From positions 1 to 53,235 of the forward strand of contig VGBW01000008.1 in the NCBI GenBank assembly GCA_016870365.1: DNA of 53,235 nucleotides. Direction: 5' to 3'. The stretch is from Actinomycetota bacterium (lineage in GTDB: Bacteria; Actinomycetota; Actinomycetes; Nanopelagicales; Nanopelagicaceae). Positions 1 through 53,235 of the stretch are shown here, one piece after another. The notes beneath the pieces are model-generated. The model was not told where the DNA came from. It ran no database searches and was given only the letters and a program-made list of their open reading frames with translations. Made by a program: the position numbers and the translations under genes. Numbering within the stretch: position 1 is the first letter of the stretch; each line of letters starts with the position of its first letter.

Positions 1-373
1 GCGTCCCTCCGGTGTGACCAAGGCCTCTCCCTGAAAGTTGTGGAACAGCGGCCCCACAAGCTGCCACTAAAGGCGCTAGTGGAAGTGTGATTTTGTCTCC
101 CACGCCACCAGTTGAATGTTTATCAACAGTTGGAATACCAAGGTTTTCCCAGTTCATTTTCTCACCACTATTAATCATGGCATCGGTCCAACGAGATATC
201 TCACGCATGTTCATACCATTCAAGAGTATTGCCATTAAGAGCGCTGATACCTGTTCATCAGCTACTACTCCACGGGTGTAGGCATCGACAATCCAGTCAA
301 TCTGTGAATCACTTAGTTCATTTCTATCACGCTTTGTCGAAATTATTTCGACAGCATCAAAGGCTTCACTCAT
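1..373 (-). CDS. deoA: Thymidine phosphorylase, N-terminal part (cut by window edge)
   Basis: I read this frame from the reverse strand: it starts at ATG 373 and runs off the window without a stop, giving about 124 residues. The helical N-terminus is followed by the pyrimidine-phosphorylase signature DKHSTGGVGDKITLPLAP and then SGRGLGHTGGT, the phosphate and substrate loops of the DeoA/Pdp family. The family splits thymidine or deoxyuridine (sometimes uridine) with phosphate into base and (deoxy)ribose-1-phosphate in the cytoplasm. It is the last visible gene of a leftward operon, 4 nt after the cdd stop, so deaminated cytidines made by Cdd are its likely substrate. Thymidine against general pyrimidine-nucleoside specificity cannot be decided from this fragment. 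Confidence 0.9.
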   Translation of the reverse strand, partial: MSEAFDAVEIISTKRDRNELSDSQIDWIVDAYTRGVVADEQVSALLMAILLNGMNMREISRWTDAMINSGEKMNWENLGIPTVDKHSTGGVGDKITLPLAPLVAACGAAVPQLSGRGLGHTGGT

Positions 374-377
374 GATC

Positions 378-770
378 TTACTTTTTCTGATCTAAATCAT
401 CAGGACCAAATCCCCAAGGAAGCATCACTGACATAGGCTGGGCTCCAGAGGGAGTTAATAGTTGAAGTTCATCTCCGCCGTGCTCAAATAGCAGTTGGCG
501 ACAACGCCCACAAGGTGAGAGAAGCTCACCTTTGCCATCAACGCAGAGGGCAGCAACTAGTCTTCCTCCACCACTCATTATTAAGTTTGAAACCATCGAG
601 CACTCGGCGCAGAGCGTTAGCCCATAGCTAGCATTCTCAACATTGCATCCACTAACTATTCGTCCATCACTGACTAAGCCAGCCGCCCCAACCGGAAAAC
701 TAGAATAAGGGGCATATGCAAATTTAGATGCAAGTATTGCCTCATCTTGCAATAACTTCCAATCGATCAT
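378..770 (-). CDS. cdd: Cytidine deaminase
   Basis: A 130-residue homotetrameric-type cytidine deaminase that converts cytidine/deoxycytidine to uridine/deoxyuridine. The zinc and catalytic motifs are visible: CAEC (catalytic Glu next to a zinc Cys) and PCGRCRQ (two further zinc Cys), plus the YAPYSSFPVGAA substrate segment near the N-terminus. I chose the ATG at 770 over the in-frame upstream codon at 809. The shorter form begins where the family normally begins, has AGGAGA 6 nt upstream, and does not overlap the upstream gene that ends at 778. It sits between the aldolase fusion and deoA, consistent with pyrimidine-nucleoside salvage. Confidence 0.93.
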   Translation of the reverse strand: MIDWKLLQDEAILASKFAYAPYSSFPVGAAGLVSDGRIVSGCNVENASYGLTLCAECSMVSNLIMSGGGRLVAALCVDGKGELLSPCGRCRQLLFEHGGDELQLLTPSGAQPMSVMLPWGFGPDDLDQKK

Positions 771-777
771 GGCTCTC

Positions 778-2745
778 CTATCTTGGAAATCCTGCGGCCA
801 CTCCGCCATCTACGGGAATCACTGCGCCAGTGGTCCGTGAAGATTCTTCCGAAAGTAAATGAGCAGCGCTGCGAGCAACATCAATGGATCGAACCCTTGT
901 TTTGAGAATATTGCGCTTGGCATAGAAATCCTCAAGTTCCTCAGGCTTAACACCATGTTCCTTGGCTCTCTGCTCGCGAATTCCACCCTCCCAGAGTTTG
1001 CTGTTATCAAATACCGCATCAGGATTTAGTGCATTGGCTCTAACTCCAATAGCTCCGCCCTCCAGTGCTGCAATTCTCATCAATTGAATCATCCCTGCCT
1101 TTGAAACTGAATATCCGCCAAAGCCAGCGCCGGGTGCAAAAGCATTTTTACTGGCGATATAAACCAGCGATCCCCCCATCCCCTGTCTCCGCATTGTGCG
1201 CATCGAGTGTTTTGTTAATAGGAATGAACTTGTCAGATTTACCTCCAAGCCTCTTCGCCACTGAGAAGAATCAAGATCCTCCAAAGACCCAGAGAGGCCA
1301 ATTCCAGCATTTAGAACTACGCCATCAAGTCCACCGAAATTATCTATGGTTTCTTCTAGAGTCTTTCTCACCACATCCTCATCGCTTTGATCTCCCTGGA
1401 CTAAAAGAGGCTTTGCATACTTTCCCGCTACAAATTCGGTTTCGGTCTGAGCAAGTCCCTCTAGATCGAGGTCAGCTAGAACTAGATTTGCTCCAAGTGA
1501 TCCAAGGTGGAGAGCAATTCCACGTCCGATTCCACTACCTGCTCCGGTAACAATAAAAATATTACCCATCATCTGCGGAGCCTTAGGTTTGAGTTTTAGT
1601 TTGTAGAGTTCCATGGGCCAGTAGTCGAAACCGAATATTTCACTATCAGGCAGAGTTCTAGGTCTTGGAAAAGAATCCACTACCTTTGAGCCGACGCTAT
1701 GGGTGTGGAAGGCAATGTCTGCCAACATATTTGTCTCACTAATTGAAGCTCCCGCACCAATCATCCCAATCCCTGGAGTCAGAAATACCCTTGGATCACT
1801 TCCGTGACTGGAATAACCCTGCGGCAGTGAAGATTTGTTCGCTTCAAAATATGCTTCATACCGTGCTCTATAGGAATCAACGGCAGTATCCACCTTATCT
1901 GGAGTCAAGATGCAAGACCAAGGTCTGATTCGTAGCATATGGTCAGCGCTAGCCGCCCCGGCTGCAACGACTTTATCTAAGTCTTGTCGATCTGAAATCT
2001 CTCGAAGTCTTCTATCAACTCGCAATACTTGTTTCTTCCCAATCTTTCCGCGTAGATGAAGCAAAAGTTCTCGAATTTGCTCTTGGCCTAGATCTTGATG
2101 GACAAATTCTGCTTTTGGCTTACTCTTTAGAGTTTCCAAGAAATCATTGGCCTTACCAACTGCCTCAAGGGTCTTTTCATAGCACCTCTGGCTATCATCG
2201 TCCCAAACAATTAGACCGTGATGAGCCAGCACTACCCCTTGATAGTCCTTTAATTCACTGACAAGTTTGGATAATCTAAATCCCGGTCTAATCCACTCAA
2301 CATAAGCAAAGCCTTCACCGAGTGCATCACCAACGGCATCTACGCCATCTTCATGATTAGTCAGTGCACAGATGGCATCTGCATGAACATGGTCTATATG
2401 CTTGGCAGGAAGGAAAGCATGTAGCAAAGTTTCAATTGAGGGGCGACGCGCACTGGGATCAACTAGAGCTCTGGTGACAAAATCGACCATCGTGTCATCA
2501 TCTAGATCGCCTCGAGACTTAAGGGCTGATAACTCATCAAGATATAAGGCGGGGTAATCAACGGCCTCTCCATACTGCATGTCTGCCCCTGAGCCCTTGA
2601 CCCATAGGACAGAACGATTGCGACCCAGATAGTCAGTTATCTCACCCTTGGCAGAGGTGTTCCCACCACCGTAGACCACGAGTGACTGATCAGCTCCAAT
2701 TAACTTGGAACGAGTTACCAATTCCTCCAAATCTGGATACTTCAC
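778..2745 (-). CDS. Class II aldolase / short-chain dehydrogenase fusion (RhaD/YuxG type)
   Basis: A 655-residue two-domain enzyme. Residues 1-350 are a class II (zinc) aldolase: GGGNTSAKG at 26-34 for phosphate, E105 in PSIETLLHA, and zinc-ligand candidates H119, H121 and H175/H176. Residues about 394-655 are an SDR with TGAGSGIG at 400-407, S532, Y545 and K549. In rhamnose degraders this architecture cleaves rhamnulose-1-phosphate to DHAP and lactaldehyde and oxidises the aldehyde. Here there are no rhamnose genes. It overlaps mtnA by 4 nt (GTGA), which points to 5-methylthioribulose-1-phosphate or 5-deoxyribulose-1-phosphate (perhaps ribulose-1-phosphate) as substrate, giving DHAP plus a C2 aldehyde handled by the SDR. 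The domain calls are firm; the substrate is inferred. The start codon is GTG. Confidence 0.85.
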   Translation of the reverse strand: MKYPDLEELVTRSKLIGADQSLVVYGGGNTSAKGEITDYLGRNRSVLWVKGSGADMQYGEAVDYPALYLDELSALKSRGDLDDDTMVDFVTRALVDPSARRPSIETLLHAFLPAKHIDHVHADAICALTNHEDGVDAVGDALGEGFAYVEWIRPGFRLSKLVSELKDYQGVVLAHHGLIVWDDDSQRCYEKTLEAVGKANDFLETLKSKPKAEFVHQDLGQEQIRELLLHLRGKIGKKQVLRVDRRLREISDRQDLDKVVAAGAASADHMLRIRPWSCILTPDKVDTAVDSYRARYEAYFEANKSSLPQGYSSHGSDPRVFLTPGIGMIGAGASISETNMLADIAFHTHSVGSKVVDSFPRPRTLPDSEIFGFDYWPMELYKLKLKPKAPQMMGNIFIVTGAGSGIGRGIALHLGSLGANLVLADLDLEGLAQTETEFVAGKYAKPLLVQGDQSDEDVVRKTLEETIDNFGGLDGVVLNAGIGLSGSLEDLDSSQWRRGLEVNLTSSFLLTKHSMRTMRRQGMGGSLVYIASKNAFAPGAGFGGYSVSKAGMIQLMRIAALEGGAIGVRANALNPDAVFDNSKLWEGGIREQRAKEHGVKPEELEDFYAKRNILKTRVRSIDVARSAAHLLSEESSRTTGAVIPVDGGVAAGFPR

Positions 2746-3752
2746 AGCCTCTCCCCTTTGCTAATCTCATAAACGCACTTCTCAGTAACAATAGCGGTGA
2801 TATATCTAGCTAAAGTCACATCAAATGCTGGGTTATAGCTCCTTGCCCCAAGAGGGGCAACGCTCTTTCCAGCAAAGTGAGTGACCTCGCTATCTGCTCT
2901 AAATTCAATCTCTATCTCTTCTCCGCTGGCAAGTGATCTATCAATTGTTGACTCTGGAGCGACTACTAGAAATGGAACACCACATTCTTTAGCAGCAATC
3001 GCTACTCCGAGTGATCCTATCTTGTTGGCGCTATCACCATTTCTGGCGATGCGATCTGCTCCAATCAATACCGCATCAACTAGACCTGAAAAGAGCGCGC
3101 TAGCTGCAGCCCCATCAGGAAGGATCCGATATTCAATGCCTGCCTCACTTAACTCCCAAGCAGTTAATCGAGAGCCTTGCAAGAGAGGGCGGGTCTCATC
3201 GGCAAGAACTTCTTGGACATATCCCTGCTCACCTAATTCTCGGATTACTCCAAGGGCCGTTCCCCAATCACTAGTTGCCAAAGATCCGGTGTTGCAATGG
3301 GTAAGAATTCGAAGTTTCTTTCTTCCACACTTTTCCAACAGATAGGCAGCCCCCCGTTTGCCCATCGCTCTATTTGCGAGGCCATCTGCTTGGCTAATGG
3401 CTAAAGCTGATTTCAAAACAGCGGCAGAACCTTGAGGCAAAAGCGGAGTAACTTGATCAACCCCCCAAGCCAGATTGACCGCAGTTGGGCGAGCAGCTCT
3501 TAGATCTGCAATTGCCTCACCTACCTTTACTTTGCTCCACCTCTTTTGCTCACTTCTAAGGGCGATCAGGGCCACCCCTAAAGCTCCAGCAACTCCCAGG
3601 GCGGGCGCTCCGCGAACAGCCAAGGTTTGGATTGCCTCAATTAACTCCTGATGGGTTCTTATGGTCAAGACTTTCTTCTCATGGGGCAGAAGGCGTTGAT
3701 CAATCAATATGATCGCCCCATCGCCTTCTTGGAGAAAATCAATGGTTCTCAC
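2742..3752 (-). CDS. mtnA: S-methyl-5-thioribose-1-phosphate isomerase family protein
   Basis: A 336-residue member of the MtnA/eIF2B-like aldose-1-phosphate isomerase family. It has RGAPALGVAGALG at 47-59, the catalytic Cys in HCNTG (C153), TRPLLQGSRLTAWEL at 187-201, and the catalytic Asp in GADRIARNGDSANKIGS (D233). The family isomerises 5-methylthioribose-1-phosphate to the ribulose form; close relatives act on 5-deoxyribose-1-phosphate or ribose-1,5-bisphosphate. It is the first gene of the leftward operon mtnA-aldolase/SDR-cdd-deoA. The start is GTG at 3752, with TAGACT six nt upstream and no Shine-Dalgarno, so the mRNA is probably leaderless. No classical downstream MtnB/C/D/E genes of the methionine salvage cycle are present in the window. 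Confidence 0.9.
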   Translation of the reverse strand: MRTIDFLQEGDGAIILIDQRLLPHEKKVLTIRTHQELIEAIQTLAVRGAPALGVAGALGVALIALRSEQKRWSKVKVGEAIADLRAARPTAVNLAWGVDQVTPLLPQGSAAVLKSALAISQADGLANRAMGKRGAAYLLEKCGRKKLRILTHCNTGSLATSDWGTALGVIRELGEQGYVQEVLADETRPLLQGSRLTAWELSEAGIEYRILPDGAAASALFSGLVDAVLIGADRIARNGDSANKIGSLGVAIAAKECGVPFLVVAPESTIDRSLASGEEIEIEFRADSEVTHFAGKSVAPLGARSYNPAFDVTLARYITAIVTEKCVYEISKGERL

Positions 3753-3758
3753 CTAAGC

Positions 3759-3764
3759 AGTCTA
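3759..3764 (-). promoter_or_regulatory. -10 box of a leaderless mtnA promoter
   Basis: Reverse-strand TAGACT lies 6 nt before the GTG of mtnA. The TANNNT-6/7 nt-start spacing is the usual pattern for leaderless actinobacterial genes and recurs at several genes in this window. Confidence 0.5.
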
Positions 3765-3816
3765 AAGCCAGAGTTGATACTTGGGAACCAGAGTTATGGC
3801 CGAAAATGGAAATAAG

Positions 3817-3830
3817 TCACAGAAATGTGA
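3817..3830. promoter_or_regulatory. Inverted repeat TCACA-N4-TGTGA in the divergent nucleoside intergenic region
   Basis: The sequence TCACAGAAATGTGA is a perfect 5-bp inverted repeat with a 4-nt spacer, followed at once by a second TGTGA. It lies 65 bp upstream of mtnA and about 180 bp upstream of the binding-protein gene. It could be a regulator half-site pair; the arm length is short enough for chance. Confidence 0.25.
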
Positions 3831-3948
3831 TGTGACACGGCGCATTTGGCATAGGCCAGTATTTCTCCTTGAAATCTGGCATGGATAGGATTCCCCGTAT
3901 CAGTGAGCCTCCCTGAAATAGTCACAAAAAGGAATCTATTTCCCCACT

Positions 3949-3967
3949 GGTAATCGATCGATTTACC
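3949..3967. promoter_or_regulatory. Palindromic operator candidate upstream of the nucleoside ABC operon
   Basis: A perfect 12-bp palindrome AATCGATCGATT (3952-3963) is flanked by GGT and TACC, making a nearly symmetric 19-bp element about 45 bp before the binding-protein start. Position and symmetry fit an operator for a dimeric regulator controlling the transport and salvage operon. The regulator family is not identifiable from the sequence. Confidence 0.45.
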
Positions 3968-4009
3968 CTCGGGCATACCTCAATGCCAGAGATCTTTGAG
4001 AGGAGATTC

Positions 4010-5041
4010 ATGATTAAGCGCGTGATATCTGTAGCGGCTGTAGTAGCACTTACAGCTCTAGGCTTTGCGGCCCCCTCCAAAGCAGCATCGGAAAGTGATT
4101 GCGGTACCGGAAAACTTTTCTGCATCGGCCTGGTGACTGATACTGGAAAAGTTGATGACAAATCATTTAACCAATCTGCTTGGACTGGTGCAAAGTTAGC
4201 GGCAAAAGTCAATGGTGGTTTCGCTAAGTACATTGAAACCACAGATCCAAAAGACTATGGCACAAATATCGGCCAGTTTGCAAGCAAGAAATACAATGTA
4301 ATTATCGGCGTTGGCTTCCTCATGGCAGAGGCCATGACTAAAGCTGCTGCTGACTACCCAAAGATTAAGTTCATTGGAGTAGATCAATTCCAGGGAGCTA
4401 CGATTCCTAATCTAACTGGCCTAGTTTTCCCAGAAGATAAGGCCGGCTTCCTTGCAGGATATCTAGCTGGACACCTAACAAAGACTGGTAAGACTGGTGC
4501 AGTTCTTGGAACTGACCTTGTTCCACCAGTTCGTTACTTCGGAGAGGGATACCGCAACGGCGTTGCATATGCTGCCAAGGAACTCGGCAAGAAGTATCCG
4601 GCTTCCAAATTGATCTATCACGCTCCAGATAACGCATTTAATGACCCAGCATGGGGTGGAACAACTGCTCAGCAGCTTCTCTCCCAGGGTTATGACGTCA
4701 TCTTCGGCGCAGGCGGAAACACTGGAAACGGTGCCCTACTTCGCGTTGCCAAGAAGAAGGGTGCATATTGCATCGGCGTTGATAGCGATCAATGGGGAAC
4801 AGTTCCTGAGGCTCGTCCTTGCCTTGTCACTTCAGCAATGAAGTTGATTGATAAGGGCGTTGCTGCGGTTATCGCCTCCATCGTTGATGGAAGCTCTAAC
4901 GGCGGAAACTATTTTGGAGCTGTTGGACTGGCTCCTCTGCATGATTTCGCAAAGAAAGTTCCTGCTGCTTATCAGGCTAAGTTGAAGGCAATCACTCCAA
5001 AGGTTCTAAATGGAACCGTTAAGACCGGAGTTAAGCTCTAA
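4010..5041 (+). CDS. BMP-family nucleoside-binding protein of ABC transporter
   Basis: About 343 residues. A Sec signal peptide (Lys-Arg, a hydrophobic stretch, then AAPSKAAS) leads into a BMP/PnrA-like substrate-binding domain with FCIGLVTDTGKVDDKSFNQSAW, the binding-pocket segment of the family that captures purine and other nucleosides. I moved the start to ATG 4010 because AGGAGA lies just upstream; the in-frame ATG at 3983 precedes that Shine-Dalgarno. Unlike most Gram-positive BMP proteins, there is no lipobox Cys at the end of the signal peptide; the first Cys is well inside the mature chain. It heads the operon with two permeases and an ATPase. Confidence 0.9.
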   Translation: MIKRVISVAAVVALTALGFAAPSKAASESDCGTGKLFCIGLVTDTGKVDDKSFNQSAWTGAKLAAKVNGGFAKYIETTDPKDYGTNIGQFASKKYNVIIGVGFLMAEAMTKAAADYPKIKFIGVDQFQGATIPNLTGLVFPEDKAGFLAGYLAGHLTKTGKTGAVLGTDLVPPVRYFGEGYRNGVAYAAKELGKKYPASKLIYHAPDNAFNDPAWGGTTAQQLLSQGYDVIFGAGGNTGNGALLRVAKKKGAYCIGVDSDQWGTVPEARPCLVTSAMKLIDKGVAAVIASIVDGSSNGGNYFGAVGLAPLHDFAKKVPAAYQAKLKAITPKVLNGTVKTGVKL

Positions 5042-5064
5042 GACTTGAATAAGGCTATGAAGAG

Positions 5065-5105
5065 AGGGAGATACGCCTTTAATTCTAGAAGGGGCGTATC
5101 TCCCT
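5065..5105 (+). terminator. Intercistronic hairpin between binding protein and permease
   Basis: A 13-bp perfect stem, AGGGAGATACGCC (5065-5077) with GGCGTATCTCCCT (5093-5105), has a 15-nt loop and only a short T run. It sits in the 109-nt gap after the binding-protein gene. Such hairpins commonly stabilise or terminate most messages, so that more binding protein than permease is made. Confidence 0.7.
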
Positions 5106-5150
5106 TTAGGTCAGAAGAGTGACTCAATTCGAAGATCATCGGAGTAGGTT

Positions 5151-6215
5151 GTGGATGCTAAGCAAGGTAGAAAACTTGATTTCAGCCCTATTCTAGTTCC
5201 GCTATTATCAATTGTTGTCGCTTTGGAATTTGGTGGCATCTTAGTTCTTGTTCAAGGGATAAATCCCCTTCTGGCTTATGAAGTCTTATTCACCACTGCC
5301 TTTGGTTCCTTTGATGGAATCGCAATCACTCTTGCCAAAGCCACTCCTTTGATCCTTAGTGGCTTGGCAGTAGCGATATGCCTTAGAGCAGGATTATTCA
5401 ATATCGGGGCTCAAGGCCAATTAATCTCTGGCGCCCTGGCCTCTGCATGGGCTGGATATACCTTCGTTGGCCTGCCTGCTCTGGTTCATGTCCCACTAGC
5501 TCTGATTTTTGGCGCGTTTTTTGGCGCCCTCGTGGCGCTAGTCGCAGGAGTGCTAAAGGCCTACCGCGGAGTTCACGAAGTTATTACAACCATCATGTTA
5601 AATAGCATCGTCATCGCTCTTTCTGATTATCTAACTAGCAACCCTTTTAAAGAGCCTGATCAGCCGCTTACTAGAACGCCAAAGATTCAAGATTCAGCCC
5701 AGATGCCGGACTTATTGGGCCTACCATTGGGATTCTTTCTAGCTATCGGCCTGTCCATCACGCTCTGGTGGATCATGAAAAATACCACCACTGGTTTTAG
5801 TATTGAAACGATTGGAAGAAATAAGAATGCTGGCTGGTATGCCGGAATCTCGGTAAAGAAAACCGTCATGTTAAGCATGCTAATTGGCGGAGCCGTGGCT
5901 GGCGTTGCTGGAGCAGTAGAAACCTTAAGCATTGTTGGAAGATTTGAGCCAGCTTTTAACGCCGGCCTCGGATTTGATGGAATTACCGTGGCCTTTCTTG
6001 GAAGAGCTAATCCGCTTGGAGTTATCCCTGCTGCAATTCTCATTGGTGGAATGAGAGCAAGTGCTTCGACTGTGCAATTTGAGGCAGGAGCGGCCCCTGA
6101 GTTAGTTGACCTACTTCTAGCAATGATTTTGTTCTTTGTCACTGCACCATTACTTGCGAAATTCTTTAAGAATCGCAAAGAGAGTGTAGCTATGACGAGT
6201 GGATGGAGCAATTAA
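5151..6215 (+). CDS. Nucleoside ABC transporter permease (YufP/NupP type)
   Basis: A 354-residue membrane protein with about 8-10 hydrophobic helices and the BPD_transp_2 core. It has SGLAVAICLRAGLFNIGAQGQ near residues 75-95, which is characteristic of permeases paired with BMP proteins, and a conserved region near GAVAGVAGAVE. It forms half of the membrane channel for nucleoside uptake. The start is GTG at 5151 with GGAG upstream. Its stop overlaps the next permease start by one base (TAATG), so the two are translationally coupled. The gene belongs to the rightward operon after the hairpin. Confidence 0.92.
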   Translation: MDAKQGRKLDFSPILVPLLSIVVALEFGGILVLVQGINPLLAYEVLFTTAFGSFDGIAITLAKATPLILSGLAVAICLRAGLFNIGAQGQLISGALASAWAGYTFVGLPALVHVPLALIFGAFFGALVALVAGVLKAYRGVHEVITTIMLNSIVIALSDYLTSNPFKEPDQPLTRTPKIQDSAQMPDLLGLPLGFFLAIGLSITLWWIMKNTTTGFSIETIGRNKNAGWYAGISVKKTVMLSMLIGGAVAGVAGAVETLSIVGRFEPAFNAGLGFDGITVAFLGRANPLGVIPAAILIGGMRASASTVQFEAGAAPELVDLLLAMILFFVTAPLLAKFFKNRKESVAMTSGWSN

Positions 6216-7195
6216 TGAAACTTCGCACTAGTCACTATATAACTCTTGCATTCCTTGTAGTCTTTACATATTTCTATCGTAAGGATGGATTGGTAGCCAC
6301 TTCAGTTCTCTACACCGCAATTCAATTTGCACTCCCCTTAGCCCTTGCCGCAATGGTCGGTGTGATGTGTGAGCGGACTGGAGTTGTAAACATCGGCATT
6401 GAAGGAACGATGTTATTCTCAGCATTTACTGCCTTCTTTGCAGGGGCGATCATGAAAGATACAGTTCAAGGGATGTTTGTTGGCGTCTTCACCGGTGCGA
6501 TGATGGGGCTGCTCCTGGCCCTCATGGCAGTTAGTTGGAAGATGAATCAGATTATTGCTGGGGTGATTATCAATATTTTGGCAGCCGGCATCACTTCCTT
6601 TTACTACCGCCAAAACTACTCAATCCCCGCAACGCTCCACCCCATTGATCTTCCAGTGGTTGGAGCCTGGCCCATACTTGGTCCAGTCCTTTCATTCCAT
6701 GGACCGATTACCTACTTCGGAATCCTCTTTATCCTGGCTCTCTGGTTTGCGCTCTATAAGACCTCATGGGGATTACGCTCTCGAGCGGTTGGTGAACAAC
6801 CAGCAAGTGCTGATACTGCAGGAGTCTCGGTCACAAGACTGCGCTATATGAATGTAACTATTGCTGGAGCAGTAGGTGGGCTTGCTGGTTCTTATCTAGC
6901 TCTTGAAGCAGTAGGAATATTTGAGCGAGGATTTACCGCAGGAAAAGGCTTTACCGCCCTTGCCATCATGATCTTTGGTAGATGGAATCCACTTGGAGCA
7001 CTTGCTGCCGCGCTGTTTTTTGGATTGACTCAAGCTGTCACTAATCAATTAATGATTGATGAGGTAGTAGAAATTCCTCCACAATTCATAACCATGCTTC
7101 CCTATATCTTAACAATTCTCGTCCTGGCTATCTCTGCCGGAAAGGTTCGCCCTCCTGCTGCTGAGGGCATTGCATATGAGAAGGAGAAGTCATGA
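6215..7195 (+). CDS. Nucleoside ABC transporter permease (YufQ/NupQ type)
   Basis: A membrane permease of about 326 residues with many hydrophobic segments and the family motif ERTGVVNIGIEGTMLFSAF near residues 50-70, followed by helices ending in a short cytoplasmic tail. It partners the preceding permease. I set the start at ATG 6215, not the in-frame ATG at 6203, because GGAG lies 6 nt before it and this gives the TAATG junction typical of the operon. Its stop overlaps the ATPase start (ATGA). Confidence 0.92.
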   Translation: MKLRTSHYITLAFLVVFTYFYRKDGLVATSVLYTAIQFALPLALAAMVGVMCERTGVVNIGIEGTMLFSAFTAFFAGAIMKDTVQGMFVGVFTGAMMGLLLALMAVSWKMNQIIAGVIINILAAGITSFYYRQNYSIPATLHPIDLPVVGAWPILGPVLSFHGPITYFGILFILALWFALYKTSWGLRSRAVGEQPASADTAGVSVTRLRYMNVTIAGAVGGLAGSYLALEAVGIFERGFTAGKGFTALAIMIFGRWNPLGALAAALFFGLTQAVTNQLMIDEVVEIPPQFITMLPYILTILVLAISAGKVRPPAAEGIAYEKEKS

Positions 7196-8700
7196 ACACT
7201 CTTCTAGAAATTGAGGGTGTCAGCAAGAGGTTTGGTGCAGTAATTGCCAATGAGAATATCTCGCTAACTGTTAAAGGGGGCGAGATTCTGGCTCTTCTTG
7301 GTGAAAATGGCGCTGGGAAATCAACTTTAGTTAAGGCGGTCTTTGGTCTAGTAAGGCCGGATTCTGGCACCATAAAAATTGATGGCATTGTCATGGAAAG
7401 TAGTGACACGGCAGCAGCAATCGCCCGTGGCGTAGGGATGGTGCATCAGCATTTTCAACTAGTTCCCGTGATGAGCGTTACTGAGAACCTAATTCTAGGA
7501 GATGAACCAAAGAGATTTGGCGTTCTAAACATCAAGCGAGCAAGAGCTGAAGTCTTGAGTCTTTCAGAAAAATACGGCCTTGAGGTTGATCCCGATGCCA
7601 TCATCGAAGATCTTCCGGTGGGAATGGCTCAAAGAGTTGAGATTCTGAAAGCCCTTAGACGCGATGTTAAGTTGCTGATTCTGGATGAACCAACTGCAGT
7701 TCTAACTCCTCAAGAAACCGATGAACTACTTGAAGTTCTAAGAAATCTTGCCAAGCGTGGGGTTGGGATCCTATTTATCACCCATAAATTACGTGAGGTC
7801 ATGGCCGTTGCCGATCGAATCGCTGTTCTGCGCGATGGGAAGCTAATGGGAACTACCACTCCAAAGGAAAGTAGTGAATCCAAGCTAGCTCAGATGATGG
7901 TAGGCCGTGAGGTTGTCCTCCGAGTGGAAAAGGGCCCAGGCAAGCCCAAAGAGGTCCTTCTTGCCGTTAGGAATCTTAAGGTTATTGATGACAGAAAACT
8001 CGAAGCAGTTAGGGATTTATCCCTTGAAGTTCATGCTGGTGAAATCTTGGGTATTGCAGGTGTTGAGGGAAATGGCCAGAGAGAGTTAGTTGAAGCAATT
8101 TGTAGCATGCGTCCTCGCTCAAGCGGAGAGGTAATGGTCAAAGGCCAAGTGATTCCAAATCTAAGTCCTAGAGCAGCACACTTGGCAGGGGTATCTCATA
8201 TTCCTGAAGACCGAGAGAAGCATGGGCTAGTAACTTCTTATTCAATTGCCGATAATTTGGTTTTGAATAGATTTGATCAGGCACCTTTTGCCAATGGTTG
8301 GATTAGAAATCTAGAAAAAGTTGCCAATAATGGCGAGGCCCTTGTTGAGAAATTTGATATCAGGGCTCCAAACGCTTCTCTATCTGCAGACTCACTATCT
8401 GGCGGAAATAAGCAGAAGGTTGTCGTTGCCCGAGAACTAAGTCAGCAACTAGATGTAGTTGTTGCATCTCAACCCACAAGAGGAATTGATGTGGGATCAA
8501 TTGAATTTATCCACAATCAACTAATTTCTGCTCGCGATGCTGGGGCTGCCGTTCTCTTGGTTTCAGCAGAGCTAGATGAGATCCTCTCACTGGCTGACAG
8601 AATCGCAGTCATCTCTAATGGCAAGATCGTTGCTACATTTGGTTCTAAAGAGGCAGATAGAAATACCATCGGCCGATTGATGGCCGGCCTGGCATCCTGA
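7192..8700 (+). CDS. Nucleoside ABC transporter ATPase, two nucleotide-binding domains
   Basis: A 502-residue tandem ATPase of the NupO/RbsA class. Domain 1 has Walker A GENGAGKST (37-45), a modified signature LPVGM (141-145) and Walker B LLILDEP (161-167). Domain 2 has a degenerate P-loop GVEGNGQRE (290-298), the canonical signature LSGGN (402-406) and an altered Walker B (VVVASQPTRGID). One active and one degenerate site is normal for this class. It drives uptake through the two upstream permeases. GAAGGAGA precedes the ATG, which overlaps the permease stop. Confidence 0.95.
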   Translation: MNTLLEIEGVSKRFGAVIANENISLTVKGGEILALLGENGAGKSTLVKAVFGLVRPDSGTIKIDGIVMESSDTAAAIARGVGMVHQHFQLVPVMSVTENLILGDEPKRFGVLNIKRARAEVLSLSEKYGLEVDPDAIIEDLPVGMAQRVEILKALRRDVKLLILDEPTAVLTPQETDELLEVLRNLAKRGVGILFITHKLREVMAVADRIAVLRDGKLMGTTTPKESSESKLAQMMVGREVVLRVEKGPGKPKEVLLAVRNLKVIDDRKLEAVRDLSLEVHAGEILGIAGVEGNGQRELVEAICSMRPRSSGEVMVKGQVIPNLSPRAAHLAGVSHIPEDREKHGLVTSYSIADNLVLNRFDQAPFANGWIRNLEKVANNGEALVEKFDIRAPNASLSADSLSGGNKQKVVVARELSQQLDVVVASQPTRGIDVGSIEFIHNQLISARDAGAAVLLVSAELDEILSLADRIAVISNGKIVATFGSKEADRNTIGRLMAGLAS

Positions 8701-8704
8701 TTCG

Positions 8705-9454
8705 ATGCCAAAGTCGATTGGATTAATTGCTGGAACTGGTTTTTATGACCTGCCTGCTCTAAAGGATGGTGTAGCCAAAGAGATAGATACCAACTATGGA
8801 GAGGCATCAGTCAAAAGCGGTACTTGGAACGGTGTGAACCTAGTATTCCTGACTCGCCATGGCAGCGGCCATAGCATCCCGCCTCATCTAATCAATTATC
8901 GAGCCAATATCAAGGCGATGAAGGACTTGGGCGTTGAGGAGATAATTGCAATTAATGTTGTTGGGGGAATCGATCCAAGACTTGCACCTGGTGACCTATC
9001 GCTAATTGATGACTTTGTTGACTTCACCTCTGGGCGAGAACACACCTTCTCGGATGGATCTAAGCCTGGAGTCCAACATGTTGACCTGACTCGCGCCTAT
9101 GATCCAAAAATACAGGGTGCTCTTCGCCAAAGCGCTAAGGCCTTAGGAATTTTGCTTCATGAGAATGGAATCTATGCTGGATTTAATGGACCTAGATTTG
9201 AAACTCCCTCAGAGATTCGCCTTGCCAGTCTTGCCGGGGCAACAGTAGTTGGAATGACGGGATGTCCTGAAGTGAGCTTGGCAAGGGAGATAGGTATTGC
9301 CTATGCCAGCCTAGCTCTTGTTGTAAATCCTGCTGCAGGACTAGGTGAGAGTGAAATAGCTATGGATGAGATAAATAGAGCCCTTGATTCTGGTAAGTCT
9401 AAAGCCTTAGCAGTTATTGAGGGCGCACTAAAGGTTTTGGCTCAAAGTGAATAA
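8705..9454 (+). CDS. MTA/MTI phosphorylase family, S-methyl-5'-thioinosine phosphorylase-like
   Basis: A 249-residue member of the PNP/MTAP (phosphorylase family 2) fold: GLIAGTGF for phosphate at 6-13, RHGSGHSIPPH at 51-61, FTSGREHTF at 107-115, NGPRFETP at 161-168, and MTGCPE at 184-189. Where human MTAP carries the Asp-Tyr-Asp that recognises the 6-amino group of adenine, this protein has VVNPAAG (206-212), with Asn at 208. Pseudomonas S-methyl-5'-thioinosine phosphorylase, as I recall it, has the same segment. That predicts a 6-oxopurine substrate, fitting the deaminase gene that overlaps its 3' end by 8 nt. Products would be hypoxanthine and methylthioribose-1-phosphate. The exact 5' group accepted is not proven. 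Confidence 0.85.
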   Translation: MPKSIGLIAGTGFYDLPALKDGVAKEIDTNYGEASVKSGTWNGVNLVFLTRHGSGHSIPPHLINYRANIKAMKDLGVEEIIAINVVGGIDPRLAPGDLSLIDDFVDFTSGREHTFSDGSKPGVQHVDLTRAYDPKIQGALRQSAKALGILLHENGIYAGFNGPRFETPSEIRLASLAGATVVGMTGCPEVSLAREIGIAYASLALVVNPAAGLGESEIAMDEINRALDSGKSKALAVIEGALKVLAQSE

Positions 9455-10763
9455 CCTTGATTTAGTAATTGATAATGCAACATATGTTGTTACCTCGGAT
9501 AGCCAAGATAGAGTTCTGAGGGATTACGCTATTGGAATTTTAGATAAGAAGATTGTTGCGATTCAAAGTGCAAGGACATTGAAAGGCGCTACAACCTATG
9601 ACGCTAAAGGCAAACTGATTGCACCAGGATTAATCAACACTCATACCCATCTAGCAATGTCCTTGCTTCGTGGCTGGGCTGAAGGGGTAAGCCTTCAAGG
9701 ATTCCTAGAAAGAGTCTGGGCAGCTGAGAGCTTGATCATGAACCCAAGGAACGTTGCCTTGGGAAGCCAACTTGGAGCCTTGGAATCTTTGCTTGCGGGA
9801 ACTACAACCACCCTTGATATGTATCTCTACCCAGATGCGGCCCATAAGGGAGCAGCAAGTACTGGAATTCGCCATATCACTGGGCCGCTTTTCTTTGATT
9901 TTACCGGTCTTGATGGTCTTGGCTGGGAGATGAGATTGGAGATAGCAAAGAAATGGCAGCAAGTCTTACAAGAAGTTGGCGGACCAGATGTTCCAGCATA
10001 TCTGATGCCCCATTCCACCTACACCGTCTCACCAGATCACCTAGTTGAAATTGGAAAATTAGCGAAAGAGATTGGGGCATCAATAAGCATTCATGTCTCT
10101 GAGAATTTAAGAGAGAATGATGATGTTCAGAAGCGATTTGGAAAATCTCCAACTGCAATACTCAAAGAGACTGGCATCTTAGAGTCTCATACTTTGTTGG
10201 GCCATGGCGTTCACCTATCAGATGAGGATATTGAATCACTGGTTGGAGCAGGTGCTGCCGTGGCACATTGCCCAGGAAGCAATCTCAAATTAGGAAGCGG
10301 AATTGCCGATATCAAGAAATATCGGGATAGCAAGCTCTGTGTTGCACTCGGCACTGATGGTTGCTCATCAAGTAATGATCTAGATATGTGGGCGGTAATA
10401 AGAATGGCTGCCAACTTATATGCCCAGAGCAATGGCCCTGAAAACTTAAGAGCAAATCAGATATTCCGAATGGCCACAATCGAGGCAGCAAGAGCGCTAG
10501 GACTTGAGAGTTCAATTGGAAGCATTGAAGTGGGCAAGAGCGCAGATTTGATATCAATAGAGCTGAATAAAGCTCACCTAATTCCACTCCATGACACATT
10601 CGCTCAGCTAGTCTTCGCAGCAGGGCGTGGCGACATTAGTGATGTTTGGGTGGACGGAAAACAGGTTATAGCCAATGGTAAATCAACGCTAATCGCTTTC
10701 TGCCAATTATCTAAAGAGGTAGAGGCTGCTATGCAGACCTTGCGTAAGGAATTTCATGGATAA
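9447..10763 (+). CDS. Amidohydrolase, MTA/SAH/adenosine deaminase (MtaD/SsnA-like)
   Basis: A 438-residue amidohydrolase with an N-terminal composite beta domain, then a TIM barrel. The full metal and catalytic set is visible: HTH at 66-68, H216 and E219 in SIHVSEN, H253 in GHGVHLS, and D304 in LGTDGCSSSND. This pattern belongs to the MTA/S-adenosylhomocysteine/adenosine deaminase and related aminohydrolase group, which removes the 6-amino group of adenine nucleosides. Its GTG start lies inside the preceding phosphorylase gene, and the pairing suggests MTA to MTI, or 5'-deoxyadenosine to 5'-deoxyinosine. Cytosine, guanine or pterin substrates are other possibilities in this superfamily. Confidence 0.82.
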   Translation: MNNLDLVIDNATYVVTSDSQDRVLRDYAIGILDKKIVAIQSARTLKGATTYDAKGKLIAPGLINTHTHLAMSLLRGWAEGVSLQGFLERVWAAESLIMNPRNVALGSQLGALESLLAGTTTTLDMYLYPDAAHKGAASTGIRHITGPLFFDFTGLDGLGWEMRLEIAKKWQQVLQEVGGPDVPAYLMPHSTYTVSPDHLVEIGKLAKEIGASISIHVSENLRENDDVQKRFGKSPTAILKETGILESHTLLGHGVHLSDEDIESLVGAGAAVAHCPGSNLKLGSGIADIKKYRDSKLCVALGTDGCSSSNDLDMWAVIRMAANLYAQSNGPENLRANQIFRMATIEAARALGLESSIGSIEVGKSADLISIELNKAHLIPLHDTFAQLVFAAGRGDISDVWVDGKQVIANGKSTLIAFCQLSKEVEAAMQTLRKEFHG

Positions 10764-11181
10764 GGACGAGTTGATAGCAAGACTTGATTTACAGCCCCTT
10801 GAAGGCGAAGGGGGCTTGTATTCAAGGATTTATCGAGATGAATTGAGTAATGCCATCTATTTCATGGTGATTTCCCCTGACTTTTCAGCATGGCATCGCC
10901 TGCCTCAAGCAGAGCTCTGGCTCCACCTGTCTGGAGATCCTCTCCTCCTCCACACCATTGAAAAGGGCCATCTAATGACTCATCGACTAGAGCGCGAAGG
11001 AAATACTCGCCACTACCGAGTGCCAGCTAATACTTGGATGGCTGCAGAGAGTTCTAGGTCTTACTCGCTGGTTAGCTGCTTTCTGGCCCCAGCTTTTTCA
11101 ACTATGGAATTAGCCAGTAGAGATGAGTTAGTCTCTCAATATCCAGACATTTCCGACCTACCGGAGTTATTTCATGAATAA
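10756..11181 (+). CDS. Cupin superfamily protein, DUF985 (cupin_5)
   Basis: A 141-residue single-domain protein matching the DUF985 pattern: EGEGGLYSRIYRDE, then AIYFMVISPDFSAWHRL, ELWLHLSGDPLLLH and PANTWMAAE. The fold is a beta-barrel cupin; the biochemical function of the family is not established. It overlaps the deaminase stop by 8 nt and the next SDR start by 8 nt, so it is clearly part of the nucleoside operon, perhaps acting on a sugar or aldehyde product. That role is speculation. Confidence 0.8.
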   Translation: MDKDELIARLDLQPLEGEGGLYSRIYRDELSNAIYFMVISPDFSAWHRLPQAELWLHLSGDPLLLHTIEKGHLMTHRLEREGNTRHYRVPANTWMAAESSRSYSLVSCFLAPAFSTMELASRDELVSQYPDISDLPELFHE

Positions 11182-11860
11182 TCAACAATCGATTCTAATC
11201 ACAGGCGCTGGCGGATTAGTTGGGTCGGCTCTTTGCAAAACTTTCGTTTCTGCAGGATGGAAAGTCTTTGGTCAGGTAAATAGCTCCAAAGGTATCGATG
11301 GCATTGAAGTAATAAAGAGAGATTTATCCAAAGCTTCAAGTGGCACCGAGCTTGTAGAGCAGATTGGCGCAATGGATTGCGTAATAAATAATGCCGCCGA
11401 TCAATCAGTTCTGAATCTTGAGGATTATTCATCGAATAGGGCCCAAGAGATCTTTCAAATAAATCTACTATCCCCGATTGAAATAATTCTTGCCGCCAAA
11501 ACCAAGGGCGCTAGATTAGCTATCAATATTTCATCAATCGAAGCTTTGAATACTAGATCAGGTCATGAAATCTATGGGGCCTCAAAGTCAGCCCTAGAGT
11601 CAGCTACCCGCTCACTGGCCCTATCGCTAGCTCCAATGCGAATAAATGGAATCAGATTAGGTCTTATTGGAGATAACCAACTAGAGAATAGATGGCCGGA
11701 AGGATTTACATCGTGGACAAATACTGTCCCGGTTGGACGTATTGGAAATGCCGAGGAAGTTGCAAACCTTGCTCTCGCGCTAACTAGTGAAACTTTTGAT
11801 TTTGCCACTGGAAGTATCATAGATTTCGATGGCGGCAAGAGCGCTCATCCAGGGTGGTAG
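11174..11860 (+). CDS. Short-chain dehydrogenase/reductase
   Basis: A 228-residue classical SDR. It has the cofactor motif TGAGGLVG from residue 10, NNAA in the central strand, a Ser in NISSIEA, and the catalytic YGASK. The C-terminus FDGGKSAHPGW is typical for the family. It is the last gene of the rightward nucleoside operon, overlapping the cupin gene by 8 nt. An alcohol or aldehyde from the aldolase branch would be a natural substrate, but specificity cannot be read from the sequence. Its stop codon directly abuts the stop of the opposite-strand BMP gene. Confidence 0.85.
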   Translation: MNNQQSILITGAGGLVGSALCKTFVSAGWKVFGQVNSSKGIDGIEVIKRDLSKASSGTELVEQIGAMDCVINNAADQSVLNLEDYSSNRAQEIFQINLLSPIEIILAAKTKGARLAINISSIEALNTRSGHEIYGASKSALESATRSLALSLAPMRINGIRLGLIGDNQLENRWPEGFTSWTNTVPVGRIGNAEEVANLALALTSETFDFATGSIIDFDGGKSAHPGW

Positions 11861-12817
11861 TTATCCCCGCTTCAGTTGAAGGAGAGCCCGCTTGATTGCA
11901 CTCTTTAGAGTGTTGCCCGTTGGGACGTTGAAAGTGATGCCCACTCCCCCATTAGCGGCGCCATATTCTCGGCCGTAGATTCCTTCAGCTTCATCAATGA
12001 CATCAATAACTGCCCGAGATTCAAGAGCTGCCGATACAAGTTGCGCTATTGGCTTGGTCAACTGCTTGGAAACCATTGCCACCACAATTGCTTTCGATTG
12101 TAAGAGTTGAGCAAAGTATTGATCTGGGGTCTCTGCGATTAATCTAATCTTTCCGGCAAAACTCTCGCTGATAACAGTCATGACTGAAGGATCACCGTCC
12201 CAGGTTGAGTAGGCAATATCAATACCGTTTAGCTGACTTCGTAGCGCCTCGATGGTATCTGGATAGGAAATGTTCTTTATTTTCACCTTTGGAAAATTAG
12301 CCTGTGCTCCTTGGTAGAAACTTGCAAATAATTCAGGCTCGCTTCCGATAAATGCAATTGACTTGCGCTTTGAAAGATTTGCCGCTGCTACCCCTGCTAG
12401 GTATGCGCCATGATCTTCTCTAAAATGAATATTTGACACATTCAATTGAGGAATAGATTTATCATTAATTATCGCAAATTGCGTCTCGGTGTATTCCTTT
12501 GAAACTCTTGCAACCGTCTCTCTATAACCCGGCCCGACTGCAATTATTAGGGTGTAACCACTCTTTGCCAGAAAGCGCAGGCGTGTAAGGCGATCTACAG
12601 CAGTTCCATTTGTCGGCACTTCTCGAACAAAAGGTTCAACGAGTCCATACTTATTCTTCGCAGCCTTGAGTGCGACATGAACAGCGTCATTAAAGGAGTT
12701 ATCTCCAAGAAATCCAATGTCATAGGCAACAGCCACCTTTGGCTCGGAAGCAATCGCAGGAGTTGATGATGAGAATAGAGAAATGACGAGCGCCATGAGA
12801 AGCGCCTTTGATCTCAT
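11861..12817 (-). CDS. BMP-family extracellular binding protein, no linked transporter
   Basis: A 318-residue BMP/PnrA-like binding protein with signal peptide (SSSTPAIASEP) and the pocket motif AYDIGFLGDNSFNDA. The family binds nucleosides, or autoinducer-2-like ligands in some relatives. There is no lipobox Cys, as in the first BMP gene. It lies 3 nt after trpS, with no permease or ATPase beside it. It may feed the nucleoside ABC system on the other side, whose last gene ends at the adjacent base, or serve as a sensor. The protein is divergent from the operon-linked BMP protein. Confidence 0.82.
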   Translation of the reverse strand: MRSKALLMALVISLFSSSTPAIASEPKVAVAYDIGFLGDNSFNDAVHVALKAAKNKYGLVEPFVREVPTNGTAVDRLTRLRFLAKSGYTLIIAVGPGYRETVARVSKEYTETQFAIINDKSIPQLNVSNIHFREDHGAYLAGVAAANLSKRKSIAFIGSEPELFASFYQGAQANFPKVKIKNISYPDTIEALRSQLNGIDIAYSTWDGDPSVMTVISESFAGKIRLIAETPDQYFAQLLQSKAIVVAMVSKQLTKPIAQLVSAALESRAVIDVIDEAEGIYGREYGAANGGVGITFNVPTGNTLKSAIKRALLQLKRG

Positions 12818-12820
12818 AAC

Positions 12821-13831
12821 TTACTTGCCCTTGAAAGAGCTTGGCACCAATCCCAAGGCTGAATATGTCTTTGCTAAGGTCTCTGAGGCAACACCTCTGG
12901 CCTTGTCCCTGCCCTGCTCCAATAGTCTAAGCAGTGGGCCTTCATCAGATAAGAGCTCCTCGGTGCGCTTCTTTACTGGAGCAAAGTATGAGCTAACCAC
13001 CTCAGCAACAGCTGATTTGAAGTCGCCATAGCCCTTTCCGGCAAATTCATTTTCAATATCAGGAATAGCCCTCTTGCTAAGAGCTGAGTGGATGGTCAAG
13101 AGGTTTGATATCCCAGGTTTTTCTCTCTCATTAAAGCTAACTTCCTTGCCAGTATCAGTCACTGCGCTCTTTATCTTCTTCACATTTACATCTGCAGAAT
13201 CCAAGATATCAATTACTCCCGCACTTGATGCTGATGACTTACTCATCTTTGCCTTGGGATCTTGCAGGTCGTTAATTTTCGCTGCAGATTTGATGATATG
13301 TGCCTCTGGAATGGTGAAAGTCTGCCCATATCTTGAGTTAAATCTCCGTCCTAGATCACGGGTCAGCTCAATATGCTGTCTTTGATCCTCACCCACTGGG
13401 ACTCTATTTGCTTGATAAAGCATGATGTCAGCCGCTTGAAGGATTGGGTAGGTGAATACACCAACTACCGTTCGATCCGCTCCACTCTTCTGTGATTTAT
13501 CTTTAAATTGCGTCATCCGAGCTGCTTCACCAAAGCCAGCCATGCACTCAAGAACCCAGCCTAGTTGAGTATGTTCTGGCACGTGAGATTGGATGAAAAG
13601 CGTGCACCTATCAGGATCAAGGCCTAGCGCAATTAATTGCGCTGCTGCAAGTAGGGTTCGCTTTCTTAAGACTTGAGGTTCGGTTCCAACCGTTAGGGCG
13701 TGAAGATCAACAATGCAATAAAAAGCATCGTTGTCGCTTTGTAGGTCAACCCATTGCTTGATGGCACCTAGGTAATTGCCCAGATGGAAAGAGTCTGCTG
13801 TGGGTTGAATCCCAGATAAGACGCGCTTCAT
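12821..13831 (-). CDS. trpS: Tryptophanyl-tRNA synthetase
   Basis: A 336-residue class I aminoacyl-tRNA synthetase charging tRNA-Trp. The HIGH-equivalent is HLGN at 16-19 after [11 protein letters not shown], and KMSKS is at 195-199. [15 protein letters not shown] is the usual TrpS core. Length is normal for the bacterial enzyme. It follows the CNNM-type gene by 12 nt and precedes the lone BMP gene by 3 nt on the same strand, probably one transcript. Confidence 0.97.
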
Positions 13832-13843
13832 GGCCCTATCTTC

Positions 13844-15169
13844 TCAATTTCTATCTTGAGAATGTAATTTTGAGATCAAGACAGTCCCGACGCGTTTGCC
13901 CTCTAAACTCAGAACCGTCAGCCTAATCCCCGCTAGATGGATGACATCATAGAGCTGCGGGATCCTCCCCAGCTCATGCATCACATATCCACTCAGAGTC
14001 TCATAGGGTCCCTCTGGGATTTCAATGCCCGTCTGCTCATGCAGATCCTCAAGTGATATCAGAGCATCCATTTCATAATCGCCGGTGCGGCTCTGGCTTG
14101 AAACCTCAACATCATGATCGTCATATTCATCGTGAACATCGCCAATTAAGGTCTCAACCAGGTCTTCTAAAGTAACAATTCCATCAGTTCCACCATATTC
14201 ATCAAGAACTATTGCGATCTGCTGTCGGGCAGATCGCATCTCGGAGAGTGCTGGCAGAACTCCTTTGGTTCCAGGCAAGAACATGATGCTGCGCACCAAG
14301 TTCATGATCGGTGTGCCCTTGCCTGAATGTCCGGGGTCAAGTAAATCTCTTACATGGACAAAACCAATAACTTCATCACTGCTTCCCCGCACCACCGGAT
14401 ATCGAGAATGAGCCTTTTCGACGGCAGTAATTATGGCATCACCAACTAACGAATTGGCTTCAAGGAAATCTACTTCAGTTCTTGGCACCATAACCTCATG
14501 CACTAGACGCTCGCTAGCATTAAAAACTTCTTCAACAATGTCGCGCTCTTCCTCACTTAGCGCCTTATGCCCAGTAACCATATCTACAAGCTCTTCCTCT
14601 GATATATCTTCACGAGATGCCTTGGGGTCAATGCCAAACAACTTCAAGACTAAATCAGATGAATGTGAAAGCAGCCAAATCAAAGGACGAAATAGGCGCG
14701 CAGTGATAGATACTGGAGTCACTGCAAAGAGCGCAATTCTCTCGCTGGAGTGAAGAGCCACTCGCTTTGGTACCAACTCACCAAAGACTAGAGAGAAATA
14801 AGCAATCACGAGAGTCAAGCCCACTAGGGAGATAGCCTCACTAATTGAGGCGCTCAAACCGGCATCCTCTAGCGCAGGAATTAAGTAATCACCGAGGCGG
14901 TCTGCGCCAAATGCTGCTGAGAGGAATCCACTGAAGGTCACTCCGACTTGGACAGCTGCTAGAAAGCGGTTGGGGTGGGAGGCCAGATCGGCCACCTTGG
15001 CCCCGCGCTTACCCTTTTCGACAAGGGCCTTTAACTGACCTTCCCTCAGTGAGATCAGGGCAATTTCAGCAGCAACAAAGAGCGCCCCAAGGGCGATAAA
15101 TAGGGCTACGACTGAGATATCTAAGGCAAGGTCTTGAAGGCTAAAAGGGGTAGCACCACCAGGGTCCAT
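13844..15169 (-). CDS. CNNM/CorC-HlyC family transporter-like protein with CBS domains
   Basis: 441 residues: an N-terminal DUF21 (CNNM) transmembrane domain with about four helices (residues about 15-200, including LVFGELVPKRVALHSSE), a CBS pair (about 215-350, with MVPRTEVDFLE and VLDEYGGTDGIVTLEDL), and a C-terminal CorC_HlyC domain. The family is linked to magnesium and other divalent-cation export or homeostasis, and is often annotated hemolysin-like without being a toxin. It heads the operon with trpS; the divergent intergenic region toward the UgpC-type ATPase contains hairpins. Confidence 0.9.
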   Translation of the reverse strand: MDPGGATPFSLQDLALDISVVALFIALGALFVAAEIALISLREGQLKALVEKGKRGAKVADLASHPNRFLAAVQVGVTFSGFLSAAFGADRLGDYLIPALEDAGLSASISEAISLVGLTLVIAYFSLVFGELVPKRVALHSSERIALFAVTPVSITARLFRPLIWLLSHSSDLVLKLFGIDPKASREDISEEELVDMVTGHKALSEEERDIVEEVFNASERLVHEVMVPRTEVDFLEANSLVGDAIITAVEKAHSRYPVVRGSSDEVIGFVHVRDLLDPGHSGKGTPIMNLVRSIMFLPGTKGVLPALSEMRSARQQIAIVLDEYGGTDGIVTLEDLVETLIGDVHDEYDDHDVEVSSQSRTGDYEMDALISLEDLHEQTGIEIPEGPYETLSGYVMHELGRIPQLYDVIHLAGIRLTVLSLEGKRVGTVLISKLHSQDRN

Positions 15170-15192
15170 CAGGGCTCTAGGGTATAAGACCA

Positions 15193-15228
15193 GGGGGCCT
15201 TGAGGCTAAATCAAGGCTGATCCCCCCC
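15193..15228 (+). other. Inverted-repeat hairpin in the CNNM/ugpC intergenic region
   Basis: CCTTGA (15198-15203) pairs with TCAAGG (15211-15216) around a 7-nt loop. It is flanked by GGGGG (15193-15197) and CCCCC (within 15222-15228) with a 5-nt asymmetry, followed by TTTT. In the + direction this resembles a weak intrinsic terminator or attenuator before the ATPase gene. Confidence 0.4.
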
Positions 15229-15301
15229 TTTTGCCCACGCTCAACTCACCGCTACCCTTCCCCCAGCCCCGAAAGTGGCCTTGCTTCATCCAACGGATCG
15301 T

Positions 15302-15319
15302 CGGGCACGTACCTGCCCG
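15302..15319 (+). other. Small 5'-leader hairpin before the UgpC-type ATPase
   Basis: CGGGCA (15302-15307) and TGCCCG (15314-15319) form a perfect 6-bp stem with a 6-nt loop, 23 nt before the GTG start and just upstream of the GGAAGAGAG ribosome-binding stretch. It may affect mRNA stability or translation of the ATPase. Confidence 0.4.
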
Positions 15320-15342
15320 GAGAAGGAAGAGAGATAAGAAAA

Positions 15343-16425
15343 GTGGCATCAGTCGTATTCAAAGATGCATCACGCATCTATCCCGGAACCCACGCTCCTG
15401 CAGTAGATAAGCTGAGTCTCACCGTCAATGACGGTGAGTTTTTGGTCTTAGTAGGACCTTCTGGTTGCGGAAAATCAACATCGCTTCGCATGCTTGCTGG
15501 CCTAGAGGAAATTGATACCGGCGCTATTTATATCGGCGATCGCGAAGTAACAAATGTCGCCCCCAAGGATCGCGATATCGCAATGGTCTTCCAGTCATAT
15601 GCGCTATATCCCCATATGTCAGTTGCTGAAAATATGGGCTTTGCTCTAAAGATTGCCGGCGTTGCTAAAGAGGAGCGCCGACGTCGCGTTCTAGATGCTG
15701 CCAAGTTACTAGATCTTGAGCCATACCTTGATCGCAAACCAAAAGCTCTTTCTGGTGGTCAGCGCCAAAGAGTTGCTATGGGACGCGCAATTGTTCGCGA
15801 ACCAAAGGTCTTCTTGATGGACGAGCCGCTTTCAAACCTAGATGCCAAACTGCGTGTTGCAACTCGCACCCAAATTGCTGCGCTACAACGCCGCCTAGGA
15901 ATCACCACTGTCTATGTCACACATGACCAGGTAGAGGCTATGACCATGGGTGATCGGGTAGCGGTCCTCAAAGATGGGCTACTACAGCAAGTTGATACTC
16001 CAAGGAATCTCTACGACAAGCCAGCAAATATTTTCGTGGCTGGCTTCATTGGATCGCCTGCTATGAACTTACTGACCGCTCCAGTATCAGGTGGGAAAGC
16101 AAAACTTGGTGGCCTCGACATTGATGTTCCATCATCTGCAGGTTCCTCTGTAACTGTTGGAATCCGCCCAGAGGGATTTAGCGCATCAAGCGTGGGCTTT
16201 GATGTTGTAGTCGAAGTCGTTGAAGAGTTGGGCGCCGATGCTTTCGTTTACGGCAGGCCAGCTGATTCAAATGTTAAGTTTGCCAACGCCAGCGCTGAGG
16301 TAGCTCAATTAATTCTTCGTTGGGATCCAATGAGCCCACCAAGGCCAGGGCAGACAGTTTCTGTCACAGCAAAGGGTGGTGTTGTCCATCTATTTAGCAC
16401 TACAGATGGCAAGCGTATTGACTAA
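15343..16425 (+). CDS. ugpC: Sugar ABC transporter ATPase, UgpC/MsmK/MalK type
   Basis: A 360-residue ATPase of the carbohydrate-uptake CUT1 class: Walker A GPSGCGKST (38-46), Q-loop in VFQSYALYP, signature LSGGQ (136-140), Walker B VFLMDEP (156-162), switch His in YVTHDQVEA, then a C-terminal TOBE/regulatory domain of about 120 residues. No permease or binding protein is linked. In actinobacteria such as Streptomyces a single MsmK-type ATPase can energise many sugar transporters, so this is probably the shared one (inference). The start is GTG at 15343 after GGAAGAGAG. A strong terminator follows. Confidence 0.9.
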   Translation: MASVVFKDASRIYPGTHAPAVDKLSLTVNDGEFLVLVGPSGCGKSTSLRMLAGLEEIDTGAIYIGDREVTNVAPKDRDIAMVFQSYALYPHMSVAENMGFALKIAGVAKEERRRRVLDAAKLLDLEPYLDRKPKALSGGQRQRVAMGRAIVREPKVFLMDEPLSNLDAKLRVATRTQIAALQRRLGITTVYVTHDQVEAMTMGDRVAVLKDGLLQQVDTPRNLYDKPANIFVAGFIGSPAMNLLTAPVSGGKAKLGGLDIDVPSSAGSSVTVGIRPEGFSASSVGFDVVVEVVEELGADAFVYGRPADSNVKFANASAEVAQLILRWDPMSPPRPGQTVSVTAKGGVVHLFSTTDGKRID

Positions 16426-16441
16426 TTGAAGAGCATTGAGT

Positions 16442-16470
16442 AAGGCCCCCGAAGTTGGGGGCTTTCTCTC
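16442..16470 (+). terminator. Intrinsic terminator after ugpC
   Basis: GCCCCC (16445-16450) pairs with GGGGGC (16457-16462), with an AAG/CTT extension and a 6-nt loop, followed by TTTCTCTCTT. It lies 16 nt past the ugpC stop in the convergent gap with icd and probably serves both directions. Confidence 0.85.
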
Positions 16471-16482
16471 TTACCTAATTCT

Positions 16483-17697
16483 CTACTTCATCTCTCTCTG
16501 TAGATTCTCATCAATCGCTGCCAGAAACTCTTGAGTGTTTAGCCATGGGGCATCGCTACTAATAAGAAGCGCAAGATCTTTAGTCATCTTCCCGCTTTCA
16601 ACAGTTTGAATGCAGACTCGCTCAAGTGAGCTAGCAAACTTTGCAAGTTCTGGGGTGTTGTCAAGTTTTGCGCGGTGTTGCAGCCCTTGCGTCCAAGCAA
16701 AGATTGATGCGATTGGATTTGTTGAGGTTGGCTTTCCGGCTTGATGATCGCGGTAATGGCGAGTGACTGTGCCATGAGCAGCTTCTGCTTCCACAATTCT
16801 GCCATCTGGTGACATCAGCACTGAGGTCATAAGTCCAAGTGAGCCATACCCCTGTGCAACGGTATCTGATTGCACATCTCCGTCATAGTTCTTACAAGCC
16901 CAGATATAGCCGCCCTCCCAACGAAGTGAGGTTGCCACCATGTCATCAATTAAACGATGGTCATAAGCTAGGCCAAGTTTTTCGAACTCTGACTTGAATT
17001 CCCTTTCAAAGACTTCCGCGAAGATATCCTTGAATCTTCCGTCGTAAGTTTTCAAAATGGTGTTCTTGGTTGATAAATAAACCGGATACTTTCGAGCAAT
17101 TCCATAATTAAACGAGGCTCTAGCAAAATCACGGATTGAGTCATCTAGGTTATACATCGTCATAGCCACGCCTGATGATGGGAAATCAAAGACATTAAAC
17201 TCCATAGGAGCAGAGCCGTCTTCTGGGGTGAAAGTTACGGTGAGCTTTCCAGCTCCTGGGACCCTAAAGTCAGTTGCACGGTATTGATCCCCATACGCAT
17301 GACGTCCAATAACAATAGGTTTGCTCCAATGTGGAACAAGCCTTGGAACGTTCTTAATGATAATCGGCTCACGGAAAATTACCCCACCTAAGATATTTCT
17401 AATAGTTCCGTTTGGAGATTTCCACATCTTCTTCAAAGAAAACTCTCTGACCCTAGCCTCATCAGGGGTGATGGTGGCGCACTTAACGCCAACTCCATGC
17501 TTCTGGATGGCTTTGGCGCTGTCGATAGTTACTTGATCATCGGTGGCATCGCGGTGCTGAATGCCTAGATCGTAGTACTCCAAGTTGACATCAAGATAAG
17601 GCAAGATCAACTGCTTCTTAATGAAGTCCCAGATGATTCGTGTCATCTCATCGCCATCGAGTTCAACGACGCTGCCTTGCACCCTTATCTTGCTCAT
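16483..17697 (-). CDS. icd: NADP-dependent isocitrate dehydrogenase
   Basis: A 404-residue homodimeric IDH of the eukaryote-like/actinobacterial subfamily, recognisable from [17 protein letters not shown] at the N-terminus, [13 protein letters not shown] (substrate Ser/Asn loop), the [13 protein letters not shown] segment, and [13 protein letters not shown] near the C-terminus. It converts isocitrate to 2-oxoglutarate with NADPH production in the TCA cycle. It follows mdh by 27 nt on the same strand, with GAGAGG before the ATG, so mdh-icd are likely cotranscribed. Length is normal. Confidence 0.96.
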
Positions 17698-17724
17698 CTA
17701 TCTGCCTCTCTTGGTTTTCTCTGC

Positions 17725-18681
17725 TTATAGATCTTTTACATCTGCCTGCTTGGCACGAACTGCCTCAGCGGCAACTCTTAGCTCTGCTAATTCACTTGCA
17801 GTCAAATTACTTTCAATGACTCTGGTAATTCCACCGCTACCAATTTGAGCTTCAACTCCGAGATACACTCCAGAGATTGCGTACTGACCATCAACCCATG
17901 CACAGACCGGCATGACTTCACCAGAATCTTGGATCACCGCTCTAGCCATTCGTGCCGCAGCAGCCGATGGAGCGTAATAAGCAGAGCCAGTCTTAAGAAG
18001 AGCCACGACTTCTGCTCCACCATTTCGGGTGCGTGTTACCAGCTCCTGTATCTCACTCTCGCTTAACTTCTCAGAAAGTGGCGCACCATTTACCGTGCAG
18101 CGACTTGGAATCGGCACCATAGTTTCTCCATGGCTTCCTAGAGTTAGAGTCTTAACTGATGCAACTGGAACCTTAAGTTTTTCTGCCACAAAGTGAGTGA
18201 ATCTAGCGGTATCAAGCATTCCAGCTTGGCCCATCACTTTCTGATAGGGAAACTTGGTTGCAATCTGTGCAAGAGCAGTCATCTCATCAAGTGGATTAGA
18301 AACCACGATAACAACGGCATCTGGTGAATGCCTAGCAATATTCTCTGCAACCCCTCTAACGATTCCAGCATTGACTCCAATCAGATCCATTCGAGACATT
18401 CCAGGTTTTCTGGGAAGTCCTGCACTAATTATTACAACGTCAGATCCTGCGGTGGCTTCATATCCTTTGCCATCTGCAGTGGTTGTAGCTCCAATTACTT
18501 TGCTCTCAAATCCTTCAATCGACCTTGATTGATTAATATCTAGAGCCAAGCCTTCAGGCTTTCCTTCCAAGATGTCAGTCAAGACGACGCTCTCAAAAAT
18601 GTCGTATTCGGCAAGGCGCAAAGCCGTTGTTGAACCATAGAAACCAGCGCCAATCACAGTGATTTTCCCGGATCTACTCAT
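17725..18681 (-). CDS. mdh: Malate dehydrogenase (LDH-like)
   Basis: A 318-residue NAD-dependent 2-hydroxyacid dehydrogenase. GAGFYG is the Rossmann loop, an Asp after the second strand (VVLTDILEG) selects NAD, and LPRKPGMSRMDL carries the Arg pair diagnostic for malate rather than lactate. NPLDEMT and the catalytic His in GSHGETMVP are intact. It interconverts malate and oxaloacetate. It lies in the TCA cluster between the DUF3017/folD pair and icd. Confidence 0.94.
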   Translation of the reverse strand: MSRSGKITVIGAGFYGSTTALRLAEYDIFESVVLTDILEGKPEGLALDINQSRSIEGFESKVIGATTTADGKGYEATAGSDVVIISAGLPRKPGMSRMDLIGVNAGIVRGVAENIARHSPDAVVIVVSNPLDEMTALAQIATKFPYQKVMGQAGMLDTARFTHFVAEKLKVPVASVKTLTLGSHGETMVPIPSRCTVNGAPLSEKLSESEIQELVTRTRNGGAEVVALLKTGSAYYAPSAAAARMARAVIQDSGEVMPVCAWVDGQYAISGVYLGVEAQIGSGGITRVIESNLTASELAELRVAAEAVRAKQADVKDL

Positions 18682-18698
18682 GGCGCGAAACTTACCTT

Positions 18699-18911
18699 CT
18701 ATCCTCTAGGGAGCGCCAATGCGATAGCGATCAGCGCTATTACCAAGGCGATGGGAATCACTTTCTGCGATGGTCGCATTGAGCCGACATCTGGGCTTAG
18801 AAAGAGAATTATGCCTGCAGCAATAATCAGCGCCCCGATTCGCACCGAGAGCAGAGCTCCGGTTAATACCCCGCAAAGTGCTAGGGCATAGGAAAGTCGC
18901 TTGATGTTCAC
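18699..18911 (-). CDS. DUF3017 small membrane protein
   Basis: A 70-residue protein of two or three hydrophobic helices (residues about 7-40 and 52-68) separated by a short polar loop with FLSPDVGSMRPSQK. This is the actinobacterial DUF3017 family, typically encoded just after folD. Function is unknown. The only usual start is GTG at 18911, yet the AGAAGGAG Shine-Dalgarno runs directly into it; the next codons are AAC ATC. It is squeezed between folD (6 nt) and mdh (17 nt). Confidence 0.78.
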   Translation of the reverse strand: MNIKRLSYALALCGVLTGALLSVRIGALIIAAGIILFLSPDVGSMRPSQKVIPIALVIALIAIALALPRG

Positions 18912-18917
18912 TCCTTC

Positions 18918-19754
18918 TCATTCCTTGTGAAGCATTAATAGATTGGACAACAACAGCGCTCGAGTCATCGGCCCCACACCACCTGGCATTGGAGCAATAG
19001 CGCTAGCGACTTTGCTTACCCCTGGGTCAATATCGCCAACCAGCCTCGATGCATTTCTAGTGATTCCAACATCGACTGCCACAACGCCTTGCTTAACCAT
19101 ATCCGAGGTAAGAAAGTGCGCACGTCCCAGGGCAGCAATAAGAATATCGGCTCGTCTAGTATGGGACTTGATATCACTGCTCTTGCTATGAAGCAGAGTG
19201 ACTGTAGCATCAATGCCCTTACTAGAAAGCAAAAGACTCAAGGGCCTACCGACTGTGGTGCCCCGACCAATAATCACAACTTCTTTGCCCTCAAGAGAAA
19301 TCTGATTTCTCTTGAGCAGCTCAACAATGGCGCCAGGTGTGCAGGGAACTACTCCAGCTTGGGAAAGCGCTAGCTTGCCTAGATTGATCGGATGAAGGCC
19401 GTCAGCATCTTTATCCGGATCAATAGCGCCTAGAACTACATTTGTGTCGATGTGAGCTGGTAGCGGTAATTGCACAATAAGGCCCGAACAATCCTTAGAC
19501 CTATTTAACTTATCAACTTCTTCCAACAAATCTGCTTGACTCACGCTTGCTGGCAATTCAACACGTATTGAGTTAATGCCGACTTGACTACAATCTCTAT
19601 GTTTGCCATTGACATATGAATGTGAGCCAGCATCATCTCCCACTAGTACGGTTGCTAGACCAGGCTTGTTTTTTAGCTTTGCCAGAGCCTGAGCGACCTC
19701 TGCCTTGACTATTCGGGCCGCAATTCGTCCATCTAATATTTTCGCTGGGGCCAT
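18918..19754 (-). CDS. folD: Bifunctional methylene-THF dehydrogenase/cyclohydrolase
   Basis: A 278-residue FolD interconverting 5,10-methylene-THF and 10-formyl-THF. The catalytic Lys segment is SYVNGKHRDC, followed by GLIVQLPLPAHID, the DADGLHPINLGKL motif, PCTPGAIVELL, and the NADP-binding GRGTTVGRPLSLLL; the C-terminus has PMPGGVGPMTRALLLSN. Full length. In many actinobacteria purN and purH stand just upstream of this gene; here DUF6350 and sucDC precede it instead. Confidence 0.96.
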   Translation of the reverse strand: MAPAKILDGRIAARIVKAEVAQALAKLKNKPGLATVLVGDDAGSHSYVNGKHRDCSQVGINSIRVELPASVSQADLLEEVDKLNRSKDCSGLIVQLPLPAHIDTNVVLGAIDPDKDADGLHPINLGKLALSQAGVVPCTPGAIVELLKRNQISLEGKEVVIIGRGTTVGRPLSLLLSSKGIDATVTLLHSKSSDIKSHTRRADILIAALGRAHFLTSDMVKQGVVAVDVGITRNASRLVGDIDPGVSKVASAIAPMPGGVGPMTRALLLSNLLMLHKE

Positions 19755-19783
19755 GGCTCTATTCTAGTTCGAAAGAGGTAGCG

Positions 19784-20923
19784 CTATTTTGCAGGCCTAG
19801 AATTGCGCACTCGCGAGATGGCTCTTGACCCATATAGAAAGATAGCCACTCCCAGGCCAATCTCTAGGCAGAGCGCAATTGGCATTAGATACCAATGAGG
19901 ACCAACCGATTCCAGATTTGGCGATAAGAGCTCCCCGCTTGAGGCTCTTGCGACAAATAGGGTGAGCGCAGCAAGAAAACCAAGAAATGCCAAAATGAAT
20001 CTACGTAGCTCTACTTGATTCTGATATTTACTTGCTCCATATCTTCCAATCACTATCCCTAACCCAACAATTATCAAAACGGATAATAGAAATAGCGGCT
20101 GTGCTCTGCTCGGCAATCCACCAAGTAGAGGCACTGCTGGGATTTCATCTAAGCGATGGACGAAAGGACTCAACCAGGTTCCATCGCCAATTACTACCCC
20201 ACTTCCAGCAAGATAACTCAGCGTTGCAATGAAGAAATTTGGAAGATAGAGAATCTGAATGAACAAGAATGCCAAACCGCCAAAGACCCCAGGTTCGATA
20301 ACTCTAGTTAGATCAAGAACTGCATCAAAGTGCCAAATCAGAGAGGAGCTAAATACCAGCCCCGAGAATCCAACTAAGGCCATCAAGGCAAGTGCTGCTG
20401 ATCCAAGGGCCCGCTGCCAAGGAAATTCCAGTTTGTGATTGGGAAATAGATTACTTGCAATAAATCCTGAGATCCCTGAAACAAGAACGAGGATTGGAAA
20501 AACAATATAGAGAGGCGCCTTAACGGTGCTTCCAAGGGATGCCTGTGAGAGCAAAGTTCCGATGAGACTATAAGCAAAGCAAAGTGCCAGTATCTGAGCT
20601 CTCCTATCACCTCCTCGCTCCGCTCCAAGCCTTTCCTGCATGCGAAGTAGCGCGCTCTTAATCACTAGAAAGGGAATTATCAGAGCCCCTATGGGAGAGA
20701 AAGATAACCGCCCTGAGATAGCTTCACTGGAGAGAGATAGATCGAGTGGGATGTGATGGGTAACTAGAAAAAACCAGATTGCAAATCTCATGGGATCTGC
20801 GGTATTTCCAGTGGAACTTCCGGCAGTAGCCCAAGTTACTAATGAGATGAAAGCTAGCGGAAGAAGAATTATGGTAATGCTGCGCAGGCCTTGGCCGAAA
20901 GCAACTTTCAGCAGTGGCAACAT
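19784..20923 (-). CDS. DUF6350 (PerM-like) integral membrane protein
   Basis: A 379-residue, very hydrophobic protein with about 10-12 predicted helices and few charged loops. Position after sucCD and before C1/purine genes, plus the ILYLPNFFIATLSYLAGSG segment and a WLSPFVHRL-type loop, identifies the actinobacterial DUF6350 family (sometimes named cell division protein PerM). The biochemical role is not known to me. It starts 14 nt after the sucD stop, in the same operon. Confidence 0.75.
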   Translation of the reverse strand: MLPLLKVAFGQGLRSITIILLPLAFISLVTWATAGSSTGNTADPMRFAIWFFLVTHHIPLDLSLSSEAISGRLSFSPIGALIIPFLVIKSALLRMQERLGAERGGDRRAQILALCFAYSLIGTLLSQASLGSTVKAPLYIVFPILVLVSGISGFIASNLFPNHKLEFPWQRALGSAALALMALVGFSGLVFSSSLIWHFDAVLDLTRVIEPGVFGGLAFLFIQILYLPNFFIATLSYLAGSGVVIGDGTWLSPFVHRLDEIPAVPLLGGLPSRAQPLFLLSVLIIVGLGIVIGRYGASKYQNQVELRRFILAFLGFLAALTLFVARASSGELLSPNLESVGPHWYLMPIALCLEIGLGVAIFLYGSRAISRVRNSRPAK

Positions 20924-20937
20924 CCCTCTATTCTTGC

Positions 20938-21819
20938 TTATCCCTTAAGGATTGCACGCAGCAGTTCTGCAGTCCGACTTGGTGTCCTTCCAACCTTAAC
21001 CCCAGCTGCCTCTAGAGCTACCTTCTTTGCCTCTGCTGTTCCTGAAGAGCCAGAGACAATCGCCCCGGCATGGCCCATCGTTTTTCCCTCAGGGGCGGTA
21101 AATCCTGCAACATATCCCACAACCGGCTTTGTGACATGCTCTTTGATAAATGCTGCCGCTCTCTCCTCAGCATCTCCACCAATCTCACCAATCATCACAA
21201 TCGCCTTGGTCTCTGGATCATCTTGAAAAGCTTTGAGGCAATCGGTGTGAGTGGTGCCAACAATCGGATCTCCACCGATGCCGATAGCAGTTGTAAAGCC
21301 GATATCTCGTAGCTCATACATCATCTGATAGGTAAGAGTTCCTGACTTTGAAACCAATCCAATACTTCCAGGGCCGGTGATATCTGCTGGAGTGATCCCA
21401 ATATTTGATTTGCCTGGGCTAATTAAGCCTGGACAATTAGGTCCGATGATCCGAGATTTTCCGACTTTCAAGCTATGAGCATAAAAACTAGCGGTGTCGT
21501 GAACTGGAATTCCCTCAGTGATAACCACTATCAAGGGCAGATGAGCATCGATGGCATCAATTACTGCGCTCTTGGCAAACTTTGGTGGAACAAAGATCAC
21601 TGAGGCGTCAGCACCGGTTCCCGCAACTGCTTCCTTAACAGAGTTAAAGACTGGAAGGTTCTTGCCTTCAATCTCTACTACCTGACCACCCTTGCCGGGA
21701 GTTACCCCGCCGACGATGTTGGTCCCGCTTAAGATCATCCGTCTGGTGTGTTTACTCCCTTCAGAACCAGTGATTCCCTGAACGATTACCTTGGTTTTTT
21801 CGGTGAGAAAAATTGCCAT
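20938..21819 (-). CDS. sucD: Succinyl-CoA synthetase alpha subunit
   Basis: 293 residues. It has the CoA-binding domain with [33 protein letters not shown], and the phosphohistidine region [17 protein letters not shown]. With SucC it makes ATP or GTP from succinyl-CoA in the TCA cycle. Its ATG overlaps the sucC stop by one base, ensuring coupled synthesis of the two subunits. Confidence 0.97.
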
Positions 21820-22982
21820 TATCTAGCTGCCAACTCGGCAGCCCTGCTAGCTGCTCCATCCATGCTATCGACCTGCTCAATCAAAGGATGATTCGCCTGA
21901 TTCAATATTGCTCTTCCTTCCAGGACATTATTTCCATCAAGGCGCACCACGATTGGCTTACTTGCCTTGTCACCCAATATTTCCAGAGCTTGAACAATCC
22001 CTTTGGCCACGGCGTCACATGAGGTAATTCCGCCAAAGACATTTACAAGAACTGACTTAACTTCCTTATCCCCAAGAATTATTGACAGCCCATCTGCCAT
22101 CACCGCAGCCGATGCTCCCCCGCCAATGTCTAGGAAATTGGCTGGCTTTACCCCACCAAATCTCTCACCAGCATAGGCCACCACATCAAGGGTGCTCATC
22201 ACTAGCCCTGCCCCATTTCCAATTACACCCACTTGCCCCTTGAGCTTGACATAATTTAGATCGCGCGCTTTGGCAAGCGCCTCAAGTGGATCTGCTGCGT
22301 CATGATCGATTAGGCCTTCATAATCGGGGTGGCGAAACGCAGCATTCTCATCCAGGGTAACTTTTCCATCAAGGGCGATGACTCTTCCATCGACGGTCTT
22401 TACCAAAGGATTTACTTCAACCAAGGTAGCATCCGAGCTTTGAAAGGTTCTCCAAAGAGTTACAAGAACATCAGCAACTTGTTTTTCTACATCACTTCCA
22501 AATCCGCCTCTTCGGACAATCTCTAGGGCTTTTGCCTCATCAATTCCTTCATCGGGATTAACATGAACTTTAGCCAATTTCTCTGGGGCTTTGTGAGCAA
22601 CTTCTTCAATGTCCATCCCACCTGAAGCAGAGGCCATGACTAGAAAAGAGCGATTAGAACGATCAAGAAGTATTGCTAAGTAGTATTCACTTTCAATTGG
22701 AGCAGCAGCTGCAATCATCACTTTCTTGACGATGTGTCCTTTAATGTCCATCCCAAGAATTGCCTCAGCCTTTGCATAAGCATCATCGCCATTTTCAGCC
22801 AGCTTTACCCCTCCTGCTTTACCGCGGCCACCAACTTTTACCTGAGCTTTAACGACAACCTTTCCACCGATTTCCTCTGCTGCTGCCTTCGCTTGCGCCG
22901 GGGTGGTGGCAACTAGAGCCTTCAATACCGGGATTGAGTTGGCCTCAAATAAATCGCGGGCTTGATATTCAAAGAGGTCCAC
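21819..22982 (-). CDS. sucC: Succinyl-CoA synthetase beta subunit
   Basis: 387 residues. It begins [19 protein letters not shown], the family N-terminus, then an ATP-grasp domain ([26 protein letters not shown]) and the C-terminal ligase domain ([28 protein letters not shown]). Partner of SucD. The start is GTG, 3 nt after the pcrA stop, so the helicase and TCA genes may share a transcript. Confidence 0.97.
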
Positions 22983-22985
22983 AGG

Positions 22986-25214
22986 TCATAACTTATCTAC
23001 TGGGGCATAGCGGAGCAACAATCGCTTTTCGCCATAGCTTCCAAAATTGATTGTGGCCACTGCTTTTTCTGCCTCACCTGAGAGCGCGATCACAGTGCCA
23101 AGGCCAAATGTGTCATGAATTACTCGGTCGCCAACATCTAACTGCAATGCAGTTGACTTGATAGCAGTCTTTGGTAACGCAGTTGGAGCGGACCTTCGTC
23201 TAGTAATAGGAGCTGAGACATATCCACTCTCGCTCCTACTCCAATCAATTAGCGCATCGGGAATCTCATCTAAGAATCTTGAAGGTGGGTTGTAATTCGG
23301 AGCTCCCCAAGAGGAGCGATATTCAGATCTTGATAGGTATAGCCTCTCTCGGGCGCGAGTGAGACCAACATATGCCAATCGCCTCTCCTCCTCTAACTCC
23401 TTCTTATCGCCAAGGGTTCGTGAGTGCGGAAAGATTCCTTCTTCCATCCCGGTTAGAAAGACGGTAGGAAACTCCAAGCCTTTAGCGGTATGTAGCGTCA
23501 TCAAAGTAACCACGCCGCCATGATCCTCCCCCTCTGGAATTTCATCAGCATCTGCTACCAGCGCTACATCTTCTAAGAATCCAGCAAGTGAGTTATCTTG
23601 TCCATCATCAACTTCTCTTTCTTGATACTCTTCGGCAACTGCTACTAACTCCTCTAGATTCTCAATTCTTACTTCATCTTGCGGATCATTGCTATCTCTA
23701 AGCTCATCCAATAGCCCCGATTGATAAAGAACTGCGGCTGCAATTGTTGCGGCAGGGCGATTTGCTTCAACTAATACTTGAAGAGCAGTAATCATCGCCA
23801 CAAACTCGGCTATGGCCGACGATGCCTTTACTCCAAGGCCAGCTGCGCTTGCTCGATTCAAGCCCTGCCAGAAAGTAACTCCTTCAGCCTTTGCATGATC
23901 GTCAATGGCTTCAAGTGCTCTATCGCCCAGACCACGCTTGGGGGTATTAATGATTCGTCGCATACTAACTTCATCATCAGGATTTACCAATACGCGCAGA
24001 TAGGCCAATAGATCCTTGACCTCCTTGCGCTCGTAAAAGCGTACTCCCCCCACAACTTTGTAGGGAATGGTGGCGCGCATGAAGACTTCCTCAAAGACAC
24101 GAGATTGCGCATTAGTTCTATAAAAAATGGCGCTCTGGCCAAAGTTTGAAATTCCTTCCCTCTGCAATCTAAAGAGCTCATCTCTTATGTATTCGGCTTC
24201 ATGGTGTTCATTCTCGCCGATAAAGCCCATCAACTTGGCTCCGCTCCCAGCGTCAGACCAGAGATTCTTCTCTTTGCGAGCCTCATTTAGTGAGATAACC
24301 GCATTAGCCGCGCTCAAAATATTCTGCGTTGAGCGATAGTTCTGCTCTAGCAAGATTGTTTGGGCATCGGGATAATCCTCTTCGAATGCCATGATATTTC
24401 TTATGGTGGCCCCTCTAAAGCCATAGATGGATTGATCAGCATCGCCGACTACAGATAACTCTGCTGCTGGGATTCCCTCCCTATCGCTTCCAACTAGCTC
24501 CCTGATAAGTATGTACTGGGCGTGATTAGTATCTTGATATTCATCGACCAAAATGTGCCTGAAGCGATGGCGATAGCGAGATCTAGCCTCTGGAAACTTC
24601 TGTAGTAGATCTACAGTTTTCATGATCAAATCATCAAAGTCCAGGGCATTGGCATTTGTTAATCGAGTTTGATAAATCGCATAGATCTCGGCAACCACCT
24701 CTTCAAAACTGTTTTGGGTTGCATTTCTATAATCACTTGGACCCAATAAATCATTCTTAGCACCAGAGATAACCGATGCGACTCCCCTTGGGTTATGACG
24801 CTTTGGGTCTAGATTGAGATCTCTCATCACCAAGGTAATCAAACGCAAGGAATCTGCTTGATCATAAATAGAGAAACTCGATCTAAATCCCAATCTCCCG
24901 GCTTCTTGACGAAGGATTCTTAACGATGCTGAGTGAAATGTTGAAACCCAGATTATCTTGGCGCGATTTCCCACCAATTCAGCAACACGTTCCTTCATCT
25001 CTCCGGCTGCTTTGTTGGTAAAAGTAATGGCTAATATCTCATGAGGATCAACGCCTCTTGCAGCCATCAGATAGGCAAGGCGTCGAGTTAATACTCTGGT
25101 TTTCCCAGAGCCGGCTCCAGCAACTACGAGCAGAGGGGAACCGCTATGAGTAACAGCGGCTACTTGCTGCGGATTTAGCCCCTCTAATAATTTCCCTTCA
25201 TTAAGCGCCGCCAT
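22986..25214 (-). CDS. pcrA: UvrD/PcrA-family DNA helicase
   Basis: About 742 residues of superfamily 1A helicase: the Q-motif LNPQQ, Walker A GAGSGKT at about 33-39, ITFTNKAAGEM (Ia), VDEYQDTN (II), GDADQSIYGFRGA (III), EQNYRST (IV), TLHTAKGLEFPTVFL (V) and VGLTRARERL (VI). The C-terminal end has DVGDRVIHDTFGLGTVI, the PcrA Tudor-like domain that contacts RNA polymerase. It acts in repair and in clearing transcription-replication conflicts. I chose ATG 25214 over an upstream TTG because TAGACT sits 7 nt before it, indicating a leaderless start, and because the helicase homology begins here. Confidence 0.95.
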   Translation of the reverse strand: MAALNEGKLLEGLNPQQVAAVTHSGSPLLVVAGAGSGKTRVLTRRLAYLMAARGVDPHEILAITFTNKAAGEMKERVAELVGNRAKIIWVSTFHSASLRILRQEAGRLGFRSSFSIYDQADSLRLITLVMRDLNLDPKRHNPRGVASVISGAKNDLLGPSDYRNATQNSFEEVVAEIYAIYQTRLTNANALDFDDLIMKTVDLLQKFPEARSRYRHRFRHILVDEYQDTNHAQYILIRELVGSDREGIPAAELSVVGDADQSIYGFRGATIRNIMAFEEDYPDAQTILLEQNYRSTQNILSAANAVISLNEARKEKNLWSDAGSGAKLMGFIGENEHHEAEYIRDELFRLQREGISNFGQSAIFYRTNAQSRVFEEVFMRATIPYKVVGGVRFYERKEVKDLLAYLRVLVNPDDEVSMRRIINTPKRGLGDRALEAIDDHAKAEGVTFWQGLNRASAAGLGVKASSAIAEFVAMITALQVLVEANRPAATIAAAVLYQSGLLDELRDSNDPQDEVRIENLEELVAVAEEYQEREVDDGQDNSLAGFLEDVALVADADEIPEGEDHGGVVTLMTLHTAKGLEFPTVFLTGMEEGIFPHSRTLGDKKELEEERRLAYVGLTRARERLYLSRSEYRSSWGAPNYNPPSRFLDEIPDALIDWSRSESGYVSAPITRRRSAPTALPKTAIKSTALQLDVGDRVIHDTFGLGTVIALSGEAEKAVATINFGSYGEKRLLLRYAPVDKL

Positions 25215-25221
25215 AGTGGCA

Positions 25222-25231
25222 AGTCTAGGAT
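25222..25231. promoter_or_regulatory. Shared symmetric -10 element for pcrA and the PIG-L gene
   Basis: AGTCTAGGAT contains TAGACT on the minus strand (25227-25222), 7 nt before the pcrA ATG, and TAGGAT on the plus strand (25226-25231), 6 nt before the PIG-L GTG. The two -10 boxes overlap in the central TA. Both genes would be leaderless. Confidence 0.6.
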
Positions 25232-25237
25232 AGGTAG

Positions 25238-25960
25238 GTGACCCCAATTGCTGATGAGGAAATCAAACGAATTCTTGTAGTTGTGGCCCATCCCGATGAT
25301 TGTGACTTTGGAGCCGGGGGAAGTATCGCTAAGTGGCGTGAGGCTGGCATTGCGGTCTCCTACTGCATTATCACCAATGGCGAACAAGGTGGGGAAGAAT
25401 CTGAGGTTGCCATTGAAGAGATGGCAAAGGTTAGACAGCGCGAGCAGAAAAACGCAGGAATAGCTCTTGGCGTTAGTGAGATAACTTTTCTCAATTACAG
25501 AGATGGCTCACTCATGCCGACCGTTGAACTCAGGCGAGATATTGTCAAAGCTATTCGAATCGCAAAGCCAGATCGCATGGTGATCCAATCACCTGAGCGA
25601 AATTGGGAGCGCATCTACTCATCCCATCCAGATCATCTAGCAGCCGGTGAGAGCGCGATTCAAGCCATCTATCCTGATGCTAGAAATCCCTACGCTTTCC
25701 CCGAATTTAGGGAGGCAGGACTAATGCCTTGGAAAGTAAGAGAAGTTTTTATCACCGGATCTCCTAGCCCGAATCACTTCATTGATATCACCGAAACTAT
25801 TGACAAGAAGATCGCCGCCCTTAGGGCTCACGTGAGCCAAACGGCCCATAACGAAGAACTAGAGGCGATGGTCCGGAAATGGGGCGAGAGAAATGCTGAG
25901 GCAAATGGTTTAGCAGCAGGAAGAGCTGCAGAGGTATTTAAGGTTGTTAGTACCGATTAA
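25238..25960 (+). CDS. PIG-L (LmbE) family deacetylase
   Basis: A 240-residue zinc deacetylase-fold protein with AHPDD at 17-21 and SHPDH in the second metal motif. The family includes MshB and Mca of mycothiol metabolism as well as other N-acetylglucosaminyl deacetylases. Since mshA lies in the window, a thiol-related role is possible, but the protein is not close enough to MshB or Mca by eye to name it. The start is GTG at 25238, leaderless from the promoter shared with pcrA. Its TAA stop overlaps the opposite-strand cyclophilin stop within TTAA (25957-25960). Confidence 0.85.
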   Translation: MTPIADEEIKRILVVVAHPDDCDFGAGGSIAKWREAGIAVSYCIITNGEQGGEESEVAIEEMAKVRQREQKNAGIALGVSEITFLNYRDGSLMPTVELRRDIVKAIRIAKPDRMVIQSPERNWERIYSSHPDHLAAGESAIQAIYPDARNPYAFPEFREAGLMPWKVREVFITGSPSPNHFIDITETIDKKIAALRAHVSQTAHNEELEAMVRKWGERNAEANGLAAGRAAEVFKVVSTD

Positions 25961-26628
25961 GAATTACGAGTTACCGCTCTTTCAATGCCAATCGTGCGAA
26001 GCGGAGTTCCATCTACTCCACCGCCTTTTACGCCGCCTTGAGCAATATATTTGACAATTTCCAGGCCTGAAACTATCTCTCCCCAGAGGCTGTAATTTGG
26101 TCCAAGAGTGGTGTCTTGATAGACCAAGAAGAATTGAGAGCCGTTGGTATTAGGTCCTGAACCAACCATAGCAACGCTTCCTACGGGATAATTATTCTCA
26201 GAAGCTAGGGGCAGATTCTCATCGCGATATCTAAAAGTCGGACCTCCTGAGCCAGTGGCAGTGGGATCGCCACACTGCAGAACGAAAATACCTTCTGTGG
26301 TTAAGCGATGGCAGAGAGTATTATTGAAATAGCCACCCCTGGCAAGAATCGCCATCACTGTGATGGTTACTGGAGCCTCTCTGGCAAAGGTCTCAATCAC
26401 AATGTTTCCACAATTGGTCTGCAGAGTTAAATACTTTGGCGCTCGCTTCAAAAGATTTTCTGGAGCTGGGATTCGTATAGGCAATTGCGCTATTGCTTTA
26501 CTTTCTTTGCACCTAACTTTCCTCTCAATCGATGCTGGCTTGATATTCCTATTGTCAGCACTTGCAGGTGCGATTGGAACTAAGAGAGCAGCCGAAAGTA
26601 GAGCGATTGCTGTTATCCCTGGCTTCAC
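25957..26628 (-). CDS. Secreted peptidyl-prolyl cis-trans isomerase (cyclophilin)
   Basis: About 223 residues with a signal peptide (KPGITAIALLSAALLV, cleavage near APASA-DN) followed by a linker and a cyclophilin domain from about residue 80: GNIVIETFAREAP, LCHRLTTEGIFVLQCGDP, GSVAMVGSGPNTNGSQFFL and LWGEIVSGLEIV. It is expected to assist folding outside the membrane; two Cys pairs could form disulfides. I placed the start at GTG 26628 after AGAAGGA; an earlier GTG at 26649 overlaps guaA. It ends the guaB-guaB3-guaA transcript. The active-site Arg in HRL is present. Confidence 0.85.
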   Translation of the reverse strand: MKPGITAIALLSAALLVPIAPASADNRNIKPASIERKVRCKESKAIAQLPIRIPAPENLLKRAPKYLTLQTNCGNIVIETFAREAPVTITVMAILARGGYFNNTLCHRLTTEGIFVLQCGDPTATGSGGPTFRYRDENLPLASENNYPVGSVAMVGSGPNTNGSQFFLVYQDTTLGPNYSLWGEIVSGLEIVKYIAQGGVKGGGVDGTPLRTIGIERAVTRNS

Positions 26629-26639
26629 TTTCCTTCTTC

Positions 26640-28190
26640 CTACTCCCACTCGATAGTTCCTGGCGGCTTGGAAGTCAAGTCAAGAAGGACTCGATTAACT
26701 TCACTAACCTCATTGGTGATGCGATTGGAGATTCTTGCTAGCACCTCATAAGGCACTCGCGACCAATCTGCGGTCATCGCATCCTCACTTGATACTGGGC
26801 GAAGGACAATGGGATGGCCATAACTTCTGCCATCTCCTTGAACGCCTACGCTGCGCACCTCAGCGAGTAAGACCACTGGAGATTGCCAGATCACCTGATC
26901 TAGACCGGCTAAGTGTAATTCTTGACGAGCGATTGAATCGGCCTGGCGCAAAACTCTAAGTCTTTCTTCAGTAACTTCACCGATAACACGAATGGCCAGG
27001 CCTGGACCTGGGAAGGGTTGACGCCAAACAATCTCACCTGGCAGCCCTAGGGATAGACCTACTTGGCGAACCTCATCCTTGAAAAGAGTGCGAAGCGGTT
27101 CAATCAATTGAAAGTCTAAATCATCAGGAAGTCCACCAACATTATGGTGAGACTTGATATTGGCAGCACCATTTCCACCGCCTGATTCAACAACATCTGG
27201 ATATAGCGTCCCTTGTACGAGAAATTCTATCTTGCTATCTGTGGACAATTGCCTAGCTGCATCTTCAAAAACTCTGATGAACTCACGGCCTATTATCCTT
27301 CGCTTCTCTTCCGGGTCTATTACACCCTTTAGGGCATCTAGAAATCTCTGTTTGGAATCCACGACCATAAGCTCAACTCCGGTTGCTGCAACAAAATCTT
27401 TCTCGACTTGCCTGGCCTCCCCATCTCGAAGCAGGCCATGATCGACAAATACACAGGTTAATTGCTTACTGATTGCCCTCTGAACTAGGGCTGCGGCAAC
27501 CGCTGAATCAACCCCGCCGGAGAGGCCACAGATGACTCGTCTGTTTCCTACCTTAGATCTAATATTCATGATCTCATTTTCTACAATATTTTCTGAAGTC
27601 CAGGAGGGCTTGCACTGGACCACATCAATTAGCCATTTACGTAATATCTTCTGGCCGTTTTCACTATGAAGAACTTCTGGATGAAATTGCACTCCAGCCA
27701 ATTTGCCATCACTACTTTCAAAAGCAGCGACCGAGGTTGCTGAAGTACTGCCAACTTCCTTAAACCCTGTTGGAGCCTTAGTGACGCTATCGCCATGGCT
27801 CATCCAGACATTAAAGGATTCATCAAGGCCTGAGAATAACTTTGATGAGGTATCGCATCTAAAGGTGGTCCTGCCATATTCACTAAGGCCTGTTTTGGCT
27901 ACCTCGCCTCCAAGTAATTGAGCCATGACCTGAAAGCCATAACAAATGCCAAAGATAGGAATGCCTTGTTCAAATAACCTTCGGTCAACTAAGGGCGCCT
28001 TATCAACATATACCGAAGAAGGCCCACCTGAAAGAATAACTGCTTTGGGGTTTCTGGCAATGATTTCTTCAAGGGAACTCTGATGAGAAATGATCTCGCT
28101 ATAAACATTGGCTTGGCGAATCCTGCGGGCAATTAACTGGGCATATTGCGCCCCAAAATCAATTACCAATACCTGATTATTGCTCTGCAC
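26640..28190 (-). CDS. guaA: GMP synthase (glutamine-hydrolysing)
   Basis: 516 residues. The N-terminal class I amidotransferase has the catalytic Cys in [15 protein letters not shown] and His-Glu in VQFHPEV; the ATP-pyrophosphatase domain has [12 protein letters not shown] (P-loop), and the C-terminal dimerisation domain ends [17 protein letters not shown]. It converts XMP to GMP. It starts with GTG behind AAGG and lies 12 nt after guaB3. With guaB and guaB3 it forms the guanine-nucleotide operon, which could use hypoxanthine-derived IMP from the salvage genes. Confidence 0.97.
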
Positions 28191-28202
28191 TATCTAGCCT
28201 TC

Positions 28203-29314
28203 TTATGCTCGGCTAAGGACTACTTCGACTCTCTGGAACTCTTTTAGGTCAGAGTAGCCAGAGGTGGCCATAGCCCGGCGAAGTGCGCCAAATAGATTCA
28301 TGCTGCCATCTGCTGAATGTGATGGTCCCAGCAATATCTCCTCCAAGCTGCCAGAACTGCCCACATAAACTCGCGTGCCTCTAGGTAGCTCGCCGTGATG
28401 GGCCTCAGGTCCCCAATGCCAACCACGACCTGGGGCAGATTCTGCTCTTGCAAGTGGAGATCCCAACATCACCGCATCTGCTCCGCAGGCAATTGCTTTA
28501 GCAATATCACCACTTTTTCCAATAGAGCCATCTGCAATTACATGAACATATCTACCGCCAGATTCATCTAGATATTCTCGCCTTGCTGCAGCCACATCAG
28601 CAACTGCTGTTGCCATAGGAACAGAAATACCAAGAACTTGGCGAGTTGTGTGGGCTGCTCCCCCGCCAAAACCAACTAGAACTCCCGCAGCTCCTGCACG
28701 CATTAAGTGAAGAGCGCTCTGAGAGGTGGCGCATCCGCCAACAATTACTGGAACATCTAGATTATGAATGAACTTCTTCAAATTGAGCGCCTCTTTAGCT
28801 TTTGAAACATGCTCTGCGCTAACTGTGGTTCCTCGAATAACAAAGATATCAACACCGGCATCGATCACCGTTTTGTAGAACTCGGCGATGCGCTGTGGTG
28901 AAAGGGCTGCAGCAACATAGACTCCCGCCTCCCTAATCTCAGCCAGGCGTTTCCTTATGAGCTCTGCCCTAATGGGAGCGCGATATAGCTCCTGCATTCT
29001 CCTAGTTGCCTGCTCTGCTGGAATCGAGGAAATCTCACCCAATTGAATCTTCGGGTTTTCATACCTACTCCAAAGCCCTTCAAGATTTAGAACCCCAAGG
29101 CCTCCTGATTTCCCAATCGCAATTGCGCTCTCTGGTGAAACCACCGAATCCATAGGAGCTGCAAGCAATGGAAGCTCGAAACTATAAGCATCAATCTGCC
29201 AATTGATGGAGACTTCGCTCGGTTCTCTGGTTCTTCTAGAGGGCGCGATAGAAATGTCATCAAAGGAATAGGCAGTCCTGGCCCGCTTGCCAGGTGAGAT
29301 CTCGATATCAACCA

Positions 29315-29315
<1 letters not shown>
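28203..29315 (-). CDS. guaB3: GuaB3-family IMP dehydrogenase-related protein
   Basis: 370 residues, TIM barrel of the IMPDH/GMPR superfamily in the GuaB3 branch (YSFDDISIAPSRRTR start; [43 protein letters not shown]). Recent work assigns GMP reductase activity to some GuaB3 proteins (recalled, not checked). The loop that normally carries the catalytic Cys reads GGGAAHTTR, with His at 222. The stop of guaB overlaps its ATG by one base. There is no CBS module, as expected for GuaB3. Confidence 0.9.
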
Positions 29316-30445
<1,130 letters not shown>

Positions 30446-30461
30446 TTAATGGAATGGGTAT

Positions 30462-31391
30462 TTAAGCTCCAACTGCCCGCGTAATTTCAGTAATTGCGCC
30501 ATCTAAGCAATCAACCTTGACCACAGGTTGCCTTGAAGACTTGCGCCATCCTGGCCCACCAAGAATTATTCGTGGGGACGGTCTGATCTTTGGAATATCT
30601 CCAACAAGTTCGCACTTTCCATTCTTAACTAACTGCGCCCAGAGAAAGACTGCGGGAGGAGATGATTTCTTCACCATCGCCCCAACTGCGGCTATCGGAG
30701 TTCTGGCACCTAGAAATTGCGATTGAATATTTCTCTCAGATAAAGCTGCTCCCAAGGTATGGAGGGCTAGGGTATGCATCTCCTCGCCAATGCAGGCTAA
30801 TAGCACTGGCCGGGGATTAATTGGGTTATCTGGGGTTTGATTTGAGCTCTGCATCAGGCGAATAATGATCTCTGTTAGTAAGTGCTCTATTTCTATGCCA
30901 GTACCAAGCTCCTCCCATTCATCTCCTACCGCAATTAGAACCGGCGCAATCAACCCATTCCAGGCGTTGACAATCCCGCGCTCACTTATCTGGCGCTTTA
31001 GGGTATTTTCAATAAAGGCCCGGTCATAAACTCTGGCAGCCCTAAGAAGTGATTCGATCAAATCAGCGCAATCTGCTATCTCAATTGCCGGACTTTGATT
31101 GCGTGAGGATTCGACACTTCTTATCTTGCTCTTTAGCGCCGTTTCAGCCGCATCACAGGGTGCGTGCCCCTGGATAATCAGCCTTCGCATCAAGTTAAGC
31201 CTGGCTAGATCCCTCGAGTTATATCTGCGGTGCTCACCTGGGGCATGACTTGAAGGACCTAGGCCATATCGCCTATCCCAAGTTCTAAGGGTCGCTGGAG
31301 CCACTCCGAGTCTTCGGGCCACAGAGGCGACGGTGAGACGCTCATCTTCTAAGCCGGCTTTGCGGTCGGCACTTTTGGGGCGCTGAGCCAT
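30462..31391 (-). CDS. MerR-family regulator with cobalamin-binding-like domain (CarH/LitR type)
   Basis: 309 residues: MerR winged helix (about 18-75, TVASVARRLGVAPATLRTWDRRYGL and HRRYNSRDLARL), a linker, a four-helix-like segment (about 105-185) and a Rossmann-like B12-binding fold (about 195-305). W159, E169 and H170 reproduce the W-x9-EH motif of CarH, and E204-x-H206 matches the lower-ligand His motif, 36 residues after H170. FLGARTP and IILGGPG are also in the expected places. CarH proteins are adenosylcobalamin light sensors that repress carotenoid or photoprotection genes until lit. It faces whiB3 and precedes guaB by 25 nt. Loss of B12 binding in a related non-photosensory protein is the main alternative. 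Confidence 0.8.
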   Translation of the reverse strand: MAQRPKSADRKAGLEDERLTVASVARRLGVAPATLRTWDRRYGLGPSSHAPGEHRRYNSRDLARLNLMRRLIIQGHAPCDAAETALKSKIRSVESSRNQSPAIEIADCADLIESLLRAARVYDRAFIENTLKRQISERGIVNAWNGLIAPVLIAVGDEWEELGTGIEIEHLLTEIIIRLMQSSNQTPDNPINPRPVLLACIGEEMHTLALHTLGAALSERNIQSQFLGARTPIAAVGAMVKKSSPPAVFLWAQLVKNGKCELVGDIPKIRPSPRIILGGPGWRKSSRQPVVKVDCLDGAITEITRAVGA

Positions 31392-31456
31392 GGGCTAATA
31401 GTGGCGCTAATCACCTAAATCGGCGAACTGAAATCCAGGAATTTACCCCAAAGTAC

Positions 31457-31485
31457 TTGAACAATCTATGGCGCGATTGTATATT
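31457..31485 (+). promoter_or_regulatory. Leaderless promoter of whiB3
   Basis: TTGAAC (31457-31462), a 17-nt spacer, TATATT (31480-31485), then 6 nt to ATG 31492. This is the best-matching sigma-70-type promoter in the window and sets the start codon of the whiB gene. An in-frame ATG at 31468 lies within the spacer and is therefore not the start. Confidence 0.8.
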
Positions 31486-31491
31486 GCGGCC

Positions 31492-31794
31492 ATGCCAGAG
31501 ATCTCACGCCTACCAAAGCCAGTTATCGATAACTGGCAATGGCAATTTGAAGGGGCCTGCCGCTCACTTCCCACCGAGATGTTCTTTCATCCAGATGGAG
31601 AGCGAGGACCTAGAAGGCGCGCCAGAGAAAATGCTGCAAAGGCTGTCTGCGCAACTTGCCCAGTAATCGCAGCTTGCAGAGCGCACGCCCTTGCCTCACA
31701 GGAGCCTTATGGAATCTGGGGCGGTTTAACAGAGGATGAGCGCCTTGAAATCATCTCTCGGGCTTCTCGCCAGAGCAGCCCACATAGCGCTTAG
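31492..31794 (+). CDS. whiB3: WhiB3/WhiD-type Wbl iron-sulfur regulator
   Basis: A 100-residue Wbl protein. Four Cys ligands are present (GACR, CATC, AACR) in C-xn-C-x2-C-x5-C order, followed by PYGIWGGLTEDER, the G(V/I)WGG turn that contacts the principal sigma factor. FFHPDGERG and WQWQFEGACR resemble mycobacterial WhiB3 and Streptomyces WhiD more than WhiB1, 2 or 4. Wbl proteins bind a 4Fe-4S cluster sensitive to oxygen and NO and regulate redox and developmental genes with sigma-A. Neighbours groEL1 and guaB2/guaB3 match the mycobacterial neighbourhood. Start 31492 follows from the leaderless promoter; no Shine-Dalgarno exists. Confidence 0.9.
   Translation: MPEISRLPKPVIDNWQWQFEGACRSLPTEMFFHPDGERGPRRRARENAAKAVCATCPVIAACRAHALASQEPYGIWGGLTEDERLEIISRASRQSSPHSA
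31518..31537. promoter_or_regulatory. 20-bp perfect palindrome inside the whiB3 5' coding region
   Basis: GCCAGTTATCGATAACTGGC is fully self-complementary and begins 27 nt after the predicted transcription start. It encodes residues about 9-15 of the Wbl protein. It could be an operator for a dimeric repressor or an mRNA hairpin (8-bp stem, TCGA loop) near the leaderless start. Confidence 0.5.
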
Positions 31795-31803
31795 CTAGAA
31801 CAT

Positions 31804-32730
31804 CTACTCTCTGTCTTTATCGTAATCTCCACTAGCCCTCAGGCTTATGGCGGCAGTAACTGCAAGGGCAGAGATAATCACACCTAGCGCTACCGTTAAT
31901 GAAATATGGGGGACTTTAAATCCATAGATGTAATCAATACCAACTCCATGCAGGGCTTCAATAATTAACTTGATTCCAATAAAGCCTAGGACAATTGATA
32001 AGCCTTTGGAGAGGTAGACCAAGCGCTTCAATAGTATTCCAACTAGGAAGTAAAGCTGTCTAAGTCCCATAAGGGCAAAGGCGTTAGCCATAAAGACAAT
32101 GTAGGGATCTCTGGTTAATCCAAAGATTGCAGGAATAGAATCAAGAGCAAAGAGTAGATCGGTAGTTCCTAGCGCAACTAGAGCGATAGTAAATGTGGAA
32201 TAACCACGCTTTCTAATAGCGGTGATAATGCGATTTTCTTGCCACTCATCTTCCTCTGGGTCTTCAGTAATTAATTTATAAGCTGTCCAGAGCAAAATAG
32301 CACCAAAGAGGAAGAATATGGCCACAAATCTGGCAACTACCGCAGCCCCAATAATTATGAATATTCCGCGCATCACTAGCGCCATCAAAATACCCAGAAG
32401 TAGTACTAGCTGCTCTTTCTCCCTCTCGATTCTTAGCCTCGATAAAATAATGAGGAATACAAAGAGATTATCAATGGAGAGTGAGTACTCAGTTATCCAG
32501 CCGGCGAAGAACTCTGCCGACTTGGTCTGCCCGCCCCAGCTTCGAAGCGAGATGCCAAAGGCGATAGCCGCTGAGATATAGATCGCAGTCCATGCCGTCG
32601 CCTCTTTTAGGGTAGTTATGGAGTTTCGATGAAACCAGGCCCAGATTAGATCCCCTAGAGTGACCAAGAATATGATCCCAAGGGTTATCGCCCAGATGTG
32701 ACCTGAGATATTGAGCGTCTCGACAACCAT
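31804..32730 (-). CDS. TerC-family integral membrane protein
   Basis: 308 residues with about nine transmembrane helices and the TerC/Alx core: a conserved Asp pair in YSLSIDNLFVF and LFALDSIPAIFGLT, and intracellular acidic EDPEEDEWQEN. The family is implicated in tellurite resistance and in manganese export during membrane-protein metallation. The start is ATG 32730 with TAAACT 7 nt upstream, suggesting leaderless transcription. It is convergent with whiB3 (9-nt gap) and lies downstream of groEL on the same strand. Confidence 0.9.
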   Translation of the reverse strand: MVVETLNISGHIWAITLGIIFLVTLGDLIWAWFHRNSITTLKEATAWTAIYISAAIAFGISLRSWGGQTKSAEFFAGWITEYSLSIDNLFVFLIILSRLRIEREKEQLVLLLGILMALVMRGIFIIIGAAVVARFVAIFFLFGAILLWTAYKLITEDPEEDEWQENRIITAIRKRGYSTFTIALVALGTTDLLFALDSIPAIFGLTRDPYIVFMANAFALMGLRQLYFLVGILLKRLVYLSKGLSIVLGFIGIKLIIEALHGVGIDYIYGFKVPHISLTVALGVIISALAVTAAISLRASGDYDKDRE

Positions 32731-32737
32731 GGGCGGC

Positions 32738-32743
32738 AGTTTA
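32738..32743 (-). promoter_or_regulatory. -10 box of a leaderless terC promoter
   Basis: Reverse-strand TAAACT lies 7 nt before the terC ATG, directly downstream of the groEL hairpin. No Shine-Dalgarno is visible. Confidence 0.4.
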
Positions 32744-32750
32744 TATAGAC

Positions 32751-32779
32751 AGAGCCCTGATGTTTTCCATCAAGGCTCT
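32751..32779 (-). terminator. Hairpin after groEL
   Basis: AGAGCC-C-TGATG (32751-32762) pairs with CATCA-A-GGCTCT (32768-32779) around a 5-nt loop: 11 base pairs with one mismatch. It lies 25 nt past the groEL stop and just before the terC promoter. The T-rich flank is better in the + direction, so it may act as mRNA-stabilising structure as much as terminator. Confidence 0.55.
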
Positions 32780-32804
32780 TTCCTTACTCTTCTTAGTACT
32801 GAAT

Positions 32805-34445
<1,641 letters not shown>

Positions 34446-34465
34446 TTATTCTTCTCTTCTTCTAA

Positions 34466-34759
34466 TTACTTCGCGATTACTGCAAGGATGTCACGGGCTG
34501 AGAGAACTAAATATTCCTCGCCACCATGCTTGATTTCAGTTCCACCATACTTGCTATAGAGAACTACATCGCCAACTTTGATATCCATTGGAACGCGAAC
34601 TCCATCATCAAATCGTCCCGGACCAACTGCAACTACCGTGCCTTCTTGTGGCTTTTCTTTTGCAGTATCTGGAATAACTAGACCTGATGCGGTCTTCTCT
34701 TCAGCCTCACTAATCTTGATCACGATACGATCCTCAAGCGGCTTAATGGCAATGGCCAT
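34466..34759 (-). CDS. groS: 10 kDa co-chaperonin GroES
   Basis: 97 residues: [36 protein letters not shown], a mobile loop, and [28 protein letters not shown]. It caps GroEL during ATP-driven folding. GAAGGAGGAG precedes the ATG. First gene of the groES-groEL operon with CIRCE 45-71 bp upstream. Confidence 0.97.
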
Positions 34760-34803
34760 CGTTATTGCTCCTCCTTCATCGAGTTTGATCTACTTCGGGT
34801 GTT

Positions 34804-34830
34804 TTGTCACTCTCACCCGCTGAGTGCTAA
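34804..34830 (-). promoter_or_regulatory. CIRCE operator (HrcA binding site) of groES-groEL
   Basis: On the minus strand TTAGCACTC, a 9-nt spacer, then GAGTGACAA. The left arm matches the CIRCE consensus perfectly, the right arm 7 of 9 (consensus GAGTGCTAA), with the exact N9 spacing. HrcA is therefore expected to repress the chaperonin operon; hrcA itself is outside the window. Confidence 0.9.
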
Positions 34831-34876
34831 CGCAAGCCTAGGGGGCTCTATTCCCGTTCTCAAATCAGGGGTCTTG

Positions 34877-34900
34877 GGCCCCCCTTGAGCCCTGGGGGCC
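34877..34900 (-). terminator. GC-rich hairpin at the end of the DUF3263 gene
   Basis: GGCCCCC (34877-34883) pairs with GGGGGCC (34894-34900) around a 10-nt loop, immediately after or touching the DUF3263 stop codon. No clear U tract follows on the minus strand, so its termination strength is uncertain. Confidence 0.5.
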
Positions 34901-35157
34901 TATCGGGATCTAGCTGAAATTCGAGCCTGGCGCAGGCGCCTGAGCCTCTTTACCAGCAGGGGAGAGGCATCAAGGGCATCCTCTCGATCAATTAGATTAT
35001 TGAGCAGTTCGTAATAGCCCTGGGTTGAAAGCCCGAAGAGCTCCTTTATTGCAGCATCTTTTGCCCCAGCGTACTTCCACCATTGGCGCTCAAAATCCAG
35101 AACCTTTATCTCAAGGTCTGAAAGCTTGTAGCCGAGGTTTAGCGAGGCTTCCTCCAT
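34900..35157 (-). CDS. DUF3263 protein
   Basis: 85 residues matching the actinobacterial DUF3263 family throughout: LSDLEIKVLDFERQWWKYAGAK, then AAIKELFGLSTQGYYELLNNLID and a basic tail LVKRLRRLRQARISARS. A small helix-turn-helix-like, probably nucleic-acid-binding protein of unknown role. It starts 39 nt after the decarboxylase stop on the same strand and is followed by a GC-rich hairpin. Confidence 0.88.
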   Translation of the reverse strand: MEEASLNLGYKLSDLEIKVLDFERQWWKYAGAKDAAIKELFGLSTQGYYELLNNLIDREDALDASPLLVKRLRRLRQARISARSR

Positions 35158-35196
35158 GGGGATATTGAACTAGAGAATCGCTGATTCTTTGGGATG

Positions 35197-36546
35197 TTAG
35201 AGGGTGGCCAGGATGACCTTGATATCAGTAATTGAGGTCCAGGGATTGACTATGGCAAAGCGAAGGATTGGCTCACCTTGATGCGAGGATGGAGTGACAA
35301 AGCCAATCTGATCTACCAATAATCTATCGCTCCATCTTTGATAATCACTCCGCTGCCAACCTCTTCTAGTAAAGGCCACAATAGAGAGCTCTGGCTCGAT
35401 AAGAAGTTCTAGATTGGGATGCTCCCTTATTAGCTGGGCACTTTCTCTTGCCAGATCCATAGTCCTATCCATCGATTCGGCATATTTATCTGTGCCATGA
35501 GTGGCAAGTGAGAACCAGAAGGGAAGCCCTCTAACTCTTCTTGTTAGATGAATCGCATAGTCGGATGGATTCCAATCCCCTGACTCTAGGGTCTTAAGGT
35601 ATCCCGCCTGCTGAGTATGGGCGGCTCTGGCGATTTCTGGGTTCTTATAGATTAACGCGCAGGCATCAAAGGGAGCAAAGAGCCACTTATGAGGATCGAC
35701 GATAAATGAATCTGCTAATTCAATGCCACCAAATAACGGTTTGCTTCTAGGGGAGGCGAGGGCTGCAAGCCCATATGCTCCATCGATGTGATACCAAATG
35801 CCGCGCTCATTTGCTACTTGCCCAACGCCTTTTAGGTCATCGATGATTCCAAGGTTGGTGCTTCCAGCAGTCGCAATCACTGCAAAGATTCTCTGCTCAG
35901 GATTTGCTAGGTGATGTTTATCGATTTCGAATGCAGTCGTGCTGCCTTGGAGTCTATGGTTTTTATCAGTCGGAATTGCTAGTAGCTCAACGTCCATGAC
36001 ATCAGCTGCGGACTTTATTGATGAATGGGCCTGGCTGGAGGCAGCAACAACCCAGCGCTTAACTCCAGGATATTTAGCCCTTGCGCTGTGACGAGCAGCG
36101 ACTAGGGCCGAGAGATTTCCGATGGTTCCGCCTTGAACAAAGACCCCTCCAGAGCTTGCCGGAAAATCAGCTAAATCACTGAGCCACTTGAGTGCTTGAT
36201 TCTCAGCAAAGACCGCCCCTGCTCCCTCCAGCCATGAGCCGCCATAGAGAGCTGAGGCACCAACTACTAGATCAAAGAGAGTTGCCGATGCTGTCGGCGC
36301 AGAGGGGATAAATGCTAGGTATCTTGGATGGTCTGTTGAGATGCAGGCTTGAGCAAGGACATGTTTGAAAACATCTAGAGCTTTGTCGCCACCAAGACCC
36401 TCTGCAGTGATGGTCTCTCCCACTTCGCTATATAGCTGTTCATAACTCCATGGCCCATCTAGCGGAGGATCTTTCTTGAGCCTGATTAGTGAGTACTCTA
36501 AGATCTTGGCAGCTAGGGCATCGATTTCTTCATCAAACTCATGCAT
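35197..36546 (-). CDS. Group II PLP-dependent (aromatic L-amino-acid type) decarboxylase
   Basis: 449 residues of fold-type I PLP enzyme. D255 in HIDGAYG holds the pyridine nitrogen, and K287 in DPHKWLFAPFDACAL forms the Schiff base; H174 is the stacking His. YLAFIPSAPTASA and FVQGGTIGNLSAL are typical of DOPA/tryptophan/tyrosine decarboxylases. It would release CO2 from an amino acid to give an amine; the exact amino acid is not readable. It overlaps the upstream SDR-DUF2867 gene by 8 nt. Confidence 0.88.
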   Translation of the reverse strand: MHEFDEEIDALAAKILEYSLIRLKKDPPLDGPWSYEQLYSEVGETITAEGLGGDKALDVFKHVLAQACISTDHPRYLAFIPSAPTASATLFDLVVGASALYGGSWLEGAGAVFAENQALKWLSDLADFPASSGGVFVQGGTIGNLSALVAARHSARAKYPGVKRWVVAASSQAHSSIKSAADVMDVELLAIPTDKNHRLQGSTTAFEIDKHHLANPEQRIFAVIATAGSTNLGIIDDLKGVGQVANERGIWYHIDGAYGLAALASPRSKPLFGGIELADSFIVDPHKWLFAPFDACALIYKNPEIARAAHTQQAGYLKTLESGDWNPSDYAIHLTRRVRGLPFWFSLATHGTDKYAESMDRTMDLARESAQLIREHPNLELLIEPELSIVAFTRRGWQRSDYQRWSDRLLVDQIGFVTPSSHQGEPILRFAIVNPWTSITDIKVILATL

Positions 36547-38023
36547 CCCCGAATAACGCCTTTCGTTTAGAACTTCTGACGATATTTCTTAGCATCGTTG
36601 GGAAGAGAAAGCTATGAAACGGCAGAACTAGATACCAATAGAGCTGACCACCTAGACCACGGGGGGAGAAGGTTGCTTCTTGGACGATTCGCACCCCATC
36701 TCCCTCTTTGCTGACTCGAAAATCTAACCAGGCCTTTCCTGGCAAGATCATTTCAGCATAAAGACGGAGTCCTTTTTCTTTCTCAACAGTTTCTACTCGC
36801 CAGAAATCTAAACTATCGCCGACTCGTAAGTGCTTTGGATCACGCCTGCCACGTCTTAAGCCAACTCCACCCACCATGCGATCTAGAACTCCTCTTGCCC
36901 ACCAGAGGAAATCTGCCCCATACCAACCAGTCCGCCCACCGATTTGTTCAATAGATTTCCAAACGCAATCAATCGGAGCATCAGTTAATACTTCGCGCCT
37001 ATCGCGCAGAATCATCTCACCTGCCCATTCAGGGTCTCCTTGGGCTTTCTGCCAGGGAGCAGTTGGAGATGTGGCATCAGACCAGCGGGTTTCAACGAGA
37101 TTGGCGCTGGTTTTCGAAAGGGCTAGGCTAATAGCTGTCGAAACATCAATGAGGCCTTCTTTTGGCCTAGCAACTATTGAGTCGATGCTCTTGTTTGGAT
37201 CTGCAACAGTTTCATTAATCAGTGAACCCACAAGTGGGCGAGCAAGCCCTGTAGGAACTGGAGTGACCAAGCCAATCCAAAGGCTTGATAGCCTAGGGGT
37301 CAACACTGGAACTCTGATAATCCAACGGCGGCGCAGACCTGAGGCTTTAGCGAATTTCTGCATCATATCGGCATAAGAGAGTATTTCAGGACCGCCAATA
37401 TCGAATACTCCAGATACTGGTTTCTCTAACTTTGCCACATTTATCAAGTACCAGAGCACATCACGAATGGCCACTGGATGAGTTAGATTCGTCACCCACT
37501 TTGGAGTGGTCATCACTGGAAGCCTATGGGTTAGATGACGAAGCATTTCAAAGGATGCAGAGCCTGATCCAATAATTATTCCCGCGCGAAACTCTATCAC
37601 CGGAACTTTTCCACTAGCTAATAACTCACCGGTCCTAGCTCTTGATGCTAGATGCTTACTGGCATGCTTATCATTGGCAATTCCACCCAGATAGACAATC
37701 TGGGAAACACCGGCTGCCTGACAAGCACGGGAAAAACTATCTGCCATCACAGCCTCGATCTCATCAAAGTCAGATCCCACTCCAATTGAGTGGAGCAAAT
37801 AGAAAGCGGTGTGAACTCCTTTTAGCGCAGCTAGACTCTCTTGATAATTACTGGCATCGCCCTCGCTAACTTCCACGGCATCAATCCAAGGCTGGCCAGC
37901 AATTTTTTGTTTATCACGGACAAATATCCGCACCTTCATTTTTTCACTAAGAAGTGCGGGAACTAAGCGCCCACCTACATAGCCAGAAGCCCCAGTAACT
38001 AGTATTCGTCGCGTCAGGGCCAT
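36539..38023 (-). CDS. NAD(P)-binding SDR with C-terminal DUF2867
   Basis: About 494 residues: an extended/atypical SDR with ILVTGASGYVGGRLVPALL, a nucleotide-binding domain to about residue 290, then DUF2867 (about 320-490; TDAPIDCVWKSIEQIGG, TGWYGADFLWWARGVLD, EATFSPRGLGGQLYWYLVLPFH), a START-like domain of unknown ligand. I start at ATG 38023 because TACTGT lies 7 nt upstream, overlapping the ndh promoter; a longer GTG version begins at 38047. First gene of the operon with the decarboxylase and DUF3263. Confidence 0.85.
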   Translation of the reverse strand: MALTRRILVTGASGYVGGRLVPALLSEKMKVRIFVRDKQKIAGQPWIDAVEVSEGDASNYQESLAALKGVHTAFYLLHSIGVGSDFDEIEAVMADSFSRACQAAGVSQIVYLGGIANDKHASKHLASRARTGELLASGKVPVIEFRAGIIIGSGSASFEMLRHLTHRLPVMTTPKWVTNLTHPVAIRDVLWYLINVAKLEKPVSGVFDIGGPEILSYADMMQKFAKASGLRRRWIIRVPVLTPRLSSLWIGLVTPVPTGLARPLVGSLINETVADPNKSIDSIVARPKEGLIDVSTAISLALSKTSANLVETRWSDATSPTAPWQKAQGDPEWAGEMILRDRREVLTDAPIDCVWKSIEQIGGRTGWYGADFLWWARGVLDRMVGGVGLRRGRRDPKHLRVGDSLDFWRVETVEKEKGLRLYAEMILPGKAWLDFRVSKEGDGVRIVQEATFSPRGLGGQLYWYLVLPFHSFLFPTMLRNIVRSSKRKALFGDA

Positions 38024-38030
38024 GGGTAGA

Positions 38031-38040
38031 ACAGTAGACT
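38031..38040. promoter_or_regulatory. Shared symmetric -10 element for the SDR-DUF2867 gene and ndh
   Basis: ACAGTAGACT holds TACTGT on the minus strand (38036-38031), 7 nt before the SDR ATG, and TAGACT on the plus strand (38035-38040), 10 nt before the ndh ATG. The boxes share the central TA, exactly as in the pcrA/PIG-L pair. Confidence 0.55.
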
Positions 38041-38050
38041 TATCCACCTT

Positions 38051-39271
38051 ATGCGGCCAAAGGTAGTAATTCTAGGAGCAGGTTTTGGTGGGCTTACCGT
38101 TGCGCGCGCGCTAGATTCAATCGCCGATGTCACATTGGTAGATCGCCATAATTTTCAGACCTTTCTACCTCTGCTTTACCAGGTATCTACCGCAGGTCTG
38201 GCAGCAGACCATGTCGCCTATCCCATCCGCGGAGCTTTGAGAAAAACTAGCGTCAAATTCCGAATGGGCTCCCCCATATCGGTTGATCATAGAAACAAGA
38301 GCGTAAAATTGGATTCTAGTGAAGTTCTAGATTTTGACTTCCTAATCGTGGCCCTTGGCTCTGCTACAAATGACTTCGGTATCAAGGGGGTTGCCGATCA
38401 TAGCCTGGGGATGAAGAGCGTGAGTGAAGCGCTAAATATCCGCTCAGAGATAATGCGTCGATTTGAGGATCTCTGCCGCTTTGAAGACGATACTAGGTTC
38501 TCCATCGCTGTTGTCGGTGGTGGGCCCACTGGAGTTGAGATGGCTGGAGCGATCGCTGAACTAAAACGCGGCCCACTAAACTCTGACAACGCCCAAGCTG
38601 CTAGGAATGTTGGCGTTTATCTCATTGAAGCAGGTCCGAGGCTTCTTCCCTCATTTTCTCAAAGACTATCGTCGCGCACCAAGAAAGATCTAGAGAAGTT
38701 GGGTGTTAGCGTATTGACCGAGGCTGCTGTTGCCGAGGTGAAGCCACGGCAGATTATCCTCAGCGATGGTAGAGGCATTCCTGCTGAAGTAACTATTTGG
38801 GCAGCAGGGGTTAAGGGCGAGCCAGGGATGAAAGTGTTAGCACTCCCTCATGATGGAATTAGAATCGCTGTCGATAAGACGCTACAGGTTAGTAATTATC
38901 CATATGTATTTGCAATTGGTGATATCGCTGGGGCAAAAGGAAGAGATGGAGAGTTCCTGCCTATGGTGGCCCCGGTTGCGATGCAACAGGCAAAATTTGT
39001 GGCAAAACAGATTGCAAGAATAGTTAAGAATGAGCCATTAAAGGAGTTCACCTACCTTGATAGAGGCTCTATGGCCACCATTGGTCGACATAAGGCAGTG
39101 GTGGAAGCCAAAGGATTACGCCTGACTGGCACTATCGCTTGGTATGCCTGGCTCTGGCTCCATCTCTTCTATCTCCTAGGTGGTCGAAACAAGATTGGCA
39201 CGATGGCAGATTGGACTTGGAATTATCTGACCTTTGATCGAGGAAATCGACACATCATGGATATCTCGTGA
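38051..39271 (+). CDS. ndh: Type II NADH dehydrogenase (NDH-2)
   Basis: 406 residues. FAD-binding GAGFGGLTVARAL at the N-terminus, the FLPLLYQVSTAGL quinone-side motif, NADH-binding VVGGGPTGVEMAGAIAEL, FAIGDIAGAKG, and a hydrophobic C-terminal anchor (WLWLHLFYLLGGRNK). A single-subunit, non-pumping NADH:quinone oxidoreductase at the membrane inner face. Its last bases overlap the next gene (GTGA). The transcript would have only a few nt of leader. Confidence 0.92.
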   Translation: MRPKVVILGAGFGGLTVARALDSIADVTLVDRHNFQTFLPLLYQVSTAGLAADHVAYPIRGALRKTSVKFRMGSPISVDHRNKSVKLDSSEVLDFDFLIVALGSATNDFGIKGVADHSLGMKSVSEALNIRSEIMRRFEDLCRFEDDTRFSIAVVGGGPTGVEMAGAIAELKRGPLNSDNAQAARNVGVYLIEAGPRLLPSFSQRLSSRTKKDLEKLGVSVLTEAAVAEVKPRQIILSDGRGIPAEVTIWAAGVKGEPGMKVLALPHDGIRIAVDKTLQVSNYPYVFAIGDIAGAKGRDGEFLPMVAPVAMQQAKFVAKQIARIVKNEPLKEFTYLDRGSMATIGRHKAVVEAKGLRLTGTIAWYAWLWLHLFYLLGGRNKIGTMADWTWNYLTFDRGNRHIMDIS

Positions 39272-40062
39272 GTTATATCGATCTTCGTGGCCATCAGATC
39301 TGGCATCAAGAGTGGAGCAAGAGGAAGAGAGAGCCGCTACTGCTTCTCCATGGAGGCTTGAGCTCGACACAGAGCTTTGCGCCCAAGATTCTTCCAAGCG
39401 TCAAGAGAACCCACCATAGCTATGGGTATGACCGAAGCGCTCATGGCAGAACCAAGATGCGCAAGGGTTATTATCATTTCAAATTTCAGAAAGATGAAGC
39501 AATCGCCTATATCGAAGATGTAATCAAGAGGCCTACTCACGTAATTGGCCATAGCGATGGTGGGATTATTGGACTGATGGTGGCAATTGCCAGGCCTGAT
39601 CTAGTAAGAACATTAGTAACGATTGGCGCCAATTATCATTATGACTGCGGTCTTAACCTACAAACATTTTATGGCCAGGTAGATGAGATAGACAAGGATG
39701 AATTCGCCCAAAGAAGTGGCCAGCCAAGAGAGCTATTAGTTGAAATAGTTGCTAAAGCCCACAAAGTCTGGGCAAGAGAGCCAAGGATGAATAGGGCACA
39801 ATTAAGGAGAATAAGGTGCTCAACTTTGATCTTGGCCGGCGATGATGAACCATTTTCAACCGAACATACCGCATCGCTATATGAAGCAATTCCAAATGCT
39901 CAGCTAGCAATACTTCCTGGGACATCTCACGCGGTGCTGAAGGAGAAGCCAGATCTAGTAAGGCAGATACTCAAAGATTTCTATAGGAATCCAGGATTGC
40001 CAATTACCTTGTCGCCGAATCGCAGGCTAAAGCAGGCCTTAGGAATCACTGCTAACTCTTAG
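39268..40062 (+). CDS. Alpha/beta hydrolase
   Basis: 264 residues with the alpha/beta-hydrolase fold: oxyanion-loop HGGLSS after LLLLHG, the nucleophile elbow GHSDGG, an Asp in LAGDDEPFS and a His in GTSHAV completing the triad. The substrate is unknown. The start is GTG overlapping the ndh stop, so it is cotranscribed with ndh. Its 3' end overlaps the opposite-strand GMC oxidoreductase by 24 nt, which is unusual between convergent genes and consistent with compaction. Confidence 0.85.
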   Translation: MSYIDLRGHQIWHQEWSKRKREPLLLLHGGLSSTQSFAPKILPSVKRTHHSYGYDRSAHGRTKMRKGYYHFKFQKDEAIAYIEDVIKRPTHVIGHSDGGIIGLMVAIARPDLVRTLVTIGANYHYDCGLNLQTFYGQVDEIDKDEFAQRSGQPRELLVEIVAKAHKVWAREPRMNRAQLRRIRCSTLILAGDDEPFSTEHTASLYEAIPNAQLAILPGTSHAVLKEKPDLVRQILKDFYRNPGLPITLSPNRRLKQALGITANS

Positions 40063-41733
40063 CGCGCCATAGGCATGCTCTGGCACAAATGGTTTACTTG
40101 GAAGCACCGCTTTGATTCTCACATAGGCACTCTCTTGCGCGGGGCGGGGGTCTAGCTCGCCCTTATTGGGCCAGAGAGAAAATGCGCGCTCTGCTTGAGC
40201 AGTAATTGTCAGCGCGGGATTCACTCCAAGATTTGCAGTTAGCGCGGAACCATCGACCACATGAAGGCTTGGATAGTTCCAGACGCGATGATATGGATCT
40301 ATCACTCCTTGGCTCTCATCTCTCCCAATGACACAACCTCCGACAAAGTGAGCAGTAAAAGGAGCGCTAATTAGATCTCCCACATGCCCTCCAGCAATTC
40401 CTCCATACTTGTTGGCAATTCTCCGCGCCACTTCATTGGCTGCAGGAATATAGGTGGCATTTGGTCTATCGGCATCATTCTTTGACGTTAGACGCCAGCC
40501 AAATACTCCTTTCTTTGAAGAGACTCTTATTGAGGAGTCAACGTTCTGCATCACCAAGGCAATCACGGTTCTCTGGCTCCAGCGCCTTACATCAAATATC
40601 TTGAAAAACAATAGGGGATTTCTCATCGCATTTCTTATCCAATTAGCCCGCCGCTGCTTTGCCGCCTGGCCATCGGTCATTATGGTTTGAAGCAGGCCCA
40701 TTAGGTTTGACCCCCTGCCGTATCGAACCGGCTCAACATGGGTGTTTTCATCTGGAAAGAATGATGAGGTAATAGCAGCGCCTTTCGAGAAATCAATCTT
40801 GCAATCTCTTGGCATGATCGCACCCGTTAGAGCCTCCGAATTGGTTCTCGATAGAGCGCCAAGAGATGGTGAGAGTTTCGGAAGTGACCTGCTATCTCTC
40901 ATTCGATGGAGCAATTTCTGAGTGTTATAGGTCCCGGCTGCTAGCACTAGATCCTTGGCCACGAATACTTTTTTGGAGCCAAACCAAGCAGAGCTGCCTC
41001 GAGCGGTGATCTTCCAATCTCCGTCATCTATCTGCTCAAAACTCTCCACGGTTAGCTCTGGGAAAACCATAGCTCCTGCTTTCTCTGCAAGTCCTAAGTA
41101 ATTCTTAGGCAGCGTATTTTTCGCATTGAAGCGACAACCGGTCATACATCCACCGCATTGTTGGCACCCAACCCGATCTGGTCCTACTCCTCCAAAGTAT
41201 GGATCTCTCTCTAATACCGCTGGCCCTGAGCCAAAGTGCACGCCAAGCGGGGCCATCTTGAAACTACTGCCAACGCCCATCTCTTCTGCAACATCTTTCA
41301 TGGCTTGATCAGAGGCAGAGAAGTAGGGATTTTCTGAAACTCCTAAGACTCTTGATGCCTGATCAAACCAAGGAGCTAGCTCTGATTTCCAATCAGTTAT
41401 ATCTGCCCATTGTTTATCCTGGAAGTAAGAATCGGGTGGGGCGTATAAAGTGTTGGCATAGACCAAAGAGCCACCACCAACTCCAGCGCCAGCCAGAATC
41501 AAGACATCCGGGAGGGCATGAATTCTCTGAATTCCCCTCAAACCAAGACGAGGGGCATAGAGAAACCTTGATAATCTCCAAGAAGTCTTGGGAAAATCCT
41601 CATCTTCAAACCTTCGCCCTGCTTCAATAACTGCAACGCGATAACCCTTTTCCACCAAACGCAGCGCAGCCACTGATCCACCGAAACCAGAACCGACTAT
41701 GACAACATCGAATTCGTGCACCTTGCCTGCCAT
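40039..41733 (-). CDS. GMC-family FAD oxidoreductase (cholesterol-oxidase-like)
   Basis: About 564 residues: FAD-binding VVIVGSGFGGSVAALRL, GVGGGSLVYANTL, a Cys-rich GCQQCGGCMTGCRFNAKNT block (C-x2-C-x2-C-x3-C, residues near 200), and GMC C-terminal SALTANLGVNPALTITAQAE with FVGGCVIG. This resembles mycobacterial ChoD (Rv3409c), which likewise stands near guaB3 and guaB2. The sterol substrate is not established; an alcohol or aldehyde oxidase is equally possible. Start ATG 41733, with TAGCCT 7 nt upstream (leaderless). Confidence 0.85.
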   Translation of the reverse strand: MAGKVHEFDVVIVGSGFGGSVAALRLVEKGYRVAVIEAGRRFEDEDFPKTSWRLSRFLYAPRLGLRGIQRIHALPDVLILAGAGVGGGSLVYANTLYAPPDSYFQDKQWADITDWKSELAPWFDQASRVLGVSENPYFSASDQAMKDVAEEMGVGSSFKMAPLGVHFGSGPAVLERDPYFGGVGPDRVGCQQCGGCMTGCRFNAKNTLPKNYLGLAEKAGAMVFPELTVESFEQIDDGDWKITARGSSAWFGSKKVFVAKDLVLAAGTYNTQKLLHRMRDSRSLPKLSPSLGALSRTNSEALTGAIMPRDCKIDFSKGAAITSSFFPDENTHVEPVRYGRGSNLMGLLQTIMTDGQAAKQRRANWIRNAMRNPLLFFKIFDVRRWSQRTVIALVMQNVDSSIRVSSKKGVFGWRLTSKNDADRPNATYIPAANEVARRIANKYGGIAGGHVGDLISAPFTAHFVGGCVIGRDESQGVIDPYHRVWNYPSLHVVDGSALTANLGVNPALTITAQAERAFSLWPNKGELDPRPAQESAYVRIKAVLPSKPFVPEHAYGALRVSSDS

Positions 41734-41740
41734 AGCTATA

Positions 41741-41746
41741 AGGCTA
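41741..41746 (-). promoter_or_regulatory. -10 box of the leaderless GMC oxidoreductase gene
   Basis: Reverse-strand TAGCCT is 7 nt before the ATG at 41733. No Shine-Dalgarno is visible, matching the leaderless pattern seen elsewhere in the window. Confidence 0.4.
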
Positions 41747-41818
41747 CAACGCACCTACTTGAGGGCCACCTTCAATTCTCAAATGACGGATACGTAGAGG
41801 GGATCAATCAATTATTTG

Positions 41819-41890
41819 AGCCCCCCGTCAGGATTGAACTGACGACCTTCCGCTTACAAGGCGGATGCTCTACCACTGAGCTAGGGAGGC
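41819..41890 (-). tRNA. tRNA-Thr (anticodon TGT)
   Basis: Full cloverleaf on the minus strand: acceptor GCCTCCC/GGGGGGC with one G-U pair, D arm GCTC/GAGC, anticodon stem TCCGC/GCGGA with loop CTTGTAA (anticodon TGT, decoding ACA and other Thr codons), T arm GTCAG/CTGAC with loop TTCAATC, and discriminator T73. No CCA is encoded. A possible promoter is CATACT at 41910-41905. Confidence 0.95.
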
Positions 41891-41944
41891 GTTTTCAGCA
41901 AGTAAGTATGGCATTGGGCAAGAAACTGGAACAATGCACCAGCC

Positions 41945-42371
41945 ATGCCAACGCCAATCTGGTCAAGCCCTCAGACTACCTCAGTAGATCGCTTGCCGAT
42001 GCTCGATATCGCCCATTTGATCAGTGTTTCCCTTGATGGAGTTTGGAACTTTCAATTATTGGATCGCGCAGATCAAGGGCCGAGTAAGAGATGACAGAGC
42101 ATTACAGTGGTTTGCTCTGACGAATCAATCTGGCCATGGGCCCTATTCCCAATTAGATAGACCAGCGATGGTCACTGTCACCCCAATGCGCTCTAAGGAT
42201 CTGGCAAATGCCACCCAAGATGTTCTTGCCAATCCTTGCGGAAATACTGTAATTACCATGGATGGAGCCCATCGCGGTCATGGCACTGCATCATGTGGGC
42301 CAGATACTCTGGCCAAGCACTTGATTAGGCCTGGAACTAATGGGTGGAGCTGGAGCGTAGTAACTTTCTAG
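41945..42371 (+). pseudogene. Glycoside hydrolase family 2 beta-galactosidase remnant, internal deletion
   Basis: Two pieces in different frames remain. The 5' piece, ATG 41945 to TGA at 42093-42095, encodes about 49 residues including VDRLPM and SLDGVWNFQLL, the start of the GH2 sugar-binding domain. The 3' piece (frame of 42024, homologous from about 42085) encodes RALQWFALTNQSGHG and HRGHGTASCGPDTL, the C-terminal beta-galactosidase domain 5, ending at the TAG at 42369-42371. An intact enzyme has roughly 1000 residues, so most of the gene, including the catalytic barrel, is gone. It lies beside tRNA-Thr and its stop abuts the SGNH gene stop. Confidence 0.85.
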
Positions 42372-43148
42372 CTAGCTTTTCCAAGCAATAGGCGCTGGAT
42401 ACTTGGGGCTTCGCCCATCACCTGATGAACGTCCTCGCACCCTCCTAATGGCCCACGGAATTCCATAGAGAATGAGCCATCGAAGATTCGTTCTCATCTC
42501 TTTCACAAAGGGCAGCTCTGCTGGCGGCGGCAGCGGAGTTCTCCAATTTTGATCATAAACAAGATTCAATCTGGCCAGGACTGCTTGAGCTACACGATAG
42601 TGCCCTAGGGAATTTAGATGAAGACGATCTTCATGGATAAAGCCCGGATGGCGCCAAGAGCTTTCTTGATTAGGATCTAGCAAGATAGCGCCAACTTCAC
42701 TAGCCATCTTTCGCACATTTTCATTAAACGTCTCAAATCGCTCTTTCCAGATCTTTGCCCCGCGAGTCTTAGCGCCTGAATCTTCCAAAACGCAGAAGAG
42801 CATGACCGTGGCGCCGCTTTTGACAAGTTCACGAACTGCTTGGTTGTACTCCTGAAAGGTCTTTACCGGATCATATTTCGGTCGGATCACATCATTGGCT
42901 CCAGCATGAAAGGAGATGAGCGTGGTTGCTCCATCAACTAATCCGATGGCTATCGGAACTTGTTCGCTCAATACTTGGCCGACCTTCTTGCCCCTGACGG
43001 CTAGATTGGCATAGGTGAAGTTCTGATAACTATCGGCCATGGCATCAGCAACTCGATCTGCCCAACCGCGATATTTTCCCTTTATCTTCTCATCCTGCAT
43101 GCCCTCAGTCATCGAGTCACCGAGTGCGATAAAGCGGTTATATGACAT
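42372..43148 (-). CDS. SGNH/GDSL-type hydrolase
   Basis: 258 residues. Block I ALGDSMTEG carries the nucleophile Ser, Gly is in NLAVRGKKV, Asn in HAGANDVIR, and Asp-x-x-His in HEDRLHLNSLGH completes the triad. An esterase or lipase acting on an unknown ester, with no signal peptide. It begins 9 nt after the rlmB stop, so it is likely the last gene of the carD-ispDF-cysS-rlmB operon. Confidence 0.88.
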   Translation of the reverse strand: MSYNRFIALGDSMTEGMQDEKIKGKYRGWADRVADAMADSYQNFTYANLAVRGKKVGQVLSEQVPIAIGLVDGATTLISFHAGANDVIRPKYDPVKTFQEYNQAVRELVKSGATVMLFCVLEDSGAKTRGAKIWKERFETFNENVRKMASEVGAILLDPNQESSWRHPGFIHEDRLHLNSLGHYRVAQAVLARLNLVYDQNWRTPLPPPAELPFVKEMRTNLRWLILYGIPWAIRRVRGRSSGDGRSPKYPAPIAWKS

Positions 43149-43157
43149 CTCTAATCC

Positions 43158-44105
43158 CTATTTGATCGCTCTTTTTCTATCAACAGCATATAGCGCAATT
43201 GATATGGCAACACTGGCGTTCAGGGATTCCACCGCGCTACTTATGGGAATAGAGATGAGAAGGTCGCACTTTTCGCGAATTAGCCTTGATAAACCCTTGC
43301 CCTCACTGCCGACAATTAGATACAGCGGCTGGTCAGCGATTTCTAGCTCTTCCACGCCCTTTTCAGCATCGCCATCAAGACCGAGGATAAAACAACCATA
43401 GGCCTTTGCATCCTCAACAGATCTGGCCAGATTAGTTACCTGGGCAATAGGCAGCCTAGCTGCAGCTCCTGCCGAACTCTTCCAAGCGGCAGCAGTCAGT
43501 GAGGCGTTGCGCCGCTCAGGAATTAATAGGCCATCGGCGCTAAATGCTGCAGCGCTCCTTGCAATTGCGCCAATGTTTCTAGGATCTGTCACCCCATCTA
43601 CTGCAATGAATAGGGCAGGATCTTTAGCTCTGGCAAAAATCTCTTTCTGCGATGAATATTGAAATGGTTTGACCACAAGTGCAATACCTTGATGATTGGC
43701 AATTCCAGTCATGTTCTCTATGGCGCGTCTTTCAACTTCTTTGATTCCAATTGCCATCCTTTGGGCAAGTCGGACAGATTCACTTAGTCTTTCATCAACA
43801 TCAACCCCTGCTGCCAGGACTAGCTCCTTTGCGGGAATGCCGGCACGCAGTGCCTCAAGAACTGCGTTACGACCAGCAACGGTATCGACATGCTCTCGCC
43901 CACTTCGACGAAGATCTCTCCTTGGGGCAATCTTCTTGCCGCCCTTGGGCCCGGGCTTGGAATTAATGCGCTTTCCTTCAGTGCGCTTTCGAAGAAACTC
44001 TTCCTTTGACCTATATTTCTTGTGATAGGGGCGATCCTCAGCTCTTGGCGTTGGTCCTCTGCCTCTTAGAGATCTCTTCGGCTGTTTACGATCGGGCTTA
44101 GCCAT
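43158..44105 (-). CDS. rlmB: 23S rRNA 2'-O-methyltransferase RlmB (SpoU/TrmH family)
   Basis: 315 residues. A highly basic N-terminal extension (about 1-70) is followed by a substrate-binding domain (VAGRNAVLEALRAG) and the SpoU knot methyltransferase with FIAVDGVTDPRNIGAIARSA, YLIVGSEGKGLSRL and SLNASVAISIALY. It methylates the ribose of a 23S rRNA guanosine (G2251 in E. coli). Start overlaps the cysS stop by 8 nt. A tRNA Gm18-type target is the alternative within this family. Confidence 0.93.
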   Translation of the reverse strand: MAKPDRKQPKRSLRGRGPTPRAEDRPYHKKYRSKEEFLRKRTEGKRINSKPGPKGGKKIAPRRDLRRSGREHVDTVAGRNAVLEALRAGIPAKELVLAAGVDVDERLSESVRLAQRMAIGIKEVERRAIENMTGIANHQGIALVVKPFQYSSQKEIFARAKDPALFIAVDGVTDPRNIGAIARSAAAFSADGLLIPERRNASLTAAAWKSSAGAAARLPIAQVTNLARSVEDAKAYGCFILGLDGDAEKGVEELEIADQPLYLIVGSEGKGLSRLIREKCDLLISIPISSAVESLNASVAISIALYAVDRKRAIK

Positions 44106-45498
44106 TGATACTCCATCTCACGCCATCTGCTCGGTCTTCGATAGAGATGCCCATCGCGCTTATCTGATCACGGATCTGATCTGCTGCAGCAAAATCCTTT
44201 CTAGCCCTTGCCGCACTTCTCTGCTCCAAGAGTAGTGAGATAAGTCCATCTACTGCACCACTTAAGTCAGCGCTAGATGGGCTGGAATAGGCCGGATCAA
44301 AGGGGTCGGTGCCCAGAATTGATAGCGCGGCCCGGATATAGCTTGAATACTCTGCTACTTGAGCTTTATCTAAGGAGCTAAGTCCGTTATTTCCTAGCTT
44401 CAACCACTCAGAGATCTGGGCTAGTACTTGTGGAACAGCTAGATCATCATCGAGCGCATCAGATAATTCATCGCTGATCACTATCTCTGGGGTGGTTGCT
44501 AATGCTTCTCTAGCTCTATATAGGAAGTTTTCAATTCTTCTAAAGGCCACTGCTGCCTCATCGAGGGCTTCAAATGAGAACTCCAACATCGAGCGATAGT
44601 GCGCGCTAGATAGGTACCAACGAAGTTCGATGCCTCTAACTCTCTTCAAAACCTCGTCAACCTGTAGTGAATTACCCAAAGACTTACCCATCTTCTCGCC
44701 CGAGGTTGTCACCCAGGCGTTATGCATCCAAAGGCGGGCAAACTTATATCCAGCTGCCTCAGATTGGGCTATCTCATTTTCATGATGAGGAAAAATCAAA
44801 TCAAGGCCTCCACCATGAATGTCAAATTCCTGCCCTAGGTATGCAAGGGCCATCGCTGAACACTCAATATGCCAACCAGGCCTGCCATTGCCCCAAGGCG
44901 TTGGCCAAGATGGCTCTCCTTCTTTAGCCCCCTTCCAGAGCGCAAAGTCTCGTGGGTCGCGCTTGAATTTCTCTTCTCCATCCTTAGTAAGCAAGAGATC
45001 ATCTAGCTTCTGGCTCGAAAGAGTTAGGTAAGACTTCAATTTGCGCACTTCAAGATAAACGTCGCCATTTCCTGGAGCATAGGCTGAGCCCTTCTCAACT
45101 AACCTCTTGATCAACTCAATCATCTGAGTCATATGACCTGTAGCCCTTGGCTCATAGGTAGGAGCCATCACATTTAAGGCTCTATAGGCATCGTTAAATG
45201 ATCGCTCATACTTCATAGCCAGTTCCCACCAAGGTATGTCTTCATGGCCTGCGTTATGAATTATCTTGTCATCAATGTCGGTCACATTTCGAATGAAGGT
45301 GACCCTATATCCAGAGGCAATCAACCAGCGCCGTAAGATGTCGAAATTAATCCCACTTCTAATGTGGCCCACATGAGGAGATGCTTGAACTGTTGCACCG
45401 CATAGATAAATTGAGGCCTGGCCAGGCTTTAGTGGTCTAAATTCTGAGACCTGACGAGACGCAGTGTCATAGAGGCAGAGCTTGTTCACACTTGCCAT
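44098..45498 (-). CDS. cysS: Cysteinyl-tRNA synthetase
   Basis: 466 residues: Zn and ATP motifs CGATVQASPHVGHIRSG (HIGH variant HVGH), FIRNVTDIDDKI, HIECSAMA, HGGGLDLIFPHHENEIAQSEA and KMGKSLGN. The final 60 residues are the DALR-like anticodon part. I start at ATG 45498, one base after the ispDF stop; an upstream TTG would add 11 residues of poor family fit. Full length and cytoplasmic. Confidence 0.97.
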   Translation of the reverse strand: MASVNKLCLYDTASRQVSEFRPLKPGQASIYLCGATVQASPHVGHIRSGINFDILRRWLIASGYRVTFIRNVTDIDDKIIHNAGHEDIPWWELAMKYERSFNDAYRALNVMAPTYEPRATGHMTQMIELIKRLVEKGSAYAPGNGDVYLEVRKLKSYLTLSSQKLDDLLLTKDGEEKFKRDPRDFALWKGAKEGEPSWPTPWGNGRPGWHIECSAMALAYLGQEFDIHGGGLDLIFPHHENEIAQSEAAGYKFARLWMHNAWVTTSGEKMGKSLGNSLQVDEVLKRVRGIELRWYLSSAHYRSMLEFSFEALDEAAVAFRRIENFLYRAREALATTPEIVISDELSDALDDDLAVPQVLAQISEWLKLGNNGLSSLDKAQVAEYSSYIRAALSILGTDPFDPAYSSPSSADLSGAVDGLISLLLEQRSAARARKDFAAADQIRDQISAMGISIEDRADGVRWSING

Positions 45499-45499
45499 C

Positions 45500-46648
45500 C
45501 TATTTCTTCGCAACCAAAAGCGCAGTTGCAAGAGATGAGATACCTAAACCCTGCCCGGTAAAGCCCAGACCGTCTGTTGAGGTGGCACTTACTGAAACTT
45601 CAGCTCCCCCTAAAGCTTTTGAGATGACTCCTATTGCCTCGCCTCTTCTTGGGCCAATCCTTGGTCTGCTGCAGACAATTTGTACTGAAACATTTCCTAT
45701 TTCAAATCCCGCGGAGGTGATTCTTGCCAGAGTCTCTTTCAATAAGACTTCTCCACTTGCTCCAAGATATCTAGGGTCATCAACGCCAAAGTTCGAACCA
45801 AGATCACCAAGGCCTGCTGCGCCAAATAGGGCATCACAGATTGCATGAGCTGCTACATCGCCATCAGAGTACCCGTCTACTCCGACTTGATCGGGCCAAT
45901 AAAGTCCAGCTAGCCATAGCTTCCTATCTTGATCAGATGAGAATGCATGGGCATCAACGCCAAGTCCTACTCTGATATCTCTATCGCCAGGATTTAGGAG
46001 AGATAGAGCTTGGCTAATATCCTCTTTAGTTGTTATCTTGAAGGCCGAAATCTCACCTTCGATTGTTTTTACCTTTATTCCTAAGGCTTCAACTAGAGCT
46101 GCATCATCGGTGGCCTCATCTGAGGCGCTATGGGCTCGCTCCAATACTTGGCGGCTAAATCCCTGAGGGGTCTGGGCTGCAACAAGAGATGAGCGATCAG
46201 GGGTCGACCTTACAAAGCCATCTCTATCGATTTCCTTGATGGTATCTACCACCTTCAATGCTGGAATAACAGCGTCCTGGCCTGCCTGCACTTGACTTAA
46301 TACTCTCCTTGCCAGGCCACTACTAGCCAGGGCCCTTGCGGCATCATGAATCAGAACGCTTTCAACGCTTGGTGAGAGAGCCTTAAGAGCAATCCTTATG
46401 GAATCACTTCTTAATGCCCCGCCGGTAATAACGTGCGCGCTCTGACCAACCAGCGATCTAAATTGCTCTTCATACCCAGAGGGGGCAGTAATGATAATTT
46501 CGTCAACAACTCTAGATAGCGATGCAAAGGCGCGCTCTAACAGAGTGATGCCTTGTATTTGAATTAGAGCCTTTGGGATATCTGCGCCTAATCTATGGCC
46601 CATCCCAGCGCCGGCGATGATGGCGGCGCTTCTTGGTAATTGGCTCAT
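45500..46648 (-). CDS. ispDF: Bifunctional IspD-IspF (MEP pathway) fusion
   Basis: 382 residues. Residues about 7-222 are IspD (AGAGMGHRLGADIPKAL CTP loop, IHDAARAL, AQTPQGF); residues about 225-382 are IspF (VGLGVDAHAF, DGYSDGDVAAHAICDALFGA, GLGFTGQGLGIS). The fused enzyme makes CDP-methylerythritol and the 2,4-cyclodiphosphate for isoprenoids. In mycobacteria these are two adjacent genes at the same place. It follows carD by 22 nt. Confidence 0.96.
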   Translation of the reverse strand: MSQLPRSAAIIAGAGMGHRLGADIPKALIQIQGITLLERAFASLSRVVDEIIITAPSGYEEQFRSLVGQSAHVITGGALRSDSIRIALKALSPSVESVLIHDAARALASSGLARRVLSQVQAGQDAVIPALKVVDTIKEIDRDGFVRSTPDRSSLVAAQTPQGFSRQVLERAHSASDEATDDAALVEALGIKVKTIEGEISAFKITTKEDISQALSLLNPGDRDIRVGLGVDAHAFSSDQDRKLWLAGLYWPDQVGVDGYSDGDVAAHAICDALFGAAGLGDLGSNFGVDDPRYLGASGEVLLKETLARITSAGFEIGNVSVQIVCSRPRIGPRRGEAIGVISKALGGAEVSVSATSTDGLGFTGQGLGISSLATALLVAKK

Positions 46649-46670
46649 AAGACCCTAACGCCAGAGTGCT

Positions 46671-47153
46671 TTAGGAGGCTAATACCTCATCGAGGATTGA
46701 TTCGGCTTTTGCTTCATCAGTATGTTCTGCCAAAGCTAGCTCTGAAATCAATATTGCCCGCGCTTTGGCAAGCATGCGCTTCTCGCCGGCAGAAAGTCCG
46801 CGATCTAGGTCGCGGCGGAAGAGATCGCGAACGACCTCGGCGACCTTGATGACATCACCAGAGGCCAACTTCTCAAGGTTTGCTTTGTAGCGACGGGACC
46901 AATTGGTTGGCTCCTCGGTATAAGGCTGGCGCAGAACTCCAAAGACTCGCTCAAGACCTGAGGAATCCACAACATCTCTAACGCCAACTAGATCAACGTT
47001 CTCTGCTGGTACTTGCACCGTTAGATCGCCTTGTGCGACCTTCAAAACTAGGTAGATCTTCTCTTCGCCTTTGATGGTCCGGGTCTCAATTGCTTCTATG
47101 AGAGCCGCACCGTGGTGGGGGTAAACAACGGTTTCGCCGACCTTAAATGACAT
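46671..47153 (-). CDS. carD: CarD-family RNA polymerase-binding regulator
   Basis: 160 residues: the RNAP-interacting Tudor-like domain ([23 protein letters not shown]) and a helical DNA-binding domain ([21 protein letters not shown] with the conserved Trp). CarD stabilises the open promoter complex and is essential in mycobacteria for ribosomal RNA control. First gene of the carD-ispDF-cysS-rlmB-SGNH operon. GAAAGG precedes the ATG. Confidence 0.96.
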
Positions 47154-47160
47154 TCGTTGC

Positions 47161-47216
47161 CTTTCGCTGGAGGATTATTTTATCAGAGTTATCTCAATCA
47201 CGAAAACCAGCGAAAG
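47161..47216. promoter_or_regulatory. 10-bp inverted repeat across the carD/lipoprotein divergent promoter region
   Basis: CTTTCGCTGG (47161-47170) and CCAGCGAAAG (47207-47216) are perfect complements separated by 36 AT-rich bp that also contain a TAAAAT-like -10 for carD. The pair could bind a regulator that loops the region, or form a long-loop hairpin in the carD leader. Confidence 0.4.
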
Positions 47217-47253
47217 TCAGCGTTAGATAATAACTTTCTGCCATTATTGCCCA

Positions 47254-47712
47254 ATGAGGTCAAGGGTTGTTGCAACGATAATCGTTGGTAGCCTATTTCT
47301 TACAAGTTGCGCAGCTGGTGGTAATGCCCCAACTCGATTGATCAAGCAAGTCACCGATGGCGTTGAGAAGGACAGTGGCGATCTTAAGGTCCGCAATGTG
47401 AAAATCATTGCACTTCCTGATGGCACCGGAACCCTAATCGGATTTATCGTCAATCACAGCGATGACGTCGATCAATTAGTTGCAATTACTGTCGGCGGGC
47501 AGAGGGCAGATCTGGTAACAGATGTGCAACTACTTAGGAATAGGCCGATGTTTTTTGAGGGTGATTCGGCAAATGCCAAAGCCAAGATTGCCACCCTTGG
47601 GGTTAAGCCAGGATACCGAGTTCCAGTTATTCTCTATTTTGCAAAAAACGGCAAGGTAGAACTTGATGCTCTGGTGGTTGCCAATACTGGAATCTACAGT
47701 TCCATCTTATAG
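47254..47712 (+). CDS. Putative lipoprotein (LpqE-like position)
   Basis: 152 residues with an N-terminal lipoprotein signal (RSRVVATIIVGSLFLTSC, lipid Cys 19) and a beta-rich mature domain without obvious catalytic residues. Divergence from carD matches mycobacterial lpqE (Rv3584), which is in a copper-chaperone-like fold group; the methionine/histidine copper motif is not obvious here. A CATTAT box 6 nt upstream suggests leaderless transcription. Function unknown. Confidence 0.78.
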   Translation: MRSRVVATIIVGSLFLTSCAAGGNAPTRLIKQVTDGVEKDSGDLKVRNVKIIALPDGTGTLIGFIVNHSDDVDQLVAITVGGQRADLVTDVQLLRNRPMFFEGDSANAKAKIATLGVKPGYRVPVILYFAKNGKVELDALVVANTGIYSSIL

Positions 47713-47725
47713 CCAAGGCCTGGCA

Positions 47726-48487
47726 CTACTTTCCCTGGTTTGCCACTGCTTCAATTGATTTCATTGCAGCCTCTGGGTCTAGGTATTCCCCCTCCTTAAC
47801 GATGGGCTCAAAGTCATCATCAAATTGATAGAGCAATGGAATTCCAGTTGGGATATTGACTTCAGCAATAGCGCCATCTGAAATACAGGCCAGGTGTTTG
47901 ACTATTGCCCTAATTGAGTTGCCATGGGCTGCTACCAAGACCGTCTTTGCTTGCCTTAAGTCCTTAGCGATCTCGTTATTCAGATAAGGCAATAGGCGCT
48001 GGACTACATCTTTTAGGCACTCAGTCTTTGGTAGCTCTGGCCCTAAATCTCTATACCGAACATCGCCTGCTTGTGAGTATTGATCCAAGTCAGCTATGGC
48101 AGGAGGTGGGGTATCAAAAGATCTTCTCCAGAGCTTAAATTGCTCCGCGCCATATTCTTTCAAGATGGCAGCCTTATCTCTTCCTTGCAGGGCTCCATAG
48201 TGACGCTCATTTAGTCGCCAAGATCTATTGACGGGAATCCATTTTCTCTCACACACGCCGAGTGCAATCTCTGCGGTATGAATTGCTCTAGTTAGAAGCG
48301 AGGTATGAAGAACATCTGGCAGAAGATTCTTCTCCCTTAACAGCTCTCCAGCTCTTTTCGCCTCTGCCTCACCCTCATGGCTGAGTGGAACATCAACCCA
48401 TCCAGTGAAGAGATTCTTGGCATTCCATTCGCTCTGGCCGTGACGCAGCAAAAGGAGTGAGCCAAGAGAGGAGCTTTTCGATGCCAT
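47726..48487 (-). CDS. gpmA: 2,3-bisphosphoglycerate-dependent phosphoglycerate mutase
   Basis: About 253 residues: [12 protein letters not shown] with the phosphohistidine H16, the TGW segment, [15 protein letters not shown], and [15 protein letters not shown] with the second active-site His. It interconverts 3- and 2-phosphoglycerate in glycolysis. Start choice between ATG 48487 and ATG 48508 is not settled; neither has a strong Shine-Dalgarno. Position near mshA and YbjN mirrors gpm1 in mycobacteria. Confidence 0.93.
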
Positions 48488-48585
48488 GGCGATATCTTGG
48501 CAGTTCATGAGCAAATCCCGAAACTTGCCCTAGTATCTCCTCTAGTTCACGCTAGATTCTGATTGGCTTATGCAGGAGGAAATTC

Positions 48586-49200
48586 ATGGGATTTACACCC
48601 AAAGATGCGGTCCTCTTCGATCTCTACACATCACTTGCAGAACGCCTTGCCGCCGCTTCTAGATCGGCGGTTGAATTAGTCGCCGCTCCGATCGAATCAC
48701 GTCGCGAACTGGCAAAGCGAATCGGCAATATCGAATCCGAAGCTGATGAGTTACTTGGAAAGATCGTGCGAAGAATTGATGACATGTTTGTTACGCCGTA
48801 TGACCGCGGCGATCTTCAAGAGCTTGCCAACTCCCTGGATGACGCGATGGATGCGATTGAGGAAGCGACTGATGTCGCTGTTCTTCATCGTATCGGGGAT
48901 TTCCCAACTCTGGCCACCGACCTGGTTGATACCGTCAGAAAATGCGCTGAATTGACAGCGTCCTCCATGCCACGTCTTAAGAACTTAAAGGACCTTGATC
49001 ATTACTACCTAGAAGTGGATCGACTTGAGGATGAGGGCGATCGCATTCATCGCCGCATCACTGCACAGCTTTATGATGGCAGTGTTGACTCTATGACGAT
49101 TCTTCGCGTCTCTGGGACCATCGATCAACTTGAAGAGTCTCTTGACCGTATGGCAAAAGTAGCACGTGTGATACGCACCATCTCGCTCAAGGAGTCCTGA
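48586..49200 (+). CDS. DUF47/PhoU-like accessory protein of phosphate transport
   Basis: 204 residues, almost all helical, with the repeated DUF47 pattern (ESEADELLGKIVRRIDDMFVTPYDRGDLQELANSLDDAMD and RLEDEGDRIHRRI). The family regulates PitA-type phosphate permeases encoded next to it. AGGAGG lies 6 nt before the ATG; TAGATT (48553-48558) may be the -10. The pit gene follows after 2 nt. Confidence 0.93.
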   Translation: MGFTPKDAVLFDLYTSLAERLAAASRSAVELVAAPIESRRELAKRIGNIESEADELLGKIVRRIDDMFVTPYDRGDLQELANSLDDAMDAIEEATDVAVLHRIGDFPTLATDLVDTVRKCAELTASSMPRLKNLKDLDHYYLEVDRLEDEGDRIHRRITAQLYDGSVDSMTILRVSGTIDQLEESLDRMAKVARVIRTISLKES

Positions 49201-49202
49201 GA

Positions 49203-50207
49203 GTGGGCGATGCCTATCTTCTCGTCTCATTTATTATCGTCGTTGCTCTAGTTTTTGATTTCACAAATGGTTTTCACGATGCTGCAAATGCAATTGCTAC
49301 ATCTGTCGAAACTAAAGCGCTTCAGCCCAAGCAAGCATTAGCTCTTGCTGCCATTGGAAATTTTGTTGGCGCTTTCATTAGCGAAGGGGTTGCAAGAACT
49401 GTCGGTAGTGGAATCGTCGATGTCGCGTCATCTGTAAGTGGCCTATACGTCGTACTTGGCGGAGTCTTAGGCGCTATCGCTTGGAACATGATTACTTGGT
49501 GGCTTGGAATTCCTTCATCTTCTTCACATGCACTCATTGGCGGATTAGTCGGAGCCGCACTCGCCTCATCAGAAATAGTGCATTGGGATGGAGTCATCAA
49601 GAAGGTGGCAATTCCGATGGTTATCTCACCCCTCGTTGGCTTCACCCTGGCCTTTGCCCTAACCGCTTTGCTTCAGAACCTATTTCGCAACTCAATGCGC
49701 AGCGCTGTAAGCAAGTACTTCAAAGGCGCTCAGATCTGTTCTGCGACAGCCATGTCTGTGGGGCATGGCTTGCAGGATGCCCAGAAGACCATGGGTGTAA
49801 TGACGCTGGCCCTCGTTGTTGGCGGATTTCATTCAGGTGATTCGATTCCAACATGGGTCAAGATTGCAGCAGCTCTCGCCATTGCCGCAGGAACCTACGC
49901 TGGTGGTTGGCGCATCATGAAGACACTTGGCAAGCGCATGGTACATATTGATCAACTTCGAGGCGTTGCCTCAGAAGCCGTCGCCTCCAGCATTCTTTTC
50001 GTACTAGCCATCAATTTCAAAGCGCCAATCTCTACAACACATACCATCACATCAGCCATTATCGGTTCGGGTGCTGTCGGCGGAAAGAAGGCAGTGAGCT
50101 GGCCGGTGGTCGGCAAGATTCTTAGCGCATGGGTGGTCACAGTCCCCATGGCTGCCGTATGTGCGGCTCTGATGGTCTTTGCGACAAAGATTGTGGGTCT
50201 GCACTAG
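49203..50207 (+). CDS. pitA: Low-affinity inorganic phosphate transporter (PiT)
   Basis: 334 residues, about ten helices, with the duplicated PiT signatures FDFTNGFHDAANAIATSV and, in the C-terminal half, FKAPISTTHTITSAIIGSGAVGG. It carries metal-phosphate with protons across the membrane, paired with the DUF47 protein. GTG start with AAGGAG 8 nt upstream. Confidence 0.94.
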   Translation: MGDAYLLVSFIIVVALVFDFTNGFHDAANAIATSVETKALQPKQALALAAIGNFVGAFISEGVARTVGSGIVDVASSVSGLYVVLGGVLGAIAWNMITWWLGIPSSSSHALIGGLVGAALASSEIVHWDGVIKKVAIPMVISPLVGFTLAFALTALLQNLFRNSMRSAVSKYFKGAQICSATAMSVGHGLQDAQKTMGVMTLALVVGGFHSGDSIPTWVKIAAALAIAAGTYAGGWRIMKTLGKRMVHIDQLRGVASEAVASSILFVLAINFKAPISTTHTITSAIIGSGAVGGKKAVSWPVVGKILSAWVVTVPMAAVCAALMVFATKIVGLH

Positions 50208-50224
50208 GCCAACACGCGCAAGTG

Positions 50225-50710
50225 TCAAACCAGGTGTTTGAAAGCCTCCAAATTGGCGAGAGATTCACCGCGTGAAACGCGCCAAGCCCACTCCCGACGA
50301 ATTGCAGTGCTAAATCCCAATTCCAGTAACGGATTAAAAGATGAGTCAGAGTACTGGAGCACTGAGCCAATAACTCGATCCAACTCTTGCTCTGTGACTG
50401 CGCTAAATGGAAGACGCCCTACAAGATAGATATCACCAAGTTCATTTATTGCAAAGGCAACACAATACATTGTGGCGTTCTTTTTCAATAACCACTCATG
50501 CACCGCTGTAGCATTCTCATCAGGTTTACGAATAACGAAGGCGTTTATACTAAGTGATTGATCTCCGATGACGAGCGCGCAGTGAGTCTGGAGTTTCTTC
50601 TCGCCAGGAAGAGTCAACAAATATACGCTCTCTGAAGTCTTTTCACAATCAATATCGTGTGATTCCAAGAATTCATCGATCGTGGCCAATGCCATGGCGC
50701 GGGTGGACAT
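50225..50710 (-). CDS. YbjN domain-containing protein
   Basis: About 161 residues of YbjN/bacterial sensory-transduction-regulator fold (FLESHDIDCEK, LQTHCALVIGDQSLSINAFVIRKPDENATAVHEWLLKKN, FAINELGDIYLVGRLPF). The gene next to mshA encodes the same family in mycobacteria (Rv0487). Function unknown; the fold resembles secretion-chaperone-like proteins. I start at ATG 50710, 10 nt after the mshA stop, since the longer reading runs back through mshA. Confidence 0.82.
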   Translation of the reverse strand: MSTRAMALATIDEFLESHDIDCEKTSESVYLLTLPGEKKLQTHCALVIGDQSLSINAFVIRKPDENATAVHEWLLKKNATMYCVAFAINELGDIYLVGRLPFSAVTEQELDRVIGSVLQYSDSSFNPLLELGFSTAIRREWAWRVSRGESLANLEAFKHLV

Positions 50711-50720
50711 GAGCGCTACT

Positions 50721-51995
50721 TTATTGGGCGAGGTTAAGACGTGCTGATTTACCGCGGGAAAGTACGCGATCATATACATCGAGGATGCCGCGCGCCGTCG
50801 CATCCCAGCCGAAGTGCGAGGCATGTTCCACTGCGCCCTTAGAGAGCAACGAGCGGCGCTCTGGATCTGTCAATAGAGGAGCGATGACCGCGGACCAGGC
50901 GCGTGGATCATGTCCGTCAACCAACGAACCTGAAATTCCATCAGCAACGGCGGTACGAAGCCCACCAACAGCAGTTGCAACCACCGGGGTTCCGCAAGCT
51001 TGTGCTTCAAGTGCCACCAAGCCAAATGATTCTGAGTATGAAGGGATGAAGACTAAGTCACTTGCGCGATACCAATCAGAGAGATCTTCATGCACTACCG
51101 GTGGCAGGAATTCAAAAACCTCAGATACTCCTAAGAATCTAGCAAGTCCTATTAGCTTTTCAATCTCACCCTCCCCGCTTCCTGATGCTCCTCCAATAAT
51201 TACTGCCTTAAGGCGAGGTCTAAGAGATGGTGCGTGTCTTAGCATCTCAGCAACTGCGCGGATTAGCACATCTGGTCCCTTATGAGGCTGGATTCTTCCC
51301 ACGAAGGCAAGAAGCAAAGTCTCTGGCTCGATCAGCAGCTTTACCCTGGCAGCGCCCTTTCCGGCGCCGACTTTGTAGGTCTTTAGATCAACTCCGGGAG
51401 GAACCACAAAGACTCGATCAGGGCAGGCGTCATAGAGTGAAACTAAGCTGGCAGCCTCCGAGGCGGTATTGGCAATAAGGGCGCTAGCAACTCTTACTAC
51501 TTGCTCCTCGCCAATGGCCCGAATCTCTGGCTCTGCTCTCTCGCCCTCAGCGAGTGCGAGGTTTTTCACCTTGGCCATCGTATGCATGTTATTAACTAGC
51601 GGGATTGATAAGCGCTCGCTAACTAGCCAACCTAGTTGGCCTGAGATCCAGTAATGAGAATGAACCAGCTGGTAGTAGTTAGAAGCCAGACGCGCTTCTT
51701 GATGCATAAATGATGACATCAGCGCGCAAACCTGTGAGGGTAGTTCATCCTTAGAAATTCCACCATAGGGCCCGGCCTCTAGGTGACGAATGCATACTCC
51801 ATCGGCAATCTCCACCACCTCAGGAAGGCCGGAGCGATTGGCTCTGGTGTAGATATCAACTCCAATACCAGAGGCAGCGATTCTCTTTGCGCTCTCAACT
51901 ACATAGACATTCATTCCCCCGGCATCACCAATGCCGGCTTGTTCCAGCGGTGAGGTATGGAGCATCAAAGATGCAATCCGACTCTGCCTAGCCAT
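50721..51995 (-). CDS. mshA: D-inositol-3-phosphate glycosyltransferase (mycothiol)
   Basis: 424 residues, GT-B fold, GT4 family. HTSPLEQAGIGDAGGMNVYV is the MshA donor/acceptor signature; AFVGRIQPHKGPDVLI and SYSESFGLVALEAQACGTPVVATAVGGL complete the UDP-GlcNAc site. It makes GlcNAc-Ins-3-phosphate, the first step of mycothiol. Its ATG overlaps the asparaginase stop by 8 nt. Confidence 0.95.
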   Translation of the reverse strand: MARQSRIASLMLHTSPLEQAGIGDAGGMNVYVVESAKRIAASGIGVDIYTRANRSGLPEVVEIADGVCIRHLEAGPYGGISKDELPSQVCALMSSFMHQEARLASNYYQLVHSHYWISGQLGWLVSERLSIPLVNNMHTMAKVKNLALAEGERAEPEIRAIGEEQVVRVASALIANTASEAASLVSLYDACPDRVFVVPPGVDLKTYKVGAGKGAARVKLLIEPETLLLAFVGRIQPHKGPDVLIRAVAEMLRHAPSLRPRLKAVIIGGASGSGEGEIEKLIGLARFLGVSEVFEFLPPVVHEDLSDWYRASDLVFIPSYSESFGLVALEAQACGTPVVATAVGGLRTAVADGISGSLVDGHDPRAWSAVIAPLLTDPERRSLLSKGAVEHASHFGWDATARGILDVYDRVLSRGKSARLNLAQ

Positions 51996-52926
51996 GAGAC
52001 ACGAGTTTACTCGCTCTGATCACGCCTACAACCTCACCCCCACCCATCACATATTCAGGCTCGAGATCAAGGTCTATTCCCAGATGCAAAAGGCCCGCTC
52101 TTGCTAATTCACCTGCCCCCCTTTGAGATCCATCACTGATTTTCCAGACTATAACTTCACCTCTTTTAGTTGCCATAACCATCACTGACTCGGCGCCATC
52201 TTTGACGAATAAGCCGGTAACTTTCTGCATAAGCAGAGTTGGTAGTCGATTTATTCCAGAGACTAAGACTGGATTATTGATGCAACTGGCAATAACAGAC
52301 CTGTGAATCGGATCTTTGGAAAGAATTAAGTTCCTGATGGCCCTAGCTAACCCTTTAAGTGATAGCGCAAAGAGCGCCGCTCCACAGCCATCAACGGCTA
52401 CATGCCAGATCCGCTCGCCACTTAATACTCCAAGTTCATTAGCAATCGCCAATTGCAGAGGGTGATTAGGGTCTTTATAGCTCGCTAGATCCCAGTTATT
52501 TACCTTGCAAGTTGCCACCATCGCCGCATGTTTTCCGCTGCAATTAGCGGCAAGAGGCGTTGGCGGGCGATCACCCCAAGCAGATCGCTCAAGAGCTCCA
52601 AGTGGTTTCTCCGGGGTGTTAAGAAGTGATGATTCATCAAGGCCTACGCTTGCAAGAGTAGATCTAACTACCGCTAGATGTTGCGCACTTCCGGCATGGC
52701 TAGCGCAGGCAAGTGCGATCTGCTCCTCATCTAGCTTCAACCCCGCCCTTAGCATGGCAGAGGTTTGCAGAGATTTAACCGCTGAGCGGGGATAGATAAG
52801 TTGGTCAATATCTCCCAGGGCTACTACCTCTTGCCCCCCTTGATTGAGTATGAGAATGTGCCCACTATGAGTTGACTCAACTAAATCACTTCTTACAACT
52901 TCAAGTAGAACCTCACCTGAATTCAT
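51988..52926 (-). CDS. Asparaginase II family protein
   Basis: 312 residues of the thermolabile/Rhizobium-type asparaginase II family: YPRSAVKSLQTSAML, ACASHAGSAQHL, NCSGKHAAMVATC and DGCGAALFALSL, including the Ser-x-x-Lys and Cys features of this fold, which is unrelated to E. coli AnsB. It would hydrolyse asparagine to aspartate. The stop falls inside mshA on the same strand. Asparagine activity itself is inferred from family. Confidence 0.88.
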   Translation of the reverse strand: MNSGEVLLEVVRSDLVESTHSGHILILNQGGQEVVALGDIDQLIYPRSAVKSLQTSAMLRAGLKLDEEQIALACASHAGSAQHLAVVRSTLASVGLDESSLLNTPEKPLGALERSAWGDRPPTPLAANCSGKHAAMVATCKVNNWDLASYKDPNHPLQLAIANELGVLSGERIWHVAVDGCGAALFALSLKGLARAIRNLILSKDPIHRSVIASCINNPVLVSGINRLPTLLMQKVTGLFVKDGAESVMVMATKRGEVIVWKISDGSQRGAGELARAGLLHLGIDLDLEPEYVMGGGEVVGVIRASKLVSHG

Positions 52927-52929
52927 CTT

Positions 52930-53235
52930 CTAGGTAACTCTAGGAAGGGTGGACCAGATATGGGCCTGCAATCTATGGCCATTAAATGCCATGTCATAGG
53001 CATAAAAGAGCTCTCCATCAACTAGCCCATAGAGCCTTTGACCACCTTCGATAGCTTTAGCAGAGGGAGCCGAATAGGCATGATCCATAGCCAATTGGAT
53101 CTTTGGTCCATCAAATCTTCCCACCCACCCCTCCGATACTCCGCTGCTATGAGAGATAAGAACTTCTAATTGATTATCTGGCTTTATTCGCCAAAATCCA
53201 GTCTCTGAATGTCCAGTTTCAACAACTTCGCCATT
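52930..53235 (-). CDS. Nitrobindin/FABP-like (DUF1794) protein, 3' part
   Basis: The reading frame enters from beyond the window and gives 101 residues up to the stop at 52930: ETGFWRIKPDNQLEVLISHSSG, RLYGLVDGELFYAYDMAFNG and a C-terminal HRLQAHIWSTLPRVT. This is the beta-barrel of the nitrobindin/THAP4-like heme-binding family; the late His matches the heme ligand region. These proteins bind NO-reactive ferric heme. The N-terminus is missing, so no start can be given. Confidence 0.8.
   Translation of the reverse strand, partial: NGEVVETGHSETGFWRIKPDNQLEVLISHSSGVSEGWVGRFDGPKIQLAMDHAYSAPSAKAIEGGQRLYGLVDGELFYAYDMAFNGHRLQAHIWSTLPRVT

Follow-up and report, generated by a model that had tools for sequence, protein, structure and literature searches.

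The window, that is, the whole stretch of 53,235 nucleotides analyzed here, opens with two divergent operons (Table 1), in which the genes named in the original prediction were found at the expected places by means of the ORF list and family models. On the minus strand, the ORFs of an MtnA-type isomerase and of a class II aldolase fused to a short-chain dehydrogenase/reductase (SDR) overlap by 4 bp, and the operon continues with cdd and deoA, which were absent from the first gene list. The cdd ORF overlaps that of the fusion, and its true start may be internal; deoA/pdp is cut by the contig end, the remainder lying at the end of contig C6. On the plus strand, the genes of a BMP-family ABC importer are followed by those of a nucleoside phosphorylase and an amidohydrolase, and the operon closes with a DUF985 cupin and a second SDR, likewise missing from the first list. 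Both permeases and the ATPase were assigned by sight and position rather than by a family scan.

Table 1. Features of the two divergent operons, with positions in the window and supporting evidence
Feature	Position	Strand	Evidence
Pyrimidine-nucleoside/thymidine phosphorylase (deoA/pdp), N-terminal part	2..373	-	TIGR02644 / NF004490, partial matches
Cytidine deaminase (cdd)	378..809	-	NF004064, 169.4 bits (cut-off 74)
Class II aldolase/SDR fusion	778..2745	-	Pfam/NCBIfam: Aldolase_II residues 9-194, SDR match 396-649 (domain about 393-650)
MtnA, S-methyl-5-thioribose-1-phosphate isomerase family	2742..3752	-	TIGR00512, 379.6 bits (cut-off 279)
Candidate -10 element TAGACT	3759..3764	-	Conserved block, 7-12 nt before mtnA start
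BMP/PnrA-type substrate-binding protein	3983..5041	+	PF02608; closest solved chains 7x0r, TmpC 2fqw
ABC permease 1	5151..6215	+	Operon position only; conserved in cluster
ABC permease 2	6203..7195	+	Operon position only; conserved in cluster
ABC ATPase, 502 aa	7192..8700	+	P-loop GENGAGKST in translation, position; conserved in cluster
MTI-type (6-oxopurine, 5'-modified) nucleoside phosphorylase	8705..9454	+	NF006599, 254.5 bits (cut-off 223)
Amidohydrolase, likely MTA/5'-deoxyadenosine deaminase	9447..10763	+	Closest solved chains 4dyk, 4gbd, 4f0r
DUF985 cupin (Cupin_5), conserved cluster member	10756..11181	+	PF06172
Second SDR, 228 aa, conserved cluster member	11174..11860	+	Family scan, cluster conservation

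The isomerase passed the cut-off of the MtnA model, and its identification as a ribose-1,5-bisphosphate isomerase was rejected (TIGR00511, 144.5 bits, below the cut-off of 314.1). C153 and D233, which we take to be its catalytic residues, were found in 35 (with two gaps) and in all of the 37 alignment rows, respectively. Upstream of mtnA, the genus genomes share a strongly conserved block, which suggested a riboswitch; this candidate was discarded, as no Rfam match was obtained at the gathering threshold or at E values up to 1. A TAGACT/TAGGCT promoter just before the mtnA start fits the wider comparison better, and the mtnA mRNA could possibly be leaderless. In the same region, a sigma-70 scan gave no promoter-like site (mean of 0.7 in shuffled sequences), and a single terminator-like site was found at 3846-3859 (mean of 0.3 in shuffles).

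The phosphorylase passed the model of MTI phosphorylases and remained below the cut-off of the MTAP model (245.6 versus 274.85 bits). It shares 101 of 233 aligned residues with chain 3ozb, presumably the MTI phosphorylase of P. aeruginosa. In particular, E166 and N208 match both this chain and the purine-nucleoside phosphorylase of a sister genome, and the window enzyme presents M220 (more distant homologues from the cluster have I or V, and G012 and G017 have Glu) where the sister's purine-nucleoside phosphorylase has a His. Judging from PNP/MTAP structures, we take the Glu/Asn pair to be the 6-oxopurine residues and the His column to correspond to the 5' position. The amidohydrolase passed no NCBIfam equivalog cut-off among the matches listed (25 families), scoring 277.2 with NF005557 (cut-off 522) and 223 with NF012037 (cut-off 779). 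Its nearest solved chains include 4f0r, named 5-methylthioadenosine/S-adenosylhomocysteine deaminase, together with 4dyk and 4gbd, which we assume to be the P. aeruginosa MTA deaminase. It is possible that the phosphorylase also uses ordinary inosine, since the related enzyme of M. jannaschii is promiscuous (PMC6302742). As for uptake, a dedicated importer, as originally predicted, is plausible. In sister genomes devoid of mtnA, cdd and deoA adjoin a different importer, whose BMP protein, compared in two of them, is 34% identical to that of the window.

The genus sample consisted of 24 genomes (completeness, 67 to 99%), 12 of which, the window genome included, carry mtnA. In each of the 12, the genes of the importer, the phosphorylase, and the deaminase adjoin mtnA, and the aldolase gene is next to it in 11, that of G023 being located at the start of another contig; the grouping is therefore not due to chance, and the co-occurrence that the original prediction had proposed to check was confirmed. 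Some ORFs are split or shortened, namely, those of the ATPase (shortened), phosphorylase, and SDR in G001 and those of permease 1 (split) and the cupin in G002. Each mtnA-bearing genome has exactly one class II aldolase domain, and the 12 others have none. In 5 of the 12, a free DrdA-like aldolase replaces the fusion; that of G002, the sole one searched, had DrdA (6btd) as its best PDB match. In the MtnA and deaminase trees, close relatives do not separate by aldolase type (label changes, 2 and 3, respectively; well-supported inner branches, only 2/9 and 3/9), and the exchange may have had a single origin. Since mtnA is missing from half of the sample (12/24), including 5 of the 7 best assemblies, the cluster appears dispensable.

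The fusion shows the domain order and family (NF006190, TIGR02632) of RhaEW, in which rhamnulose-1-phosphate aldolase is joined to lactaldehyde dehydrogenase, and residues E105, H119, H121, H175/H176, the Gly motif, D425, S532, Y545, and K549 are kept in every alignment row covering them. This likeness could indicate an ordinary RhaEW whose adjacency to mtnA is incidental. However, the fusion scored 519.6 with TIGR02632, under the cut-off of 567.75; mtnA directly precedes it in each of the 36 fusion loci listed from other genomes (at least 36 exist), with the 4-bp overlap in 28, whereas RhaEW is reported to lie always within rha loci (PMC3870299); and a DrdA-like enzyme takes its place in sister genomes. 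A plain rhamnose role, which the original prediction had itself raised as the contrary case, is very improbable in light of this in silico evidence and was set aside. The best reading of the sequence comparison is that the fusion is a partner of MtnA and that, different from RhaEW, it would act on a D-ribulose-1-phosphate derivative. Its SDR domain probably oxidizes the aldehyde to the acid with NAD+, by analogy with RhaEW, an analogy being what is at hand because the fusion scores under the RhaEW-type cut-off. The end products would therefore be DHAP and acetate or methylthioacetate; of the originally predicted "DHAP plus a C2 aldehyde," the cleavage itself is retained, and the free aldehyde as an end product is not. 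Similarly, the putative aldehyde step is fused to the aldolase in this gene, although the genomes with a free aldolase indicate that the fusion is not required by the design.

Further information comes from the listed fusion loci, where mtnB-, mtnC-, and mtnD-like genes accompany the deaminase and phosphorylase genes in 6/36 and an mtnK-like gene stands beside the mtnA-fusion pair in 5/36, which places the pair in MTA/5'-deoxynucleoside metabolism. The former genes lie between the fusion and the phosphorylase, and MtnD (ARD) was not found in any of the 24 genus genomes at the cut-offs used, so that the cluster could be regarded as a methionine-salvage remnant without mtnB/C/D, limited to MTA detoxification with no net carbon gain. 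We consider this quite unlikely, as every mtnA-bearing genus genome keeps an aldolase, and of two types, as would be expected if the cleavage step were functional; moreover, the importer genes occur in all 12, apart from the split permease and shortened ATPase ORFs mentioned above.

With respect to the remaining gene content, no second class II aldolase domain was detected in the window genome at the cut-offs used; thus, no MtnB was detected either, and neither this enzyme nor ARD was found for standard aerobic methionine salvage. No MtnK exceeded its cut-off in the 24 genus genomes, and the PF01048 members of the window genome are the MTI-type enzyme and a DeoD-type phosphorylase, with no MtnN-type protein at the cut-offs used; hence, neither MtnN plus MtnK nor MtnP appears to provide an entry to the DHAP shunt. 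The DeoD-type protein also led us to drop the idea of a genome devoid of any general purine phosphorylase. The window genome further encodes AhcY and seven radical SAM matches, two of them at contig ends.

The presence of cdd and deoA after the aldolase in one operon points to a use of ordinary nucleosides as well. On this basis, the operon might serve general nucleoside catabolism, with ordinary ribose-1-phosphate set free by the phosphorylases being converted by the MtnA homologue to ribulose-1-phosphate and by the aldolase to DHAP and glycolaldehyde, so that the pentose-phosphate route is bypassed. In agreement with this, DeoB was not found in the 24 genus genomes, and among the 12 cluster genomes (by match position and ORF length, several assemblies being incomplete), tandem uridine-phosphorylase-type genes occur only in G010 and a PUNP-type match in none; halophilic archaea, moreover, reportedly employ a ribulose-1-phosphate aldolase in nucleoside breakdown. 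Such a general catabolic role is nonetheless unlikely: the window genome retains the DeoD phosphorylase and, beside deoC, a phosphohexomutase-family gene that is a possible phosphopentomutase; the phosphorylase lacks the His at the 5' position; relatives group these genes with mtnB/C/D-like or mtnK-like ones; and cdd and deoA, judging by their place beside the other importer in mtnA-less sisters, appear to be resident genes of older date. A broader reading, likewise unlikely, is that the operon degrades the sugars of every imported nucleoside, MtnA and the aldolase acting on 5'-modified ribose-1-phosphates and also on the unmodified compound, supplied through cdd/deoA and the phosphorylase, to give DHAP and glycolate; a streamlined bacterium would in this way bypass the pentose-phosphate route with no kinase.

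What can be read directly from the sequence comprises the genes present and their arrangement in operons, the conserved residues, the specificity residues of the phosphorylase, and the pairing of mtnA with an aldolase, which was invariable in the loci sampled. With a probability of roughly 0.72, these features would correspond to a DHAP shunt of the phosphorylase type that proceeds through deamination and handles 5'-modified adenosines derived from SAM (5'-deoxyadenosine and/or 5'-methylthioadenosine [MTA]), equipped with a BMP-family nucleoside importer; the substrates of all steps, the aldehyde oxidation, and the importer specificity are what we infer. Several points weigh against this reading, namely, the sub-threshold equivalog scores of the deaminase, the Glu of G012 and G017 at the 5'-position column of the phosphorylase, the possible use of inosine, the pyrimidine-nucleoside genes in the operon, the score of the fusion under the RhaEW-type cut-off, and the dispensability of the cluster. 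The importer would take up the 5'-modified adenosine, deamination would yield 5'-deoxyinosine or MTI, and phosphorolysis would release hypoxanthine and 5-deoxy- or 5-methylthio-ribose-1-phosphate. MtnA would then form the corresponding ribulose-1-phosphate, class II aldol cleavage of which would give DHAP and acetaldehyde or methylthioacetaldehyde, the latter two being putative substrates of the NAD+-dependent fused SDR. The originally proposed order of deaminase, phosphorylase, MtnA, and aldolase is thus kept as the best reading, with genes conserved together and the fusion as an MtnA partner, while the end product and the role of the fusion were revised.

Deamination, MTI phosphorolysis, MtnA isomerization, and the aldolase step have each been published, and the review PMC6302742 already links most of them. 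In the open-access literature, we found no report of the four combined in one operon and, in the portions of the sources available, no description of a deaminase in a DHAP-shunt operon. To call the route distinct was therefore too strong; each step resembles known enzymes, and it is their combination that looks like a new form of the DHAP shunt. The fate of 5'-deoxyadenosine and MTA is poorly known beyond a few model organisms. If our reading is correct, small-genome actinobacteria would import SAM-derived nucleosides leaked by others and, with no need for a sugar kinase, regain both the purine and the carbon, and deamination plus phosphorolysis would represent a third entry beside the two described in PMC10986504. 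It would also suggest a function for proteins scoring as "rhamnulose-1-phosphate aldolase/short-chain dehydrogenase" and provide a natural swap of two class II aldolases at one pathway step.

Compared with known systems, the window shares with the DHAP shunt of E. coli (Pfs/MtnK/MtnA/Ald2) and its MtnP variant the MtnA isomerization and the class II cleavage to DHAP and an aldehyde, with the aldolase encoded next to mtnA, and the presence of a putative transporter in the operon. However, that shunt is entered through nucleosidase/kinase or MtnP, whereas here deamination and a 6-oxopurine phosphorylase would be used, and a fused aldolase/dehydrogenase and a BMP-type ABC importer are added. The DrdK/DrdI/DrdA 5-deoxyribose salvage of Bacillus thuringiensis and its phosphorylase-type clusters likewise combine an MtnA paralogue with an aldolase; different from DrdK/DrdI/DrdA, the window has no kinase, adds a deaminase, and carries as its aldolase a fusion from another class II branch. 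Among solved structures, the P. aeruginosa MTA deaminase and MTI phosphorylase come closest to the products of the two window genes, but their route was published as MTA degradation/methionine salvage, while in the window genome no MtnB or MtnD was found and an aldolase follows mtnA. Finally, M. jannaschii possesses a 5'-deoxyadenosine deaminase, an MTI phosphorylase that is promiscuous, and MtnA, whose chemistry equals that of the first three steps proposed here, although, in the parts of the sources available, this archaeal system is not presented as one gene cluster and a different later step, through 6'-deoxy-5-ketofructose 1-phosphate, is proposed (PMC6079011).

Gene calls and family models bore out the two divergent operons that had been predicted in the window (contig C8, 1-53235, of a 1.29-Mb assembly with 96% completeness and 25 contigs). 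The minus-strand operon continues with a cytidine deaminase gene (cdd) and a pyrimidine-nucleoside phosphorylase gene (deoA) truncated at the contig end, the other part of which forms the end of contig C6; next on C6, on the opposite strand, lie two aldehyde-dehydrogenase-type ORFs, deoC, and a 541-amino-acid ORF of the phosphohexomutase family (the aldehyde dehydrogenase and deoC names are taken from the counterparts in locus L017). The genes for a DUF985 cupin and another SDR close the plus-strand operon and accompany the deaminase in nine of the ten deaminase-bearing loci among the matches listed, the exception being L121. Homologues of the diverged BMP-type protein that follows occur also in the mtnA-less sister genomes G018 and G013.

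Features of the cluster, its flank, and an alternative nucleoside locus
Feature	Location	Coordinates	Arrangement
mtnA; aldolase/SDR fusion	window		minus-strand operon
Importer; phosphorylase; amidohydrolase	window		plus-strand operon
DUF985 cupin; second SDR (228 aa)	window	10756-11860	end of plus-strand operon
Second, diverged BMP-type protein (PF02608)	window	11861-12817	convergent to cluster, adjoins trpS
Tandem uridine-phosphorylase-like genes; ribonucleoside-hydrolase-type gene	L093 (genome G015)	6108-8544	beside another ABC-type locus

In a set of 24 genomes of the genus, the genes occur together as expected. mtnA is present in 12 of them (including two of the seven whose completeness is 90% or more), and the class II aldolase domain occurs in the same 12 and no others, in one copy each; the corresponding 1/C(24,12) = 3.7e-7 is a descriptive figure, given the relatedness of the genomes and the linkage of the genes. 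With the E limit set at 0.001, a deaminase match was reported for 14 genomes, and the 13 strong ones are the 12 with mtnA plus G008, whose 3.4-kb contig stops just past the phosphorylase; other amidohydrolases presumably account for the weak matches in G009, G011, and G000. An MTI-type phosphorylase was likewise found in 13 of the 24. The aldolase is the SDR fusion in seven of the mtnA genomes and a free protein of about 216 amino acids in five (G002, G003, G019, G021, and G023), with DrdA (6btd, E 6.4e-24) as the best solved match in G002; in G023, the mtnA contig ends after mtnA and the aldolase starts a different contig.

The window phosphorylase scores over the cut-off of the S-methyl-5'-thioinosine (MTI) phosphorylase model and under that of the MTAP model. 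Against chain 3ozb, which we take to be the P. aeruginosa MTI phosphorylase, 101 of 233 aligned residues are identical. It was aligned with its cluster homologues, two purine-nucleoside phosphorylases (PUNPs) of sister genomes, 3ozb, and one MTAP. Glu166 and Asn208 are shared with 3ozb and the PUNPs, the MTAP having Ser and Asp there, and Met220 is shared with 3ozb, the PUNPs having His; G012 and G017 are exceptions, with Glu in the 220 column. From PNP and MTAP structures, we assume that these positions govern the 6-oxo versus 6-amino purine choice and 5'-OH recognition. The best solved relatives of the window amidohydrolase are 4dyk/4gbd, presumably the P. aeruginosa MTA deaminase (the names given in the PDB say little), and 4f0r, which is entered as a 5-methylthioadenosine/S-adenosylhomocysteine deaminase. 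The window amidohydrolase reached no equivalog cut-off among the families listed. Since AhcY is over cut-off in 22 of the 24 genomes, own genome included, S-adenosylhomocysteine is less likely as its main substrate.

At the cut-offs used, the own genome yielded no MtnD, spermidine synthase, or DeoB, and no second class II aldolase, hence no MtnB. No MtnK was over cut-off, the two weaker matches being apparently one 336-amino-acid ORF, and MtnN is absent because PF01048 is represented by two proteins, one being the MTI-type enzyme and the other of DeoD type. 5'-Deoxyadenosine could come from radical SAM enzymes, for which the genome gave seven matches, two of these at contig ends.

The window MtnA is an orthodox family member. 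A profile built from the seven genus fusions and scanned against genome_contigs gave at least 42 loci; six (L131 to L136) matched the SDR part only and were dropped, and three of the remaining 36 (L095, L096, and L112) are apparently the same records as genus genomes. Every one of these 36 listed loci has mtnA immediately upstream of the fusion, the two genes overlapping by 4 bp in 28. The deposited titles of the records listed are mostly uncultured actinobacteria, several of them Candidatus Nanopelagicales, besides Bifidobacterium breve (two), Rubrivirga sp. (one), and uncultured bacterium (one). In the 38-row alignment, where the split L103 takes two rows, every covering row keeps the aldolase ligands (37 rows) and the SDR catalytic residues (34 rows), the rest being gaps. 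In PMC3870299, RhaEW was shown to use NAD+ in forming DHAP and lactate from rhamnulose-1-phosphate, with no reductase activity observed; by analogy, the fused SDR would be expected to oxidise the aldehyde too.

Among the 36 loci listed, ten carry the deaminase and phosphorylase (L095, L096, L112, L117, L119, and L121 to L125), and BLAST with the L119/L123 proteins also placed homologues of mtnB, mtnC, and mtnD in six of these ten (L117, L119, and L122 to L125); L121 has none of the three. Curated cut-offs were exceeded by MtnC and MtnB of L123, MtnB of L119, and ARD in L117, L119, L123, and L124; the MtnC candidates of L117 and L125 gave a general HAD match only, and for MtnD neither the L119 nor the L123 candidate had an NCBIfam match. 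Furthermore, an S-methyl-5-thioribose kinase adjoins the mtnA-fusion pair in five loci listed (L099 over cut-off; L106, L108, L110, and L128 by BLAST). The pair therefore adjoins kinase entry, phosphorylase entry, and methionine-salvage genes; since MtnD and MtnB were not found in the window's genus, the aldolase branch remains there.

The kinase belongs to a second context of the mtnA-fusion pair, complete in L099, L106, and L108, with an RbsB-like sugar ABC importer, a split transketolase/DXS-like pair, and a RuBisCO-like protein. This context might represent a branch akin to the MTA-isoprenoid shunt. Parts of it recur in L110 (kinase and importer only), L128 (without importer), and other loci, and a RuBisCO-like ORF was detected by BLAST in 16 of the 36 listed. 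A pattern search located a palindrome of the type AGTTGTAGGACAACT upstream of mtnA in 10 of the 36 (L098, L099, L106 to L110, L120, L126, and L127), in most cases next to a divergently oriented GntR-type gene (a Pfam GntR/UTRA match in L107, BLAST in the others), and did not find it in the window. A methylmalonyl-CoA mutase large-subunit-type gene is upstream of mtnA in 8 of the 36 (L117, L119, L121, L122, and L124 to L127; by model in L119, by BLAST in the others), directly before it in six. Since adenosylcobalamin enzymes can shed 5'-deoxyadenosine, this neighbourhood may be functional.

Regarding ordinary nucleosides, cdd-deoA follow an importer in the mtnA-less G018 and G013, its BMP protein being 34% identical to that of the window; the G013 stretch adjoins trpS, as in the window, and ends at deoA. 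Because these sisters keep cdd-deoA with another importer, the two genes look like older residents, joined by mtnA and the aldolase. In G011, only the permeases of this importer are in view (L056 to L058 are the stretches compared); in both G018 and G011, a PUNP gene lies beside a 544-amino-acid ORF occupying the place of the phosphohexomutase-family ORF. A rival of low probability, compatible with the sequence, is that MtnA also accepts ordinary ribose-1-phosphate. The L093 type of locus recurs in L094 (G010) as an alternative nucleoside locus, and G010 has both it and the cluster.

As to known systems, PMC10986504 names DHAP shunt variants with nucleosidase plus kinase or with MtnP. PMC6079011 describes kinase- or phosphorylase-isomerase-aldolase clusters, four of them drawn with putative sugar transporters, and an in vitro demonstration of the B. 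thuringiensis route; the E. coli operon includes a putative transporter gene, according to PMC12632272. The review PMC6302742 covers the P. aeruginosa MTA deaminase/MTI phosphorylase route and the M. jannaschii 5'-deoxyadenosine deaminase with a promiscuous phosphorylase, and already suggests a later aldolase step. Searches of an open-access library gave no report of a deaminase combined with the DHAP shunt in one operon; this combination may therefore be new, the kind of route being itself known.

Follow-up and report, generated by a model that had tools for sequence, protein, structure and literature searches.

A MerR-family regulator with a cobalamin-type C-terminal domain is encoded in the window, the whole 53,235-nt stretch of Nanopelagicaceae DNA that was analysed, and the divergent whiB gene, not guaB, is almost certainly its target. 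From conserved DNA sites and matching gene losses we consider control of whiB by this regulator very probable. The regulator most likely reads an operator within the spacer of the whiB promoter, with whiB as its one conserved target. Sequence comparison also places the protein in a whiB-linked, CarH-like actinobacterial subfamily, separate from strict CarH/class I LitR. Positions of the features are given in Table 1.

Table 1. Features of the regulator–whiB region (positions in the window)
Feature	Position	Strand	Basis
guaB, 373 aa, 25 nt downstream of regulator	29315-30436	-	ORF, Pfam
MerR-family regulator with cobalamin-type C-terminal domain	30462-31391	-	ORF, Pfam, TtCarH match
MerR helix-turn-helix DNA-binding domain, residues 20-82	31146-31334	-	Pfam MerR_1, 47 bits
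Four-helix cobalamin-cap domain B12-binding_2, residues 111-180	30852-31061	-	Pfam, 25.9 bits, above cut-off
Rossmann-type B12-binding domain, residues 196-286	30534-30806	-	Pfam below cut-off; TtCarH alignment
W159, adenosyl-capping Trp (TtCarH W131)	30915-30917	-	alignment; 74/74 in family
E169-H170 (TtCarH E141-H142)	30882-30887	-	alignment; 74/74 and 73/74
H206, predicted lower axial ligand (TtCarH H177)	30774-30776	-	alignment; 74/74
W251, at position of tail-contacting Ser of SxT/V (TtCarH S222)	30639-30641	-	74/74 Trp in family
W282 of GGPGW, where CarH has GGQGA	30546-30548	-	72/74 Trp, 2/74 Phe
TACTTGAACAA, exact match to CarH half-site consensus nAnnTnnACAn	31454-31464	+	consensus from PMC8156234
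Candidate operator TTGAACAATCTATGGCGCGATTGTA, dyad ACAAY-N10-RTTGT	31457-31481	+	conserved in 74 loci; about once per genome; lost with regulator
whiB promoter: -35 TTGAAC, 17-bp spacer, -10 TATATT	31457-31485	+	sequence, conservation
whiB-family Fe-S regulator, 100 aa, presumed target	31492-31794	+	Pfam Whib, 87 bits

A candidate operator within the whiB promoter

Between the regulator and whiB lie 100 bp, which contain TTGAACAAYYTATGRMRCGRTTGTA (31457-31481); this sequence overlaps a near-consensus promoter. Its dyad is centred within the spacer between the −35 and −10 hexamers, and the −10 hexamer ends 6 nt ahead of the whiB ATG, a position from which the whiB mRNA is probably leaderless. 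Promoter spacers normally drift freely; conservation of this spacer across the 74 loci almost equals that of the hexamers.

With up to three mismatches allowed, the operator was found in 52 of 61 genomes at one site each, except that G059 carries an extra three-mismatch site on another contig. A reversed-pattern control gave 0 sites. Occurrence of the operator followed that of the regulator, in 52 of the 53 regulator-bearing genomes and none of the 8 regulator-less ones; the relatedness of these genomes makes a formal P-value for the match optimistic, although the losses are spread over several genera. The sole exception, G012, has a four-mismatch form of the site. Most of the regulator-less genomes examined are also without this whiB. 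Where it is retained at 62-72% identity (G039, G066, G076, G084, and G078), the operator is absent from its promoter, the readable upstream stretch being short in G078. A site used by WhiB itself or by RNA polymerase alone would be expected to stay in such genomes, which speaks against a site of either kind.

In other actinobacterial families, a variant site is present in 20 of 26 whiB-linked loci and rare in shuffled sequences (p 0.004 or less), whereas in some f22 and f28-type loci the same shuffle comparison placed it no better than background. No operator-like sites were found upstream of subfamily members located away from whiB. In genus g17 alone, a further, degenerate copy is located 26-27 bp upstream of the main operator (16 locus entries from 13 genomes, e.g. 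L026, L030, L050, and L072); the two sites together would make an operator similar in size to that of CarA/CarH (~55 bp). No 11-bp tandem of the kind proven for CarH was seen here; a dyad lies in the 17-bp spacer. There is one exact half-site, the left one, with its fixed bases conserved; its fit to the CarH consensus is a weak point of the comparison, because just five bases of that consensus are fixed.

Upstream of the operator, the regulator–whiB intergenic regions also share a conserved element close to CCACYTGAAAC (31424-31434 in the window). It scores at least 9/11 in 47 of 75 family loci, compared with 2% of shuffles, and 8/11 in the window. Its distances to the operator cluster near 33, 43-45, and 54-57 bp, which correspond to helical steps. 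This element may serve as promoter of the regulator gene or as another protein-binding site.

Neighbouring genes and corrinoid supply

The gene layout given in the preliminary description, with guaB 25 nt from the regulator and whiB divergent, was confirmed. The short gap and the same-strand order would suit a regulator that mainly controls guaB and hence guanine nucleotide synthesis, and transcripts from an autoregulated promoter might continue into guaB. We judge such control of guaB very improbable, because the conserved operator lies solely on the whiB promoter, guaB persists where the regulator is lost (at 80-84% identity in G039, G055, and G070), and the regulator of other actinobacteria is often separated from guaB by kilobases with whiB still adjacent. 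For these reasons guaB was rejected as target, and an effect on this gene is unsupported.

The guaB product of the window is 373 aa long. Matches of the gene outside the family, and also those in genera g6 and g15, are interrupted by ~390 bp, a pattern suggesting that the family gene has lost a domain from its interior, probably the CBS pair. In genomes of genus g2 (G001, G018, G030, G042, and G053), from which the regulator and its whiB are also lost, no close guaB copy was found; they have relatives of ~41-42% identity in 481-aa frames and a guaB3-like gene.

As had been stated before, the neighbours of the regulator are not carotenoid genes. Phytoene synthase is located on another contig and is found in 59 of 61 genomes, and rhodopsin, likewise on a contig other than that of the regulator, in 54 of 61. 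Phytoene synthase is present also in regulator-less genomes; the occurrence of these genes fails to track the regulator, and the carotenoid link was rejected.

CbiC is absent from the window genome, so imported B12 is the likely source, in line with the earlier view that this bacterium probably does not make its own. A PduO-type cobalamin adenosyltransferase is encoded in this genome and in 55 of 61 relatives, which makes the use of imported B12 as AdoCbl feasible. The adenosyltransferase was found both with and without the regulator and was rejected as a discriminator.

Predicted cofactor-binding residues of the regulator

The 309-aa regulator, whose frame starts with ATG, has the architecture of CarH/class I LitR (Thermus CarH, PDB 5C8D): first a MerR DNA-binding domain, then a four-helix and a Rossmann cobalamin domain. 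The Rossmann domain scored 24.5 bits in Pfam against a cut-off of 32.1. TtCarH and CtMerR (PDB 8JBS) are the nearest solved proteins; the single sequence matched TtCarH with an E value of 8e-17, and a 26-member profile covered nearly the whole TtCarH length with an E value of 1.7e-35. CarH is the best named family, with a score of 86 bits, far under the NCBIfam equivalog cut-off of 400 bits, and the same model matched all 26 sampled subfamily members weakly. AlphaFold predictions of the full protein and of the cobalamin domain alone (7-close-sequence alignment) were uninformative, with pLDDT of 52 and 48, and viral contigs scanned for a deeper alignment returned helix-turn-helix matches only.

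The preliminary description had pointed to a W-x9-EH motif and an E-x-H axial-ligand motif at CarH spacing. In our alignment W159, E169, H170, and H206 are collinear, one to one, with their TtCarH counterparts, with no gap between the Trp and the EH, and W159-x9-E169-H170 is thus intact. Among 74 distinct proteins from the same freshwater family (Nanopelagicales/acI), G156, W159, E169, H206, G228, and P232 are invariant and H170 occurs in 73, with neighbouring positions varying. The concern that such residues might be common to non-B12 MerR proteins finds no support in the control, the MerR protein MlrA of E. coli, which has a related C-terminal domain but none of the ligand residues. B12-independent CarA retains EH and the classic B12 motif, and is without the W of Wx9EH (PMC9304148).

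The B12 motif deviates in the part that concerns the nucleotide tail. The published motif, D/ExHx2G/P-x41-SxT/V-x22-27-GG, requires G or P after the His, and SxT/V (PMC9304148). E204-x-H206 and GG278-279 are correctly spaced in the regulator, which has A209 in place of the Gly/Pro and W251-x-Q253 in place of SxT/V, and so departs from the motif. Of the light signature GxxW, EH, GxxH, and GxxxP, in which GxxH is required (PMC11796333), three of four elements are found; GxxH fails, as the regulator reads E203-E-M-H206 with Glu at the Gly site. The AerR residue that corresponds to the Ser of SxT/V forms a hydrogen bond with the dimethylbenzimidazole tail, and known binders have Thr, Ser, or Ala there (PMC9144470). 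Trp251 should alter or close the nucleotide-tail pocket, and with this Trp at the position where CarH has a Ser touching the tail, the tail of a bound corrinoid would have to sit differently. MetH of the same genome retains the standard SGL, so the change is confined to the regulator. Trp/Tyr for the Ser, and GG followed by PGW, explain why the protein falls short of the published CarH motif and of the CarH model cut-off. The CarH-type reading in the preliminary description hence holds for the architecture and the adenosyl-capping residues, but not for the nucleotide-tail part of the motif.

Outside the family, W159 is missing in several relatives, soil relatives among them, though H206 and the whiB operator persist; one relative (L139) has lost both the axial His and EH. 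With its conserved ligand residues, the regulator of the window probably binds a corrinoid through H206. Control of whiB without a corrinoid, as in Myxococcus CarA, or with another ligand such as heme, as in SCHIC domains, with Trp251 and Trp282 filling the old tail pocket, would fit the Trp at the tail-contact site and the GGPGW throughout the subfamily as well as the state of L139, and SCHIC domains show that the fold can switch to heme. We regard this possibility as unlikely, as H206, E169, and H170 are retained almost everywhere. CarA resembles the regulator as a CarH-like MerR protein whose operator overlaps the promoter that it represses, but CarA has lost the W kept here and keeps the classic motif altered here, so the regulator falls outside the CarA type. 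SCHIC domains have the axial His shifted by two residues and the W cap lost (PMC9144470); H206 and W159 are in CarH register, which sets the regulator apart from SCHIC as well.

A whiB-linked subfamily across the Actinomycetes

Orthologues were found across the class Actinomycetes. The regulator gene and whiB are divergently oriented in many families; groEL-groES lies past whiB, and guaB is found on the opposite flank, as much as several kb away. Adjacency to whiB is retained across the class. The translated GroEL of the window (32805-34439) has a His-rich C-terminal tail. The window genome is 1.29 Mb, and a search for the gene in its family matched 140 of 151 genomes, part of these being only short matches to another, HspR-like gene. 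The regulator gene is absent from the whole of genus g2 and from parts of g4, g5, g8, and g16.

In a maximum-likelihood tree, whose long branches leave the deep order unsure, 55 proteins of the whiB-linked type form one starred clade (98/98), to which TtCarH, CtMerR, and the canonical CarH-like proteins L097 and L098 do not belong. The hallmarks of the subfamily are W144, E/D-x-H-x2-P/A, W/Y251 at the Ser site of the CarH SxT/V, and GGPGW. L097 and L098 are second copies from the same bacterial family, and share with the regulator the MerR and cobalamin domains and the W, EH, and H residues, but differ from it in retaining the CarH-type Gly (GxxH) and Ser (SxT/V). They adjoin fasciclin-domain genes, from which they are divergent (L097 4753-7037, L098 5733-7947), and the fasciclin-domain gene is a possible target of these copies. 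Since the regulator lacks motif elements that define strict CarH/class I LitR, we place it in a whiB-linked CarH-like subfamily, of which no description was found in the open papers searched (subscription papers lay outside the search). This subfamily could overlap with class V LitR of Micrococcales, which is said to be without a B12 domain.

Proposed regulation of whiB

In classical activating MerR systems, the dyad lies inside an over-long promoter spacer of 19-20 bp. Here the dyad is centred in the spacer, but the spacer is 17 bp, which favours repression. The sign of regulation, the binding of a corrinoid, the exact form of that corrinoid, and the light response are inferences. We give roughly even chances to the proposal that the regulator is a CarH-like, corrinoid-dependent MerR repressor dedicated to the divergent whiB. 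In the dark, the protein carrying an adenosylated corrinoid would oligomerise on the operator and block RNA polymerase. When light breaks the Co-C bond, or the corrinoid runs out, the protein would leave the operator, and the Fe-S redox regulator WhiB would be made. The anatomy of operator and promoter fits the precedent of CarH, whose AdoCbl-bound oligomer sits in the dark on a promoter-overlapping operator and is freed by light (PMC8156234). The target differs, being whiB here and carotenoid genes in Thermus CarH.

The light-state ligand would have to differ from that of TtCarH. At the site of His132, which serves the bis-His light state, the regulator has E160 and other members have A/Q/V/K/S, so that this state is impossible here. 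That E160 or Ala precludes it would suit a regulator answering to corrinoid supply (or the redox state of cobalt) and not to light, in which whiB would be repressed by the corrinoid-bound form and derepressed once the corrinoid is lost, photolysis being a side effect; B12 that is probably imported and variable, given the lack of CbiC, and the loss of W159 in soil relatives point the same way. We hold this to be improbable. W159 and EH, which CarH needs to hold the adenosyl group, do not vary within the sunlit-water family, and CtMerR, which shares the W, EH, and axial His and has Arg at the bis-His position, nevertheless falls apart in light, although it retains the GxxH and the Ser of SxT/V that the regulator does not. 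With an adenosyltransferase present and CbiC absent, light sensing by the regulator is plausible, and light-switched regulation may be present or absent in this family with about equal probability.

A broader reading, which we offer tentatively as possible but below even odds, is a class-wide actinobacterial branch of CarH-like photoreceptors with a Trp-closed tail pocket and probably non-standard corrinoid binding, in which light would switch a WhiB3/WhiD-type Fe-S redox regulator of abundant freshwater bacteria, with whiB as the single conserved target. WhiB-family Fe-S regulators mediate redox responses, and act in virulence and sporulation in Mycobacterium and Streptomyces (PMC4255298). 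The subfamily would provide a clean test of whether the tail-pocket change is tolerated with the adenosyl cap and axial His intact. If our reading is correct, a conserved regulator with CarH-type cofactor residues and its operator on whiB would link redox control to B12, and perhaps to light, in bacteria of sunlit freshwater as well as in many further actinobacteria.
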